A stretch of 64,000 bases of DNA from Capsaspora owczarzaki ATCC 30864 (taxonomy: Eukaryota > Opisthokonta > Filasterea), in assembly GCF_000151315.2 (NCBI RefSeq), contig NW_011887308.1:557067-621066 (forward strand), read 5' to 3'. Positions 1 to 64,000 of the stretch are shown one piece after another. The stretch's first letter is position 1, and each line of letters starts with the position of its first letter. The notes under the pieces were generated by a model, which did no database searches, had not been told where the DNA came from, and saw nothing but the letters and a program-made list of their open reading frames with translations. A program made the position numbers and the translations under genes.

Positions 1-31
<31 letters not shown>

Positions 32-724
32 CGCTCTCGCTGTCACTCACTCTCCTTTCACTTTGAGTGTCGTGCTTGCCTCGCGAAGGTGCACGCACGC
101 AGTGACTGATTCTCAATGCTATCGCACTGACCTTGTGATGCATCACGCGTCTCCGGTCAGTCACTGTGGCTTGGTTCTTTTTTCCGTTTTTTCTACTTTT
201 GGTTCTGATGTCGATCCTCTTCTCTTATCGCAAGAGTCACGCGCGTTTCCTCGACTTCTCCTCACCGCACCTCACCTCACTGGCAATGAAGTCATCATCA
301 CACTGGTTGGAACGAAAGTCGGAGAATCGGAGCCAAACGGTGACTTTTGTCAAAAAAAAAATGCTCCGTTCACGCTTTTTGTTTTTGTCCACTGGCGCCA
401 TACTCACCGGGGTTGGTGTGTGCATGCTGATGCGAATGTGAATGACAAAGTCATGCGACTCCAACCCATCTCCATCACAGAGCAGAGGATGGTCGTTGAA
501 AGCAGCACTGATGGCACTGTGAAGTGACGCCATAAAAATAAAAATAATAGTAATAATAATAATAATAGTAATTCATTTAATTCAATCACCATCATGCTCG
601 AATGCCATTCGCTGGCGATGAATCAATGACACACACACACAATGCCGAGGATGACTCCGCACTGACATGGTATTCTCGCTTGCTTATTCCAATTTGTCAA
701 TGCAATGTGTGTGTGTGTGTGTAG
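1..724. other. Region upstream of the sedolisin exons; (TC)n at the window edge
   Basis: A (TC)n microsatellite occupies about the first 28 bases. An A/T-rich (AAT)n-like stretch lies near 535-575 and short (CA)n/(GT)n runs lie near 630-645 and 707-722. The first exon of the sedolisin gene, which should carry its signal peptide, ought to be here or off the left edge. I could not identify it: several hydrophobic reading frames exist (for example from 166 and 361), but none joins convincingly in the phase that the next exon needs. Confidence 0.5.
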
Positions 725-2566
725 CATCGCAGACATCCCCGCCGACTGGCAACTCGCCTCGGCCATCCGCGCATCCGTCCACCCTGTGCTCAAGGACCAG
801 CGCATGCTCGTCCACCTCGGCCTGCAGCAAAGCAACGTTGACATTGTCAACGCCAAGTTCCACTCTGTCTCCAACCCCCAGAACGCTGACTTTGGTACGT
901 GTGGCTGAGCGAATTGAAATCACAAAAAGTTGTCACTTTGACCTCACTTTGACCATCATCATTATCATCATCGTCATCATCCGCTTGATACCTGCTTGTA
1001 GGCAAGTTCCTGACCCGCGAGGAGCTCCGTCAACTCGTCGCCCCGTCTGCTGAGACCATCGAGTCGGTCGTTGCTTGGCTCTCGGCCAACAACGTTGTCG
1101 GCATCGAGTTCACCCACTCGAACGACTTTATCCGCGTCCGCCTCACCCCCGCCCAGATCGAGCAGCTCTTCAACGTCGAGCTCTTCCAGTACCAGTCGGC
1201 CTCCAACCCCGAGGTTTCGATTGTCCGCTCGGCCACCCACGCCGTCGTTCCCTCGGTTGTTGCCAAGTACATCAACCTCGTTCACGGCTTCACCCATTTG
1301 TAAGCCCACCAATGCTGCCTCTGCCCTTTGGTTGACTGCCAACCAACCTTTTCAGGTTTGCTCAACTCATTACGCCTCCTTTGTTTTTTTTTTTTTTTTT
1401 TGTTTTTTTTTTTGGTCTTCCTTTTTCTTTGTTTCTTTCTCTTTTTCTTCCCTAGCCCCATCCTCAAGAGCAACGAAAATAAGGGTGCTAACAAGCTCGG
1501 CGCCACCGGCTCCGTCACTCCCCAGGTCATCAAGAAGATGTACTCTGTCACTGACGTCTTCTCGGGCCGCACGAACGCCTCCCAGGCTGTTGCCGAATTC
1601 CAGGGCCAGTCCTTCTCGTCGAGCGATCTCGCCAAGTTCCTCTCTGCCTTCAGCCTGCCCAGCCAGACCGTCCGCAACATCACCGGCCCCAACACTGACG
1701 TTGCCCACATTGAGGCCAACCTTGATGTCCAGTACATTATCGCTTCCGGCCAGGGCATCCCCACCGATGTGTACCTCGCTGCTGGCGAAGACTTCAACCT
1801 GATTGGCTGGATTACCGACGTCGAGGCCAACGCCAACTCTGCGCTCGTCTGGTCTGTCTCGTATGGCGAGAACATTGCCTCACAAACCGTGGCTGACGTC
1901 AACCGTCTTGATGTCGAGTTCCAGAAGGCTGCCATTCTCGGCCACACAATCATTTTCGCCTCTGGCGACTCTGGTGTCTACTCGCGTGGCGCCACCTACC
2001 TCAAGTTCCACCCCGGCTACCCCGCGTGCATGGCCTCTGTCATCTCGGTCGGCGCCACCGAGTACAACGACGACGACACCGAGACCCAGACCACCAACTG
2101 GTCTGGTGGCGGTTTCGCCCTCAGCAACTACGTCAACGCCTCCCAGGCTCCCTGGCAGATTGCCGCCGTCCAGGCCTACCTCAACTCTGGTGTCGAGCTT
2201 CCCCCGTCTGGCCAGTACGACGCCATGGGCCGTGCCTTCCCCGACGTCTCGGCCTTCGGCCTGAACTTCCAAATTTACGAGGGTGGCTTCGCCTCCTCGG
2301 TCTCTGGCACCAGTGCCGCCGCCCCGACCTTTGCTGGCATCTTCTCGCTCGTCAACGACGCCCGTCTTGCTGCTGGCAAGAGCCCCCTCGGCTTCCCCGC
2401 CTACTTCCTCTACCAGAACGCCCAGGCCTTCAACGACATCAAGATTGGCTACAACAAGGCCAGCGGTCTCTACGGCTTCCACGCCACCACCGGCTTTGAT
2501 CCCCTGTCGGGCCTCGGCACCCCCAACTACACCCGCCTGAAGGCCGCTGCTCTTGCCCTCCCTTAA
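725..2566 (+). CDS. Sedolisin / tripeptidyl-peptidase I-like serine protease (5' end missing)
   Basis: Secreted or lysosomal serine-carboxyl protease of family S53, the family of human TPP1, which removes tripeptides from protein N-termini at acid pH. Three exons are clear: 725-894, 1002-1299 and 1456-2566, with GT-AG introns; the second intron has a long T run. The first two exons encode the activation prodomain (IPADW, GKFLTREEL). Exon 3 is the catalytic domain. The Glu and Asp of the triad sit in EANLDVQY, the oxyanion Asp in FASGDSG and the nucleophile Ser in SGTSAAAP. C-terminal Asp residues in FNDIK and FDPLSGLGTP fit the family calcium site. The exon at 725 starts in mid-codon, so an upstream exon with the signal peptide must exist but is unidentified. 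All recognised catalytic residues are present, so it should be active. Confidence 0.93.
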
Positions 2567-2752
2567 ACAAAGAAGCGAGCAATCAGCTGCGGTTGTTGTT
2601 GTAGTTGTTGTTGTTGTTGTTTTTTCCAATCAATACAGATTGTCTCTACTTGATTGTTCATGACGTCCGTGTTTGTTGTGATCCACAGTTCATCACCTAG
2701 ATTTAGCTGTTCAGTCCTTTACTTTGATTTTATTTCTGGGGGTTTCTGAGAA

Positions 2753-3761
2753 ATGAGTTCGGCCGACCCCGCGCAACTCTTCGACGGGCCCGTCGGCTCG
2801 GGTAGCGGCGGCAATGCGTCTGCAAGCAGCAAGAGCACCGCAGCGCCATCCAGCAGCACCACTAACACTAACGCATATCTGTAAGCGAGATTGAGGGTGG
2901 ATGTTCAGTGTGAGACGTGGCAAAGCGCTCTTCTCTTGCAACCCTCAGCCGTCGGGCTCTGGTTTCGATTCACTTATGTTACGTGCCTCTCGTTTGTTGA
3001 CTTTTGGGGTGGCGGGGGTTTTGGGGCCTTTGGGTAGACATCCAGTGGCCGTCGCCTTCCACCTGCTCTTCCGCACGGGCGCCGTGCTCGCGTACTTGCT
3101 CTGCGGCTTCTTCTCGGACAACTTTGTGACCAACTTTATTGTGATTGTCATGCTGCTCTCGTTGGACTTCTGGACGGTCAAGAACGTCAGCGGACGCATC
3201 CTCGTTGGCCTGCGCTGGTGGAACGAAGTCAAACCCGACGGCCAGACAATGTGGCGCTTCGAGTCGCGCAAGGTAACGTTCAGCATGTTGTGCACAATTT
3301 GGCACGATCTGTGCTGTGTGGAAATTTTGGTTTTGGACGATGGAGGAGGGGGGTGGGGTGGAACATTTTTGTCCGTGCATCCGCTAATCGGTCGAATCTC
3401 AACCTGTAACCACTTTGATGGCTTCTTCTTGGTGTAGGACACGTCCGGCATCGACGCCAACGAATCAAGGCTCTTCTGGATCACGCTGTATCTCTACACG
3501 GCTGTGTGGCTGTTATTCTCAATCCTCAACCTGGCCCTCAAGTTCCAGTGGCTTCTCGTCGCTTTTGTTGGCTTGGCCCTGAATCTCGCCAACGTTATTG
3601 GCTACACAAAGTGCGACAAGAATGCAAAGCAAAAGCTCGCCAACCTTGCAGGCAGCTTTGTAACACCCAGCATGGTGACTTCCGCTGCAAAGACGCTCAT
3701 CTCGATGGCCACCTCCAGCAGTAGCAACAACAACCAAACACGGCAACCGTCTGGAGTTTGA
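2753..3761 (+). CDS. TVP23: TVP23/FAM18 Golgi membrane protein
   Basis: Small multi-pass protein of late Golgi vesicles, implicated in Golgi-endosome traffic in yeast. Three exons: 2753-2880, about 3039-3272 and 3438-3761. The join after NTNAY reads LHPVAVAFHLLFR, typical of the family. The signature run SLDFWTVKNVSGR, then LVGLRWWNEV and FESRK, is nearly as in yeast and human members. Three to four hydrophobic segments follow one another (HLLFRTGAVLAYLLCG, FVTNFIVIVMLLSL, LYTAVWLLFSILNLAL, WLLVAFVGLALNLANV). The N-terminus is a Ser/Gly/Ala-rich cytosolic tail and the C-terminus ends in a polar Ser/Asn tail. The ATG at 2753 is the first in frame. It is convergent with NUBP1, with about 225 bp between the stop codons. 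Confidence 0.95.
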
Positions 3762-3789
3762 GCGAGCTCGATATAGTTTTTGTTTCGTG

Positions 3790-3823
<34 letters not shown>

Positions 3824-3987
3824 TAGGCTGCGTGCCAGTGATGCAATAAGAATTGCTTAATATTGTTTTCCAATGCGGCGAAACGAAATCAAAAACAAAC
3901 AAAACACAAACACACACACTTCCAACGTTATGCTGGAAACGAAAATGGTTATCATGGCAAAAAAAAAAGGAGCAGGACGCGAGAGCA

Positions 3988-4672
3988 TTAGTGTGCACCG
4001 GCAGGATGAGCCTCGCAGTGAGCCTTGATTTGGCCAATGATGCTGTTGTAGGCCACAACGGCAGGTGAGTCGGCAATTTCGTCCAGATAGCTCTTGCCCT
4101 CATCGCAAGCGCGTCCTATCCTAGGATCTAGTGGAATGCGTCCCAAGAATGGCACAGCCATGTCTGCTGCCATTTTGGCGGCGCCGCCAGTCGTGGGAGG
4201 GAAGATTTGAGATTCGTTCTGGAACCGTTGGAGCAATCGAAAAGGTCAATCACCCAAAGCTGAAACGTCCGCTGAATGCAACGCAAGTGTTGCTCAAACG
4301 ACATACCTTGCAGCTCGGGCAGACAAACCCACTCATGTTTTCAATGACACCAATGACGGGCAGTTTGACCTTGCGGCAAAAGTTGATTTCCTTTCGCACA
4401 TCGCTGAGAGCGACTTCTTGAGGAGTAGTGACAATCACAACACCGTCCACATGCGTCGTGGCCAAGTACTGAGAAATGGACAAGTGCTCGTCCGACGTGC
4501 CTGGCGGTGTGTCAACAACCAAGTAATCGAGCTCGCCCCAGTCCACGTCTTTGAGGAATTGCTTGATCAGTGCTGTGCATCGATTCGACAATGGAGTGAG
4601 TACCAAAAAGACAAGAGCGCTGCTCAAAACAACAAAACGAGAAGTCGGGCCCCCGCCCCCAAAAAAAAACAC

Positions 4673-4707
<35 letters not shown>

Positions 4708-5535
4708 AAAAAAAAAAAAAAAAAACGTACTGTTCTTCTTGGGTCCGCGCCAAATAATGGCCTCGTCGGGGTTGGGCAACAAGAAGGAGGCCGACATGAC
4801 ACCGAGATTGTCAGCAACAAACACGGGCGACCAACCACTGGCGCTCTGGTGCACCTGCTCTCCTTCGAGACCCATCACTTTGGGAATGGAAGGGCCGCAA
4901 ATGTCGATATCGAGCACGCCGACCTAGGACGAACAGACGAATTGAAGCAAAGTGATAAGCAAGTAACAAGCGAGTGAGTTTGATGCCATGGACCCCGTGG
5001 ATTGACCAACACAGAACGAGCAGAGTCGTTGGTACCTGGGTTGCCTCATTTCGAGCAAGTCCAAAGGCCAACTGCGCAGTGACCGTGCTCTTGCCAACGC
5101 CGCCCTTGCCAGACAGGACGAGGATCTTGTGTTTGATCGTGCTCATCCGCTGACGGACTTGCTCGACGTCTGCGACCAACCAAAGCGGCCAAAACGGAGA
5201 TTTGTTTGTAGTTCGGTCAGCAGCAGCAGCAGCAGCAGCAGCATGAGACGAGATCACCAGCAGCCCGCTGCAACGAGCGCTCTGCCATGGTGATGGTGGA
5301 ATGCACGCAAAGTGTTGGAAGCAGGGAGAGGGGGGGGAGAGGCGTACCTGGGTCGGGGCCGGCTGGGCGGGACGACGCGCAGATGGTCTGGTTTGGGCAG
5401 CCCGCACACGCGGCCGACTTGCCCGCTGCATTGCTATCCGTGCCAGGGCAATCTGCAACGGGAGGGGAGGAGGGGGCACAGGGTTGAGTGACAATGGGTG
5501 CCAGTGCAAGCACATGTACTGCGCAGCGAAGGTCC

Positions 5536-5570
<35 letters not shown>

Positions 5571-5678
5571 TCTCTCTCTCTCTTCCTCTCTCTCTCTCTC
5601 TCTCCCTCTCTTCTTACGCTCTGGTGCGTCTTCGGGCACGTCGGCGCTGCGATTCTGAACATCCACTTGCGTTGACAT
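3988..5678 (-). CDS. NUBP1: Cytosolic Fe-S cluster assembly scaffold NUBP1/Nbp35
   Basis: P-loop NTPase scaffold of the cytosolic iron-sulfur assembly pathway, acting with Cfd1/NUBP2. Six exons, 5' to 3': 5678-5618, 5452-5348, 5169-5036, 4923-4732, 4572-4306, 4218-3988. The N-terminal ferredoxin-like Cys motif C-x13-C-x2-C-x5-C, which separates NUBP1 from NUBP2, is complete and begins at HCPGTDS. The deviant Walker [12 protein letters not shown], the switch region [21 protein letters not shown] and the C-terminal CPSC motif that binds the bridging cluster are all present. Intron 1 holds a (TC)n microsatellite (GA on the gene strand). Intron 4 holds an A run on the + strand of about 50 bases, which is T on the gene strand. 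The N-terminal extension before HCPG is short, as in animals and fungi. Confidence 0.95.
5533..5612. repeat. (TC)n microsatellite in NUBP1 intron 1
   Basis: An interrupted TC dinucleotide tract of about 80 bases lies between exons 1 and 2 of NUBP1. Predicted Arg-Glu-rich and Leu-Ser-rich reading frames here are microsatellite translations, not proteins. Confidence 0.9.
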
Positions 5679-5892
5679 GATTTGTCAAGGACAAGGCTTT
5701 TGTGTCTGTTCTTTTTGGATTTTGAAGAGTGACACGAACTTTGCAAAGGGGACGGTTACATTTGTATTATGGTCGATGAAACTGGTGGAACAAGAGGTGC
5801 ATTGAAAGCTCAGCACACGACCAGCAAAGCCGACACACAACACCCTTCAAGAGAAATTGTGGGCTTCAATAGACAAAAAGAAAAAAGCCTCG

Positions 5893-6368
5893 TTTTAATT
5901 CTTCTTGGTCTTGGTAGCCGCCTTCTTGGGCTTTGCAGCTTGCGCGGTCTTGGTCTTGGCAGCCACCTTCTTGGGCTTTGCAGCTTGCTCAGTCTTGGCA
6001 GCCGCCTTCTTGGGCTTTGCAGCCGCCTTCTTGAGCGTGGCAACAGGCTTTTTGCCCGGAGCGGGGGCCTTCTTGGCAGCCTTAGCATCCGAAGCTCTTA
6101 CTTCCTTGCGGGTCGGCGCTTGTTTGTCAGCAGCGGCTCTGCTCGCAGCAAGGGCCCCCTTGGCCTTCCTGGCAGAAATGGAATCAAGTTCCACCTTCTG
6201 GACAGCGGCGGTCTTGGCGGGCGCAGCCTTCTTGGCAGCAGCGGCCACCTTGGCGACCTTGCTCACGGCGCCAGACCGGGGCGTGTAGTCGTCGTAGCGA
6301 TAGCCATAGCCGTCGACGTGTTGCTGCAGCATGCAACAACGAGATGATTTGCTTGTGAGTCCCAAAAC

Positions 6369-6408
<40 letters not shown>

Positions 6409-6638
6409 ATACACAAAACGAAAAAAACAAAGTGTTCCAGTGCGTCCAGCGACCCCGTGAAAATACACAGTCCACTTACATCCTCGTCCTTCCACTGGAA
6501 CTTGACGCTGACTTTGGTGGGGTCGACGTCAGCGGCGGTGACGGATCCCATGGCAGCCGAAACGGCAGCAGCAACCTTGCGCTTGACGGCTTCCGTACGC
6601 ACAGCCTTGTTGAGCCAAGTAATATAGACGTGGGGCAT
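5893..6638 (-). CDS. Tautomerase (4-OT-like) domain fused to a histone H1-like Lys/Ala/Pro tail
   Basis: Two exons, 6638-6480 and about 6329-5893. The ATG at 6638 is directly followed by Pro, and MPHVYITWL looks like the start of the 4-oxalocrotonate tautomerase superfamily, where Pro2 becomes the catalytic N-terminal base after Met removal. The first about 55 residues have the family's size and pattern, including a central Lys/Arg/Ala helix and a VSVKFQW strand. After a GYGYRYDDY linker comes about 130 residues of AKPKKAAAK and KKAAPAK repeats, like the disordered tail of histone H1 or a nucleolar protein. A good acceptor lies immediately before the ATG, so there is probably a non-coding first exon further right. 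The tautomerase call is inference from a short domain. The alternative is a linker-histone-like basic protein with an unrelated N-terminus. The intron carries a + strand A run of more than 35 bases. Confidence 0.6.
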
Positions 6639-6659
6639 TTCTGAAACAAACAAACAAAA

Positions 6660-7647
6660 AAAAATACAAAGAAAATGTGATCAGTTGATTGAGTCGAGAT
6701 AACATTTAGTGAGGGAGTCAGTAGCGGATTTGTTTGAGGCTTGGCGGAACATTTGCGCATACGGAAAGTTTTCCCGCCAAAAAAAAAACAACAAGAAAAA
6801 CCAAAAAAAAAAAAAACAAAAATAAAAATAAAAGAAAGAAGAGAGCACCACCACGCCCGCCGCCTCGTCCGCCCGTCCTCGCAGACTCGGTCAATCGGGA
6901 GGGGACTTTTTGTTCCAAGCAGGCGTGGTGCAGGAAGAGGAAGCGAGGAGGGTTGAGCTGGACGTGATGATGGAGAGATCGTCCCTCTGCCAAATGCCTG
7001 CGTTCGCTGCTGCTGCTCTGCCCCAACCCCCCTTCAGCCAGCCACGCTCCGTCAAAGTCAAGTCACACACACACACACACACACAACTCCCCCCTCCCTT
7101 CGTATGAATTGGAACCTGCACGGAAAGTTGTGCGTGTTGTGGCTGACAATGCGTTTTGCATTGCGTTTTTCAAACATTCAAAAACAAACAAAAAAAAAAA
7201 AAAAAAAAAAGCCAACCGATAGATAATCAAAACAAAAACTGGTTTCAAACACAAAATCCAACCAACAAAAATACACGCAACGCGAATCACAGTTTGTTGA
7301 AAAATCGAGCGGCTTTGCTTTCTTTGAACGACGGAATCCACGTTGAAGGGCAAGTTGCTCGAGACGGTTGACCGCGCGAGACAGTCGCAAACAAACAAAC
7401 GCGCGACCACCAAAAAGCAACCAGACACACACACTCTCAATGTAGACAAAACTGGGTTAACGACGTCATCCTGCATTGAAGATGAGACAGACAGTTGCTC
7501 GAGACAGTCGCAAGCACCCAAACAAGGAACGGTCACAAAATGAATCAATGAATTCATGAACGGAACCGAACAACAGCTCAGTCCCTCAGTTTGGCTCGCT
7601 TGTTTGGTTTTTTTGAATTTTGAGGAAGCACGAGTAGCGCCAGCCAC
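6660..7647. promoter_or_regulatory. Shared upstream region of the tautomerase-tail gene and GGA
   Basis: About 1 kb between two divergently transcribed genes. It contains A-rich and (CA)n tracts (around 6780-6835, 7062-7084 and 7190-7210) and no convincing coding exon. It should hold both promoters and perhaps the non-coding first exon of the minus-strand gene. I see no clear TATA box. Confidence 0.4.
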
Positions 7648-10600
7648 ATGTCTGAACTGGATCCTGGCACGGTGGAGGCCAACATGCGCGTCCTGCTTGG
7701 TAAGTGCCGCGAAACGGAGAGCGAGAGTGACGTTCGAGAGCGAGTGTGTGAGCAACAAGTTGGAACGAGCACAAAACCGAACAGACCTCGATTGTCCCTT
7801 TGAATCCACCACCATCCGTCCGACCTGTCATCGTTGTGATGAAGCAGTACTATCGCGAGTGGGTGTTTTCCCCCGAATCGGACATCCCTCACACACACAC
7901 ACAACGTCACTTTCGAACTGCCAGCAAGGCGAAACGAGTGTTTTTTTTTTTGTTTTTTTTTTTTTGTTTTTTCCCTTTCGTGCTGCATCGTCGTCTTCCG
8001 CCCTCCATTCAGCGCGGCTTTGGCAGTCATCCTTGTCTCTCCATCTATTTCGTGTGCTTGTGTGCTTGTGTGTGTGTTTGGATGCAGCCGTGCGAGTGCG
8101 CTGCGTTCATGGCTGATTGCGTCCCCCCTCAGTCAGGTGCTTTTGGCCCGTTTTTGTCCTCCCTTCAGCTTTCTCTACTGCTTCACTCTCGCAGCCATTC
8201 ACTCACTCTGCCTGTCACCAAAGACAACTTGCGAGCTTGTGATTTCATTCTGACGTTTTTCGTGTTTGTTTGTGTTTGTGCGTGCGCAGCCAAGACGTGC
8301 GACTACAAGAACGAGCAGGAGGATTGGGGCGCAATCACTGACATTATCGACACGATCAAGCGCGCGCAGCTCCCGACAGGGTGAGTTCCTCGTGAAGATT
8401 TTTGTTTGGAAGGTGGAAAGGGGGTGGGGGAAGCGGGCAATGATAGGTGTCGTGGTGTTGTGATGCTGTAGATGGCACGGCTCAGCCACTTTGTGCGCAA
8501 CTTCAATTTCCTCGCTCATTCACTCACTCACTCACTCATTTTGCTCGGTAGACCCGTTGTCGCTGCAAACCTCATCGTCGAATACATTCGCCTGCCCAAC
8601 GCCAAGATGGCTGGGTATGCATTGACCGTGCTTGATGCGGCGCTCAAGAATGGCGGCATGCCGTTCCAGGATGTTGTGGGCAAATTCAAGTTCCTGAACG
8701 AGCTCGTCAAGCTCGTCTCCAAGAAGGTAAGAGACCCAACAAATTTCGTGCAGGATTTGGGAGTTGGGGCAGGGGGGGGGGCAAGAGAAGGGGTGATGTA
8801 ACCGCCAGCACAAGATGGCTTTTCAGCCACAGCGCTTCGTTTTGAGCCAATCTTGACGTGTGTGATCTCTTGTAGTATGCCCCAAACACCCCAGAGCCTG
8901 TGCGAAAGCGCATTCTGCAGCATCTGCAAGAGTGGGCTCTGACGCTGCCCCACCATCCCAAACTCATGGAGGCGTATCAAATGCTGAAGAGCCAAGGCTT
9001 TGAGTTCCCTCTTGCGCCGAACGAAGGTGCCCCCGTCATGCGGCCCGACTCGGATGTAAGAATTGTCTCTGCATTGTTGTAGAAGCTGGCTTTGTCAGAC
9101 AAGTGCAAACCCCGCTCACACCTGCCGTCTCGAATGCGACATTGTCAGTTCCTTGAAAAGGACCGCAGCATGATCAAGGCTATGGACAACCGCCAAGTAA
9201 AAGAGGTAAATGCCCCAAATGTCCAGGAACATTCGTTGATTACGTTTGACTCGCTGATCAAGCTTGACTCAAACTCTTCTTGTTCATTGTATTTTTTTTT
9301 TCAGCATCTGGATAAACTGCTCAAGAGCAAGGACAAGCGAGACATCCAGCGCGCCAACATTCTCATCAAAGAGATGTACAGCAATGTATGCAAAAACAGG
9401 GGGTGGGGGGGGGGTCAACGAAGAGCTGTTGGTTTGAAAATAGAAAAGTCATGCCCACATCTTTTTCTTTTTTTTGTGTGTCCTCGTCGGGGTCGCTTTG
9501 CCACAGGACAACAAGATTGAGCAGCGTGACCGAAAGCTCCAGTCCGACCTCGAGCTTGTGCGCAACAACATTCATCTCTTCAACGAAATGATTGTGAACG
9601 CCACGGACGGCTCGCTTGCCACGAACGATGTGATTGTGGATTTGCACACGTCGCTCACCAAAGTCTCTCCCCGCTTGGTCGGCTTGATCGACAAGCTCAC
9701 GGACAAGGATCCCGGTATGTACCTTGTCAGGCGCAACTATGCCATTGCAACCAAGCCAACCCTCACACTTTGCTCTCCCAATAATCACCACTGTAATAGA
9801 ACTCGAGGAGGTGTTGCTGCTCAACGACTCGGTCAATCGCGCACTGGAAAACTATGGTCGTATCCAGACTGGTCAGCCCGTGCAAATGGTGTCTCAGGAT
9901 TTGCCGGCCGTGCCCTCGACCGCCGACCAGGTTGCTGCAGCCGGTGCCGCAGTTGCCAAGCAGTCGGACACGCTGATCGACTTTGATTTCTCCGCTTCTG
10001 CCGCCAGCACCGCCGCCCCTGCTCCGCGAAAGAGTGACGTCAGTCTGTTGGACGAGCAGCTGTTGGCGCTTGGACTCGATGGCATGCCATCGCCAGCCGT
10101 TAACGCAGCACCTGCGGCTCCGACGGACGCTTCGTCCCTTGCTGGCCTGTCGTTCACTCCTGTCGCGCCCTCGTATGGATTTGCTGGCACCGCCAGTTTC
10201 CCCGCTAACGCGTTTGGAGGTGCACCCGCCGCCAATCCGTTCGGCGCACCTTCGGCATTTGGGGCGCCTGCTGCGTTCGGCGCTCCAGCCACCTTCGGCG
10301 CTCCAGCTGCATTTGGAGCACCCGCATTCGGTGTCGCACCACCCGCCATCAACCAGTTTGGAGCACCCATGGGCGGCTTCCCCCAACCACCGCAGTCGCA
10401 ACCACAACAACCTCATATCCAGCAGCAGCCTTTCGGCGCGTTCGCAGCACCGGCCCCTGGGGGTCGCAGCATTCCCCCTTCGGCCATCAACGCAGCCATG
10501 TTCGCTGAAGCGTCTGCCGCTCCTGCACCCGCACCCGCGCCTGCTTCTGTTCCTGCAGCGAAACCGGCCGCTCCGTCGTTCTTTGATCCGTTTGCCGACT

Positions 10601-11716
10601 TTGCAACCATCCCCAACTCTGCTGCCCCAGCTGCTGCTCCAGCTGCTGCAGTTCCCGCCATGCTTTCGGCTGCTCCTGCTGCGGCCGCCACCTCGTCCCC
10701 TTCCTTTGGCGCACCCCTCGTGCCGTCCCCCTCCTCCCACGCAGCGCCAGTGTCAACGACATCTACTTCGCTCGGCATGTCGGACATTGATGCCCTCCTC
10801 GGCCTTGATGCACCTGTGACCACCGCTGCTCCTGTCGCTGTAATCTCCCCCGTTGCCGCCTCCCCCGTCGTTAGCAACGTGTCCGCCGCCCTTCCCAACA
10901 TTGACGACATGCAGGTCTCCATGGAGTCTGTGGAGCTAAGTACGTGAACAATGGTTGTGTTGCTTTTTTAAAAAAAAAAATCTTTCGGGCTAATGTTTGA
11001 TGGGCTGCTTGGATTGGCAGGCAACACTCCTCCGTTGAACGTCTTTGACAAGAATGGCCTGCGTGTCATGTTCCATTTCGCCAAGAACACGCCGCACCCC
11101 AAGGTGTACGTGGTCGTGCTCGTGTACTCAAACTCTCTTCCCTCCGCCATGAGCAACTTTGTCTTCCAGGTGGCCGTGCCCAAGGTAAGATTGTTGTGTT
11201 GGCGAGGCCTGTCTCGGTTTTTACTTGTTGTGTTTTGGTTTGAAATCCCCTCATTCTGCCCTTCTACTGTCATTTTTTTGTTTTTCTGTTTGTTTGTTTT
11301 TTTTTTTTTTTGTTTGTTTGTTTGTTTGTTTGTTTGTTTTTTGTTTTGTTTTTTTTTTTTGTTTGTTTTTTTGCGCAGACCATGAAAGCCCGCCTTCTTC
11401 CTGCGTCGGCCGATGAGCTTCCCGCTTTCAACGTCCTCAAGGGCCCCTCGTCGGCGACCCAAATTGTGCTCATCTCAAATTCCTCGGATGTAAGTCCAAG
11501 TTTGCCCTTCCCCCCCCCCCGCTCTGTTTGGAGGAAGAAGCGTTGTTGCAGCAGTAGTTTTTGGAGGAAGAAGCGTTGTTGCAGCAGTTGTGTGAGGTGA
11601 TGCTCACTTGACAGCATTTCTGAACTCAGCAACCCGTCCGCGTCCGCTTCCGCATCAACTATACATTGAATGGCGCACCAATCAGCGAGCAAGGCGAGGC
11701 GTCTGGATTCCCTTAA
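7648..11716 (+). CDS. GGA: GGA-type clathrin adaptor (VHS-GAT-hinge-GAE)
   Basis: Golgi-localised, gamma-ear-containing, ARF-binding adaptor for sorting cargo from the trans-Golgi network to endosomes. Eleven exons sum to 2346 nt (781 aa): 7648-7699, 8290-8380, 8552-8726, 8876-9055, 9149-9205, 9305-9385, 9507-9714, 9800-10939, 11021-11184, 11379-11489, 11630-11716. Exons 1-4 give the VHS domain (WGAITDIIDTIK, VGKFKFLNELVKLVS, EAYQMLKSQGF). Exons 5-8 give the GAT three-helix region (RANILIKEMYSN, LLLNDSVNRALENY). Exon 8 continues into a long Ala/Pro/Gly-Phe hinge with a FGAPA-type repeat, clathrin-box-like LIDFDF and LLGLDA motifs. Exons 9-11 give the gamma-ear (GAE) domain (PLNVFDKNGLRVMF, YTLNGAPI). 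The frame stays open across all joins. Confidence 0.95.
11527..11588 (+). repeat. Two-copy 29-bp direct repeat in GGA intron 10
   Basis: An identical 29-base segment occurs at 11527-11555 and 11560-11588, a period of 33 bases, between GGA exons 10 and 11. It is a simple tandem duplication with no coding meaning on this strand. Confidence 0.9.
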
Positions 11717-11719
11717 CTT

Positions 11720-13870
11720 TGAAAACTTGAACTGTTGCTTGGTTTGTGTGCTCTGAACGAAAACGAGGAATTGTGCTGTTGTTTGTTTTTGTTTTGGTTG
11801 TTTCCCGAATCATACGCCTCCCTGTCTTTCTTGTTTCAACATTTGTCGACCGTTTGTTCAGTCCTTCTGCCAATCCAATCGTGTCAAACTCGGTCCGAGC
11901 TGCTTTGCTTTTGTGAGCTCACCAGGAAATTTGCGGGTATACATTTTGCAATGGTAATTTTTCCCCAGTTCACTGAGGCCACTGTGCACCACCGCCCGCC
12001 GCCCTGACCCCATCAGGTTTGTACATGACCTGGCAGCACCCCGTGGCTGCATGGGCGAGGACGGGGGACACCTGCATCGTCGTGTACGGATACCCCCTTT
12101 TTGTGTGTCGCAGCTGGTGACGAGGTCCCTCAAAACGGCACTGCAGCCCCTTCTACTGTACACCATTGGAATGAGCCGATTTTTTAGATATAGAATCATG
12201 TGCGAGACGGCCAGGAGCGAAGCGCTGGAGGCCGCACCAGGTTTCGGGTCCGTCGCGGCCAAGCCGACCGCTCGATCTCGGCCTAGACCGCACCCACCGC
12301 CGATATTATGGTCTCTAAAAATCTAGTAGATGGGTCTGGTACCTCCATTGAACGGGCGGGCCTGGGGCAGTGTCCGACTGCTGGATATGGACAGCCGTCC
12401 ACGAGCCCTCAGGGCGCCGACTAGGGCAGTCCGTTAGCGCCACCTCTAGTATAGAAAGTTAGCGCTTGGCATGGTGTATATGAATCCGGGATCGGTCGGG
12501 CGGTAGCGCTCGATAGCACGAAGAAGGACTGAATCGGACTTTCGAATTTCGTCCAAAACCTGCTAGCCCCGAGATCGATGCCTTTCACCAGCTCTGCCCG
12601 TGTAATCCATACATATTCCGTTTGTTCAATGTCTGATGAGTTGGAAACCGTTATGGCGAGTGAGATGCCGCACGATGCGTCCGACTTGGCTTCTCGCTCG
12701 TATCCAGCCATGTAGACACCTAGGAGCTTGACCAGCCATATATCAATGTACTCTATACACTCTATAGTATCCGCTCTATATCGCGCGTGGACAGTGATCG
12801 TTGGTGTCTAGTTGATGCACCCGACCAAACATTCGACGGGCGTTAACTTGCGATTTCCGAGTCGCATCCATGAAATATTTTACCAGACAACAGTAAATTA
12901 GTACTAGAGTCTAAATCATTGATGCGGAATTGCGGTGATATCTGGAGGGTGGATCACGAAGGGTCGGAAATGACCCATTTGGCGGGTGCTCGATCTTTGT
13001 CCAGCATCGTCCGATCTCTGATATTGTAACTTTTTCTTGCTTCTGACGTGCATTAGACATCACATCTGCGGAGGGGCGGATGTGGTACTAAATCATGCGG
13101 AGAGGGAGGAGGCCAAAGTTTCGGCCAACTCGCAAAACCAAGGATCGAGTGTCCGGTCGTTTTACCGGCCGTCCATGCTGCCACCGGTACGTGATAATAC
13201 TTACCAATAGTGTTAGAGTTGCTTTGCTTTTGTTCCGACCGATTCCACCTGATAGAAGCCGACTTAGCGAATCGTGCAAATGGTCTTCTTGACGCTCCTC
13301 GTGTGACCACCACTGCCGTGATACAACAAGTTTCGAGGTTTTAAAAGTGTTGTCAGATAATTTACATTTGAATCATAGCCGTTAGTGGCCATTGGTACTC
13401 ACGTATCTTGTAGTGGGATGAGACTTGCTTTTAGTGACTCGACCGCGGCTTTGGGGTGCATGAACGCCTCAAGATCCCATCCCCATCCATGTTTATCAGT
13501 ATTGTATCGTTTTCTGTGATTAGTGGGCCTAGTCCATAGCACTGGCTGGTGGCAGAAACTTGACTGCGCTGAATTCCTCTTCGCGCTTGAGTCTGTCTCT
13601 TCAAGCTGATCTACCTCGAACAGATCGTGCTTCAGACCAGGTCTATGACATGTAACCGATAGTAGCATCAATTCTAGTTACGTGGCTATCCAGTATGAGG
13701 CATGAAACCAATGTTGTACCCCTAGAATCATGTTCCTTCGGCGAGCTAGTTTTGCTGAACCAACTCCGTCTGTCTACGCCAGCGAAATCGTCTAAAACCG
13801 TACCCATATGGAATAGATGAAATTAAATACATAAATTAAACAATAAAACACAAGAGCAGCGGACTAAACA
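11720..13870. other. Gene-poor stretch after GGA
   Basis: I see no exon with recognisable product, no RNA gene and no clear repeat. Open frames are short on both strands and lack the C/G-ending codon preference of neighbouring real genes. The base composition is mixed and unstructured, unlike the low-complexity intergenic DNA elsewhere in the window. Confidence 0.6.
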
Positions 13871-13874
13871 CCCT

Positions 13875-16080
13875 TCAAGCCTTCGTTACGTGCGGTGTCC
13901 AGCAGCGGGCGGCATCAGCGAGCCACTTGAACCGCACATGCTCGGCAATCAGGAGCGACAAGGGAGGTACGGCTTGAAATCTGGAAGGTTGACCAACGTT
14001 GGCCGGAGGTGGATCGGTAGGGACCCACGGCCACGGGTTTGACGTGGAGGCCTGCAAGTCTTCTGCTGACACGCCGAGCCGTGCAATCCTCTCGGCCATC
14101 CACAAGGCGAGCCAACCACAAGTCCAAGGAGGTTCCTCCGTCTGGCCAGGCCCTTGGTGCCCGTAGATAGAACCCGGCTCGGGAACAAAGCTCCATTCAG
14201 TCGAGTCCGGCAAGAACGATTTAACAATTTCGACGCCGGTTTCTTCAGTCCCTCGAAAATGCGGATGGTGAAGGTTTTCCGATGCAGCACAACGAGGAAC
14301 CAGTGCTGCTCTCGATTCGCTGGAAAGATGACAAGGCCATCTTCCGATGCAGCGACTGTGTCAGACAATGAATCGTTGCACTCCGAGAACATGATTTCTC
14401 GGTTGGAGTGGCCTCGCAGTGATCTGTCCATGTCAGCAGTCCCGTTGGCGTCGAAGGTCTGCTGCTTAGGCAATCGATTACCTCATGCTGTGAGTCACCG
14501 CTCTCCGCAATCAAGCAACCGCGGTCCAACCTTAACACACACACACACACATCATACCCAAAAGGTGACTTTGACCCCATTTTGCGAGGTAATGTTTGCT
14601 TGTTGCAGGCGCCCGAAGCAAAAGTCAAGCGCTTCAGCGGACATCCACTCAGAGCCCTTGTCGTCGAAGGGCTTCAAGACTTGTCTCGCTGGCAGATGCT
14701 CGGACGCATCTATCCCAGGCGAATTGAGCTTGATCGGGATTCTCCCGTCATAGAGCTGAAGGAACTCCTGCACAGTTTGCAAGGCCTTCGGGGACAGGTT
14801 GGCGGCCGGTTGGGCAGCTGCTGAGATTGAAGCCGTCGACTCTGCAGACGAGTTGGCGGGCGGTTGGGCAGTGGCGGGGATCAAAGCCATCGGCTCGGCG
14901 GACAGTTCGGTGGGCGGTTGGGTCGACTCTGCGGACACGTTGTCGGGCGGTTGAGTAGCGGCTGGGATTGTGCGTGAGACCCGCAGGGGTGTGAACTGCA
15001 AGGCCTGGCAGGCTCTCATGAGCCAACGGTACGCGAGAATTCTAGGCTTGGGGTGCACGGCGAGCTCTTTTTTGATTGCCTCGGGATCTGTCCACATGCT
15101 TGCCCACAGACGCATCATCAGGGTCGGCCTCGGTAGTTGAACAAGTTCGGTGAGGCCTGCGGAGGCTGCTTGTTGCGCAGAAGGGCGGCCAGGAGGAGTC
15201 TGCGGCGGTTGTGCGGACCTAGTAGCGCAGTCACGCCTGACTGTATGCGGAGGTTGCACGTGCCCTGCATGCGAAACAGAAGAAGAAGGGCGGTCACAAA
15301 GAGCAGAGAGAGGCGTGCGTTCTGCTTGGTCGACCTGCATCGGTTCAGCGGACCCAGAATCGTGGATGCGACTGCCTGCATGCGGAGCTGGAGCATGTGC
15401 CGTATGCGCAGCATGGGAAACCGATGCATGTGAAGCACGAGCAGGAGCACCAGCAGGACTATGTTGAGCAGGTGCACCAGCAGCAGGGGCTTGAGCAGGT
15501 GCTGTCCACCGGACTTTCGTTGCAGCAATATTGCGTCGTGTGACGGGGTCCAGGGGCGAGAAAAGCAACGAGAGCTCGGCAGCAGACACGCTCTTGCCGC
15601 TGGGGTGCCCAGGCATCGGAAAGCCAAAGTAGCGCTCTCCACGTCGTCTTCAAGCCTGGCATCAAGCTCCAGTTCTGGGCGCAACACGTTGCGTGCAGTG
15701 GGCATCAGCACGACACGGTCATCGTGGTTGTGCTTGACAAGGGAGAACTTGATTTGCTTCTTGTCGTCCTGGGGGAGGTTGCACATGTGATGGAAACACG
15801 CGTGCGGGTGCTGAGCGGGGCGACGAGGGTCGTGGCCGGCACGAGAAATTTGGCACGACAGGCGTACTCGGACGCGGCCTTCCCCCCACGAAACAATGAA
15901 ACGCTGTCAACGCGGTGCAGCAGCTCGACGCACGCCCAGTCCGTGAAGGCATCCGGAGGAGCATTCGTGAGACGGTACCCAAACAGAAACTTGCCAAGAT
16001 AGCTTCTTGTGTCGATGCGAATCTTGACACGAGGCGCGGTTCTTGGTGCTGCCGGCGCGCTGCAGCATGCCCAACATACG
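13875..16080 (-). pseudogene. Ulp1/C48-type cysteine peptidase-like gene, apparently decayed
   Basis: Several minus-strand open segments together resemble a SUMO-protease-fold (C48) peptidase behind a long Pro/Ala/His-rich region. In order there is an N-terminal piece (DTRSYLGKFLFGYRL), a segment with CNLPQDDKKQIKFSLV, and a proline-rich region with three imperfect Ser-Ala-Glu/Gln-Pro-Pro repeats. The peptidase part begins at DKGSEWMSAEALDF. It has His in NREQHWFLVVLH, an acidic residue in IRIFEG and a candidate catalytic Cys in WTCGWLALWMAERIA. One GT-AG intron with an (AC)n tract lies near 14480-14565. A TATATAA sequence lies just upstream, near 16090. The frame changes about three times, so it is either decayed or has unrecognised introns. 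C48 genes outside host SUMO pathways often belong to DNA transposons. I saw no transposase or terminal repeats, so its origin is open. Confidence 0.45.
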
Positions 16081-16099
16081 GACTGTGTTTATATAATGT

Positions 16100-17380
16100 G
16101 AGTGCGTGTCACTAGATGTGCTTCGACCCGGTCTTTCCGGAGAAAACGATTGAAAACGTCCTGTCCGCAGCTGCCGCAGCCGCAGGTGTAGCCACTTCGA
16201 GGATTTCCATCCTTTCGCGACTCCGTGCCTGCCACGATCACCCCAGAGATCATATGACACTCTAAGCTATGCGACTGGCTGGGAGAACACCGGGGCATTG
16301 TCGGAACGACCAGAGCAGACTCGCCCGAATTGGTCGACGAGAAGAGTGAGCACAACCTGGATTTGGATGCATACAACATGTCCTTTCAAGGCAAAAGAAG
16401 TTCAGTAATCATCTGGCAATGTGCCACTGGAAGAAAGTAGAAGTAAAAGCGCCTTAAACGGCCTGGCTGGAGCCGACCGGTCGATTTTGCGAGCACCCAT
16501 CTTCAAGCACGACCCGCGGCGTCTTTGAGATGCGCGTGCCTCTTCATTGAGCTGTTTCCGGACGAGAAAAATAATTTCGTGCTTGGTTTTAATGACATCA
16601 AGGGGTGAAGGAAGGCAGAATCAGTCTACACCTCGACACGAGTGACAAGCGGCGAAATGGCCGCTGCAAGACATGTCTAGACCCAATATCGCCGCCTTTC
16701 AGGTATTATTGCAATGTTTGACATCATTGAAGATATTTGGAATCAAAATGCAGGGCGGATAGGCAACTCAAACAAGAAAAAACACTTCAACGAAGCAAGG
16801 TCGTCTGGCCGATTCCAATTTGAACAAGACCTTCTGTTTGAGGCTGTCACTCATTCCGGCTCCGCCCAACCTTTGGGCAATTAATGGGCATATATTAGCG
16901 TCACCAATAACCACCGAAAACCCGGTACAAACAGACCTTGTCAGGCGGGGAAAAGTCGACAAAGCGACATGGCGCGAAAAATTACCAAGTTCAAATTTTC
17001 CAGTCCTGTGCGTTGCTATTGAGGCTCTTCCCCTCGCCTCATCGCCCCGCTTCCAAATTCAGTGCACAATAGGGTGTAAACTCTACACATGGACAAAGTA
17101 AAATCCGAGAAAAGTCGACCAGAAGCCAGGGAGGGAAGGGATGAATGGCGACCAAATTTGGGGACATCACTCTTCAACCACCACCTCCTCCTCCTTGACG
17201 CTCCCGGCCCGGATATTTGACGGAAACTCTTGCACCTATCGCATGGAACATGTAGAACCGCACACAGACAGTGAGAAGCATCGTGAGGGCGTCGTGGAGG
17301 CTCGATGTGGCGCGTGTTTCAACCGTGTTTCAACGGCTTTCTTGTTTCGGCCATTCACTTGCGTGTACTCGCCTCGTCCT
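16100..17380. other. Gene-poor stretch
   Basis: Nothing recognisable on either strand apart from a short minus-strand open segment near 16090-16380 with a CGCGSCGQDVFNRFL run. That segment may be a further upstream piece of the peptidase-like gene. No repeats or RNA genes were seen. Confidence 0.5.
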
Positions 17381-17386
17381 TGCAGA

Positions 17387-17490
17387 TGCGACCGTGCCTC
17401 TTTGGCCACGTGTGTACATCTGTCAACTCTATCTGAATCCAATGCGGCGACGACCTGGCACGAACACTGGCATCAGGAACTTGACCAAGG
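17387..17490 (+). other. Exon-like fragment beside the 100-N gap
   Basis: A stretch bounded by a good acceptor (CCTTGCAG before 17387) and a good donor (GTAAAA after 17490) is open in one frame, with a Trp/His-rich ending (TTWHEHWHQELDQ). The following 30 bases turn into a T-rich tract like those in real introns here. I found no partner exons and no family, so it is only a possible remnant or an unassembled gene continuing towards the gap. Confidence 0.2.
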
Positions 17491-17823
17491 TAAAACCGGC
17501 TGTTTGAAACAAGCGATCGTGTCTTTTTTTTTTTTTTTTTTCCATTCCCCAACTTGTTCCCTGCCCTGTGATTGCACGCTGCACGAGCCGCCCCACTCAC
17601 ACTGCAATGATGCCCCGTAGTCGACCTGCACCCGCGCCGCGCCGCGCCGCGCCGCACACGACCCTGCTGGCCTAGACTGTACGCTGTGCTGAACGAAACA
17701 ATGACTTTTTTTCTCACTTTCTTCCCCCACATGTTGGTGATGTTTCATAAGGCGTCGCGACCCTCCACCGATGCTATCATCAAGAAACAGAGCCACCTTC
17801 AGTTAGTCACAGTTCCCACCCCA

Positions 17824-17923
17824 NNNNNNNNNNNNNNNNNNNNNNNNNNNNNNNNNNNNNNNNNNNNNNNNNNNNNNNNNNNNNNNNNNNNNNNNNNNNN
17901 NNNNNNNNNNNNNNNNNNNNNNN
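17824..17923. other. Assembly gap (100 N)
   Basis: One hundred undetermined bases. A round 100 usually marks a gap of unknown size. A GC-rich CGCCG tandem run lies about 170 bases before it, near 17630-17655, and may have contributed to the break. Confidence 1.
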
Positions 17924-20900
17924 TAAGTCAATGGGAAGCCGGCTCTGCCAAGACTCCAAGGAACTCCAGTGTCCCAGCGGCCTTTCGTGGTCCCCTCGAG
18001 CCCTGCCGCGGACTGCCTGCTTGGTACGTGTGGCAACATGCTATAATGATGTTGTGCAAGTGTCACTGGGGCGGGAAGACATGTCATGGTCGACTGGTTG
18101 GTGTGACTTTGGTTGGTGGCACCGACGCTGGGTGCCTCCACCCCAAAGGTCCGCCGATCGGCCGCCTGGCACTGTTTTAATGCACAACACACTTGTACAA
18201 CATCACTGTAGTGTGGAGCCGCGGGTACCGGGCAGGCAGCAGCGAGGCGGCGGGCCCAAAAGCCCAAATGCGTCAATCTTCGGAGCCCGATAGCGGGCCT
18301 CCCGAGCGAGCTGCACCGTTCCTACTGTAGCAATAGATAGTTCATACTTAGCACTAGTAGCATACAACGTAGAAAGGGCGGGGCACCAATAGTACGGCCA
18401 GGCCAGGCCCCCGACCACCCAATGCCGCCATTGGGGTCCATTGCGTCCGCGCGCCTTCGCACCACCAGAAACGTGTAGCCAGTACCAAATCGAGTCGAAT
18501 GTACTAACTGGCGGGACGGTAGGACTGAGTAGAGAGACGTAGAATTTTTTCCCCAGAACCGAACCGAAGCAAAAAGCGAACTTTGCGCCTTTACTGCACT
18601 TCGGGGTTTGGACCTTGCGAGCCGATTTTTCAAGATTCGGATCAGCCAAAGTTTGTTCTATCTAACAATGTAAAAATATCGATGGGAAGTATGCTGGGCA
18701 TGGTGGTCATTTTTGGGGCATTTTGCCCCAGTCATTTGCATTACGTTCGACCTCGACCTCAAGTCCCCCCTCCACCCCACTTTTCGGCGCTTTTTCGATG
18801 TGACTATGTTTATAGACACTAATGAACATGTTTAGACCAATAAAACCATGGAAGTGCCGGATTCCCCCAATTATGCTGATTTTGCTGAATTCACATTGGC
18901 CGAAAGTCGACCCGGCTCTCGACATGGGGTCTACTTGGATTCACCACAACTGCAGAAAACAATCACACATATACAATAGAAGTAATTTTAAGCAAAATTT
19001 TCGGGATTCAAGGACGTGATGTTCGCGACACCACGTCTTTGGGAGGCCTGGCTTGAGCAGCAGGAGTGAGATTTTGGGCTCAAACTTTGGATTTGAGCAA
19101 AACATTGAGATGACTAACAATTGCGAAAGTAAGAGCGGTATAGATACTGTTCAACACAGAGCCAACCACCCCCTGAAAATCAGCCAGCCGGTGGCGATTT
19201 CGTAATCCACGGCCTACTTTACCTACCAGCGTCATAAATCAAAGATAAAACCCAGTCAGCTGCTAGAAAGCGCAAAGGAAGGGCAGGTGGTAGGTCAAGG
19301 GGCTCGGTGGGAGGCCGTCGTCCGGAACCGGCGCAAAGTGCTTCCAACCCACCGATCTCACGATACAAGACTGTCAATCCTTTGAAACTTTGGCAAACAG
19401 AGTACAACACATATTAAACCAGGAATCCCGAGCGAGAGTGAACAATCTACGATAGTGGCCCCGAAAGTGGGCAGTGTATGGAATCCAGCTCAAATCGGTG
19501 CTCCAGCGGCGTCTCACGACGCTTCTCCATCTAGACCAACGATATCGTGGCGCCGCGCTAGCCACAGGTGTTACAAACATAGAACTACTTGCTCCAGCAG
19601 AGGAATCGCCATGGAAGGTCCTCAGAGACCATGCGCTCCGATATTCGGTGGATTTTCCGCCCAAACGGGCTCGGAGGCCCGAATCACCCAACTGGTCAAA
19701 GATCATGTTATAGCATGCTATAGTTTGGCGTAAGACAACATTGAAACTTGGAATCTGGTGATAAAGCGGATGTAAGGGCCTTCAGGGCTCTGAAACGCTG
19801 TGTTCTGTTACCTGTTGGCAAAGTGCCACGATTCGTCTGTAAACCAATTTCCGCACTCAGGGTCCACTAGAGATTGCGACATTCAAGCCACAGCTATATG
19901 GAACTAGCGCACACTCGAATCGCCTGCGGGCGGCGATGGAACCAGGTGAGAAGCCGCAGAAAGGGCGTATTCGTGGGCTGGACGAGAATTCAACAAGACG
20001 ACCATGATGTGCTTCTGGGGTCGTAGCCCCGATGCCATCCGCTTTCAACCATGTTTCCGACGTTAGGTATGCATGAATATACTGCTGAAGCTCTAGGACG
20101 GCCGGGAGACCTCGCTTTCGGTCAGAAACCCAGGAACGCCTTTTTGTCACCTGAAATCGCGGCAAACCCGCCCAGCGATATTGAGCTCGGTTTTACCACC
20201 ATCCAAAGCCTCCAGACATGGAATTACGTGTGGAAAACCGTATTCCAGAAAGAGAGAGATGTAACAACAAGATGAGTTGGAGATACGAGTTCAAATGCGA
20301 CCTGGCCGAAACGACACCGAAAACCTGACAGCTCGCCGTTCACGCCATGTACACCCTAAAATCCTCCTCCCACCATACGAGCGCAGTTGCATAGTGAGTA
20401 AATAGCAAATTCCAGGTGTTCGGACAGCTTTGCAGCAGTCTTGGCCAAAATATGTCAACCTGGCCCCAAAAGCCGACTGTGCCGATCTCGGCTCCAATCA
20501 TAATTATTTTTTCACCGACACGCTTTCCCGCATATTGGAGATGAGTTAGATGATTTGCCATCATCAGACCGTCGATTATATCCTCCTGTATGGGTGAAGT
20601 GCAAACCACCCCTCAAAAACACCGATTTAGAGGGGTCGCAAATGACCATCTTCCCGTCGACTTTATCCCGCTTCACCACTATCAGTATATTGCCGACATT
20701 GTAAAAACACAAAGTACAGCCGAAAGTGGAGGTTTGTACATGCTTTGTCGAAATGGGGTGGGTTGGAAGCAAATTTTTCCAAGTTCGAAAAAATTCGAGT
20801 TTCAGCCTGGTGACTTCCACTTGAGACTTTTATGACCGACGAACGATTGTAACCCACATTAAATTTGCATGGGAAATCCGAAAATACCATCCGCGAGGTG

Positions 20901-22160
20901 GTGGCTCGTGTCTACTCGTCAGGGCAAATCGCTTGTTTGAGCTTCAGGCCACGCCAAGTGCTCGGAGCGCCGTTTTTTCAAGCGCAATCGAGTTTACACG
21001 ATATTATAAGGATACCTTTTTGGAATTTCCGCCAGAAACAGCTCAGGTCGGGCAGGGCACCCGAGCGAAGCCCGCCAGCGATTCCAGTCTCTGACCTTCC
21101 CTCCGCCCCATCTCCACTCCCCGGCGTCCGTTCGCCTCCGTTTCAATTTTAGAATACTCCACATACATTCTAGTTTCTATTTCCAACGCGGCGAGGCTGG
21201 GGAAAAATCCTATCCGAATCTGTTAGTATAGGTCATTTTTCCTAGTGAGCTCAGCTCAGTCACACTACTTTTTTTTTTTTTCTTTTTTTTCCGCAATCTT
21301 CAATCTTATGGCACAAGAAAAGTTAGTCAAATTCCTATGCGCCCAACATTGCTTAAAACGAGAACAAAACCCCTCTACCAATTCGTTAGCGCTGTGCTAC
21401 CCCCCCCCCTTTTCCCCGCGTCAGCCACAGCCCAGCCCGCCGTGCCTCTCGCCCCCCCAACCCCCGTCCGCTCAACTGACCCCGCCCGAGTCCGAGCTCC
21501 AACAGAGGCCCGCGCGAGTGTGACTTGGGGGGGGGGCGCTTGGGCTTTTGAGGAACGACTGAGCTTTGGCCGAAGCGGGAAGGTTGACTGTCAAACAGCA
21601 AAGCCAAACACAGAGCAAAGCAAAGGCAACGAAACGAATATGACAGCAGAGAACGAGGGTCATTGCAATTGCATAGAAGAAAAGCTGTTTGCTTGTTGGC
21701 CTGTCACGAATGAGACTCGCACAGTGTGTGCTCTCTCTCGCTCTCCCGAACTCTTACTTTTACTCTTACCCCTCTCTTACTCTTACTCTTCGCTTCTGTG
21801 GTCAGCCTATGGTGGGGGGGGGGACGGGGGACCATTGGACCAGCGCGCGCCGTTCTTCCTTCTTGGCCAAGACCGTTTCAATCTCCTCCTCCTTCCCTCC
21901 TTCCTCTTCCTCCTTCCCCTTCTGATTCAGCAAAAGCAGAGCCAGGGAGACAGCTGACGTTGTTGCTTTTGTGACTTTTGGCTTGGTTGCTCTGGCGGTC
22001 TCTTCGTTCTTTGGATGTTGGCACGTCCATTTGCTCTGGAAACCCTCACACACTTACACACTTACACACTTGCAGCTATTCAAGCAATATACTCACAACC
22101 GTCCTTTCTTTTTCTTGATGTTTTGCGTGTAACGTTGATGGCGCCTCCCCCCCCCCTGGC
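17924..22160. other. Long gene-poor stretch before TMEM11
   Basis: No exon, RNA gene or transposon protein could be recognised in more than 4 kb. Short open frames on both strands lack codon bias and splice partners. Near 21240-22160 the sequence changes character to C-rich, T-rich and CT-rich tracts like the upstream regions of genes elsewhere in this window. The last several hundred bases are therefore probably the TMEM11 promoter and leader. Confidence 0.55.
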
Positions 22161-22169
22161 AAACGCAGC

Positions 22170-23123
22170 ATGAGCGAAACTTCGTCATCCGTGGGCGGCG
22201 ATGATTACTATGCATTCATCTCAGACACTGAGGACGTCGACCAGGCCGAGCTCGAGCTTGATGAGGCGCTCAACGAGTCTGTCAGCGTCGTTGTAATTGA
22301 TCAACAAGTATGCATGCGCCGTTTTGTTGGTTTCGCGCTGGGTTCGATTCTGGTTGTCAGTGTTGCTAAAACACTCATCGCTTGCGCTCGTCATCCTCAC
22401 TTCTGACAATCAAACTCGTTACAGGAGTTGGGCAAGGCTATTGCAGCTGCCATCCGCGTGGGCAACTTTATGCACAAGGCATCGGTGCTGTCTGGACTTG
22501 CATGCTTGGTAAAGAAAACCGCGGTTATTGGTTTTTTTTTTGTTTTTTTTTGTTGTTTTTTTTTTGGGGGGGGGGGTTTCGTTTTAGCTGCTGCTGAACA
22601 AGCTTCGAATCCTCATGCACGTGGGATTTGTGATTTGTCTTACATTGGCGACCATCATGTGCAATTCACTTTTGCTCGTTGCTTGCTATGGTTCCCCCAG
22701 GGCACCGGCTTGCTATCGCGGTGGCTCCGATTGAACTTTTGGGGTCTGACCTTGCCGGCCGGCGTTATCAGCGTGACCTGTGCGCTGTTCTACGATCTTT
22801 CATGGAGGACAGATCCTTGCTGCAAGTACCAGGTAGTGGCCACTCGTGCATGACTTTTATGTTTGTTTGTTTTGGTTGTGTTTGGGTTTTCTTGCGTTCT
22901 CATCTTTCGCCGTGTTTCTCTCTTCACATCATTCATTCCACAGGTCGACTGGAATGGACTCGAGTTTCAAAACATTCCCCTGGAACGACTACAATCAACA
23001 AACCCGGTAGTGCTGGTGCGACGAGACGATACTATCCGCAAACGCCTTCACAACATTGTGTCGTTCTCGTCGGCCGTATTTTGTGGTGCACGTCTCTTCC
23101 AAGCAGTCCGTGCTCGGAAGTAG
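22170..23123 (+). CDS. TMEM11: TMEM11-like mitochondrial inner membrane protein
   Basis: Orthologue of TMEM11/PMI, an inner-membrane protein linked to the MICOS complex and to crista and mitochondrial shape. Four exons sum to 534 nt (177 aa; human is about 192): 22170-22307, 22425-22508, 22701-22832, 22944-23123. Family landmarks are the acidic N-terminal run ELELDEAL, then VGNFMHKASVLSGLACL (first membrane segment), LTLPAGVISVTCALFY (second membrane segment), the hallmark DPCCKYQV, and the C-terminal TNPVVLVRRDD followed by RKRLHN. The intron between exons 2 and 3 contains a T/G homopolymer run. Its 3' part is open in another frame, which could be mistaken for coding, but only the acceptor at 22700 restores the family sequence. 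Confidence 0.93.
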
Positions 23124-23556
23124 CGTGTGTTGATTGTGCTGATCCTTTGTTTTTGTTGTTGATTTTTTTTTTTGTTGTTGTTGTTGATGTTTTTGTTGTT
23201 GTTGTTTTTGTTTCCATTGTAGACTGAATGGATGTGCCTGTCTGTCTGTCGTGCTGCCATCCCTTCTGTTTGCCGTTCCGATGGCCTCTATTTTTCATTT
23301 TTCAAAATGCACCAATGTACTCCAATGATTATTGTCGCCCATTTGCCAAAGTGTGTGTGTGTATTCAGTTCTATCGTCAAACACGAGCCGTTTTCGGCCT
23401 TCCCGAACAATCCGTCGCTCGGCGTGTTGGAGCTCATGTGAAAATACTCAGTCTCGTGAATACACACTGATATATATGAGCGTTCCGATTGTGTGGCCAG
23501 TCGTCGTTTTCAACTACCTTTCATCCGTCAACACCAATCCAATCACGAAATTTGGA
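23124..23556. other. Short intergenic region between TMEM11 and the CotH-like gene
   Basis: About 430 bases with a (TTG)n tract near 23150-23210 that presumably lies in the 3' flank of TMEM11. The tract is low complexity, and no gene is seen. An in-frame ATG at about 23477 could extend the next gene, but the ATG at 23557 starts a better signal peptide. Confidence 0.5.
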
Positions 23557-26387
23557 ATGGGTGGCGCGGTGACTGCTTGGCGCCCGACCGTCGCTGTGCT
23601 TGCTGCAGCATGTCTCTGCCTGACATTGCCAGGAGTGACATGTGCAACAGCGTCGGATCCAGCGGGATCTGCAACGCATGCAGAGATTGACTTGTTTGAC
23701 AGCAGCGAGCTCCACCGCTTTGCCATCCAGACGTCGCCGCGCGAGTGGACTGCCCGACAAGACGAGGCCAGAACGCACTGCGAGCAGCGAGCGCGCATCC
23801 CAAACAGTCTCGACTGGCGAACGTGAGTGACGCGACGAGTGCTGCACATCACTTTGCTCGATTCCAATGCAGCTCCAGCAATCAACAAGGGCAAATCTTT
23901 CAGCCTTTTGTCGCGACAACAACAACCTCCGCATCGGGTGACATATCGGACGATTTCATCATCCACAACACCTCAACATGCATGGGCTTGTTTTGAAAAT
24001 TCTGCCCTTGGATGTGCCGTGCTGGGATTTTGGCTCAAAGCGCTGCAAAATGTACCCAAACCTAACCTCGTTTGTCGCATGTTTCTGAGCAGATCGCCGT
24101 TTTACAAGGCATGTGTGAATGTTCGCAAGGGCGATCCGTGTCAGGCACAGTATGGCCACCGCGTGTTTTCGGGTATTTGCATCGACGGGTACTTTCCAGA
24201 GGTCAACCTTTGCACCACATTTGAGGTAAACCGTCCCCGCTACTTGCGCTACATGATGAAAACACAGCTCAGTGGTTCTCACGTCATTGTCTCTTGTTGG
24301 CATACTCACGTTGGTGCTTGTCGCAATTAGGCTGTCGTGGCGCCGCAAGCATGCACGCGCAAGGCTCCCAATGATGCGTGCCAGATTGACTTTTCAGATC
24401 ACGGACGTGATCGATCGACCGCTGGTGTTTGCGCAAAAGATCCGACGCAACAGAATTCACTCTGCTTGACGACAGGCGTGGTGGATTTCCTCAACACGCT
24501 GACACGAACGTCGTTGCACGAAACCTTCTTTGGTGCCAATCTCACCTTCGTGCCGAACGTTCGCAAGCCGACGGTGGTCGAGTCGCGTCTCAACTCGCCA
24601 TGCGTCTGGATGGTCGTGCCTCGCTGTGCAACATTCTACTCACCAATTTGGGTCAAGTTCCGCTTGTGCTGGACTTTGAACATGCCAGCTCCTCCAAAAT
24701 TCCCTTGGCAAGCTCGTAAGCTGTGTTTTTGTGTTTTTTCTCCCTTCTTTCCTGTTTCAAAGCGCCATCCAAGTGTCGTGCTCTAGCGAGCTGACTTTGA
24801 TCACTCGCATTTGCAGACAGCACGACTTGGAGCTTCTCGTCCAATCTCCTCTGTCAAAGTCGTTCTTCGGCCAATGGCGCGTTCACCTGCGAGGTGGGTA
24901 CTGGGATGCGAGTCGCATCCGAGGAAAGGTACAGTAAAGAAGATTGCAGCTGCGTGCTGAGATGCTGCAGTGATTTGTTTGACTCACCTTCGAGGCGAAA
25001 AAAACCCAACCAAAAACCCTCATTCAGCTTCTGAGCGATGCGTTTCGAGCAGTCGGTGTGCGAGCTCCGCGAATCACACACGCTGAAATCAATGTGAATG
25101 GCGTATACCTTGGAGTGTATAGTGTGATTGAAGAAGTGCTGGGAGCACCAGTACGACAAGCGGTCAACTGGCCGGCTCCGCCCGGCTCCACGGCAGCAAC
25201 GACCTTCAATGGCGCTCGAGTGCTGTTTGCCGATGCAGACGATTGCCCTGCCCAACAAACTCTCGAGGCTGAGCTTCAGTCTCTCCTTTCGCCGACGGGC
25301 TCGCTTCAGGTTCCCAGCGTGCAAGCTGGATTGTACGAGCCGCTGCTCACGCTCGAGAGCGTTCAAGTGCACTCGTTCCAACCAATTTTCCGCAATGCCT
25401 CTTCGATCGACTGGAGGAAAGACGCACTTGATTTCCTCCACGCATTGCACAGCGAAACTCGCCAAACAGATCCAGCCGCTTGGCGTGCAGGCATGGAGGC
25501 AGTCTTCCAAGTTGACTCGTTCCTCCGCTGGTTGGCAGTGAACACGGTGTTTGAGAATTACGACGCATACGGAGCCTTTGCCCACAACTACAGACTGTAC
25601 CGGGTATGCTGCCAAAGTACAGTGGATGGATGAAGTGGCAACTCGTGGTACTCATGTGACGATTGTCCTTGGCGGTTTTTTTTTTTTGTTGTTGTTGTTG
25701 TTGTTGTCAGTCCCCTTGCTCTGGCAAAATTCACTTCCTTCCCTTTGACTTTGACTGGGCCATGCAACCGCGGATTGCACCAATCCCAGTATGACCGCGC
25801 TCCTGCAAGCCAAATGCTCCCCATGCTCGATGAAAGGGACTCACTTGCGCTGTACTTGTTGGATGTCGCAGCTGGACATGAGCTCTCTGGGCGATAATTG
25901 GCCGCTGATTCGATACTTGATGGACGATCCCGTGTACAAGCTGTACTACATGCAATTTTTGGGTCTGTTCCTGGAAGGTGAAGCATCTGGTCGTGGTGTG
26001 TTGGCGGGAGCTGAGCAAACTAACTCAAACCTGTATGTAGAGTACTTTTCGCCAGAGTACATGTCGGCACAAGCCGCGCGATTAACTTCCCTGATTTCAA
26101 GCTCTGTGCTGCGAGAAGACATTGGTGAGTTCAAGAAGAAGATGAGCATTGTCCCAACTGATGGAAAGTCTTGACAGAATGGCTGACACAATCGTTGCAT
26201 TGCAGACATTTCGGGGCTCGACGAGGCAGTCTTCCGAGATGCGCTCAAGGCCATTCGCAGCTATGTCGTCGAGAGAAGTGCCAGTTCCAAGAGCCAATTG
26301 TCACGTATGATTGCCGACGCAAAGCTCAGCAAGAAACAAAAAAAGGCACGAGCGAAGGCACGAGCGACCCAGCGCCAAGACTTGTAG
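23557..26387 (+). CDS. Secreted CotH-family kinase-like protein
   Basis: CotH proteins include atypical protein kinases of bacterial spore coats and surface proteins of fungi. Eight exons: 23557-23822, 24093-24225, 24331-24715, 24817-24928, 25028-25603, 25711-25788, 25872-26124, 26206-26387. A signal peptide (AVLAAACLCLTLPGVTCA) is followed by a Cys-containing region (KACVNVRKGDPC, CQIDF). The CotH core follows: LRGGYWDASRIRGK, then NVNGVYLGVYSVIEE, then HNYRLYR joined to HFLPFDFDWA, which match the family's Mg-binding and catalytic elements. A helical region and a very basic tail (KKQKKARAKARATQR) end the protein. Exon 3 does not keep one frame: the start and end of the exon read in different frames near 24560-24620, so a base is missing or added, or a further intron exists. 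Other joins are clean. Confidence 0.8.
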
Positions 26388-26616
26388 TTAGTTTGGATAT
26401 TGTGTGACTCCCGGACTATGCTGAATGCTGAGGCGGAGCGCATCGCTTGACGGCATACACTGCGATACTCCCGAAAGGTTCTGATCGCAAGTCGTTCAAG
26501 CGACCTGATGTCAGAAACGTTGTGAACTATTTGCCAACCAATACAGAGTGCATGTCTGATCCGTCGTTCTGAGAATCAATCTGAGACTCTCAATCAGTCT
26601 TTCAATCCTATTTCCA

Positions 26617-27677
26617 ATGCATCGTTCTTTCAAAGCATTCGCTGGCACGGCGACTGCGACCGCGGCCGTCGTCCTGCGTCCTCATCGACCCACTGCAACG
26701 GCCACTCGAACACTTGCATCTACCGCCATGGGTGCCTGCGCAATGCTTCCGTCGTGTCGCAGTGGTGGCGTTCGCACAAGCGGACCGGCGTCATCAGTTC
26801 TCGCCGGCTTCAGCTCCAACTCCACCTTCAACTCCAGCGCCAGCGGCAGATCTCGAGCCTTGCTGCGTTCACCGACAATGGTATGTCACCATCGATGGCT
26901 GAATGGGGGGGGACGGATTTTTGAACAAAAGACCGCGATGGCACACTCGATGTAGTTTGGCAAACGTTCTTCTTGCTAAACTCGCATGTGCGCCTGTATC
27001 CGTTGCCAAAACCTCCATTTTGACGGTCAATGCTTGTTGGATGCATGCCCACTAGGTACCTGCGCGATCTGTCTTTATGTGGGTCGAGAATATTTTCAAT
27101 GCGCCCGACCGCGCTCGGTTGCGCGAAGTTGGCCAGGACAGGTAACCAACCATCTTGACAACTGCTGCTTGTCGCTCCGTGTATATGCTGCCTGGGAAGG
27201 TGAGTGCTGGGAATCGATTCCCGCCTGACTTGATTTTGTTTGTGGACTCGACGGATTAGATTTGCGGCCGAGTTTGTCTTGCGCATGTCTGGAAAGCTAC
27301 GCGTGAACGACAGCGACTCTTGGGTGGATAGCGATTCGCAGCTGCATGGCGGCCAGGAGATGCGGCTCACCGACGTGGACTTGTCAGACTCCACGGTGAC
27401 ACCTGTGGGAATGCAGCACTTTTCCAACCTCAAGCATCTGAAGCGCTTGGACCTGTCGGGCAACTCGTACTTGACGGACGACTCGATTGCTCGCCTGGTC
27501 GACTCGCCTCTGCAAGTTCTCAATGTTAGCAACACGCCGCTGACCGACAAGTGCGTGTCTTCGTTGACAAGCATGTCGGCCTTGCAGGAGCTGGATGTGC
27601 GTGAAACCAAATTGTCTGTCAACGCCCGGTCTCGACTTCAAGCCGCGCTGCCCAAGTGTCAGGTCCACATCTCGTGA
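26617..27677 (+). CDS. DMAC2L: DMAC2L / ATP synthase subunit s (factor B)-like mitochondrial LRR protein
   Basis: Factor B is a small leucine-rich mitochondrial matrix protein associated with ATP synthase; the related DMAC2 assists complex I. Three exons sum to 768 nt (255 aa): 26617-26880, 27056-27141, 27260-27677. Exon 1 encodes an Arg/Ser/Ala/Thr-rich presequence without acidic residues near the start, as for matrix import. Exon 2 and the start of exon 3 give the family hallmark WVENIFNAPDRARLREVGQD then FAAEFVLRMSG, which parallels the WLNAVFN and VGPDRAASEWLLRCG region of the human protein. Then follow degenerate LRRs (LKRLDLSGNSYLTDDSIARL, LQVLNVSNTPLTDKCV, LQELDVRETK) to the end. The first join is in phase 0 and the second in phase 2, and the frame is open throughout. 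Confidence 0.85.
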
Positions 27678-27906
27678 GAGTATGCGTATTTGTTTTGGGT
27701 GTATATAAGCAATGAAGGAAGATTTGAACTGGAGCGAGCACGACTTGCGCGACTTGAAATGTATCAAAAAGCTGTAACCTTTCAACATCCTTTCTTCACA
27801 TAGCAGCAGCGCACTTGGCCTTGATCGATGACTCTTTCGAGGCAATATAGACACTATACTTTGTCATCCACTCGCCACTCTTTCATTCGCTGCCAAGACC
27901 GTCAGA

Positions 27907-30766
27907 ATGTCGCTCAATCCAAAGGCAATGGCGTTCAACCCGAATGCACCGGCCTTTGTGCCCAGCTTTGCAGCCGCGCCTGCCCCCGCTCCCGCTGCTG
28001 CCCCTGCTCCTGTTGCTGCTGCCCCTGCCTCTGCTCCTGCTCCTGCTCCTGCTCCGGCTCCGGCTCCAGCTGCAGGTACCCCCCTCCGCTTCTCGCCTCC
28101 TTTTGCTCTGCACATCCACACGTGGATATCGGCGTCCTCGGGAGCTCCCCACCACCACCACCACCACCAGCCCACCCCTGCCTTCGTCGGCTTGCTTCTG
28201 GGTGTATGACGCCCGCGTGCTTCAGAGTCCGAAAGTGGCGCTGCTCTGCGGCGTTGCAGAAGGGCAGAAATGGAACGAACGAGATCTCGTATTACCTAAC
28301 AGGCCCTCCCCTCCCTCCCTCCCTCCCTCCCTCCCTTCTTCGAGTCTCGGCAACACTGTTCAATCCTTTGACCTGACGACCGAAAGGCGACCGTTTGTTC
28401 TGCTGGCGGAAGCAGAGCGCTGCGTGCACGAGAGCGAAGAGCGAGAGGGGGACGCTGACTTTGCTCTACTCAACTCACTCACTCACTCACTCACTCACTC
28501 ACTCACTCACACTGGCGCAAGGCTGTGAAATAGCTCACCGCTCCTCCTTCGCTTTGCAACGTTGTAGCACCAGTCGCACCAAAGCCTGTTGCTGCCGCTG
28601 CCCCTGCCCCTGCCCCGGCACAGGCTGCCTCACCCAAGCCTGCCGCTAGCCCCGCGCCTGCTGCGCTCGATGAGGATGAAAGCAGTGGCGGATCGTCGCC
28701 CGCGCCTGTTGCAGTTGTCGAGGAGGACGACCCCCGCGAGCACCTCAACATTATCTTCATTGGCCACGTTGATGCCGGCAAGTCCACCATCGGCGGTCAC
28801 ATCATGTTCTTGACAGGCATGGTTGACAAGCGCACCCTCGAAAAGTACGAGCGCGAGGCCAAGGACCAAGGCATGGGCTCCTGGTACCTCTCGTGGGCAC
28901 TCGACACCAACCCCGACGAGCGTGAGAAGGGCAAGACGGTCGAGGTCGGCCGCGCCACGTTTGGCACGAGCAAGAAGCGCTTCACCATTCTCGATGCCCC
29001 CGGTCACAAGAGCTACGTCCCCAACATGATTGGCGGTGCCGCTCAGGCTGACGTCGCCGTGCTCGTCATCTCTGCGCGCAAGGGCGAGTTTGAGACTGGC
29101 TTTGAGCGCGGTGGTCAAACTCGTGAGCACGCCATGCTCGTCAAGACTGCCGGTGTCAAGCATCTCGTTGTCGTCATCAACAAGATGGACGACCCGACCG
29201 TCGGCTGGGCGCAAGAGCGCTACGACGAGTGCGTCAGCAAGCTCACCCCATACCTCAAGCAGTGCGGCTACAACACTGCCAAAGGTAATACTTGGTCGTG
29301 ATACACGATGCTACCTTGCGCGTGTGCAGCCAATTTTTTGCTATTGGCAGACTGGGAGGAGAGGCAGTATGTTAATTTTGTATGGGTTTTTTCCGTTGTT
29401 GTTGTTTTTTTTTTTTTTCGATTATGCAGACGTTACTTTCATGCCTGTCTCGGGCCAAGCTGGTCTTAACCTCAAGGAACCCCTCACAAAGGCTGTTTGC
29501 CCGTGGTTTAGGTATAGCGGCATCACAAGGGGGAGATGTGAAGGCGTGGTTTTCGGCTAACTTGCAGTTGTTTTCGTACTCTACTAGCGGCCCCTCTCTC
29601 CTGACCTTCCTTGACGACCTGCCGACGATTGTTCGTGTCTCTACTGGCCCGCTGCGCCTCCCGATCAGTGACAAGTTCAAGGTACCAGGCCTCTCCGTTG
29701 TGATGTTGGCTTTTTTTGTTTTTTGTTTTTCTGGTTTGTTTGTTGTTTGTTTGTTTCTACCTCTTTTTTTTTTTTCTCTTTTTTTTTTTTTTTGGCTCAC
29801 CATGATGATTCACACTTTGTCTAGGACATGGGCGTGGTCGTCATGGGCAAGATTGAGTCCGGCAGCATTACCCGAGGCGAAAAGCTCATGATCATGCCAA
29901 ACAAGGTGCGTGGCATGCGAAATACTCAGCTTGAAGCGCAGAAGCACCTCTCCATTTTGTGACTCACCCCCTTCCTTCTCCCGTTGCTTTTGCTTTCGCA
30001 TGAAGACTGTCGTTGAAGTCATCGGGATCTCGCAAGATGAGAAGGATGTTTCTCACGCCTCGTCTGGCGAGAACGTCAAGGTCAAGCTGCAAGGCTGCGA
30101 AGAGAAGGTCAGTGCCAAACTATGGATGCGCAAATAGTGGAGCGCGCCGTTTGGATCAATTGTGGTCTAATCGCTGGCTGCCCTTGGCCTGCTTTTTCAA
30201 ACTAGGATGCCATGCAAGGATTTATTCTGTGCCGCGCCGACGATCCCGTGCACGCATGCCAAACATTCGATGCTCAGATTGCGCTGCTCGAGTACAAGTC
30301 AATTATCTGCGCCGGCTTCTCCGCCGTGTTGCACGTGCACACCGCTGTCGAGGAAGTGACCATTATTGTGAGTTCGCGTTGGCTGGCTTGAGCGGAGATT
30401 TTGCTGGTGACTCGCGGTGGCTCGTGTTGTTTTGTCTCGGAATTCTCACTCCGCTCGAGCGTGATGCAGGATTTCATTGCCAACGTCGACAAGAAGACTG
30501 GCAAGCCCATCAAGACCAAGCCAAGGTTTATCAAGCAAGGCATGGTTGTTATTGCTCGTTTCCAGACCACCGGATCGGTGTGCATGGAGACCTTCAAGTC
30601 GGTCCCCCAGCTCGGCCGCTTCACCCTTCGCGATGAAAACAAGTCGATCGCCATCGGCAAGATCCTCAAGCTCAACCCCTGCCCACCGCAGGAGCTCAAG
30701 GCCAGCAGCTCCAACCCCGCCGACCTTCTGGCTGCCATCGCTACCGACGCCAGCTCAGACGAATAA
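27907..30766 (+). CDS. GSPT1: Translation termination factor eRF3 (GSPT1/Sup35 GTPase)
   Basis: GTPase partner of eRF1 in translation termination. Eight exons sum to 1704 nt (567 aa): 27907-28074, 28568-29284, 29429-29511, 29588-29681, 29825-29905, 30006-30107, 30206-30367, 30470-30766. The N-terminus carries overlapping PAM2-like motifs (LNPKAMAFNP and FNPNAPAFVPSF) for poly(A)-binding protein, then an Ala/Pro-rich linker. The G domain has GHVDAGKST (G1), a G2 region in KGKTVEVGR, DAPGHK (G3), NKMD (G4) and SGQAG (G5 area). Domains 2 and 3 follow (GKIESGSITRGEK, TFDAQIALLEYKSIIC, RFTLRDENKSIAIGK). The long first intron holds (CCCT)n and (ACTC)n repeats, and introns 3 and 4 hold T runs. Convergent with DNAJC2. 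Confidence 0.96.
28305..28336. repeat. (CCCT)n microsatellite in eRF3 intron 1
   Basis: About eight units of a CCCT tetranucleotide. A second tetranucleotide tract, (ACTC)n, lies in the same intron at about 28468-28510. Confidence 0.9.
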
Positions 30767-31129
30767 GCACCGCGTTAGCAACACATGTTACTCTAGTTTG
30801 TTGTTGCGAATCCCAGTCAATGGTTTGTGTGGGGCCCCTTTCACATTTGCTTTCTCTGTTTGATTTTTTTTTTCTTCTTCTTTCCGTCGTGCATGTCAGT
30901 TGGGTTTTTTTTTTCTCCCCAGGTCGTCATTGTCGACCATTGCTTCTTTTCCATTGATTGATTGATTGAGTCTTGTCTCTTTGTTTCTTTGCAAGATTTA
31001 CCACGGCTTCGCTCCAATGTGCTTTCACAAGCCACAAACACAAAATACAAACACTTTGAAAAAACGAAATCTCGTGTATTGACATTTGTTAGCATAAGCA
31101 AACAGCGCTCTGTTGTTGTGTCTGACACT

Positions 31130-33694
31130 CTACTTGGCAGCTCCTTGCTTCTTGGCCTTGACCATGTCAGCAAGCTCCTGTTCCAAATGAACGAAAAACG
31201 AAAAATGTGAGGAGGGCGAAAAATGCATCAGCTTGAAATTTCACACACAAAGGGCACCACCGACCTTGAAACGACGCTGGCACTCGACCTTGTCACGAGT
31301 CGAAACAGCAGCCGCAATCTTCTCCCAGCGCTCGGGATCGGTGCTGGGAATGGCCTTGAGGGCAATTTGAAGGGCGTTTTGCTCCTCAGCAGTCCAGCTC
31401 GAGGCGTCCGAGTGCTCAGCAGCTTTAGGCTTGAGCGTAGAGGTGGACGCGCCAACAAGTCCGTCGTCGCGAAGAGAAGGTGCAGCAGTGATTTCCTCAA
31501 CAGCAGCAGCCTTCTTGGCCAGCTTGACAACCGAGTCCTTGTTGGTCTGCTCCTTGGCTTGCGCGTCGGCAGCAGCTGGAACACCAAGCAGAGCCAAAAT
31601 AAACAGTTTCGAGCATGTTGAGCTTGCAGTTGTCGAGTGTACGCAACCAAGTGGAAGTTGGGAATCAAGAAGATGTCGAGGGGAGAACCCAAAAAAAAAA
31701 CGGGGAAAAAAAAAAACAAGTACGGAAGGCTTCATTGATAGTGGTGGACCCTTCAAGTATCACAAAGATAATGAATCACCGATACACTCACACACGCATA
31801 CACCAACGCATACGGTCAATATCAAGAAATAACAGATCAGCTCAAAAAGAACAAGAGCGACACTCGCTTCTCTTTGGACTTGTACACACCACCGCCACCC
31901 CAACCCCCACACGAAGGGAATGAGTTTTGGGAGGGACGTTGAGCGAGCGAGCCAAACAGAGACAAAGAAAGAGAGAGAGCTGACGCTTCTTTCACAGACC
32001 TCCGAGCTTCTGGAGCTCCTTGGCCTTGGCGATGACCTCGGTGACGTTGAACTTGGTGCTGGTGGTGGCACGGTTGACGTTCTCGGCAATAGCCTCCCAG
32101 CGGTTGACAGAGCCCGGAGGGTGAGCCTTGACAGCCTTGACGAGGAGGTGGTTGTCCTCGACAGACCACTCACGCGCAGCAGAAGCCTGGCTGCGCTGTT
32201 CCCAAGTCTGGCGGTCTGGCGGTCACACGAAGAGGTGGAGATGGTCATAGTGAGCAATGTGGTCAAGCAAAATCAGATGCAAGCAAGCAATTCCCAAATG
32301 CGTCAACGAAACACCACAAAAAAACAAACGTACTGGCAACAGCAACCTTGGCCTCAGCCTCGTCGTGGCGCAGACGAGCAATCTCCTCGTCGAAGGCGCT
32401 GTTGGCATCAGCCTTGTTGGCCTCGATGGCGTCGTTGAGGGCCTTGAGGCGGTCGAGGGAGAGCTTCTCGCAGAGCATCTCGGTGGTCTCCATCTGGCGG
32501 ACGAGGTCGTTGGGGTCGGCAACAAAGTAGTTGTTGTCCTTGCAGACGTTGCGCAGGCGCTTGCGCTGGGTGCGGAACTGCTTCTTGATCTCCTCCTTGT
32601 CGTTCTTGGCCTTCTCAAGCGCGAGCTTGGCGGCGGCTTCGGCGGCAGCCTTGGCCTCCTGCTCCTCCTTGATCTTCTTGGCCTTCTCCTCGGCGGCAGC
32701 GTTGGCAGCGGCCTGCTTTTCGCGCTTCTTAAAGTTCTTCTTGTCGTCCGCCTGGCGCTTGAACTCGGCAAGACGGGGATCGCAGAGCGAGGTGTTGTCA
32801 ATCAGCGTGCGCATGCGACCGACTTCGGCGGTGCGCTTCTTGGCACGGGCAGCCTTGTTGGCCTTGTCAATCCAGCGCTTCTCGTCGCGGTTGTCACCCT
32901 TCTCGGTGTCCTCCTCGTCCTCGTACGAGAACTCGCGCCAGGTCTCCTCGTTGTACCAGGCAGCGTAGAAGGCGTTGACCTCGTCCTCGGTGGCGTCGGG
33001 GCCGCCGAGCAGCGGCATCGGCTGCTTCTTGAAGAAGTGCGCGTTGCGCTGGATGACGGGGCCGAACACGGCGAAAAAGTTCTTCTTGTTCTTGTCCGTC
33101 ACCTCGGGAACGTTGTTGTTGAAGGTGGGGTCGACTGAGTCGTACGAGCGACGCTTGACAGTGTCGGACAGGATTTCGTTGGCCTTCTTGAGGCACTTGA
33201 AAAAGTTGTCCTCATCGTCGACAGAGCCAGACTTTTTGCCAGCCTTCTTGTCGGGGTGGTGGATGAGGACCTTGCGCTTGAAGGCCTGGCGGATGATCTC
33301 CTCGGTCGCGTCCCAGCGGATCTTGGAGAGACCCATGACCTCGTAGTGGTCCTGGTGCTTCCAGTTGGCGGGGTCGAGCGTGGCAAAGTGCGCGGGCTCG
33401 GTCTTGTCGAACAGGTCTTCGCTGAACTGCTCCGTTTCGACAGCAGCAGCGTCCGCGCCGGCAGTCGCCTTGGTGCCGTACGCGTACGAAGGGTCAAGGG
33501 CCTTGCGCTCAATCTCGCGAACAGCGGCGTCAAAGTCCGGGTCGGTGACGTTGGTTGCCTGGCGCAGACGCAGCGCAAGCACCTCAAACCAGCGGCCAGC
33601 GGCCTCGAGCTTGGCAATGGGCGCGGCGGCACCGGCACCTAGCCAGTCGAAGCAAGTACAAACATAAGTGTGATTCGAGGCATGGTGGGAAGTC

Positions 33695-33727
<33 letters not shown>

Positions 33728-34010
33728 AGGAGCAGCGAAAAAAAAAAATTCAATGTACAATCGCAATGGAAAAAAGCCATGTGGGGCAGGACCATGTGCG
33801 CTTCGCTTCGTGGCGGGGAGAGAGAGGTGGGAGAGAGAGACGCTCCAGGCGCATGAACATGAAGCGCAGGAGAGTGAAAGCGATAAAGCAAAAGCGGGGT
33901 GGGGTGAGGGGGGAGGGGAGGGATCGGGCGTTACCAGTGTAAGGAGCAAAGGCCTTGGTGACCTCGCCGTCGGCAGCAGCGCCGAGCGACAGGATAAAGT
34001 CAGTCGTCAT
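31130..34010 (-). CDS. DNAJC2: Zuotin/DNAJC2 ribosome-associated J-protein with two SANT domains
   Basis: Hsp40 of the ribosome-associated complex, which recruits Hsp70 to nascent chains; animal members with SANT domains also act in chromatin. Five exons: 34010-33935, 33638-32334, about 32216-32001, about 31577-31265 and 31177-31130. Exon 2 is long. It contains HYEVMGLSKIRWDATEEIIR, the J-domain with the essential HPD in LIHHPDKKAG, the Zuotin homology region (VFGPVIQRNAHF, YNEETWREFSYEDEED), and a highly charged Ala/Lys/Glu helix expected to contact the ribosome. Exon 3 gives the first SANT domain (EWSVEDNHLLVKAVKAHPPG). Exons 4-5 give the second (SSWTAEEQNALQIALKAIP, PERWEKIAAAVSTR). The last exon has only 15 codons plus the stop (ELADMVKAKKQGAAK). 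Exon borders 3 and 4 are accurate to a few bases only. Confidence 0.93.
33694..33728. repeat. (GA)n microsatellite in DNAJC2 intron 1
   Basis: A GA dinucleotide tract of about 34 bases between exons 1 and 2 of the minus-strand DNAJC2 gene. More GA-rich sequence continues to about 33850. Confidence 0.9.
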
Positions 34011-34876
34011 TGTTTGTGTGTTGAAAATGAGGGGATTCTAAGAGTGAAGCAAAAAAAATATCCTAATATAACATTCAATACGGGAATGGATTTTGGTTGA
34101 GTGACTGAATGCATCAGATGAAACACACATTAGAGGATACTCCAAATGTACAAATGCAGACATTTTTGTACAAGGTTGATCCTGTGTGAGCTGTGGCGCA
34201 CTCTGCCTCCCCATCACACATCTATCCACCAAACAGCATCTGATGAAACCATTGAGCACAACGAGCGAACGCGTAGGTGCCTGGAATGAGTTGGCCCTCG
34301 CGCTGCTCCGAATTCACATTTGCAAGGCCGCTGTGCTCCACACTTGTAAGTAAACTTTACACCTTGTGATGATGTCAGTGGACCAGGTGTCGCGGGTGAC
34401 GTTGAGACGCAACCGACCCTGAGGCTGCTGGCGAATGGATGTTTCGCGTCAAATGGTTCGCGCGTCAAATGGTTGGTGCATCACCGCGTTCAAACCAGCC
34501 CTCCCAAATAAATCTGGAGCAGGTAGATGATCGAGTACAGGATGACGCTGAGCCTGGGTCAGCCATTCCTTGCTACGTTGTCATCCTGCTCACCCAATAG
34601 ACTTGAGTAGAATGGCATTGGCAATCTTGGTTGAACGGAGCGATGGAAGAAGCGGCAATTTTGGTTGGTTGCAGCAACAGGCTCAACCCTGTGCTCTGCC
34701 GATCGCCTCCTCCTTGCTCCAGTGATCGCAAAGATATGCCAAGATCATCAGTTGAAATCATTAGCGGGTCGTGCATTGTTTGAAACTAGGGTTGTATCAC
34801 GATGTTTGCAATCCAACGAAATTATTGAATAAATTGTCGTCGCTTCAAGTACCCAACCAAAGCGACAAAAGCATGT
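34011..34876. other. Intergenic region between DNAJC2 and the receptor kinase
   Basis: About 865 bases with no recognisable gene. It must contain the DNAJC2 promoter and the 3' end of the receptor kinase gene. I see no repeat of note. Confidence 0.5.
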
Positions 34877-37800
34877 TCACACCATTGCACCAATCTCGCG
34901 GATGATCGATCCATCCTCGAAGGCTTTGAGAGCTTTGACGAGCTGGGGAAAACTTAGTCTCAGTTCTGGAATCTTGTTCCAACAACTGAGCATCAGGCTA
35001 AATAGGTCGGCTGAGCAGTTCTCTGGCATGGGCAGTCGTCCACCAGCCTCCAGATGAGCTAGCGTTTCACGACCATCCATTTTGCTGTACGGCACTGCGC
35101 CGTAACTACAGCACTCCCCTGCAACCAAGCATCACCGGAATTGAGAACAATGGTTTGGGCCCCACCTCATTTCGATCCTTCGACTTACAAGCGGTCACAC
35201 CAAACGACCACACATCAGACATGGCCGAGAACTTGCGGAAAGTCAATGTTTCCGNNNNNNNNNNNNNNNNNNNNNNNNNNNNNNNNNNNNNNNNNNNNNN
35301 NNNNNNNNNNNNNNNNNNNNNNNNNNNNNNNNNNNNNNNNNNNNNNNNNNNNNNNNNNNNNNNNNNNNNNNNNNNNNNNNNNNNNNNNNNNNNNNNNNNN
35401 NNNNNNNNNNNNNNNNNNNNNNNNNNNNNNNNNNNNNNNNNNNNNNNNNNNNNNNNNNNNNNNNNNNNNNNNNNNNNNNNNNNNNNNNNNNNNNNNNNNN
35501 NNNNNNNNNNNNNNNNNNNNNNNNNNNNNNNNNNNNNNNNNNNNNNNNNNNNNNNNNNNNNNNNNNNNNNNNNNNNNNNNNNNNNNNNNNNNNNNNNNNN
35601 NNNNNNNNNNNNNNNNNNNNNNNNNNNNNNNNNNNNNNNNNNNNNNNNNNNNNNNNNNNNNNNNNNNNNNNNNNNNNNNNNNNNNNNNNNNNNNNNNNNN
35701 NNNNNNNNNNNNNNNNNNNNNNNNNNNNNNNNNNNNNNNNNNNNNNNNNNNNNNNNNNNNNNNNNNNNNNNNNNNNNNNNNNNNNNNNNNNNNNNNNNNN
35801 NNNNNNNNNNNNNNNNNNNNNNNNNNNNNNNNNNNNNNNNNNNNNNNNNNNNNNNNNNNNNNNNNNNNNNNNNNNNNNNNNNNNNNNNNNNNNNNNNNNN
35901 NNNNNNNNNNNNNNNNNNNNNNNNNNNNNNNNNNNNNNNNNNNNNNNNNNNNNNNNNNNNNNNNNNNNNNNNNNNNNNNNNNNNNNNNNNNNNNNNNNNN
36001 NNNNNNNNNNNNNNNNNNNNNNNNNNNNNNNNNNNNNNNNNNNNNNNNNNNNNNNNNNNNNNNNCTTCTTTGTGAGATTCGGTCGCACGGGGAAGTGGAG
36101 AGATTGCCATTTCAACCGCCTCTTGATAGACGGGACTGACAGAGTTCTTCGGTTGCAGGACTGAGCGCTGCGAGCGCCGGCGTCGCAACACGACGAGCAC
36201 CACTGCAAGTATCAAAATCACTGCAACAGAAGCGACAGCAGCAGCGATGGCAGCTGTTGAAGATGAGGCTTGGGCGTCACCACCGAGTTGTGCAATGGAG
36301 GATGCAACAGATGCCGCAGATGCCGAGGCGGTCGACGCTGCAGACGCAAAGGAAGCGACTGCGGCAGCTGAAGCAGACTGCGTGGACGCGACGGAGGCTT
36401 CAGATGCGATGGATGCCATTGTCGCAGCTGTCGCAACCGAAGCAACCGAGGCGGAGGCTGTTGAGGCAACCGAGGCGGAGGCTGTTGAGGCGGCAGAAGC
36501 AATGGAGGCGGAGGCAGTTGAAGCAGCAGAAGCAATGGAGGCAACCGAGGCAGATTGCGTGGACGCGACGGAAGCTATGGTAGCTAGAGGAACGCATGAT
36601 CCACTCATCATGCCATAGCCTGCATAGCACTGGGTGCACGCTGTGGAGGAAGTACAGATCAGACAATTGCTCGGGCAGCACACAGCGGAACCAGAGCCAT
36701 AACAGGTCGCACAAGCTGTATCACACTCTGCAGTGCAAATTGTACAAGTGTCAGTGAACCAGCCACATGGGAATGGTAGTCATGGCCCAAACTCACTGTA
36801 TGGTTCCGATGCACTGCCGTATGTGCTGGGCGGTGCGACAGTGTTCCCACCAAAGGTAAAGTTGTTGGGGTTCAGCGATACGGGGGCATCCCCTGACAAA
36901 TCCAAGCCATTTGGCAAGCCTTTAAACAGCCCAGGCGGCAGAGTGGTTATGGGGTTGCTTTCCAAAGCCCTGCAAGGATCGCAAAGTAAGATGCAAATCC
37001 AACACGCGCATTCAACAGTGCGGGCCTACAGGAGAGTTAGCGCAGTCATGCCTGCGAAAGCGCTGGCAGAGATGGTGGTGATTCGGTTCTGACTCAGAAA
37101 TCTAAAGACAGAGGCACAAGCAAGTGAGGCCATTTGGTTTGTGGGCGGTTCTTTCTGGCGTTGCTTGCTTACAAGTTTTTCAACGCGGTGAGGCTTGCAA
37201 AGGTGTTGTCGGGAATACTGGTGATCTGGTTGACGCCCAAATGCCTTCAGATAGAGTCGCAAACAAGTGAGCCGTATGTCAGTGATTCTTCATGACTTGC
37301 TTGCTTACAACTGTGTCAGCAAAGAAAGGCCTATGAATACGTTGGCAGAGATGCTGATGATTTTGTTATCCCAGATATCCCTACAAATCCAGTTGTAAAC
37401 GCGTGAGCTGTTTGTGTGTGGTTCCTTATGTCTTTGCGTACTTACAATTGGTTCATCATGGTGAGCCCTGTGAATGCATTAGCAGAAATGCTAGTGATCT
37501 GATTGCTGTAGAGAAACCTACAGATAGAGTAGCAAGTGAGGAGTGAGCTGGCTGTGCGCCGGTCTGCATCGCTCTGTTTTGTTTACAATTTGTTCAACAC
37601 GGCGAGGCCCGTGAATGCGTTAGCAGAAATGCTCGTGATCTGGTTCATGTAGAGATACCTAGACACGGAGTAGCAACCAAGTGAGCTTGTTTGTTGTTTG
37701 CGGGGTTCTTCATGACTTGCTTGCTTACAAGTTCTGCAGCGCAGGCGTGCCTGCGAATGCGTTGTCGGGAATGCTGGTGATCGGGTTGATGCTCAGATGC

Positions 37801-38581
37801 CTGCAGATAGAGTCGCAAACAAGTGAGCCGTCTGTACGTGATGCTTCTCATGACTTTGCTTGCTTACAAGTGTGTCAGTGAACTCAGGTCGGTAAATGCG
37901 CTCGCAGAAAAGCTGGAAATCTCGTTGCTGTATAGATCCCTGCAGAGCGTGTGACAACCGAGTGAGCCACTTCTTTTTGGTCGTGTGACACTTTATGCCT
38001 TTTGCTGGCTTACAAAAATCTCAACGCGGTGAGGCCTGCGAATGCGTTGGCAGAAATGCTGGTGATCTGGTTGCTGAATAGCTGCCTACAGATGCCGTAG
38101 AGTCGCGGAAGAGATTGAGCTGTTTGTGCATGTTACCGCATTGCTTCTGCTTATCGTATGCTTACAATTGCGTCAGTGTAGTGAGGCCTGTGAATGCGTT
38201 CGCAGAAATGCTGGTGATCTGGTTGTTGTTCAGAAAGCTGTCGGCAGCGTTGCCAAAATCAGCGGGGGGGGGGCAATTCAAGTTCAACTCTGCAGCAAAC
38301 GCTTACAGCGTTCTTGTGGAGATTGGGATTCCGCTTGGAATAGCCGTGAGAGATTTGCCATTGCAATCGACGGACACAGGTCCACAAATGCAGACGCCAC
38401 CAGTGCCGCAGGCATTGACCGCGTGCGCCAGGTCGGAGTGGTTTATCGCGCAAAAGATCACAAGCAGCAGCCAAAGGGAAATCCTTTTGGTGTCATGTTG
38501 AGAATAGGAGTGCTGTGGATCTTGAGAACACGAGTGCTGGAGGATCTGAGACGGGCATGATGAAACAGAGTGAGCGTTCAT
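34877..38581 (-). CDS. LRR receptor tyrosine-kinase-like protein (kinase domain mostly in gap)
   Basis: Single-pass receptor. The ATG at 38581 precedes a hydrophobic signal segment (RISLWLLLVIFCAINHS) and an LRR N-cap with Cys residues (GGVCICGPVSVDCNGKS). Next come about ten leucine-rich repeats of the form NQITSISANAFTGLTTLTQL, nearly every one encoded by its own exon of about 72 bases, between 38240 and 36790. A Cys-rich segment follows (CTICTAECDTAC, CCPSNCLICTSS), then a long Ser/Ala/Val repeat stalk (36253-36600), a membrane helix (AIAAAVASVAVILILAVVLV) and RRRR. The 810-N gap removes the N-lobe and catalytic loop. Visible kinase parts are TFRKFSAMSDVWSFGVTAW (subdomains VIII-IX) and SYGAVPYSKM, then LMLSCWNKIPELRLSF (subdomain XI). 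The SDVWSFGV and CW-x6-R pattern favours tyrosine kinase, but the diagnostic catalytic loop is not visible. Confidence 0.85.
35255..36064. other. Assembly gap (810 N) inside the receptor kinase gene
   Basis: Undetermined sequence covering the juxtamembrane region and most of the kinase domain. The size is not a round number, so it may be an estimate from paired reads. Long reading frames drawn across it have no meaning. Confidence 1.
36253..36610 (-). repeat. Ser/Ala/Val-coding repeat (receptor stalk)
   Basis: Imperfect tandem coding repeats with a period of about six residues (ASVASI, ASAAST and variants) build the extracellular juxtamembrane stalk of the receptor kinase. At the DNA level, units such as GAGGCTGTTGAGGCAACC (+ strand) recur with small changes. 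Confidence 0.8.
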
Positions 38582-39235
38582 CGACGCCCGCGAGCTGGTG
38601 GGCTCATCAAACTGTTCCTGAGAACTTTGGGGCCCAGACTTCCAGGCACTCCCCCTGCTCGCGATGCCGACTCTGCACTGAGCCTGCAAACGAAGCGATC
38701 CACCCGCGTCCTGCATCGTGGATTGCTCCTTGGGAGTGATGATGGTTACCTTTCTCGTTGGCGAACGATAAGAAGAAGAAAAAAAATAACAATAAAAACA
38801 ATAAATAATACAAAAACAAAAATGAACAAAATGATTTTTCAAAACACACACACACACTCACTCACTCACTCACACACACACACACTCACTCACTCACTCA
38901 CTCACTCACAAAGACATCTCACCTTGAAGCCAAACGCCAAAGTATGATCCAAGTCTTCTGTTTTGTGGCGTTTTGCGACTCCACGAAATTGAAGGGTGTT
39001 TTGCCACCGGCGCGTCTTGTGTGCCGGGCAGCGTCGAGTCTCATCCCTCCAGAGTCGGGATTCAATGCGTGGCTCACGGTCGAGCTGGTCTCTCACCCGA
39101 AATCCCCGCCGGTGTGTCAAGCGATCAAGACGCGACCGAAAGTCGACTCAAGTCAAGCAGCCAGCCGCGTGGAGATCTCGCATTTAACTGTTATAGTGTT
39201 AAAGCTGTAGTTGTTACGAAATACACATCAGTTTG

Positions 39236-39284
<49 letters not shown>

Positions 39285-39596
39285 CCTTCTCGACCGTTCG
39301 TTCGGCTTGGGGTTCTTTTTTCTTTTTTGCCTTTCCCTTTTCCTTTTCCTTTTCCTTTTCCTTTTCCTTTTCCCCCCCCCCCTGTGCGACACCCGGCACG
39401 CCATTCATCCTACTTTTATTAGACCTGCACAGGAGGCGTCACTGTATGGCAAATGCTCGAGATACCTCCCTTACTCCCTTGCTCCCTTCAATGCACTGTT
39501 CGACTAAAATAAAACCATCAAACTGAAACCCCAGTCTTTCTGCATCTGTCGAATATTCAACTGCATCCAGCGAGCCCGTTCTTCTTGCCCACTGCA
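38582..39596. promoter_or_regulatory. Divergent upstream region of the receptor kinase and a stalked membrane protein, with a retroposon insert
   Basis: About 1 kb between two divergent start codons. It holds A-rich sequence (38770-38840), (CA)n/(ACTC)n tracts (38847-38910), a SINE-like element (38949-39280) with a long A tail, and a TTTTCC hexanucleotide run (about 39335-39372) followed by a C run. Both promoters must lie here. No TATA box was identified with confidence. Confidence 0.5.
38949..39280 (+). mobile_element. SINE-like retroposon, longer copy, poly-A tailed
   Basis: Both ends of this segment match, in inverted orientation, the short element at 45533-45656. The matching head runs from about 38949 to 39012 (including GCGACTCCACGAAATTGAAG) and the matching tail from about 39190 to 39236 (including GTGTTAAAGCTGTAG). 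It ends in an uninterrupted A tract of about 44 bases. The middle, about 175 bases, is absent from the other copy. No open reading frame is evident and no convincing tRNA-type A/B boxes were found, so the promoter type is unknown. No clear target duplication flanks this copy. Confidence 0.6.
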
Positions 39597-41501
39597 ATGA
39601 ACTACCGGCACATTCTCGTCGTGCTGGTGGTGTTTCTCATTGTGTTTGAGGGAGGTTATTTGATCTACTCGCAACACGGCGGGACATCGAGCTCGGAGGG
39701 CGAACGCTCGCCCGAAGCCGACATCCCACGCGCTCAGCTTCCGCTCAGCACCAGTCTCAAGCGCTGCATGGATATTGAAACACACATTCGCGTACTTGAA
39801 ACCACGTTTGCGTCATCTCAAGCCATCGCTGCGGCGATTCATGCCGCGACTGCCCTCAAGAAGACCGAAGCCCTGACCGCGTTAGTGGCCGCCCAGCAGG
39901 CTCAACTGGAAGGCGCTTTGCAAGACGCTGGTCGCATCAAGCTGGAGCTGCAGCAGCAGACCGCTGAAGCCGAGCAGCGGGCGACCCTGCCGGACTCCAG
40001 CCGGCCAACCCCTACCTGCCCTACCTGCCCGGTCTGCCAGACCTGCCCTACCCCGGTCTGCCAGACCTGCCCTACCTCTATCTGCCAGACTTGCCCTACC
40101 TCTATCTGCCAGACTTGCCCTACCTCTATCTGCCAGACTTGCCCTACCTGCCAGACTTGCCCTACCTGCCAGATCTGCCCCATCTGCCCTGATGCCGTCT
40201 CCCTAACAACACAAGACCCTTTGCTCGACCCCGAGGTACTCTACGGCACCCTAGACTCGTTGAGCGATGACGAGGTAAATCGCTTGGGAACGGTGACAGA
40301 CCGACCTCGCGATACTCGCTGCAGCGCACGGTACGGACGCCCAGACGTGGCAATCGAGTCGGAAGTGCTGTGTGTCAACAGCGTCTTTTATCCGCACGCT
40401 CGTGGTCGCAGCGGTGTTCGCACAGACTCTCGGCCACGTCCTCATGGCGAGCCGGTCGTTCCATCTCGTTGGGACTATGTCGAAAGCAAGGACAGGATGC
40501 GCGAGCGCTTTGTGGCCCGCGCACACGAACTGTCCATCCCCAATCCGCCAGCGCCCTTTCGAACCATGTCGCAGATGATGTGCGATCCGTTCGTCGCTCG
40601 CCCACCGCGTGTCGCGTTCATTGTGACGGGTGCCTTCCGCGCGTTCTTTCAACCGCTCGTCCACCAGTCTTTGCGCCACTATGTGATGGACACCTTTGGT
40701 GGAGTGAGCACCGCCTTCTTCTTGTTGAAAGACTTTGATGTCAGTCCCTTCTCGTCGGACGTCGTCCCACCCACCGAGGAGAATCTGCACGCGGTGCTCA
40801 AGCAGTTTGCCAACAGCGGTATTACCATCGGTTCGGTACGCATCTATCTCCAGTCAGAATCTGACGTCGAGGCGATGCGGGCGGCACACCAGGCCCGCAA
40901 TGCACGAAACGAGCTTCCCAAGTATCGCCTTGTTGTCGAGAAGACGCCACCACTGATTTTGAGTACAAAGTGCAAATTCGCGCCGTTTTCCTGGCTGGCC
41001 GATCCAATCAATCTGCCGCGCTTTGTGGGACAGTTCACAGACATTCACGATTGCTACCATATGGCGCTAGATTACGAACTTGAAACAAACCAAAAGTTTG
41101 ACTGGTTTGTGCGGGTGCGCTCTGATACAGTGTTCTTCATGCCGATCGAGCCGTTCTGTCGCTACACACGATACGGGATTCATGTGCCGTGGGAGGTGGA
41201 TCAATTCGTACTTGCGCCACGAGAGTTTGCGAGTGCCTTTTTCGACCTCATCGACCACCGATATTGGAATTGCACCTTCCCGGACGGCTTCATTAACGAG
41301 GTGGACTCGGAGACAGTGACAATGAACTCCTTCACAGATCACCAACTCCAGGTGCACATGCATTACTCGTTCGTCTTTGGCGTAATGCGACGCACCGGTG
41401 CTGGCACCATGCAAGTGTTTTACGAGGCGGACGAGTACCACAGCAGTGCGCCGCCTGTCCTTGCCAGCGCCGTTGTTGAAGCTTTGCGTGCCTATGTATA
41501 G
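39597..41501 (+). CDS. Type II membrane glycosyltransferase-like protein with a Cys-rich repeat stalk (STK1)
   Basis: Single exon, 634 aa. The ATG at 39597 precedes one membrane helix at residues about 5-25 (ILVVLVVFLIVFEGGYLIY) with a tiny cytosolic tail, the layout of Golgi type II enzymes. A helical segment rich in Ala/Gln (about 60-135) is followed by a striking CPTC/QTCPTSIC tandem repeat (about 137-200). The luminal domain (about 330-634) has RVAFIVTGAFRAFF, then a long alpha/beta region and FDWFVRVRSDTVFFMPIEPF. This R-x-D motif at a strand end is placed like the metal or sugar-nucleotide site of GT-A enzymes. I do not recognise a named family; the enzymatic call is inference. Two other window proteins share the GHLR-like and R-P/S-D motifs. 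Its neighbour at 41721-43148 is convergent, 219 bp away. Confidence 0.6.
   Translation: MNYRHILVVLVVFLIVFEGGYLIYSQHGGTSSSEGERSPEADIPRAQLPLSTSLKRCMDIETHIRVLETTFASSQAIAAAIHAATALKKTEALTALVAAQQAQLEGALQDAGRIKLELQQQTAEAEQRATLPDSSRPTPTCPTCPVCQTCPTPVCQTCPTSICQTCPTSICQTCPTSICQTCPTCQTCPTCQICPICPDAVSLTTQDPLLDPEVLYGTLDSLSDDEVNRLGTVTDRPRDTRCSARYGRPDVAIESEVLCVNSVFYPHARGRSGVRTDSRPRPHGEPVVPSRWDYVESKDRMRERFVARAHELSIPNPPAPFRTMSQMMCDPFVARPPRVAFIVTGAFRAFFQPLVHQSLRHYVMDTFGGVSTAFFLLKDFDVSPFSSDVVPPTEENLHAVLKQFANSGITIGSVRIYLQSESDVEAMRAAHQARNARNELPKYRLVVEKTPPLILSTKCKFAPFSWLADPINLPRFVGQFTDIHDCYHMALDYELETNQKFDWFVRVRSDTVFFMPIEPFCRYTRYGIHVPWEVDQFVLAPREFASAFFDLIDHRYWNCTFPDGFINEVDSETVTMNSFTDHQLQVHMHYSFVFGVMRRTGAGTMQVFYEADEYHSSAPPVLASAVVEALRAYV
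40012..40190 (+). repeat. CPTC-coding tandem repeat
   Basis: Tandem 24-base-like units encoding QTCPTSIC and shorter QTCPTC variants, with CC-TACC-TGCC DNA motifs. About ten CxxC pairs are encoded in fewer than 65 codons. Confidence 0.9.
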
Positions 41502-41720
41502 TTGTTATTTTTGCTTGCCGCGCGCTCCCCTCAGTAAAAGTGCTGTGCAGCTTCCACTTTCAATCATTGTTGCCGTTTTCCACCCGACTCAGCTCACTGC
41601 GATCGTACAAGAAGTATACTGCACAAATGAAACACTCAATCAGGTAAAGCATCACTCCACCTACTCAAAGCAAGCAAAAGTTCAAAGTCCAAAAAGCGTC
41701 GTGCTCCGCGGGAACGAAAT

Positions 41721-43148
41721 CTAGACATTGCCGGCGCAAGCCGGCATGGAAAGGATGGCGCCCGAATCTCGAACAAGGTGAAAGGGAGTCTCGAGCCAGT
41801 ACAGACGCACTTTCAAAAATTGAAGTAACAAGCGTAAGTCGACCTCCGGGTAGGATTGGATGGCATAGCTGGCTGAGTTGGAAGTGCACCAGTCAACAAT
41901 ATCAACCGTGGCCAGCCTATCAAAGACTTGGCGCGTGGTGAGATAGAGGATGTCAGATATAGCTTCGGATCGCCATTTGCCTTCGTCATGATGGCAGCTG
42001 CCGAAAAAGCTGTACGGGTTGTCGACAATCGACTTGGCAATTGTGGCAAGTCTGGCAGACTCAAAGGATTGAATCACAACGTCGGGTCGTGAATGTAAAA
42101 TGAATGCGTTCTGCGGCATGGCCACACCGCCTGAAATCCTTCGAACAAGGTCGCGTGCGAGAAGGTGGGTTGCCTGCAGGCTGTAGTAGTAAGAGGGCAA
42201 CACCACGGGGTTGTTCTGGTTTGGAAAGAAAACTGGTAGCGTTGACAATCGGCCACTGCTCTTGGCTAAATCGCCATCCTCAATCATGATGACTGCATGC
42301 TGCATGAATGGATAGTTGAGATGCGCAAGAGCTTCCTCAGAGCTCTGCTTTGCGCGGTCGGGATTAGGATTGCGCCACCATACCCCATCCCCATGGTCTG
42401 TGGTCGACCAAGTATGCTGAACAATGACATAAGGCCTCTCGAGCGAATCAACAAACCGCTGAAGCTCAGGTGCCGTCTGTACAAACGTTCGCAAGTGACC
42501 AGTGAGGTACAAGAAGATGGGCGGCGATTTGAGGTCAAGGATGTGCGAAGTGTTTGCGCTCATCAACGCAGCGTCCAGTGAGTCTGATCCGGGAGAGCCA
42601 AAGGCCATGTACCGAACGCCCTGGATTGCACTGAACTTGGTTTCTGCGAGATTGTTAAAAAACCGAAACTTGGGAGTCCCGTCATCTGCGGCCTCCTCTT
42701 CCTGAGGTGAGACAACTGTAGTGGAGGGCTCTGCCTGAGGTGAGAGAGTTGCTTGGGTCGCCTCTTCCGGATGATCAATGGTATCTGTCTCAGAAGCTTG
42801 CTCAGGCGGTGTGTTTACGTCGACGGTCTCGGCAGTGGGGTCCAAGAGGCCCTGGGTTGGGAGAAGATCGGGTGATACGTCGACAGTCTCGGCAGTGGGG
42901 TCCAAGAGGCCCTGGGTTGGGAGAGGATCGGGTGAAGGTCCGTCAATCGCAGTGTTGCAGTTCAACGTAACAACGAGAGTAACGCGGTGCGCCGCTTCGA
43001 GGAGGTTCGCAGCCTCCGCCTCAGCAAAGAGACTCGGCTCTGAGATGCGGAACCTTTCGGGAAGACAGAGCACTAGCAGTCCCAGACCCACCAGAAGTGC
43101 AAACATCTTGAGCATTCGTTGGCGGCTTGAAAGGTTTGTGATGAGCAT
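41721..43148 (-). CDS. Type II membrane glycosyltransferase-like protein with an acidic Pro/Thr stalk (STK2)
   Basis: Single exon, 475 aa from the ATG at 43148. One membrane helix lies at about residues 14-31 (MFALLVGLGLLVLCLP). The stalk contains a duplicated 20-residue unit (LLPTQGLLDPTAETVDV) followed by Glu/Thr/Pro-rich sequence. The luminal domain begins about residue 205: PPIFLYLTGHLRTFVQ, HTWSTTDHGDGVWW, then NAFILHSRPDVVIQSF and, near the end, VDWCTSNSASYAI. TGHLR and SRPDV align with TGAFR/RSDT of the neighbouring STK1 protein and AGHLR/TRPDI of the protein at 62713. These motifs suggest a shared fold, possibly a Golgi glycosyltransferase. No named family was recognised, so activity is inference. 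Confidence 0.6.
   Translation of the reverse strand: MLITNLSSRQRMLKMFALLVGLGLLVLCLPERFRISEPSLFAEAEAANLLEAAHRVTLVVTLNCNTAIDGPSPDPLPTQGLLDPTAETVDVSPDLLPTQGLLDPTAETVDVNTPPEQASETDTIDHPEEATQATLSPQAEPSTTVVSPQEEEAADDGTPKFRFFNNLAETKFSAIQGVRYMAFGSPGSDSLDAALMSANTSHILDLKSPPIFLYLTGHLRTFVQTAPELQRFVDSLERPYVIVQHTWSTTDHGDGVWWRNPNPDRAKQSSEEALAHLNYPFMQHAVIMIEDGDLAKSSGRLSTLPVFFPNQNNPVVLPSYYYSLQATHLLARDLVRRISGGVAMPQNAFILHSRPDVVIQSFESARLATIAKSIVDNPYSFFGSCHHDEGKWRSEAISDILYLTTRQVFDRLATVDIVDWCTSNSASYAIQSYPEVDLRLLLQFLKVRLYWLETPFHLVRDSGAILSMPACAGNV
42819..42938 (-). repeat. Two-copy 60-bp coding tandem duplication
   Basis: The 60-base segment at 42819-42878 is repeated at 42879-42938 with only a few substitutions. 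It encodes two adjacent copies of a 20-residue stalk unit in the membrane protein above and keeps the frame. Confidence 0.95.
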
Positions 43149-43666
43149 GCGTATTCGGAGGCGCACGCCTGAGTCGCCATGTCCAACCTCGAACGACTTG
43201 TAGCCTCTTTCGAAATCGGTACTGAGATCTCCTGTGCATGAATATTTTTGCCTTAGTTTTCACGTTCCAGCCGAGTCGCGAGGGAAGCAAGCATCATTGC
43301 CAGCACCAGCGCGTTGAGACTACTTCATTTCCCCCACCCCCCCTCCACTTCTCCTAGCCGCCTGTCACGCAGACCACGCCCCGTTCCCACACGTCCCTTC
43401 TTTTGTCATTTCAATTGCTCTGTGTCGCACCCACCGACTCCGCTGCTTCCACGCAAGCAATCGCACTTCTCGCCAACAACGAACCGTTCCAGCAAAACCG
43501 CCAACTTCCATCACACAACTCAGACCCAAGCGTTTCGGAGGCGTGGCCAACAACAATGAGTTAGTTCTTTGTACTTTGATTCCGGTGCAAGTCCCGCTGC
43601 TGCATTTGGTTTGTTTGGATGTCGAAGAGATTCCAGAAGGAAAGAAAAGAAGTTTTAAAAAATAAT

Positions 43667-43699
<33 letters not shown>

Positions 43700-43720
43700 A
43701 CTGCGTGGTGGAACCCAACA
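43149..43720. other. Upstream flank of the STK2 membrane protein; A tract
   Basis: C-rich sequence (43320-43420) and a 28-base A run (about 43670-43697). No gene was seen apart from the doubtful exon that starts just after the A run. Confidence 0.4.
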
Positions 43721-43723
43721 GCA

Positions 43724-44456
43724 TGATGAGCACCAGAGTCTTGCACTACATCGCGGAGAACCCGCTGTTACGGGTGAGACCTCCTGGGTCTAACCCACTC
43801 TTGGTATTTTGTATTAAATACAAGAATCCCATCTCATCTCTTCCATAACCGCTCATAGAGCTAGTCTCCCCACTTTCTCCGGACGAGCACTATGAGCTGA
43901 AACTACACTTTCTCATCCTCCTCCAATCGCGGGTATCTCGATTGGATAATATGTCATAATATCTCAGAATACTACAAGTCGAGAAAAGAAGCACGAAAGA
44001 CCGCGAAAAGACACGCAAACGGTGAGCACAAACTCACTCGTTTCGTGTTATCGCCTGTCCTGTCGCTGCATTGGCCTCTTTTGCCCCGCTCGTTGCTTTG
44101 AATAATACTGGATTAAGTGGTCGTCCTAACGCCATGTTGTACTCTGGTGTGCGGGGCGCGGTTTCTGTCATTTTCAAGCGAGCATTCGCGAAAAATGAAG
44201 TTGGCCGCAGGCGTTCTTAGGACACTATGTTTTCATGTTGTTACTGCCACTGGACTGGAATTGCTGCGACATTCTTTGAGTAGAACTACCCGACAATGAA
44301 TGCGCTAATCACCACCCTTCACAATTTTTATCGCAGGCCGGTATCAAGCTCGCGGAAGCGACACCCATCGCGACAAACAACGCGACAACCGATCAACGCT
44401 CGTTTTTCAGCGCACACCGCACGCTTGACGTCAGCGTTCACTTGTATTACACTTGA
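43724..44456 (+). CDS. Possible two-exon small protein (doubtful)
   Basis: A short segment after an AACAG acceptor-like site starts MMSTRVLHYIAENPLLR and ends at an excellent donor (GTGAGA, about 43774). An excellent acceptor (TTTATCGCAG, ending 44336) follows 560 bases later and continues the frame with AGIKLAEATPIAT to a stop near 44456, giving about 56 residues. Both splice sites are in phase 0. I recognise no family, the second exon becomes polar and unstructured, and the intron is longer than usual here. It may be chance. Confidence 0.25.
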
Positions 44457-44459
44457 ATG

Positions 44460-45532
44460 ATTTTTGACACGCATTGGTGTGCAGCGAGGACCGAGTGCCG
44501 CAAGACTACCAGCGGTACAAGTAAGGGAAGTGACCGATTTGAGCTCACTTCTGTTTTTACGTCTCAAGATTGGCGTGGCTGTAACTGCACCCAGTGCGCA
44601 GCCGCCGTTGAAGCGGATCCATGACTGGTTGCAAGCATAGCTGACGCTACAGACAGACGTCGCCATCGCAAGCGTGGTCTGCCCGCTGACAAGAGGCTGG
44701 AACTGCACCAAGTTGGCCATTCCCAGAGCTGCTTCCAACTCCAAAGCACTTCATCATGATTCCATGGCATTTGAATACGTGTGAATAGTGTATCAATTGT
44801 ATTTGTAGCGAGAATGAGAGATATCTTGAGTGAAGAATTGGTGCACTGGTGCAGTCATTGAGTGGTCGCTGCGAAGTTGTGTCAACAGCGCTTTCCTGCG
44901 TCTGTGCGACCGTCCCCGACCGCCTCCGCCTCAGAAACAAAGTGTCACAACTGTATCACGTCACTGGACATGCAAAGGCGCGCGTTGATATGGCCTGGGG
45001 AGCAGTAGCAAGGAGGAGCGCCAATCGCAATGGACCGCCAGCCAATTCCCCTCCTCATCGTTTCGCGTTCCAGGACAGTCCCCGCCGTCCAATTTCCACA
45101 ACTATGCACTGCAAACAACATATATTGCATACTACGCTTGAAAGAAACAAGCCAAACTCAAGCATTCGCAAGTTGAAAAACACCGAATTTTTGAACAAAT
45201 TCGGTCGTTCCGAAATTCGGAAAAAAATTTCCACTGTGTTGCTATGTGTAGTATCACACTATGCAGGTTGGCATGTTGTGATGCCGAAAACTAGTGAGAA
45301 AGAGAGGGTACGGTATTGTTTTTGCATGAACAAGATCGACCGAGCTCTTGCGGCACCCTGGTGAGGCAAATTAGCCACTCGCTTTAGCAGTTGTGTTGGC
45401 AGTAATATTTTCAGTTGATCTTTGAAAGAACTGGCTCAAAATGAGGGCGTGCCAGCGTGCGGTCGAGCCGTGCGCGAGCTAGTTTGGCACTCTGGGGTAG
45501 CGATCAAGTGCATCACGCTCATGAGCACGACT
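44460..45532. other. Gene-poor stretch
   Basis: No recognisable gene, RNA or repeat until the retroposon copy at 45533. Composition resembles the gene-poor island at 12-21 kb. Confidence 0.5.
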
Positions 45533-45656
45533 TTTTTTCTTTTTTTTTTCAAACCGATGTGTATTTCGTAAAACTACAGCTTTAACACCATAATACCGGT
45601 GGTAAAACACCCTTCAATTTCGTGGAGTCGCAAAACACCACAAAAAAGAAGACTCG
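45533..45656 (-). mobile_element. SINE-like retroposon, short copy, with 8-bp target duplication
   Basis: Inverted relative to the copy at 38949-39280. It has the same head and the same tail joined directly, lacking the middle part of the longer copy. On the minus strand it ends in an A tract interrupted by one G (T tract at 45533-45550 on +). The octamer GCACGACT occurs on both sides, at 45525-45532 and 45657-45664, as expected for a target-site duplication made by retroposition. It lies about 220 bp upstream of the coiled-coil gene start. Confidence 0.7.
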
Positions 45657-45875
45657 GCACGACTCAGCTAAAGACCAAAGCGCATCACCTTGTGGCATCA
45701 CGACACACTTGTGATGCATTTCTGAGCGCTTTCAGATTTGGTCCTGCTGAAAACAAGCAAAGAAGTCAGTCAGGTTCGGGTCGCTTTTGGCATCAACTTC
45801 TGATTGTACCCGCTTGGCTCGTTTTCCCTCTCGTCCCACCACCGCTTTCCGCCCCACCCGCCTGCCCACCATCCG

Positions 45876-48725
45876 ATGGCTAGTCTAGTAGTGCAGTCAA
45901 ACCGACCGTTAGACCCTGCGAACGGCGCGGGCAATGACAGTAGCCATCGAGTCGACGCTGCTGCACAGGATTCAGTGACAAATACGCCCCGCGCAGCCCA
46001 GCAGCAGCAGCACCAGCAGCAGCCAGATGGCCCACACTCTACTCAACACGATGGTCTGACCTCTCGGAACCAAGACCAGGGCACTCCAACCGGCAGTGAG
46101 CCAAGCCGGGCAAATTCGCACGAGCCATCCGCTGCTACTCCGTCTGCTTCAAACCGCAGCAGCAGCAGCAGCAGCAGCGACCAACTGGCCGTTGCGTCCA
46201 CAGATCGAGCTCAGATGCCATCCACTATGCCAGGCGACAGCCCGAGCAACAGCTCAGGGAGCGCATCCAAGCTGAAGCCAGAACCGCCCGTAGCAGGAGG
46301 GCGAAGAACCACAGGCGCAACCATCCAACCAGCCACAGCTCAAGATCAGCAGGAGCAGGAGCAGGAGCAGCAGGAGGAGGAGGAGGAGGAGGAGGAGGAA
46401 GACGACACCACCAAGATGACGGGCCGCGAGATGCTACAAGGACTTGTGCGGAATTACCAGCACAATCTGCAGCTCTTGGACGAGCGCGATGCAGAACTGC
46501 GCGAATACGACACGCTGGTGGAGCGGCTCGAGAGCGCGATTGTTGAGCGCGAGGCTCGCGTCGCCAAGCTGGTTGCGCAGGCTGCTGATGCACGGAGACA
46601 GCTCACGGCGACAGAGCAACTTGCTCGATCGTCTGCCGATGAGCTCGAGGCCGCGCACGAAATTCAGCGGCAGCTGGAACGTTGCGTCAAGTCGCTCGAA
46701 GTGGATTTGCAATTTGTACAGGCCGAATTTGCGCAAAAGATGAGCGGAGTGCAAGAAGCCATGGAGCTGCAGCGTCGAGAGTATGTCGACGAGCTCGAAG
46801 AGGCGCTGCAGCAAAAGCAGGACGAAATGACCGAGTTTGAAGAGCACGCCGCCGAGCTCGAGGAGACGGTGCGCAAGCTCAACGCAGACTTTACGCACGC
46901 CACAGCACGCGCTCGCGAAATGGAAGAGCTTGCTGGAGCAGCCATCAGCGAGGCAGATACGCAGCGGAGAAACGTCCAGCAGCTTCAAATGCAGCTCACG
47001 CAGCAACACCAAGATCTCGAGCAGCAGCTTCAAGCAAATTTGCAGCAGCAAGCCCAACAACTGCAGCTCCAGCACCAGTCTCAGCTCGTCCAGCTCCACT
47101 CACAGGCTGCAGCGAGTGCCAGCCACACGGAGCATCTCGTCCAGCAGCTTCAGCAGTACCAAAGCCTTCAGAATACGCTCAACACACGGAATCTAGAGCA
47201 GCAGCAGCTCATCCACCAGCAACAAAGCATCATACAACAGCTGCAGCACGAGCTGGAGCAAGCCCAGCGCGCGACCACCCCTCCGACAGCCACGCACGCA
47301 TCTGTTTCGGCAAACTCTGTCTTCTCCAATCTGATGCTTGCGAGCGGCGGACTTGCGTTTAGCAGTTCGAGCGGAGCGTCGCCCACGCGCACCTCAAGCA
47401 ACCCCAATAGCAACCGAAACTCGACCTTGCTCGATCGTGACACTTCCTCGCCCACTCCATTGGCCGCGGTTTTGTCAAAGTCAAGCTCGGCCAACGCCTT
47501 GGAGCACCCTCCGTCGGTAAGTCCCGACCAACCGCCTGCACGTGTCCTGTCCAGCCCGATTCCGTCGTCATCGAGTGCAAACGCACCTCAGCCTGCAAGT
47601 GCGACCACTGCCGCGGGCGCGCTGCGAGCCAATTCGATCGCGTCGACCACGCCGACGATCACCTCGTCGTCATCATTAACAACGTCCTCATCATCTGGAT
47701 CCATTCAACAACTGGATGAGATTCGTCGTCTTCGTGCAGAACGCGATCAGCTGCAAACATTGCTCGACAATGCCAATGCACAGATAAAAAGGACGCAGGT
47801 TGCGCTCGCTGCTGCCGATCAAGACTCTCGCGAAAGCGCACAACTGATCGAGCAACTGCAAGTTGCAGTGATGCAGTCCGAGCAACGCGACCGGGAGGCG
47901 AACGATCACATTGTCAAGCTCGAGCGCAAGCTGATTCAACAGCTTCTCGGTGATGATGACTATTCTAGTCCAGGATCGCCCATGCGTCCACTATCTTCGT
48001 TGTCTACTCAGTATGCCATGTCTCAACAGCAACAGCAGCAGCAACAACCGCAACAACAACAACAGCAACAGCAGCAGCAACAACCGCAACAACAACAACA
48101 ACAACAACAACAACATCAACAGCCAGTATCCTTATCCAGTCGTCGTTCCTCGTTCATTTTGCCTCAACTACCACCGACAACTGAGCGATCCTGGACAGAA
48201 AGTACGAGTCTGCATCAACGGACGAGCAGTAACGCCTCGCTTCATGACTCGTTCAGTAGCAGCCCGCAAGCGTCCATGTACGGCAGCCCATCTGCTTTAC
48301 TGCTAAGTCGAGCAGCCGCCGACCTGGGATACCTCCAGCCTCGCCATTCGTCCTTCTCGCAGTCCCCTGCCACACAACAGCCATATCAGCTCCAATCGAC
48401 CCCGCAGTCGCCTCATCCGCAACTACAGGTTGTTCCAGCCACTTTCTCTAACCGAGGATTGGGTGTGAGCGCGTTTGCCACGGCCAGCTCCAGTGGTGGC
48501 AGCGACATCACAGCGTCCAGCGGGTTTCAACCCTTGGCCCCTGCGTCGCCTCTCCTGCATGCCAGTTCTCGTCTTTCGTACCTGTCGCTGAGTAGCACCT
48601 CCCAACCTGTGCCATCTGCGCATGCCGTGCAACCCCAGTCGACTCCCGCGGCATCTCAATCACCTCGTGCCAACCGAACCTCCCGTTCCATTTCACAACC
48701 TCCAGTTCACGTTTTCCCGCAATAG
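45876..48725 (+). CDS. Large coiled-coil protein with polyglutamine and Ser-rich tail
   Basis: Single exon, 949 aa, starting at the ATG at 45876 in a good context (CCGATGG). Residues 1-180 are low complexity (Gln, Ser, Ala, then an acidic Gln/Glu run). About 180-465 is a continuous predicted coiled coil beginning MTGREMLQGLVRNYQHNLQL and running through VERLESAIVEREARVAKL, VDELEEALQQKQDEMTEFE and Gln-rich heptads. A second short coiled coil lies at about 615-700 (QLDEIRRLRAERDQLQTL). A polyQ tract (about 717-750) and a Ser/Pro/Gln-rich tail finish it. This layout suggests a scaffold or cytoskeletal/centrosomal protein. I recognise no specific family, and coiled coils match many unrelated proteins, so no function is assigned. 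Confidence 0.75.
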   Translation: MASLVVQSNRPLDPANGAGNDSSHRVDAAAQDSVTNTPRAAQQQQHQQQPDGPHSTQHDGLTSRNQDQGTPTGSEPSRANSHEPSAATPSASNRSSSSSSSDQLAVASTDRAQMPSTMPGDSPSNSSGSASKLKPEPPVAGGRRTTGATIQPATAQDQQEQEQEQQEEEEEEEEEDDTTKMTGREMLQGLVRNYQHNLQLLDERDAELREYDTLVERLESAIVEREARVAKLVAQAADARRQLTATEQLARSSADELEAAHEIQRQLERCVKSLEVDLQFVQAEFAQKMSGVQEAMELQRREYVDELEEALQQKQDEMTEFEEHAAELEETVRKLNADFTHATARAREMEELAGAAISEADTQRRNVQQLQMQLTQQHQDLEQQLQANLQQQAQQLQLQHQSQLVQLHSQAAASASHTEHLVQQLQQYQSLQNTLNTRNLEQQQLIHQQQSIIQQLQHELEQAQRATTPPTATHASVSANSVFSNLMLASGGLAFSSSSGASPTRTSSNPNSNRNSTLLDRDTSSPTPLAAVLSKSSSANALEHPPSVSPDQPPARVLSSPIPSSSSANAPQPASATTAAGALRANSIASTTPTITSSSSLTTSSSSGSIQQLDEIRRLRAERDQLQTLLDNANAQIKRTQVALAAADQDSRESAQLIEQLQVAVMQSEQRDREANDHIVKLERKLIQQLLGDDDYSSPGSPMRPLSSLSTQYAMSQQQQQQQQPQQQQQQQQQQQPQQQQQQQQQHQQPVSLSSRRSSFILPQLPPTTERSWTESTSLHQRTSSNASLHDSFSSSPQASMYGSPSALLLSRAAADLGYLQPRHSSFSQSPATQQPYQLQSTPQSPHPQLQVVPATFSNRGLGVSAFATASSSGGSDITASSGFQPLAPASPLLHASSRLSYLSLSSTSQPVPSAHAVQPQSTPAASQSPRANRTSRSISQPPVHVFPQ
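48029..48124 (+). repeat. CAA/CAG trinucleotide repeat (polyQ)
   Basis: Mixed CAA and CAG codons encode about 30 Gln, interrupted by single Pro and His, inside the coiled-coil protein. Shorter CAG runs occur near 46002-46024 and 46150-46170. Confidence 0.9.
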
Positions 48726-48874
48726 CCCCCAGCATGTCCAATTGATTTTTAGTCCATACGTGCCGCCTTGGTTTTTCTTGTTATCCAGTACATGAAAGTT
48801 GCGCTAGCTCAATCATTTCCAAAAAGAAAAACCATACCCGATTTTTGCCGTGGACAGTCTAGTCTTATTTGACC

Positions 48875-50766
48875 ATGGATGGACAGCAACACTATGGTCG
48901 CGGTCGCGTGCTCTTCCTGACGGGCATTCTCGTGCTTCTGACGCTGTACCTCCTGATGCCAACTATCAGCGAGTTTAGCAGCAATACTATCAACCTGTCC
49001 GGCGACGAGACGGAGGCAGGTGCGACCGAGCAGCAGCCCTCTGTTGAAGTGCGAGTTGGCGTAACAGGAAATGCACCACTCCCTGCTCCTGCTCCCACAG
49101 CTACTGCCGACTCGGACCCGCATTCAGAGCTGACAGGATCAAGAAACTTTGATTGTTCTACCAACGTGCTTGCTCTTGCTTCCATTGACGCTGTGGCTTC
49201 AGCCGAATCCGTGGCTTCTGTCGCGTCCATTGAGGTGGTCGTTTCCGCGGAGTCTGCTTCAATCGAGTCTGTAGCTTCAATCGCATCTGTCGCTTCCATG
49301 GAGTCTGTTGCTTCCATGGAGTCTGTCGCTTCCATGGAGTCTGTAGCTTCAATCGCATCTGTCGCTTCCATGGAGTCTGCTTCAATCGAGTCTGTAGCTT
49401 CAATCGCATCTGTCGCTTCCATGGAGTCTGTTGCTTCCATGGAGTCTGTCGCTTCCATGGAGTCTGTAGCTTCAATCGCATCTGTCGCTTCAATGGAGTC
49501 TGTTGCTTCCATGGAGTCTGTCGCTTCCATGGAGTCTGTCGCTTCCATGGAGTCTGTAGCTTCAATCGCATCTGTCGCTTCAATGGAGTCTGTTGCTTCC
49601 ATGGAGTCTGTAGCTTCAACCGCATCTGTCGCTTCAATGGAGTCTGTTGCTTCCCCTCTTGCAGCTGCTACGGCTTTTCCTGTTGTAAGCAATCGAGCGG
49701 AAGCGATCAGTTTGTTTTGCTCGGCATCTCTCACGGTCTGATTTTCGTGTTTTTTTTTTTTCTTTTTTTTTTTCTATTTTTTGTTATTTCCAACCTCCTA
49801 GCCGAACGATTGTGACGACTACTTTGTTCGGAACCGGGTCTTCCTTGTGGTCCAGTTTAACTCCGGTTGGTGGGATCATGTCGAGAAGGCCATGCTCAAC
49901 TTACCCGCGTACGCCAAAGCAGTCTTCGTCTTCCCCAAGGTCACACAAGAACAAGCCGATCGATTTCCCACAGTCCAGTTCCTTGCCTGCGAGGACGCGC
50001 TTTCCGGACTGTATCCACATACTTGTCTGGCCGATATCATGGCAGCAAACCCAGGGTACACTGGCTTCATGTTTGTTCACTTTGATGTTTACTTCAAGCA
50101 TTGGCTGGCACACGACCTACCGCTTCATGATGTTTGGGTTCCCCTTCCGGGTGCAGAGGGCACGGATCGGGCATACATGCCACCTTGGTCCTGGTGGGGT
50201 ACACATCACGGTCTTCAAGGGCTGGACAATACTCTGAATGCGGTTGTGCAGGCTTGCGCTTCCCCGGAAACAAGCCAATTTGAATGTCAACCAAGGCTTG
50301 CAAAGCAAGTCGAGGCCCTTCTGCCCGGGCGTTACTTTGGCAGTGGCTTTAGCGATATCGCCTACATTCCTGGCGTCTACGCGGCTGAATTTAGTAAGGC
50401 AGTTTGCTTGATTGTCCTGTGTATGTGTGTGCTCTGACCATATTTTCTCTCACAGAATATCTGGCACAAGTTACAAAGACACACCGGCTGATTTCCGAAA
50501 TCTTCTTTGATATGTTCGCACGAATTGTCGACATTGATCCAGATGCGCCGGCGCCGCTAATCTCGGCGTCCTATTCGCGCTGGAGTCGTTTCATCTTGCC
50601 AGGCGTGAGCGAGCTTGATGAATCTCCATCTGGGATTGCCGGGCTGCTTTCGCGATGCAATGACCCAACTCAATTGTTCTGTCATCGTGCGGACTTTCGA
50701 CACGAAATCTGGGTTGAGCGATACACGCAATCACTCAGGCAATGCAGAGATATACTTACTCCGTGA
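48875..50766 (+). CDS. Type II membrane protein with SVAS-repeat stalk and glycosyltransferase-like domain (STK3)
   Basis: Three exons sum to 1764 nt (587 aa): 48875-49735, 49802-50393, 50456-50766. One membrane helix lies near residues 11-31 (VLFLTGILVLLTLYLLMP). The stalk (about 105-262) is a near-perfect six-residue tandem repeat, ASMESV alternating with ASIASV. The second and third exons encode the luminal domain: CDDYFVRNRVFLVVQFNS, an acceptor-like region PGYTGFMFVHFDVYFKHW, then YMPPWSWWG, FGSGFSDIAYIPG and SRWSRFILPG. The HFD in a hydrophobic strand could be the DxD-type site of a GT-A enzyme. It lacks the GHLR and RPD motifs of the other three stalked proteins, so it is a different family on the same plan. 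Function is inference. Confidence 0.6.
49190..49660 (+). repeat. 18-bp minisatellite coding (ASMESV/ASIASV)n
   Basis: About 26 tandem 18-base units, for example GCTTCCATGGAGTCTGTT, with higher-order alternation of MES and IAS versions. It encodes the extracytoplasmic stalk of the membrane protein at 48875. The high identity between units implies recent expansion. Confidence 0.95.
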
Positions 50767-51270
50767 AGAAGTGTTGATGTTGCTTTGGTTCATCATCTCA
50801 ATGTTTTGCCGACGTACAGTATCTCCTGTGAGTGCTGCTCTGCTGGGTCTTTCCGATTCGTGAATGGGGATTGAGCTTGTTTTTGTTTTGTTTTGTTTTT
50901 GGTTTAGTTTTCACGACTTTTATTTATCTCTGGGTTTTCCATTTCCAATGAGTGTAATGGGAGCCAAAAAACGGGTCGTGAGAAGCTTGTGACTTCAACT
51001 GTCAGAATTGATGTCAAAGCCTGGTTTATTTAAACATGTCGAAGCCTGGTTCATTTAAACACTCATTGAGCAAAGCTGGAATATGAGCGAGCAATATTCA
51101 ACATGAGCTTTTTCGACTTCGATGCATTTGGACGACTGCCCACATATCCGAAGGAATATCATCCAAAGTTGAGCTTCCGAACTCCTACGAGCATTCGCTC
51201 AAAAAGGGTAATGCAATGCTCAATACAGCAAAATTTATTCGTTTCTGTGTTTCATACCATTGCCGACTTT
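50767..51270. other. Convergent 3' flanks, with a 25-bp tandem repeat at 51011-51060
   Basis: About 500 bases between convergent genes. Two adjacent 25-base units, differing at two positions and each ending ATTTAAAC or similar, lie at 51011-51035 and 51036-51060. A (TTTTG)n stretch lies near 50880-50900. No gene was seen. Confidence 0.7.
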
Positions 51271-51273
51271 TCA

Positions 51274-54200
51274 TGCACGAACGTGCTGCAACTCAGGAGC
51301 ACCAGAAGACTGCGCACTTGAACTTGCGGTCTGACGGGCAACAAAGTCCTGCAGCGACGTCGTTCTGATCGGCACACCGCGCAAGGAGCGAGCGGTCACA
51401 GAAGTGATTTCAACCTCAAGGTACTCGCCGGGTTTCGTGGCATCTAACAGGCGTCGACGAGCAGCCAGGATTTCGTCCGACGCGCGCTCCACCACTCCTT
51501 GCGGAAGCAAATCAGCGCCAATGTTCACACTAATGTTGCCATCGGAGCGACCTGTTAGCTGATCCTTGGCGCGGCGGCTGGGGCGCTCTACCAACACAAG
51601 TTGGCGCGACCCCACAAAGCGAGACAAGGATTGTTCCGAGCGAGCATAAAACGATGCAATCATCTCCTTGAGCCGCTGGTTTTTCACATCAGCAGGGACG
51701 TCGTCCACCAACTTGCGGTGGGCATGCGTTTTCTTCCAAGACAAAAAGAAAAAAAAAACACCCCGCAAAATCAAAGTTGAGAACAAGCCTTCCGTTTGTA
51801 GAATGACTGGGAAGGGAATTCCAACGCATCGAAAACAACCAAAAAAAAAAAAAAAACAAAAAACAACCGATGCCGTACCTCACGCATGCTATATCCAAAC
51901 AGATAGCCATATTCATAGCCAGCCTTTTCAATCAAGTCAAGTGTGTCTTTAAAGTCCGCTTCGGTTTCGCCACAGAATCCAGCGATAAAGTCAGAGCTCA
52001 GCGTCACATCTGCCAACACAAACAACAGCCAGAACCCATGTAAAACCTATGCACATTGCACGCCCTGAACTAACGCCCACCAAAGGAAAAGAAAAGAAAT
52101 AAAATAAAAACCAGCCAGCATATGCATACCAGGGATGAGCCGCCGAACGCGGGCAACCAGCTCCAGGTAAGACTCGCGGGAATAACCACGCCGCATGCGC
52201 TCAAGAACAGATGTGCTACCGCTCTGAGCTGGCATGTGCAGCGACTTGCAAACGTTGGCCGTTGAGGCAATGACTGTCAAGACATCGTCCGGGAAGTCTT
52301 TGGGATGCGGCGAGGTGAAACGAATGCGCATTTCGGGATCGACGGCAGCGACTTGGCGAAGCAGTTCAGCAAAGCGCCGACCGCCAATTTTGGGTTTGTA
52401 AATGGACTTGAATCCGGCTGCAAGAGCTGTGACGTTGTGCGTGGTATCGGCAGCGGCGCTTGGTGGCAGTGGTGGTGGTGATGCGGCGGAAAGATTCGGA
52501 GAATCTGCGGGATTGCCAGGTTGTCCCTGCTCTGCAGCATCATGGGCAGGTTCGGATTCGTCGCGATAGCTATTCACGTTTTGTCCGAGCAGAGTGACCT
52601 CCCGTACACCTTGCCTGGCCAACTGACGCACTTCTTCAACGATAGAGGCGAGAGGCCGGCTTCTCTCACGGCCACGGGTGAAGGGAACAATACAAAAGCT
52701 GCACATGTTGTCACATCCGCGCATGATAGATCTGCACATGCGCCATCGTGCATGTCCAAAGAAGAAGAGGGCGAAGGGATGGCAGGGCGAAAAAGGAAAT
52801 GAGAAAAGCGAACGATCGCCGCTTTGAAACAAAGTTCACTTACACAAATGCAGTCACACTATCTTTGGACATGCGAACCGGCGCAATGTCAGCATACGTT
52901 TCATCGAGCGACAGCTGAACGTTCACGGCTTGATCTCCTTGGTTGGCAATGCTCAGTAGCCTTGGGAGGTCGCGGTATGAGTCTGCCACCAACCGACACA
53001 AAGCCAAGAACAATACCAGGTCAGAGACAACGAAACGTCCTCGAAGGGAGCACCTTTCACCAGGAAACTTCTTACCAGGCCCTGCCACAACATCCACGAG
53101 CTGGTCCTTCTCCAGAAGCTGGGTTTTGAGGCGCTCGGCCATGCATCCTGTCGGCATGATGGTGAGCGTGAGGCATTCAGCAAACTGAAATGACCCCATT
53201 GTGTTGCAGGTTCTGACTTGAGAGTTCCTGCAACCGGGGTACAAAAAAACACCATTACCTAGAACACCGACACGAGAAATTGGCTGGTCCTTGGTACGTT
53301 TGAGTCTCATGTGTTTCAGCTCGTTCAACCGGGACCAGACCTTGCGCTCGGCATTGTCACGGATGGCACAGGTCATGAGCAAAATCACATCCGCCTGCAT
53401 TGTCGTACCATCAGGACATTGGCGAGTTAGCAGGACAAACGGCATCCCACCGATTTCTCCCAAGTGGACAAGCATTCATCACCTGTTTCACGTCAAGAGT
53501 CCGCTCAAATCCAACGCCCTGAAGGATAGACCACACAATCTCCGTGTCATTCACATTCATCTGGCAGCCATACGTCTCGAAAAATACTGACAACCAAGCG
53601 ACCATTGTTTTGGCTCAAAAGTGAGCCACAAAATAGCAAAGATGCTAGGAATCACGATTCCTGCCACAGTACATGTACCTTTGCGCCCTTCGCCACCAAT
53701 CTGATGTGGCGGCACATACGGAATATTCTCAACATCCACACGATCGGATTTAGGCGCGTTCAGAATCACCGATCCGCGCTGTTGCTGAGCAGCTGCAATG
53801 GCATTGGAGCTCAATCGGCGTCCAGCATGAGAGTGTCCACCATGCCCGTGTCCATGCCCTTCAGCAAGATCGTCTGGTCCAGCACCCGCTTGTGCGACTC
53901 CAGGGCTCGTCGACGCGGCCATAAAGTCCTTCAGTGTAAACCCGTCATCGGGCAGCGTCTTGCGTCGAGCGCCAGTCTTGGCAGTGGGAGTGCTGCTTGG
54001 CGGCTGTGCTGATGCTGCCGCCGCCGCCGACGACGACGACGATGATGATGATGATGATGGCAGTGACAACGAGCACGCGTCTGCGTGGCCAGAATTGTGT
54101 CGCTGGACGGCTGTCTGGATGGCGCGCTGGGGCCGCGTGGAGCCGACTGAAACCACGCCCGGTGCGCGCATCCCAACAACTCCCAAAGAAGTGCAGGATT

Positions 54201-54279
54201 CAGTGCAAAGCGTCTGCCGACCTAGTCCAGCCACGCTGCGGCCGGACGGGAGGCTCAGCAGCATCCGCGCCAGTGCCAT
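51274..54279 (-). CDS. CDK5RAP1: CDK5RAP1-type tRNA methylthiotransferase (mitochondrial)
   Basis: Radical-SAM enzyme that adds a methylthio group to i6A37 of mitochondrial tRNAs, raising decoding accuracy. About eight exons between 54279 and 51274. Exon 1 encodes an Arg/Ser-rich presequence fit for mitochondrial import and a Ser/Ala/His-rich linker with a Gly-His repeat. The MTTase domain cluster Cys lie in [19 protein letters not shown] and GCMAERLK, each in its own exon. The radical-SAM motif is [20 protein letters not shown], with [24 protein letters not shown] and [33 protein letters not shown] and a C-terminal TRAM domain ([19 protein letters not shown]) complete the family order. An Asn/Pro/Ser-rich insert sits between GQNVNSYRD and [11 protein letters not shown]. 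All catalytic Cys are present. The TOP6B gene lies 186 bp upstream on the same strand. Confidence 0.95.
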
Positions 54280-54464
54280 ATTTTTCTCGAATCGTTTCGA
54301 CCAAAAGTGAGGACTGGTTCAGGTTTCGTTCTCAATATGTAAGGTGGACGTTAATTTAAGGAAGGAAAGAAGCGCCGAATGGGATGTAGTCAACAAGCTC
54401 AGCAGTAGTAGAACAGCACATAACACGTTTGGTCCGAAACAAAGCGAAAATCAGTGCCGCTCCC

Positions 54465-57400
54465 TCACTCGAGACGCTGCTCAAACACTCGAGGGATGAA
54501 CTGCAGCTGCAAATCAGGATGAACAACAACCACCATCGGCTGGAGTAGAGGGGTCGTGGCAATCTCGTTCGCGTCAGCAGGCTCGTCGAGACCAGCTTGT
54601 GCGCGTTCTGCGAGCAGCTGCTCGTGCAAGTACGTCCATTGCACGCCAATGTGCCAGTCTCGTCGAGTGCCCTGGTCGAGACCATTCTTGGCGACATGAT
54701 CGAATGCTTGTTCAACATCCGTCGCCTCGACATGCGCTTTGAGGTGTTCCTCGAGCGTTTTAACAGTGACCTTTTGCGAAGAAACTTGCTGCAGCAGTTC
54801 TTTCTCAGCCTCCGAGAAGGAAAACGGGAGGACGGGCGCACTGATGCCCAAATCCAGGCGCGATCGCTTGCGCGCACCATCAGCCGTGCCGGGGTCTGCC
54901 GCAGAATCGCCAACCATTTTCTTCAACACGCCAAAGATGGCGGAGGTCACGGTCGGAATGTACTTGGTCAAGTTCTGCTTGCGCTCTTGTTGCTCACGCA
55001 GTGACGCGTTGCGGAGCAACTTGACGCGGAGCTGCAGGCAGCATTGCTGAATGGCGTGCTACCAAGCTCAAGTTGAGGTGGGGGGCGGGGAAGGAAGCGA
55101 TGCAAGGACGGAAAAAAGTTGGTGACAAATCACACACCCACCACACCGCCAATTGCATCAGGGATGAATTGGTTTCAAGCAGACGAGAAACAAAAAAAAA
55201 TCAGCTCAGGCAAGAAACTCACCTTGACGGCGAGTCCAATTTCAGTCGCGTCATCGCCAATATATTCCTTGCCAGTCCCTTTGAAGGGAATCTTTGTGCT
55301 GACAATGCTGACAAATACACCGACTTTGTCTACATTGGGTTTGATCTTGTACGCAGTCCAGCTGGTGGGCACGGGTGTCGATCGGATTGGAAAAAAAAAA
55401 AAGAAGAAAGAACAGAAAAGTCGATGAGCAACCGAATGAATCACTCAAACGCTTTCCGATACTCACTTGATCTTTTGCAACACCGTGCGGGTAACCACGT
55501 CTCCGCCAGCTTCGAAAAGCAAGGGAATTCGGTTTGCAAATCGATAAACGGAAATGCCCTGCCACAAAGTTGCAGCATTCGAACAGTCAGTACATTTCAA
55601 ACAGACAGCGTGCACAGCGCTCGGCATCAACAAATATCCTACCGGTTGTGCAGTTTTGCCACCAAGAGACACGCCGGCCTCGACAATAAACGGGTGGCCT
55701 TCGAACACGTGTGCACTGCCAATGCCCAATAGTGGTTAGCAAAAATACACATAAAAAAAAAAAAAAAAACGACGCTCATGACAAGTTTTTGTAACTGGTA
55801 TGCTATTTACGTTTCCTCAAACGTGGCTACCATTTCGGGTTTGAGTTCTTTCATGATGCCAAGGCGCAGATTGTACTCGCCCGCAGGACTGAGGCACTGA
55901 GTTTGAAAAATCGAGTAACAAACAAGGAAACAAAAAGAAGTCAATAATTCCCAATTTTAAGCACGTGCTGGCAAACGCGCTTTTGAGCCGTCAATAGCCG
56001 GTTACCTCGCTGGGCGGGGATGGAAACTGGAGCTGTCGGAAGAGCTGCAAAATTCGCAGGACTTGTGCAGAAGTTAGCTCTCCGACACGTAAATCGGCGG
56101 AAAAGTCGTCGCCAAGTTCCTCTGCCAGTGCCGTAGACATAGAAAGAAAGTGGTGAGCACTAGGTACACCGAGGCCACGGTAAGGAGCGAAACGTTTCTA
56201 CTGACTGATAATCTCGGCTGCCAGAGGTGAGGAGATGCAAGAAAGTTGCGAACACAGGAACTTGCGGAGATTCATCGAGGCACCGACGTCTGAAATCAGC
56301 TTTTTCATCACAATCAGGTTGACCGAGGACGGGTGATGTTTAATTTCAACGGCGAGTTGGGGCATGAATTCGCTTCGGCGTCCGTACTTGATGACGAACG
56401 ATTTGCTAAACGGAAACAAAATGAATACACAACAAAAGTCAGCGTAAAGGATGAATGCCGGAACACACGGAACACACTGCGGAAAATCTCATCCGTACGA
56501 CGCTTGAGCGGCGACAAACTGGAACTGCAGTTCGGCATAAGGCGTGATCACAGCCATTTGGCGCATGTACGACAGCAGCTTGGACTGTGCTCGTGTCGAA
56601 AGGGTCCATGTTTAGAGGAGGGTTAGAGACTTTGGCGATGGCAGAATGGGGTGTCAGAAGAGCACAAACAACGTCTTACTCGATACGTGACAAAGTTGCC
56701 TTCAATCAGGACTGAAATTTCCGTGCCACGCCACTGCTTGTCGTTCGGCGCCTTCTCATGAGTGATAATGTTCGGCACGTTCTTGTAAATGTCAATGTCC
56801 AAGACGCAGTGAGAAATGTGTGCTGAGCCCTCCGTGGCCGTGAACACCTCAATGGGTCGTCCAGTGCTCATTTTAGACCAAATGAGAGCCTAAATAGGGT
56901 CGAATACAAAGGAAGCCGGAAAACTCTAAGTCACGACATTGGTCCATCGGTCTATTGGTAGTTGGCATGGGCATCGCATCACGAGATAACTTGCCATCTT
57001 TGCTCCGAGGCCAAATCGGCCTCGCGCCTGTTTGACGCCATACTTTGTTCCAGCAAGAACTGTTCCAAAGAATTCACCAAATCAAGCCGAGTGAAGAAAG
57101 ATAGACAAAAAAAAAACAAAAAAAAAAAAAAACAAACACAATCAACAACATACCAAATTCGCTTACCTCGACCCAGCATGTTGGGAATGTCGTTGTGGCT
57201 CATGCCGCAGCCATTGTCCTTGACGGTAACTTTAAAGTACGTAGCTTTGCCACGAGTACGACCGGCCGATGCCGTTGTAGGTGGTGCGGACGCTGGAGAG
57301 GATGTGTCCATCGGCGCAGGACCTTCTGCCGGAGTGGGTACATCCTCTACTGCATCGACAGCACTGGCTTTGGCAGTCTTTTTGGCTGCTTTCGCATCGG

Positions 57401-58396
57401 TTGAGCTTGTACGTTTCTGTGGGGGTTTGTGTTGGGTGCCGTGAGAGCAGGACAAAAGATTCTCAACAACCTTTTCCGTACACGCCATGACGTCTTTGCC
57501 AAACGAGACGACAAGGCAATCATTACCAATTTGGCAGCAGCAGCCGCAGCAACGGCCGTATCTTGATATAGTCGCTCGTTCTTGCGCAAGTGCTCCTGCA
57601 GTCCAACGAGAGAGTTGAACGTGGCCTGCTCAATTTCCTCCCTGTGACCAACCACGTCACCACGTGAGCCGCACGGAAAGACGTACACTTGTAGCCTGCA
57701 TGGCATGTACACCGGCATAAATTTGCATACAGGGTAACATGAATCACGGGAAGAACCTCAATGGCCTCGGCAGCATCCAACGAATTTTCAACAAATTCTC
57801 GAATGGTCGTGTAGAGCGACTTGCCAGCCTAATAGTCAGGGGATGGACGCAAAGTCAACCACTGTACCAGCTTGCACAAGAGCAACGACGCATATGGCGA
57901 CATGAGACTTACATTATCAAAGCCTGTCCGGCATGATTGTTCAAACACAAGACCAACGTTAGCGCCAAAAACAGCCAAACAGCCAACCTCCCACCCTTCT
58001 CCCCCAACGTTCGGTATTTTTGCGCATTAAAAGCTCCCAGCCATGCCAACCACATCAGCCAATGTACCCGCAATGTTCTTGTTGTTGGCAAAGAACTCGG
58101 CGGGACTCTTGAACTCGAGTTTGGACGACGAGTCTGCGTCGAGCTCGGCTTGCGGCCGTTGCTTTGACCCTGAAGCAGAGGCAGCGACCTTCTTGATCTT
58201 GGTCTTGTTCGCAGCTGGGGTTTGCGATGCACGCGTGGATTTCGCCTTGGACTTGGAGGGAGTAGCAGCGGATTTCCCGCGCTTTTTCACTTTCCCGCCA
58301 ATCTCGTCGTCCTCCGACTCCATCTCGCTGCTCTCGCTCTGCGCACCATCGGATGCATCAGACATGGCATCATCGTCATCGTCATTATCGTCATCC

Positions 58397-58429
<33 letters not shown>

Positions 58430-58662
58430 TCGTCGTCGTCGCCGCTGCTGGGCTTGGATTTGCGCTGGCGAGCTGATTTCGGCGTCGCTGGAGCGCTGCT
58501 GCCCTTCCTGCGTGGAGTTGCGGCGTCGGCGTTCTTGGCACGAGGACTGACGCTGCTACCGCTGCTGCTTGTTGACGCACCGCTGCTCGGCTTGGCCTTG
58601 GCTTTGGCTGGCTTGGCGTCGTCCAGATGGAACTCGTCGTCCGAGCTCTCCACTCTTGGCAT
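54465..58662 (-). CDS. TOP6B: DNA topoisomerase VI subunit B (TOP6B)
   Basis: ATPase subunit of type IIB topoisomerase, known from archaea and plants. About fifteen exons and 900 aa; the exon edges I resolved include 58662-58068, 57913-57923 (11 nt), 57828-57731, 57059-56995, from 56889 and 55062-54465. Exon 1 has an acidic, Lys/Ser-rich extension with 14 consecutive Asp, then SPAEFFANNKNIAG. The GHKL ATP site is complete: N box REFVENSLDAAEAI, G1 VKDNGCGMSHNDIPNMLGR, G2 RFGLGAKMALIWSKMSTG. The helix-two-turn-helix and transducer follow (MRQMAVITPYAELQF, EIKHHPSSVNLIVMKKLI, FEGHPFIVEAGVSLGGK, RFANRIPLLFEAGGDVVTR, VSIVSTKIPFKGTGKEYIGD). A Leu/Glu-rich C-terminal extension ends the protein. It resembles plant TOP6B far more than animal TOPOVIBL. 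It would need a SPO11/TOP6A partner, not in this window. Confidence 0.93.
57913..57923 (-). other. 11-nt micro-exon of TOP6B
   Basis: Eleven bases flanked by AG and GT on the gene strand. They supply the last two bases of a Gly codon plus Phe-Asp-Asn, restoring the conserved NIAGFDN-x-GKSLYTT stretch of the family. Without it the flanking exons are out of frame with each other. Confidence 0.85.
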
Positions 58663-58936
58663 CTCAGAATCTTTAGAGTGAAAATCGAGCAAATACTAGT
58701 AAACAAGGCGAAAGACTGCAACGACCCACCAACACAAGAGTTATTGCCGGTTTGTCGTTGATGACTTCAGGACAGGAGGCTTTATTCGAGATGCGTAAGT
58801 CCCGAACATTCAGACACAATGCAGCTGCCCAAAGGACCCATACAACTCCCAGAAGAACAAAAACAAAACAATATAAAGAATATCCTGCGTATTCAAGAAA
58901 TACACGAGCAGATGTCGGCCATCCGCCCCCAATCTA

Positions 58937-61900
58937 GCATCGCTTGGACTGATCAGGCTGCAGTTGCTGCACAGTGTCTTGCACAAAGTTGAACGAATCA
59001 GCATTGGGCTTGTCAATAAAGCTAAAGCCACCGGTGGCGCTGGAGCGCGGACCGACGGGCCGGTTGGTAGGTGGAGCTGCAGCGCCAGCAGGTGCGTACA
59101 CGACTTGACCGTGTGCCTGGACCACATAGGATGGGTGGGAGTGCAAGTTGCCTCCGCCATAGTTGGGAGAGGGCATGGACGACAGGGTCGTCATCATGGG
59201 TTGGCGACCCATTCCGGAGATGCCACTATTCGCCATCGGAACAAGCGCACTCGGGGCAGCGGCCAGATCGGCGAGCGTCATGCCCGGACCCGAGGAAGTA
59301 CTCGAGGTGTTGCCCATGCCAGCAAACGGATCAAAGTTGTCCGAGCTCGCGCGGGCATGCGCGTTGGCATCAAACAAGTTGGCAGGCAGCTGTGGGCGCT
59401 GCGACGGTGCAAAGCCCAGATCATCGACGGACGATGCAACGACAGCCGGCTGCTGTGTGAATTGCGAGACCGGCAAGGATGCTCGCTGCTGCGGGACGGA
59501 CGGCGCCGGAGGAGCAGACGGCAGCCCGGACAAAGAAGTGGCGTTCATGGCGCCAGTGGAGGCGTGGTAGCCTTTGGCCATCGGATCGAGAGTATCGAGC
59601 AAGGAGGTTGCCTGGCTGGGGGAGGATGCGTCGCCAAACAAATCGATTGCTGACGAAGAAGACGATGTGGCGGGAGCGGCAACGGCAGATGCAGTCGGAG
59701 GCTTGCTACCCAATTTCATGCCAGAAAAGAGCGAGCTCGATGAGGCCGTGTTGGACACGGCCGGATTGGCCGAGCCACTCGGTTGGGTGGTGGAAGAAAC
59801 GCTCGTCGCAACTGGGGCGACTTCGGGTGCAGCGTCCGCCATGAACGAGAACGCAGAACCGCCGCCGCCAGAAGCCGGCACAGTTGCTCCGGCAGGAGCT
59901 GCTCCGAGCGACAACTCACCGAGATCAAGTAAGCTATTGCCGCTTGGAGCAGGAGCGCCCATTGTGGCAGCGAAAGACGAGCCCGAGGCCGTCGGCACAG
60001 GCGTCTCTCCACCCAGCATGAGCAGCACTTTTGCAGCCTTGTCACGGACCTGTTGTTGAGCATGATCCTGCTGCTGCTCGAGCACTGGTGCGAGCGGTGC
60101 GATGCACTCGGTGATGGCAATAATGTCCGATTGCAAGAGTGCTTCGACGACGAACAGCGCTTTCTGTAGAAATCACAGCAATCGAGAGAAAAAAAAAGCA
60201 AATGCAGTTGGAAGAGGCGTAGAGGATGAGCAAGCATGAATGTTCTCATCATCCCCTGAGCCCTTCCATCCAAAACAAAAAAAAAAAGAAAGAAACAACC
60301 AAACAAACAAAAAAAAAAAAAAAAAAAAAAACGTGTCGAGAGGGGTTCGATAACGTACAAGTCGCACTTGCCAGCTCGGGGAATCCAGCTTTTCGCCCAA
60401 CAGCTGGGCTACACGATGGCAATCGAGCGAGGAGCAACGCTTGATGAACTGCGCGAGCGCTTCGCGAGGGGGTGCCACTCGCACTCCACCAGCTGCAGTG
60501 ATTTCCTCGACGAGGCGAGCCTCGTGCACAGACAAGCTCCTGCCCAGAAAGAAAAAAAAAATAAGAGAATGGACGATCAAGCAGAAGTGAGCCCGGTTAC
60601 TGTCACACCAACCAAGAGCCCGTTGCTTTTCGAAAAAAAAAAAAACCTGCCACAAGAATGCTCTTTCACTTACGGCGATCCAGACAGCGGCGTGATGTTT
60701 GATTCAACCACAGGAGTAGAAACACCATACGTCTGCACATCGTTTCGAGAGTACAACTGCTCGGAAGCTGGCGGAGCGTAGACGCGACCTGTAGTGCCCG
60801 CACCAAAGTGGCTGGGCCCGGTGTTGTAGCCGCCGCTCGCGCGGTTTGGCGGCTGCGGGTCTGGCAAGCTGTCAGCCAAGTTGTTGATCGTGTCCATAAC
60901 CTTGTCGAGAAAGCTGGTTTCCTCTGCACAGCACCCAAATATAACGAAAAAGTCAGAAAAAAATTCGATGACAGACAAAAAGTTACAACAGCAAAACAAC
61001 ACCTGCTTACTCTGCTGCGTGTTGACGGGCTGCGAAGAGATGCCCATGTACTTGCTTGTGGGGTGCTGCACTGCATACCCAACGCCACTGGACGAATACA
61101 CTGCACTCCCGTTAGGATTGGATGACTGACGCACTGGCGCGCTGTTGCTTCCCATGCCAATGTAGGACGATCCACCGCTGGCCGCCCCACTGCTTCGCTG
61201 CGGACGCGGTCCAGCCTGGTCAGCGACCGTCTTCGGAACTCCGCCCGTCATGGCCTCATCAACCGAGGCGAACAGCACCTCGAGCAGTTCCTGTTGTTTC
61301 AAAATTGGGAATTTGTCAAACTTTTGGTGAGACGGCCGTTTTACGGGCCTCCGAATTCAGCTCATACGACGACAGAAACAACCAGAAGAACAAGAGCAAA
61401 GAAACAAGAACAACCCCAACGGTGTCCATGATGCAAGTTCACTCACCGCAGCTGCAGCTCGAACGGCAGCGTATTGAGAGTCGCCAAGCATGAAATCCGG
61501 CGGGCCGCGGAACTCTACAAGAAGAAAAAAATTTCCCCATTGACGTTTTTCGTTTTCAGCCCCATTGACCAAGGTCAGAAGCGAGTCAGGGGAAAAGCGA
61601 GCGAGAGAGAGCAAAGTAGAAGGGGGATGAAGCAACAAGGGCGCTTACGGGCAGCCGCGCGCAAGGCATTTGTTCGCTGCATGAGGTCGCGTTTGATGGT
61701 CGGGTTGCCCTTGTCGATCAGGTAGGCCAGGATGCGGAGCGCCTTGAGCTTGACAAAGCAGTGCGGTTTGTCCAGCTTGCGCATCAGGTAGTCTTCGAGC
61801 TCGCCGCACAGCTGCACCGACTCGAACGAGATCTCTGCAAACACAGAGAACAAAAATGAACGAGAGACACAAGAAAAGAGGGTGGTGAGGGGAGAGAGAG

Positions 61901-62271
61901 GGTGGAAGTGGGGGTCCCAGTGATCGAAAGGACACAGAAACAGACGGTAACGGCAATCGATCAAACAGCAGCAGCAGCGACCCGAGCGGTTGAAGGCTGG
62001 TCACAGTGCCCTGAATGGACAAAACTAGTCCACCATTGAGCTACTTTTGGGGATTTTGTGTGGAGGCCGAGGGAGCGCTGGGAGAGTCCAGTGTGCAAAA
62101 ACCAAAGCCAGACAGAGACAGATGGAGCCTGTCGAACGTACTGGCAATCTCGGCAAACATGTAGCCCGGCGTCGGGACCTCGTCGTTGGCAGTCGCCTTG
62201 TTCAGCATTGGCAGCTGAACTGCGAGCGCCAATTTGCCCATTGCGCTCGACTTGAGCTGCTCCAATGCCAT
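58937..62271 (-). CDS. TEPSIN: Tepsin (AP-4 accessory protein, ENTH/VHS-like)
   Basis: Accessory protein of the AP-4 adaptor coat at the trans-Golgi. Seven exons: 62271 to about 62142, about 61834-61648, 61514-61447, 61291-61012, 60926-60675, 60543-60358 and 60165-58937. Exons 1-4 encode an ENTH-type domain (GYMFAEIA, CFVKLKALRILAYLIDKGNP, FRGPPDFMLGDSQYAAVR). A Ser/Gly linker follows. Exons 6-7 encode the second, VHS-like domain (EARLVEEITAAGGVRVAPPRE, LFVVEALLQSDIIAITE). The Ala/Ser/Pro-rich tail holds SLFSGMKLG, matching the LFxGMxL AP-4 beta-ear-binding motif, and SAFSFMA, matching the S[AV]F[SA]FLN epsilon-ear-binding motif of animal tepsin. Both fit the family although the tail is otherwise unaligned. 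Introns 5 and 6 carry A runs on +, that is T on the gene strand. Confidence 0.92.
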
Positions 62272-62276
62272 TTCTC

Positions 62277-62308
<32 letters not shown>

Positions 62309-62406
62309 GGACTGACTTTTAGATTGAATCAATCGTTTCGCTGAACTTGATAACAGTCAGAGTTGGTGCACCTGCAGAATGTGGACGCGATTCAGAGATT
62401 AGACCG

Positions 62407-62453
<47 letters not shown>

Positions 62454-62712
62454 AGCACCCGGGCTGCCTGACTGTTGACGTTCTGCCATGTCAAATTCAT
62501 TTCCATGTCCCTTCCTCTCCCTGAATTCCGCCTTCTGTACCGTATCCCAGCCATTGTGATTGCGATACTATTACACTCCAATCAGCCTGACGATGATGAT
62601 GCACGCCATGGTCGGATCTGAGACCTGCTGAGGTTAGTATTTGACCGAACCATTCCTTTTTTTTTTTTTTTTTTTTTTTCTGTTCATTTTCCGAACAGCG
62701 GCGCGTGGGAGA
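62272..62712. promoter_or_regulatory. Divergent upstream region of tepsin and the last membrane-protein gene
   Basis: About 440 bases between divergent starts. It holds an A run (62278-62302), a (CA)n microsatellite (62409-62450) and a T run (62658-62679). No TATA box was recognised. Confidence 0.4.
62409..62450. repeat. (CA)n microsatellite
   Basis: About 20 CA units between the divergent tepsin and membrane-protein genes. Confidence 0.95.
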
Positions 62713-64000
62713 ATGGAGCGCAAGAGCTGCCTACGCACGGGAGTTGTCTTCCTTGTGATTGCCGCGCTGCTGGCCAACTTGGTTGTGCTGATGCAGCAGC
62801 AGAAGGCAGAGGCGCAACAGCATGTGATCGAAGATGAGGCCAAACCGGCCAATCTCGTCGCAGCGGAGGAGCAGGCTCGGCTGGCAGCCATCGCCGAGCT
62901 CGAGGCCGCCAAGATCCAGCTGCAAGACGCCACCGCCAAGCGCGCGGAGCTGGAGAGCGCGGCGATAGTGGCAAAGAACCAGGTGGAGGACGCTCAGAAG
63001 GCACTCCTCGCAATGCAGACCGAGCTGAGTGCTGCCACGCAGCGCGCCAACGACGCCCAGAAGCTGCTGGAGCAGCGGAACGGCGAGCTGTTCACCTTAC
63101 AAACCTCAACGAGCGAGCTTGAGAGGCAAGCCAAGGCTGCTGCGCTCCAAACCATCGAGTCGCTTCAAAAAGAACTCGATGCGGCAAAGCTCGAATCGGA
63201 CAGCATTCGAACGCAGCTGGATGCAGCAAAGCTCGAGCTTGAGAAACAGCCCACGGGAGGCGTTGCCACACCGGTGTCGCAACCCGAAACGCACCCGTTG
63301 GCTGGCTACTTCCAGGACATGGCTGCTGTCGCGCGCATCTTCATGTCCACGCCCAAGCCCGAGCAGCTGGCCAAGGATGCACCTCGCGTCTTTATCGAGT
63401 TGGCTGGCCACTTGCGCTCGCAATCCAAAAACCTGGTCAACTTTGCTTCCCTTGTCGAGTCATTCCAGCGCCAAGGGGCGAACGTTTTTCTGAGCGAGTA
63501 CACCTGGACTCTCATCGACGACAATCAAGCCAAAACTTGGTGGAAAGGGGATCCAGCCGGCTACGTCGAGGGGCAAACCGCACGGTATGGACAACCTGTG
63601 GATATCATTCGTGAGCAGATCGAACCCGAGCTTGCTCGTCTCCATGTGCCCTATCTGATCGTCGTGGGCCAATCTGGCGAAGAGCGAGGCGATGCACCAT
63701 TCAACCGTCTTCGCAGTTGGATTGGCGCTCACCGGGCCACCAACAAACTGGCCAAAGCGCTGAACATGAGCGAGCCGCGTCCAGACGATATTTTGATCTT
63801 CACGCGTCCAGACATCTTGCTCGACTCTAGTATTGACCTCAGCACTCTCGCTCCCTACTTTCAGCGCAATCCAATGACGGCATTTGTTCTGGGGCATGTT
63901 CCCAACCAACCAGTAAGACGACTTTGGTTTTTCGTTCGTTTTGCCTTGTCACGGGAGAAATTCTCTCATTTTGGCGAGGGCACACATACTTGTAGGGATC
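62713..64000 (+). CDS. Type II membrane glycosyltransferase-like protein with coiled-coil stalk (STK4, 3' end outside window)
   Basis: Exon 1 runs from the ATG at 62713 to 63912, 400 codons without a stop, then a GTAAGA donor; the gene continues past the window end. A membrane helix occupies residues about 9-26 (TGVVFLVIAALLANLVVL). A long heptad stalk (about 30-190: ARLAAIAELEAAKIQL, AELESAAIVAKNQVEDAQK) follows. The luminal domain begins near residue 205. It contains APRVFIELAGHLRSQSKNL (AGHLR near 230), VFLSEYTWTLIDD, WWKGDP, PYLIVVGQSG and DDILIFTRPDILLDSSIDL (RPD near 363). The GHLR motif, an aromatic TW followed by WW, and RPD parallel the proteins at 39597 and 41721. This indicates a shared family; glycosyl transfer is inference. 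Confidence 0.65.
   Translation, partial: MERKSCLRTGVVFLVIAALLANLVVLMQQQKAEAQQHVIEDEAKPANLVAAEEQARLAAIAELEAAKIQLQDATAKRAELESAAIVAKNQVEDAQKALLAMQTELSAATQRANDAQKLLEQRNGELFTLQTSTSELERQAKAAALQTIESLQKELDAAKLESDSIRTQLDAAKLELEKQPTGGVATPVSQPETHPLAGYFQDMAAVARIFMSTPKPEQLAKDAPRVFIELAGHLRSQSKNLVNFASLVESFQRQGANVFLSEYTWTLIDDNQAKTWWKGDPAGYVEGQTARYGQPVDIIREQIEPELARLHVPYLIVVGQSGEERGDAPFNRLRSWIGAHRATNKLAKALNMSEPRPDDILIFTRPDILLDSSIDLSTLAPYFQRNPMTAFVLGHVPNQPVRRLWFFVRFALSREKFSHFGEGTHTCRD

What the first reader, a model, noticed from the sequence alone, without database searches (positions are those of the whole stretch)
39597..43148. Paralogous type II membrane proteins with conserved head and interchangeable stalks
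Three proteins (39597-41501, 41721-43148, 62713-64000) have one N-terminal membrane helix, a stalk, then a luminal domain with the same ordered motifs: a strand plus TGAFR/TGHLR/AGHLR, and about 140-165 residues later RSDT/RPDV/RPDI at the end of a hydrophobic strand. The stalks share no sequence: a CxxC repeat, a duplicated Pro/Thr unit, and a coiled coil. A fourth protein (48875-50766) keeps the plan with a different head and an SVAS stalk. The pattern suggests a lineage-specific family of Golgi or surface enzymes, probably glycosyltransferases, whose stalks evolve freely. I know of no named family with these motifs. This is my leading candidate for an undescribed system.
Basis: partly seen in the sequence, partly recalled or inferred. 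Interest (0 to 1): 0.75.

Follow-up and report, generated by a model that had tools for sequence, protein, structure and literature searches.

The report
Capsaspora-only family of sugar-transferase candidates
Two of the three proteins belong to a ten-gene, unnamed family seen so far only in the animal relative Capsaspora and probably attach sugars in its secretory pathway; the third looks like a separate family with the same layout.

Summary
The window is nuclear DNA of Capsaspora owczarzaki. Proteins P0003 (41721-43166) and P0002 (62713 on) belong to one family of at least ten genes in six neighbourhoods (profile match of its two halves E 3e-12), with invariant G-H-x-R, two Trp and R-P-D. No credible relative appeared in Pfam, NCBIfam, PHROGs or solved structures; the protein search returned Capsaspora only, with limited sensitivity. 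P0001 (39597-41501) is not a demonstrable relative (hhalign E 0.13-0.2); it groups with L026 and L028 and resembles Pfam DUF7796 below cut-off. Predicted structures were too poor to decide the fold (pLDDT 37.6, 38.3). Glycosyltransferase is the best reading: type II architecture, R-x-D after a strand, and GT7/GT32-type neighbours more often than chance, a partly post hoc test. Heads are under purifying selection; stalks usually diverge faster, partly by tandem repeats. A new family of an ordinary kind; moderate interest.

The parts
39597..41501 (+). P0001: one-helix membrane protein with DUF7796-like head, 634 aa, single open frame
39612..39668 (+). P0001 hydrophobic helix (best 19-residue window, residues 6-24)
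40010..40190 (+). P0001 stalk: CxxC repeats, 24-bp and 18-bp tandem units
40584..41498 (+). P0001 head (305 aa): TGAFR at 40626-40640, RSDT at 41118-41129
41721..43166 (-). P0003: member of the ten-gene family; deposited model CAOG_008144 is 31 residues longer at the N-terminus
43059..43115 (-). P0003 hydrophobic helix
42816..42935 (-). P0003 stalk: 20-residue unit duplicated in tandem (60 bp, 2.0 copies, 96% matches)
41724..42671 (-). P0003 head (316 aa): TGHLR at 42489-42503, RPD at 42081-42089
62713..63912 (+). P0002 exon 1: hydrophobic helix 62737-62793, Ala/Glu/Leu/Gln-rich stalk, head from 63304 with AGHLR 63403-63417 and RPD 63805-63813
63913..63995 (+). P0002 intron, inferred from GT..AG and from the same position in four paralogues
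63996..64000 (+). start of P0002 exon 2, which continues outside the window (L018)
48875..50766 (+). fourth protein: hydrophobic N-terminus, SVAS stalk (18-bp unit x 22.3 at 49256-49653), different head; three inferred exons; separate family

Best explanation
P0003 and P0002 are two of at least ten paralogous one-helix membrane proteins of Capsaspora that most likely work as glycosyltransferases in the Golgi. The N-terminal tail and helix anchor the enzyme, the stalk is a spacer, and the luminal head binds a nucleotide sugar: the first strand with G-H-x-R would start the nucleotide-binding half, and the invariant R-P-D at the end of a later strand would take the place of the D-x-D metal/nucleotide-sugar motif. 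They would act with the GT7-type (beta-1,4-galactosyltransferase-like) and GT32-type enzymes encoded beside several of them to build a glycan of the cell surface. P0001 is a second, separately recognisable enzyme of the same layout, from a DUF7796-like group. Shown: the ten-gene family, the architecture, the invariant motifs, purifying selection in three pairs, the gene neighbourhood. Inferred: fold, topology, Golgi location, catalysis, substrate.
Confidence: 0.6

Rival explanations
1. All three heads, P0001 included, descend from one R-x-D glycosyltransferase superfamily that also holds DUF7796, and only the sequence signal has faded.
For: Same order of motifs; hhalign puts R-P-D on R-S-D in register against the nine-head profile and against L022; P0001, L028 and L027 match DUF7796 at that strand.
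Against: hhalign of the P0001 group against groups B, C and L022 gives E 0.13, 0.2 and 0.18, and against C it aligns other parts; with the P0001 pair alone it aligned only the first strand (E 0.35). The reversed profile scores 20.0 against 21.2 for the real one, and 4 of 200 column shuffles reach 21.2 (two of them with scores of 135 and 137.5, which I take for parsing faults).
Confidence: 0.45
2. The heads are GT-B-type fucosyltransferase-like enzymes: G-H-x-R would stand for the N-terminal G-x-x-G-N-Q segment and R-P-D for the R-R-G-D motif of GT11/GT65/GT68 (motifs recalled, from no call).
For: Order and spacing of the two motifs are similar to those I recall.
Against: What follows R-P-D is a hydrophobic run and then, in the poor model, a helix, as I recall after D-x-D; no Pfam or PDB sequence match to these families.
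Confidence: 0.1
3. The heads are not enzymes but surface receptors, lectins or adhesins, or inactive glycosyltransferase relatives.
For: Repeat-bearing, fast stalks; one-helix architecture does not prove Golgi residence; no catalytic residue is proven.
Against: R-P-D, G-H-x-R and two Trp are invariant over very diverged members; glycosyltransferase neighbours.
Confidence: 0.2

Closest known systems
Pfam PF25072 (DUF7796)
   Same: P0001, L028 and L027 match it around the strand ending in R-x-D (E 0.0015, 0.00043, 3.4e-6); L026 matches too, no better than P0001
   Different: all stay under its cut-off of 27 bits (L027 26.6); the three shown cover 53-67 of 346 positions; none of the nine family heads scanned matches it
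Type II Golgi glycosyltransferases in general, e.g. GT7 beta-1,4-galactosyltransferases (one, L018:2443-3603, begins about 0.4 kb past the inferred P0002 stop; Pfam Glyco_transf_7C E 1.7e-21)
   Same: tail, single helix, variable stem, C-terminal head; that stems are usually poorly conserved is recalled
   Different: no GT7 or other GT Pfam domain in the heads
Jumble of Salpingoeca rosetta (PMC6322860, passages seen)
   Same: one-helix glycosyltransferase candidate of a close animal relative with only a weak domain hit
   Different: Jumble has homologues in choanoflagellates and fungi and an HHpred match E 7.5e-19; none was found here for the Capsaspora family; I did not compare the sequences

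Membership tests
Ten-gene Capsaspora family (defined here) | significant profile similarity of the head, for P0002 and P0003 | tested here: met
   groups B and C E 3e-12; bridge L022 4e-31 and 1.3e-7
Ten-gene Capsaspora family (defined here) | the same for P0001 | tested here: not met
   E 0.13, 0.2, 0.18; P0001 head found only itself and L026 in the genome at E 10, with 2 candidates scored
DUF7796 (PF25072), P0001 group | score above the curated 27 bits | tested here: not met
   P0001 18, L028 19.7, L027 26.6 bits; 3 genome places, 0 over cut-off
GT-A glycosyltransferases | GT-A fold | tested here: inconclusive
   pLDDT 37.6 and 38.3; mixed re-alignment
GT-A glycosyltransferases | acidic metal motif D-x-D or variant at a strand end | tested here: inconclusive
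   invariant R-P-D after a strand of the poor model; metal binding not testable
GT-A glycosyltransferases | match to a known GT domain profile (ten-gene family) | tested here: not met
   no GT family among the Pfam (5 weak) or NCBIfam (1 weak) matches of 9 heads at E 10
Type II Golgi enzymes | single N-terminal hydrophobic helix | tested here: met
   10 of 12 models; of the other two, L019 has it in the deposited model and L023a only below threshold; in L020 and L021 it starts at residue 63 and 110 of ATG-started models
Type II Golgi enzymes | luminal C-terminus and Golgi residence | not testable with these tools
   needs tagging and microscopy

The most novel reading that the evidence does not exclude
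A glycosyltransferase family private to Capsaspora (or the filastereans), with R-P-D in place of D-x-D, expanded next to GT7 and GT32 genes to build a species-specific surface glycan that takes part in its cell aggregation or in its life in the snail host (the snail host is recalled).
Probability: 0.3. Interest if true: 0.5.

Novelty: new member of a known kind. Interest (0 to 1): 0.33.

Why it matters
Capsaspora becomes multicellular by aggregation, and mutants of predicted glycosyltransferases clump wrongly in its relative S. rosetta (PMC6322860, title and passages). A private, expanding set of likely surface-glycan enzymes gives named genes for testing whether glycans set self-adhesion in a close animal relative. 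For sequence databases it is an unlisted candidate glycosyltransferase family.

Tried and rejected
Structure: P0003 head with 5 sequences and P0001 head with 2 gave unusable models; Foldseek of the P0003 model against PDB, both models against viral structures and the re-alignment of P0001 were uninformative. Foldseek of P0001 against PDB as such was not listed.

Relatives elsewhere: viral contigs with the P0001 pair, P0003 head, P0009 and group C, prokaryote contigs with P0001 head and group C only, plasmids with P0001 head only: nothing. Phages: P0001 head 2 records (E 0.2 and 2), P0003 head 1 record (E 4); the first two lay antisense to annotated genes and were dropped, the third was not followed. 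phrog_13607 matched both members of the P0001 pair weakly (best E 0.0034) and has no name. Weak PDB sequence matches of the nine-head profile (4, E 0.24-0.53: a tail nozzle and ketol-acid reductoisomerases) were taken for chance.

One search did not return deposited proteins for several family genes of this same genome (L020, L021, L022, L023a, P0002), some of which are too long for it, and one search did not return P0001 itself. So absence outside Capsaspora is not proven.

One family for all three heads: rejected as unproven. A tRNA-Ser predicted inside the P0001 stalk is probably false: Rfam found no RNA in the window at gathering score.

Literature (listings only, except passages of PMC6322860): searches (7 papers; 0; 4; 15 of 8121 shown; 0; 1; 0; 8 of 22 shown; 3 of 5 shown); no listed title or abstract start names this family. 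Papers outside that library were not searched.

Full report
What it is. The window is G000:C17:557067-621066; a deposited protein identical to P0003 over its length, CAOG_008144, identifies Capsaspora owczarzaki. It is an intron-bearing eukaryotic genome.

Checking the three proteins. P0001 (39597-41501, +) is one open frame. The second protein is on the minus strand (41721-43166), so P0001 and P0003 converge with 219 bases between their stops. The third, P0002, is cut by the window; the DNA beyond (L018) shows that its open frame runs into an inferred 83-base intron at 63913-63995, at the place where L023a, L023b, L024 and L025 also have one. Several GT/AG pairs fit in frame; I chose those nearest the usual donor. 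For L025 the deposited protein P0009 has the same junction; for L023b the deposited P0010 instead reads into the intron.

Family census. Searching the own genome with P0003, P0002, L022, L020 and L021 gives ten genes: group B P0003, L019, L020, L021; group C P0002, L023a, L023b, L024, L025; and L022 between them. Direct links between B and C are weak (E 0.015), but L022 hits both (to group C E 7e-18 to 5e-14 in the first exons, to two group B genes 8e-4 and 1.3e-3) and profiles settle it (B-C 3e-12, C-L022 4e-31, B-L022 1.3e-7). The tool's counts are lower bounds. Invariant in the nine heads aligned: G58, H59, R61, W88, W98, L115, R141, R195, P196, D197, T245, R301 (L025 left out as a near copy of L024).

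P0001 stands apart. Its head finds only itself and its paralogue L026 in the genome (81%; 2 candidates scored). A further gene, L028, found through the DUF7796 profile and spliced, is related to it (BLASTP 48.9 bits to P0001, 54.3 to L026; the E-values 4e-10 and 7e-12 are for a database of only 12 sequences), sharing G-x-x-R, L-D-Y-E, K-F-D-W-x-V-R-x-R-x-D and Q-F-x-L-x-P-R. P0001, L026, L028 and L027 match DUF7796 around R-x-D but below its cut-off. No profile comparison joins this group to the ten-gene family. So the shared motif order is either very old common descent or the general look of such enzymes.

Heads and stalks. In 6 of 7 pairs compared the stalk is less alike than the head (P0001/L026 57.5 against 81.3%; P0003/P0007 55.2 against 75.4%; L024/L025 94.2 against 97.7%; L023a/L023b 22.7 against 47.8%; P0002/L023a 31.7 against 44.0%; L023b/L024 27.1 against 55.1%); P0002/L024 is the exception (40.4 over 52 residues against 38.3%) (boundaries set by eye; P0007 is the shorter of two deposited models of that gene). 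Stalks carry tandem repeats: CxxC in P0001, a doubled 20-residue unit in P0003, about 22 SVAS-type units in the fourth protein, and a different, longer doubled unit in the ORF of L019 (read). Stalk length runs from 30 to 304 residues over 12 models. I read this as weak constraint with repeat growth. Head dN/dS is about 0.2, 0.2 and 0.33 in three pairs; the fourth was saturated.

Neighbourhood. The next open frame beyond P0002, about 0.4 kb past its inferred stop, is a GT7-type galactosyltransferase. Between L020 and L025 on C8 lie two GT32-type genes, one shown by Pfam and both by the genome search (that PF02709 and PF04488 mean GT7 and GT32 is recalled). Genome searches gave 7 GT7-type and 3 GT32-type sites, lower bounds; 2 and 2 are within 10 kb of a family gene (gene places typed in from the calls). 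The C15 GT7 site was not known beforehand; L057 shows a second GT7-like frame beside it (read by eye). At 5 kb only 1 of 7 GT7 sites is near. Block duplication can explain part of this.

Structure. The models have mean pLDDT 37.6 (pTM 0.36) and 38.3 (pTM 0.34). For P0003, GT-A-domain proteins make up 11 of the first 20 re-aligned rows, but 8 rows are glucose-6-phosphate dehydrogenase, one is a HAD phosphatase, and all Z are under 8. I give this little weight.

Distribution. The protein search with the nine-head alignment returned five proteins up to E 10, all named Capsaspora; P0003 gave three and P0001 one, all Capsaspora. These searches missed some family members of the same genome, so they are not exhaustive. 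Viral, prokaryote, phage and plasmid collections, each tried with some of the proteins, gave nothing credible.

Verdict. Lineage-specific expansions of Golgi glycosyltransferases are common (recalled), so interest is moderate.

Noticed in passing
48875-50766 (+): The head of the fourth protein has no Pfam match, and three further places in the genome resemble it at 30-33% (C10:1059k, C24:3.5k, C24:1.0k), so it is a second small family of its own.
   Followed up: partly
L024 and L025: Heads 97.7% identical on different contigs (C15, C8), dS 0.05: looks like a recent copy to another place.
   Followed up: partly
39953-40029 (-): ARAGORN calls a tRNA-Ser inside the P0001 stalk; Rfam finds no RNA at gathering score in the window.
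   Followed up: partly
L057 (C15:490500-496500): Two GT7-like frames on opposite strands, roughly 3-6 kb from the first gene of the C15 trio.
   Followed up: partly
L027 (C17:683823-684002): Another Capsaspora gene with an SGQYRT...KSRFDL pattern, 0.4 bits under the DUF7796 cut-off.
   Followed up: no
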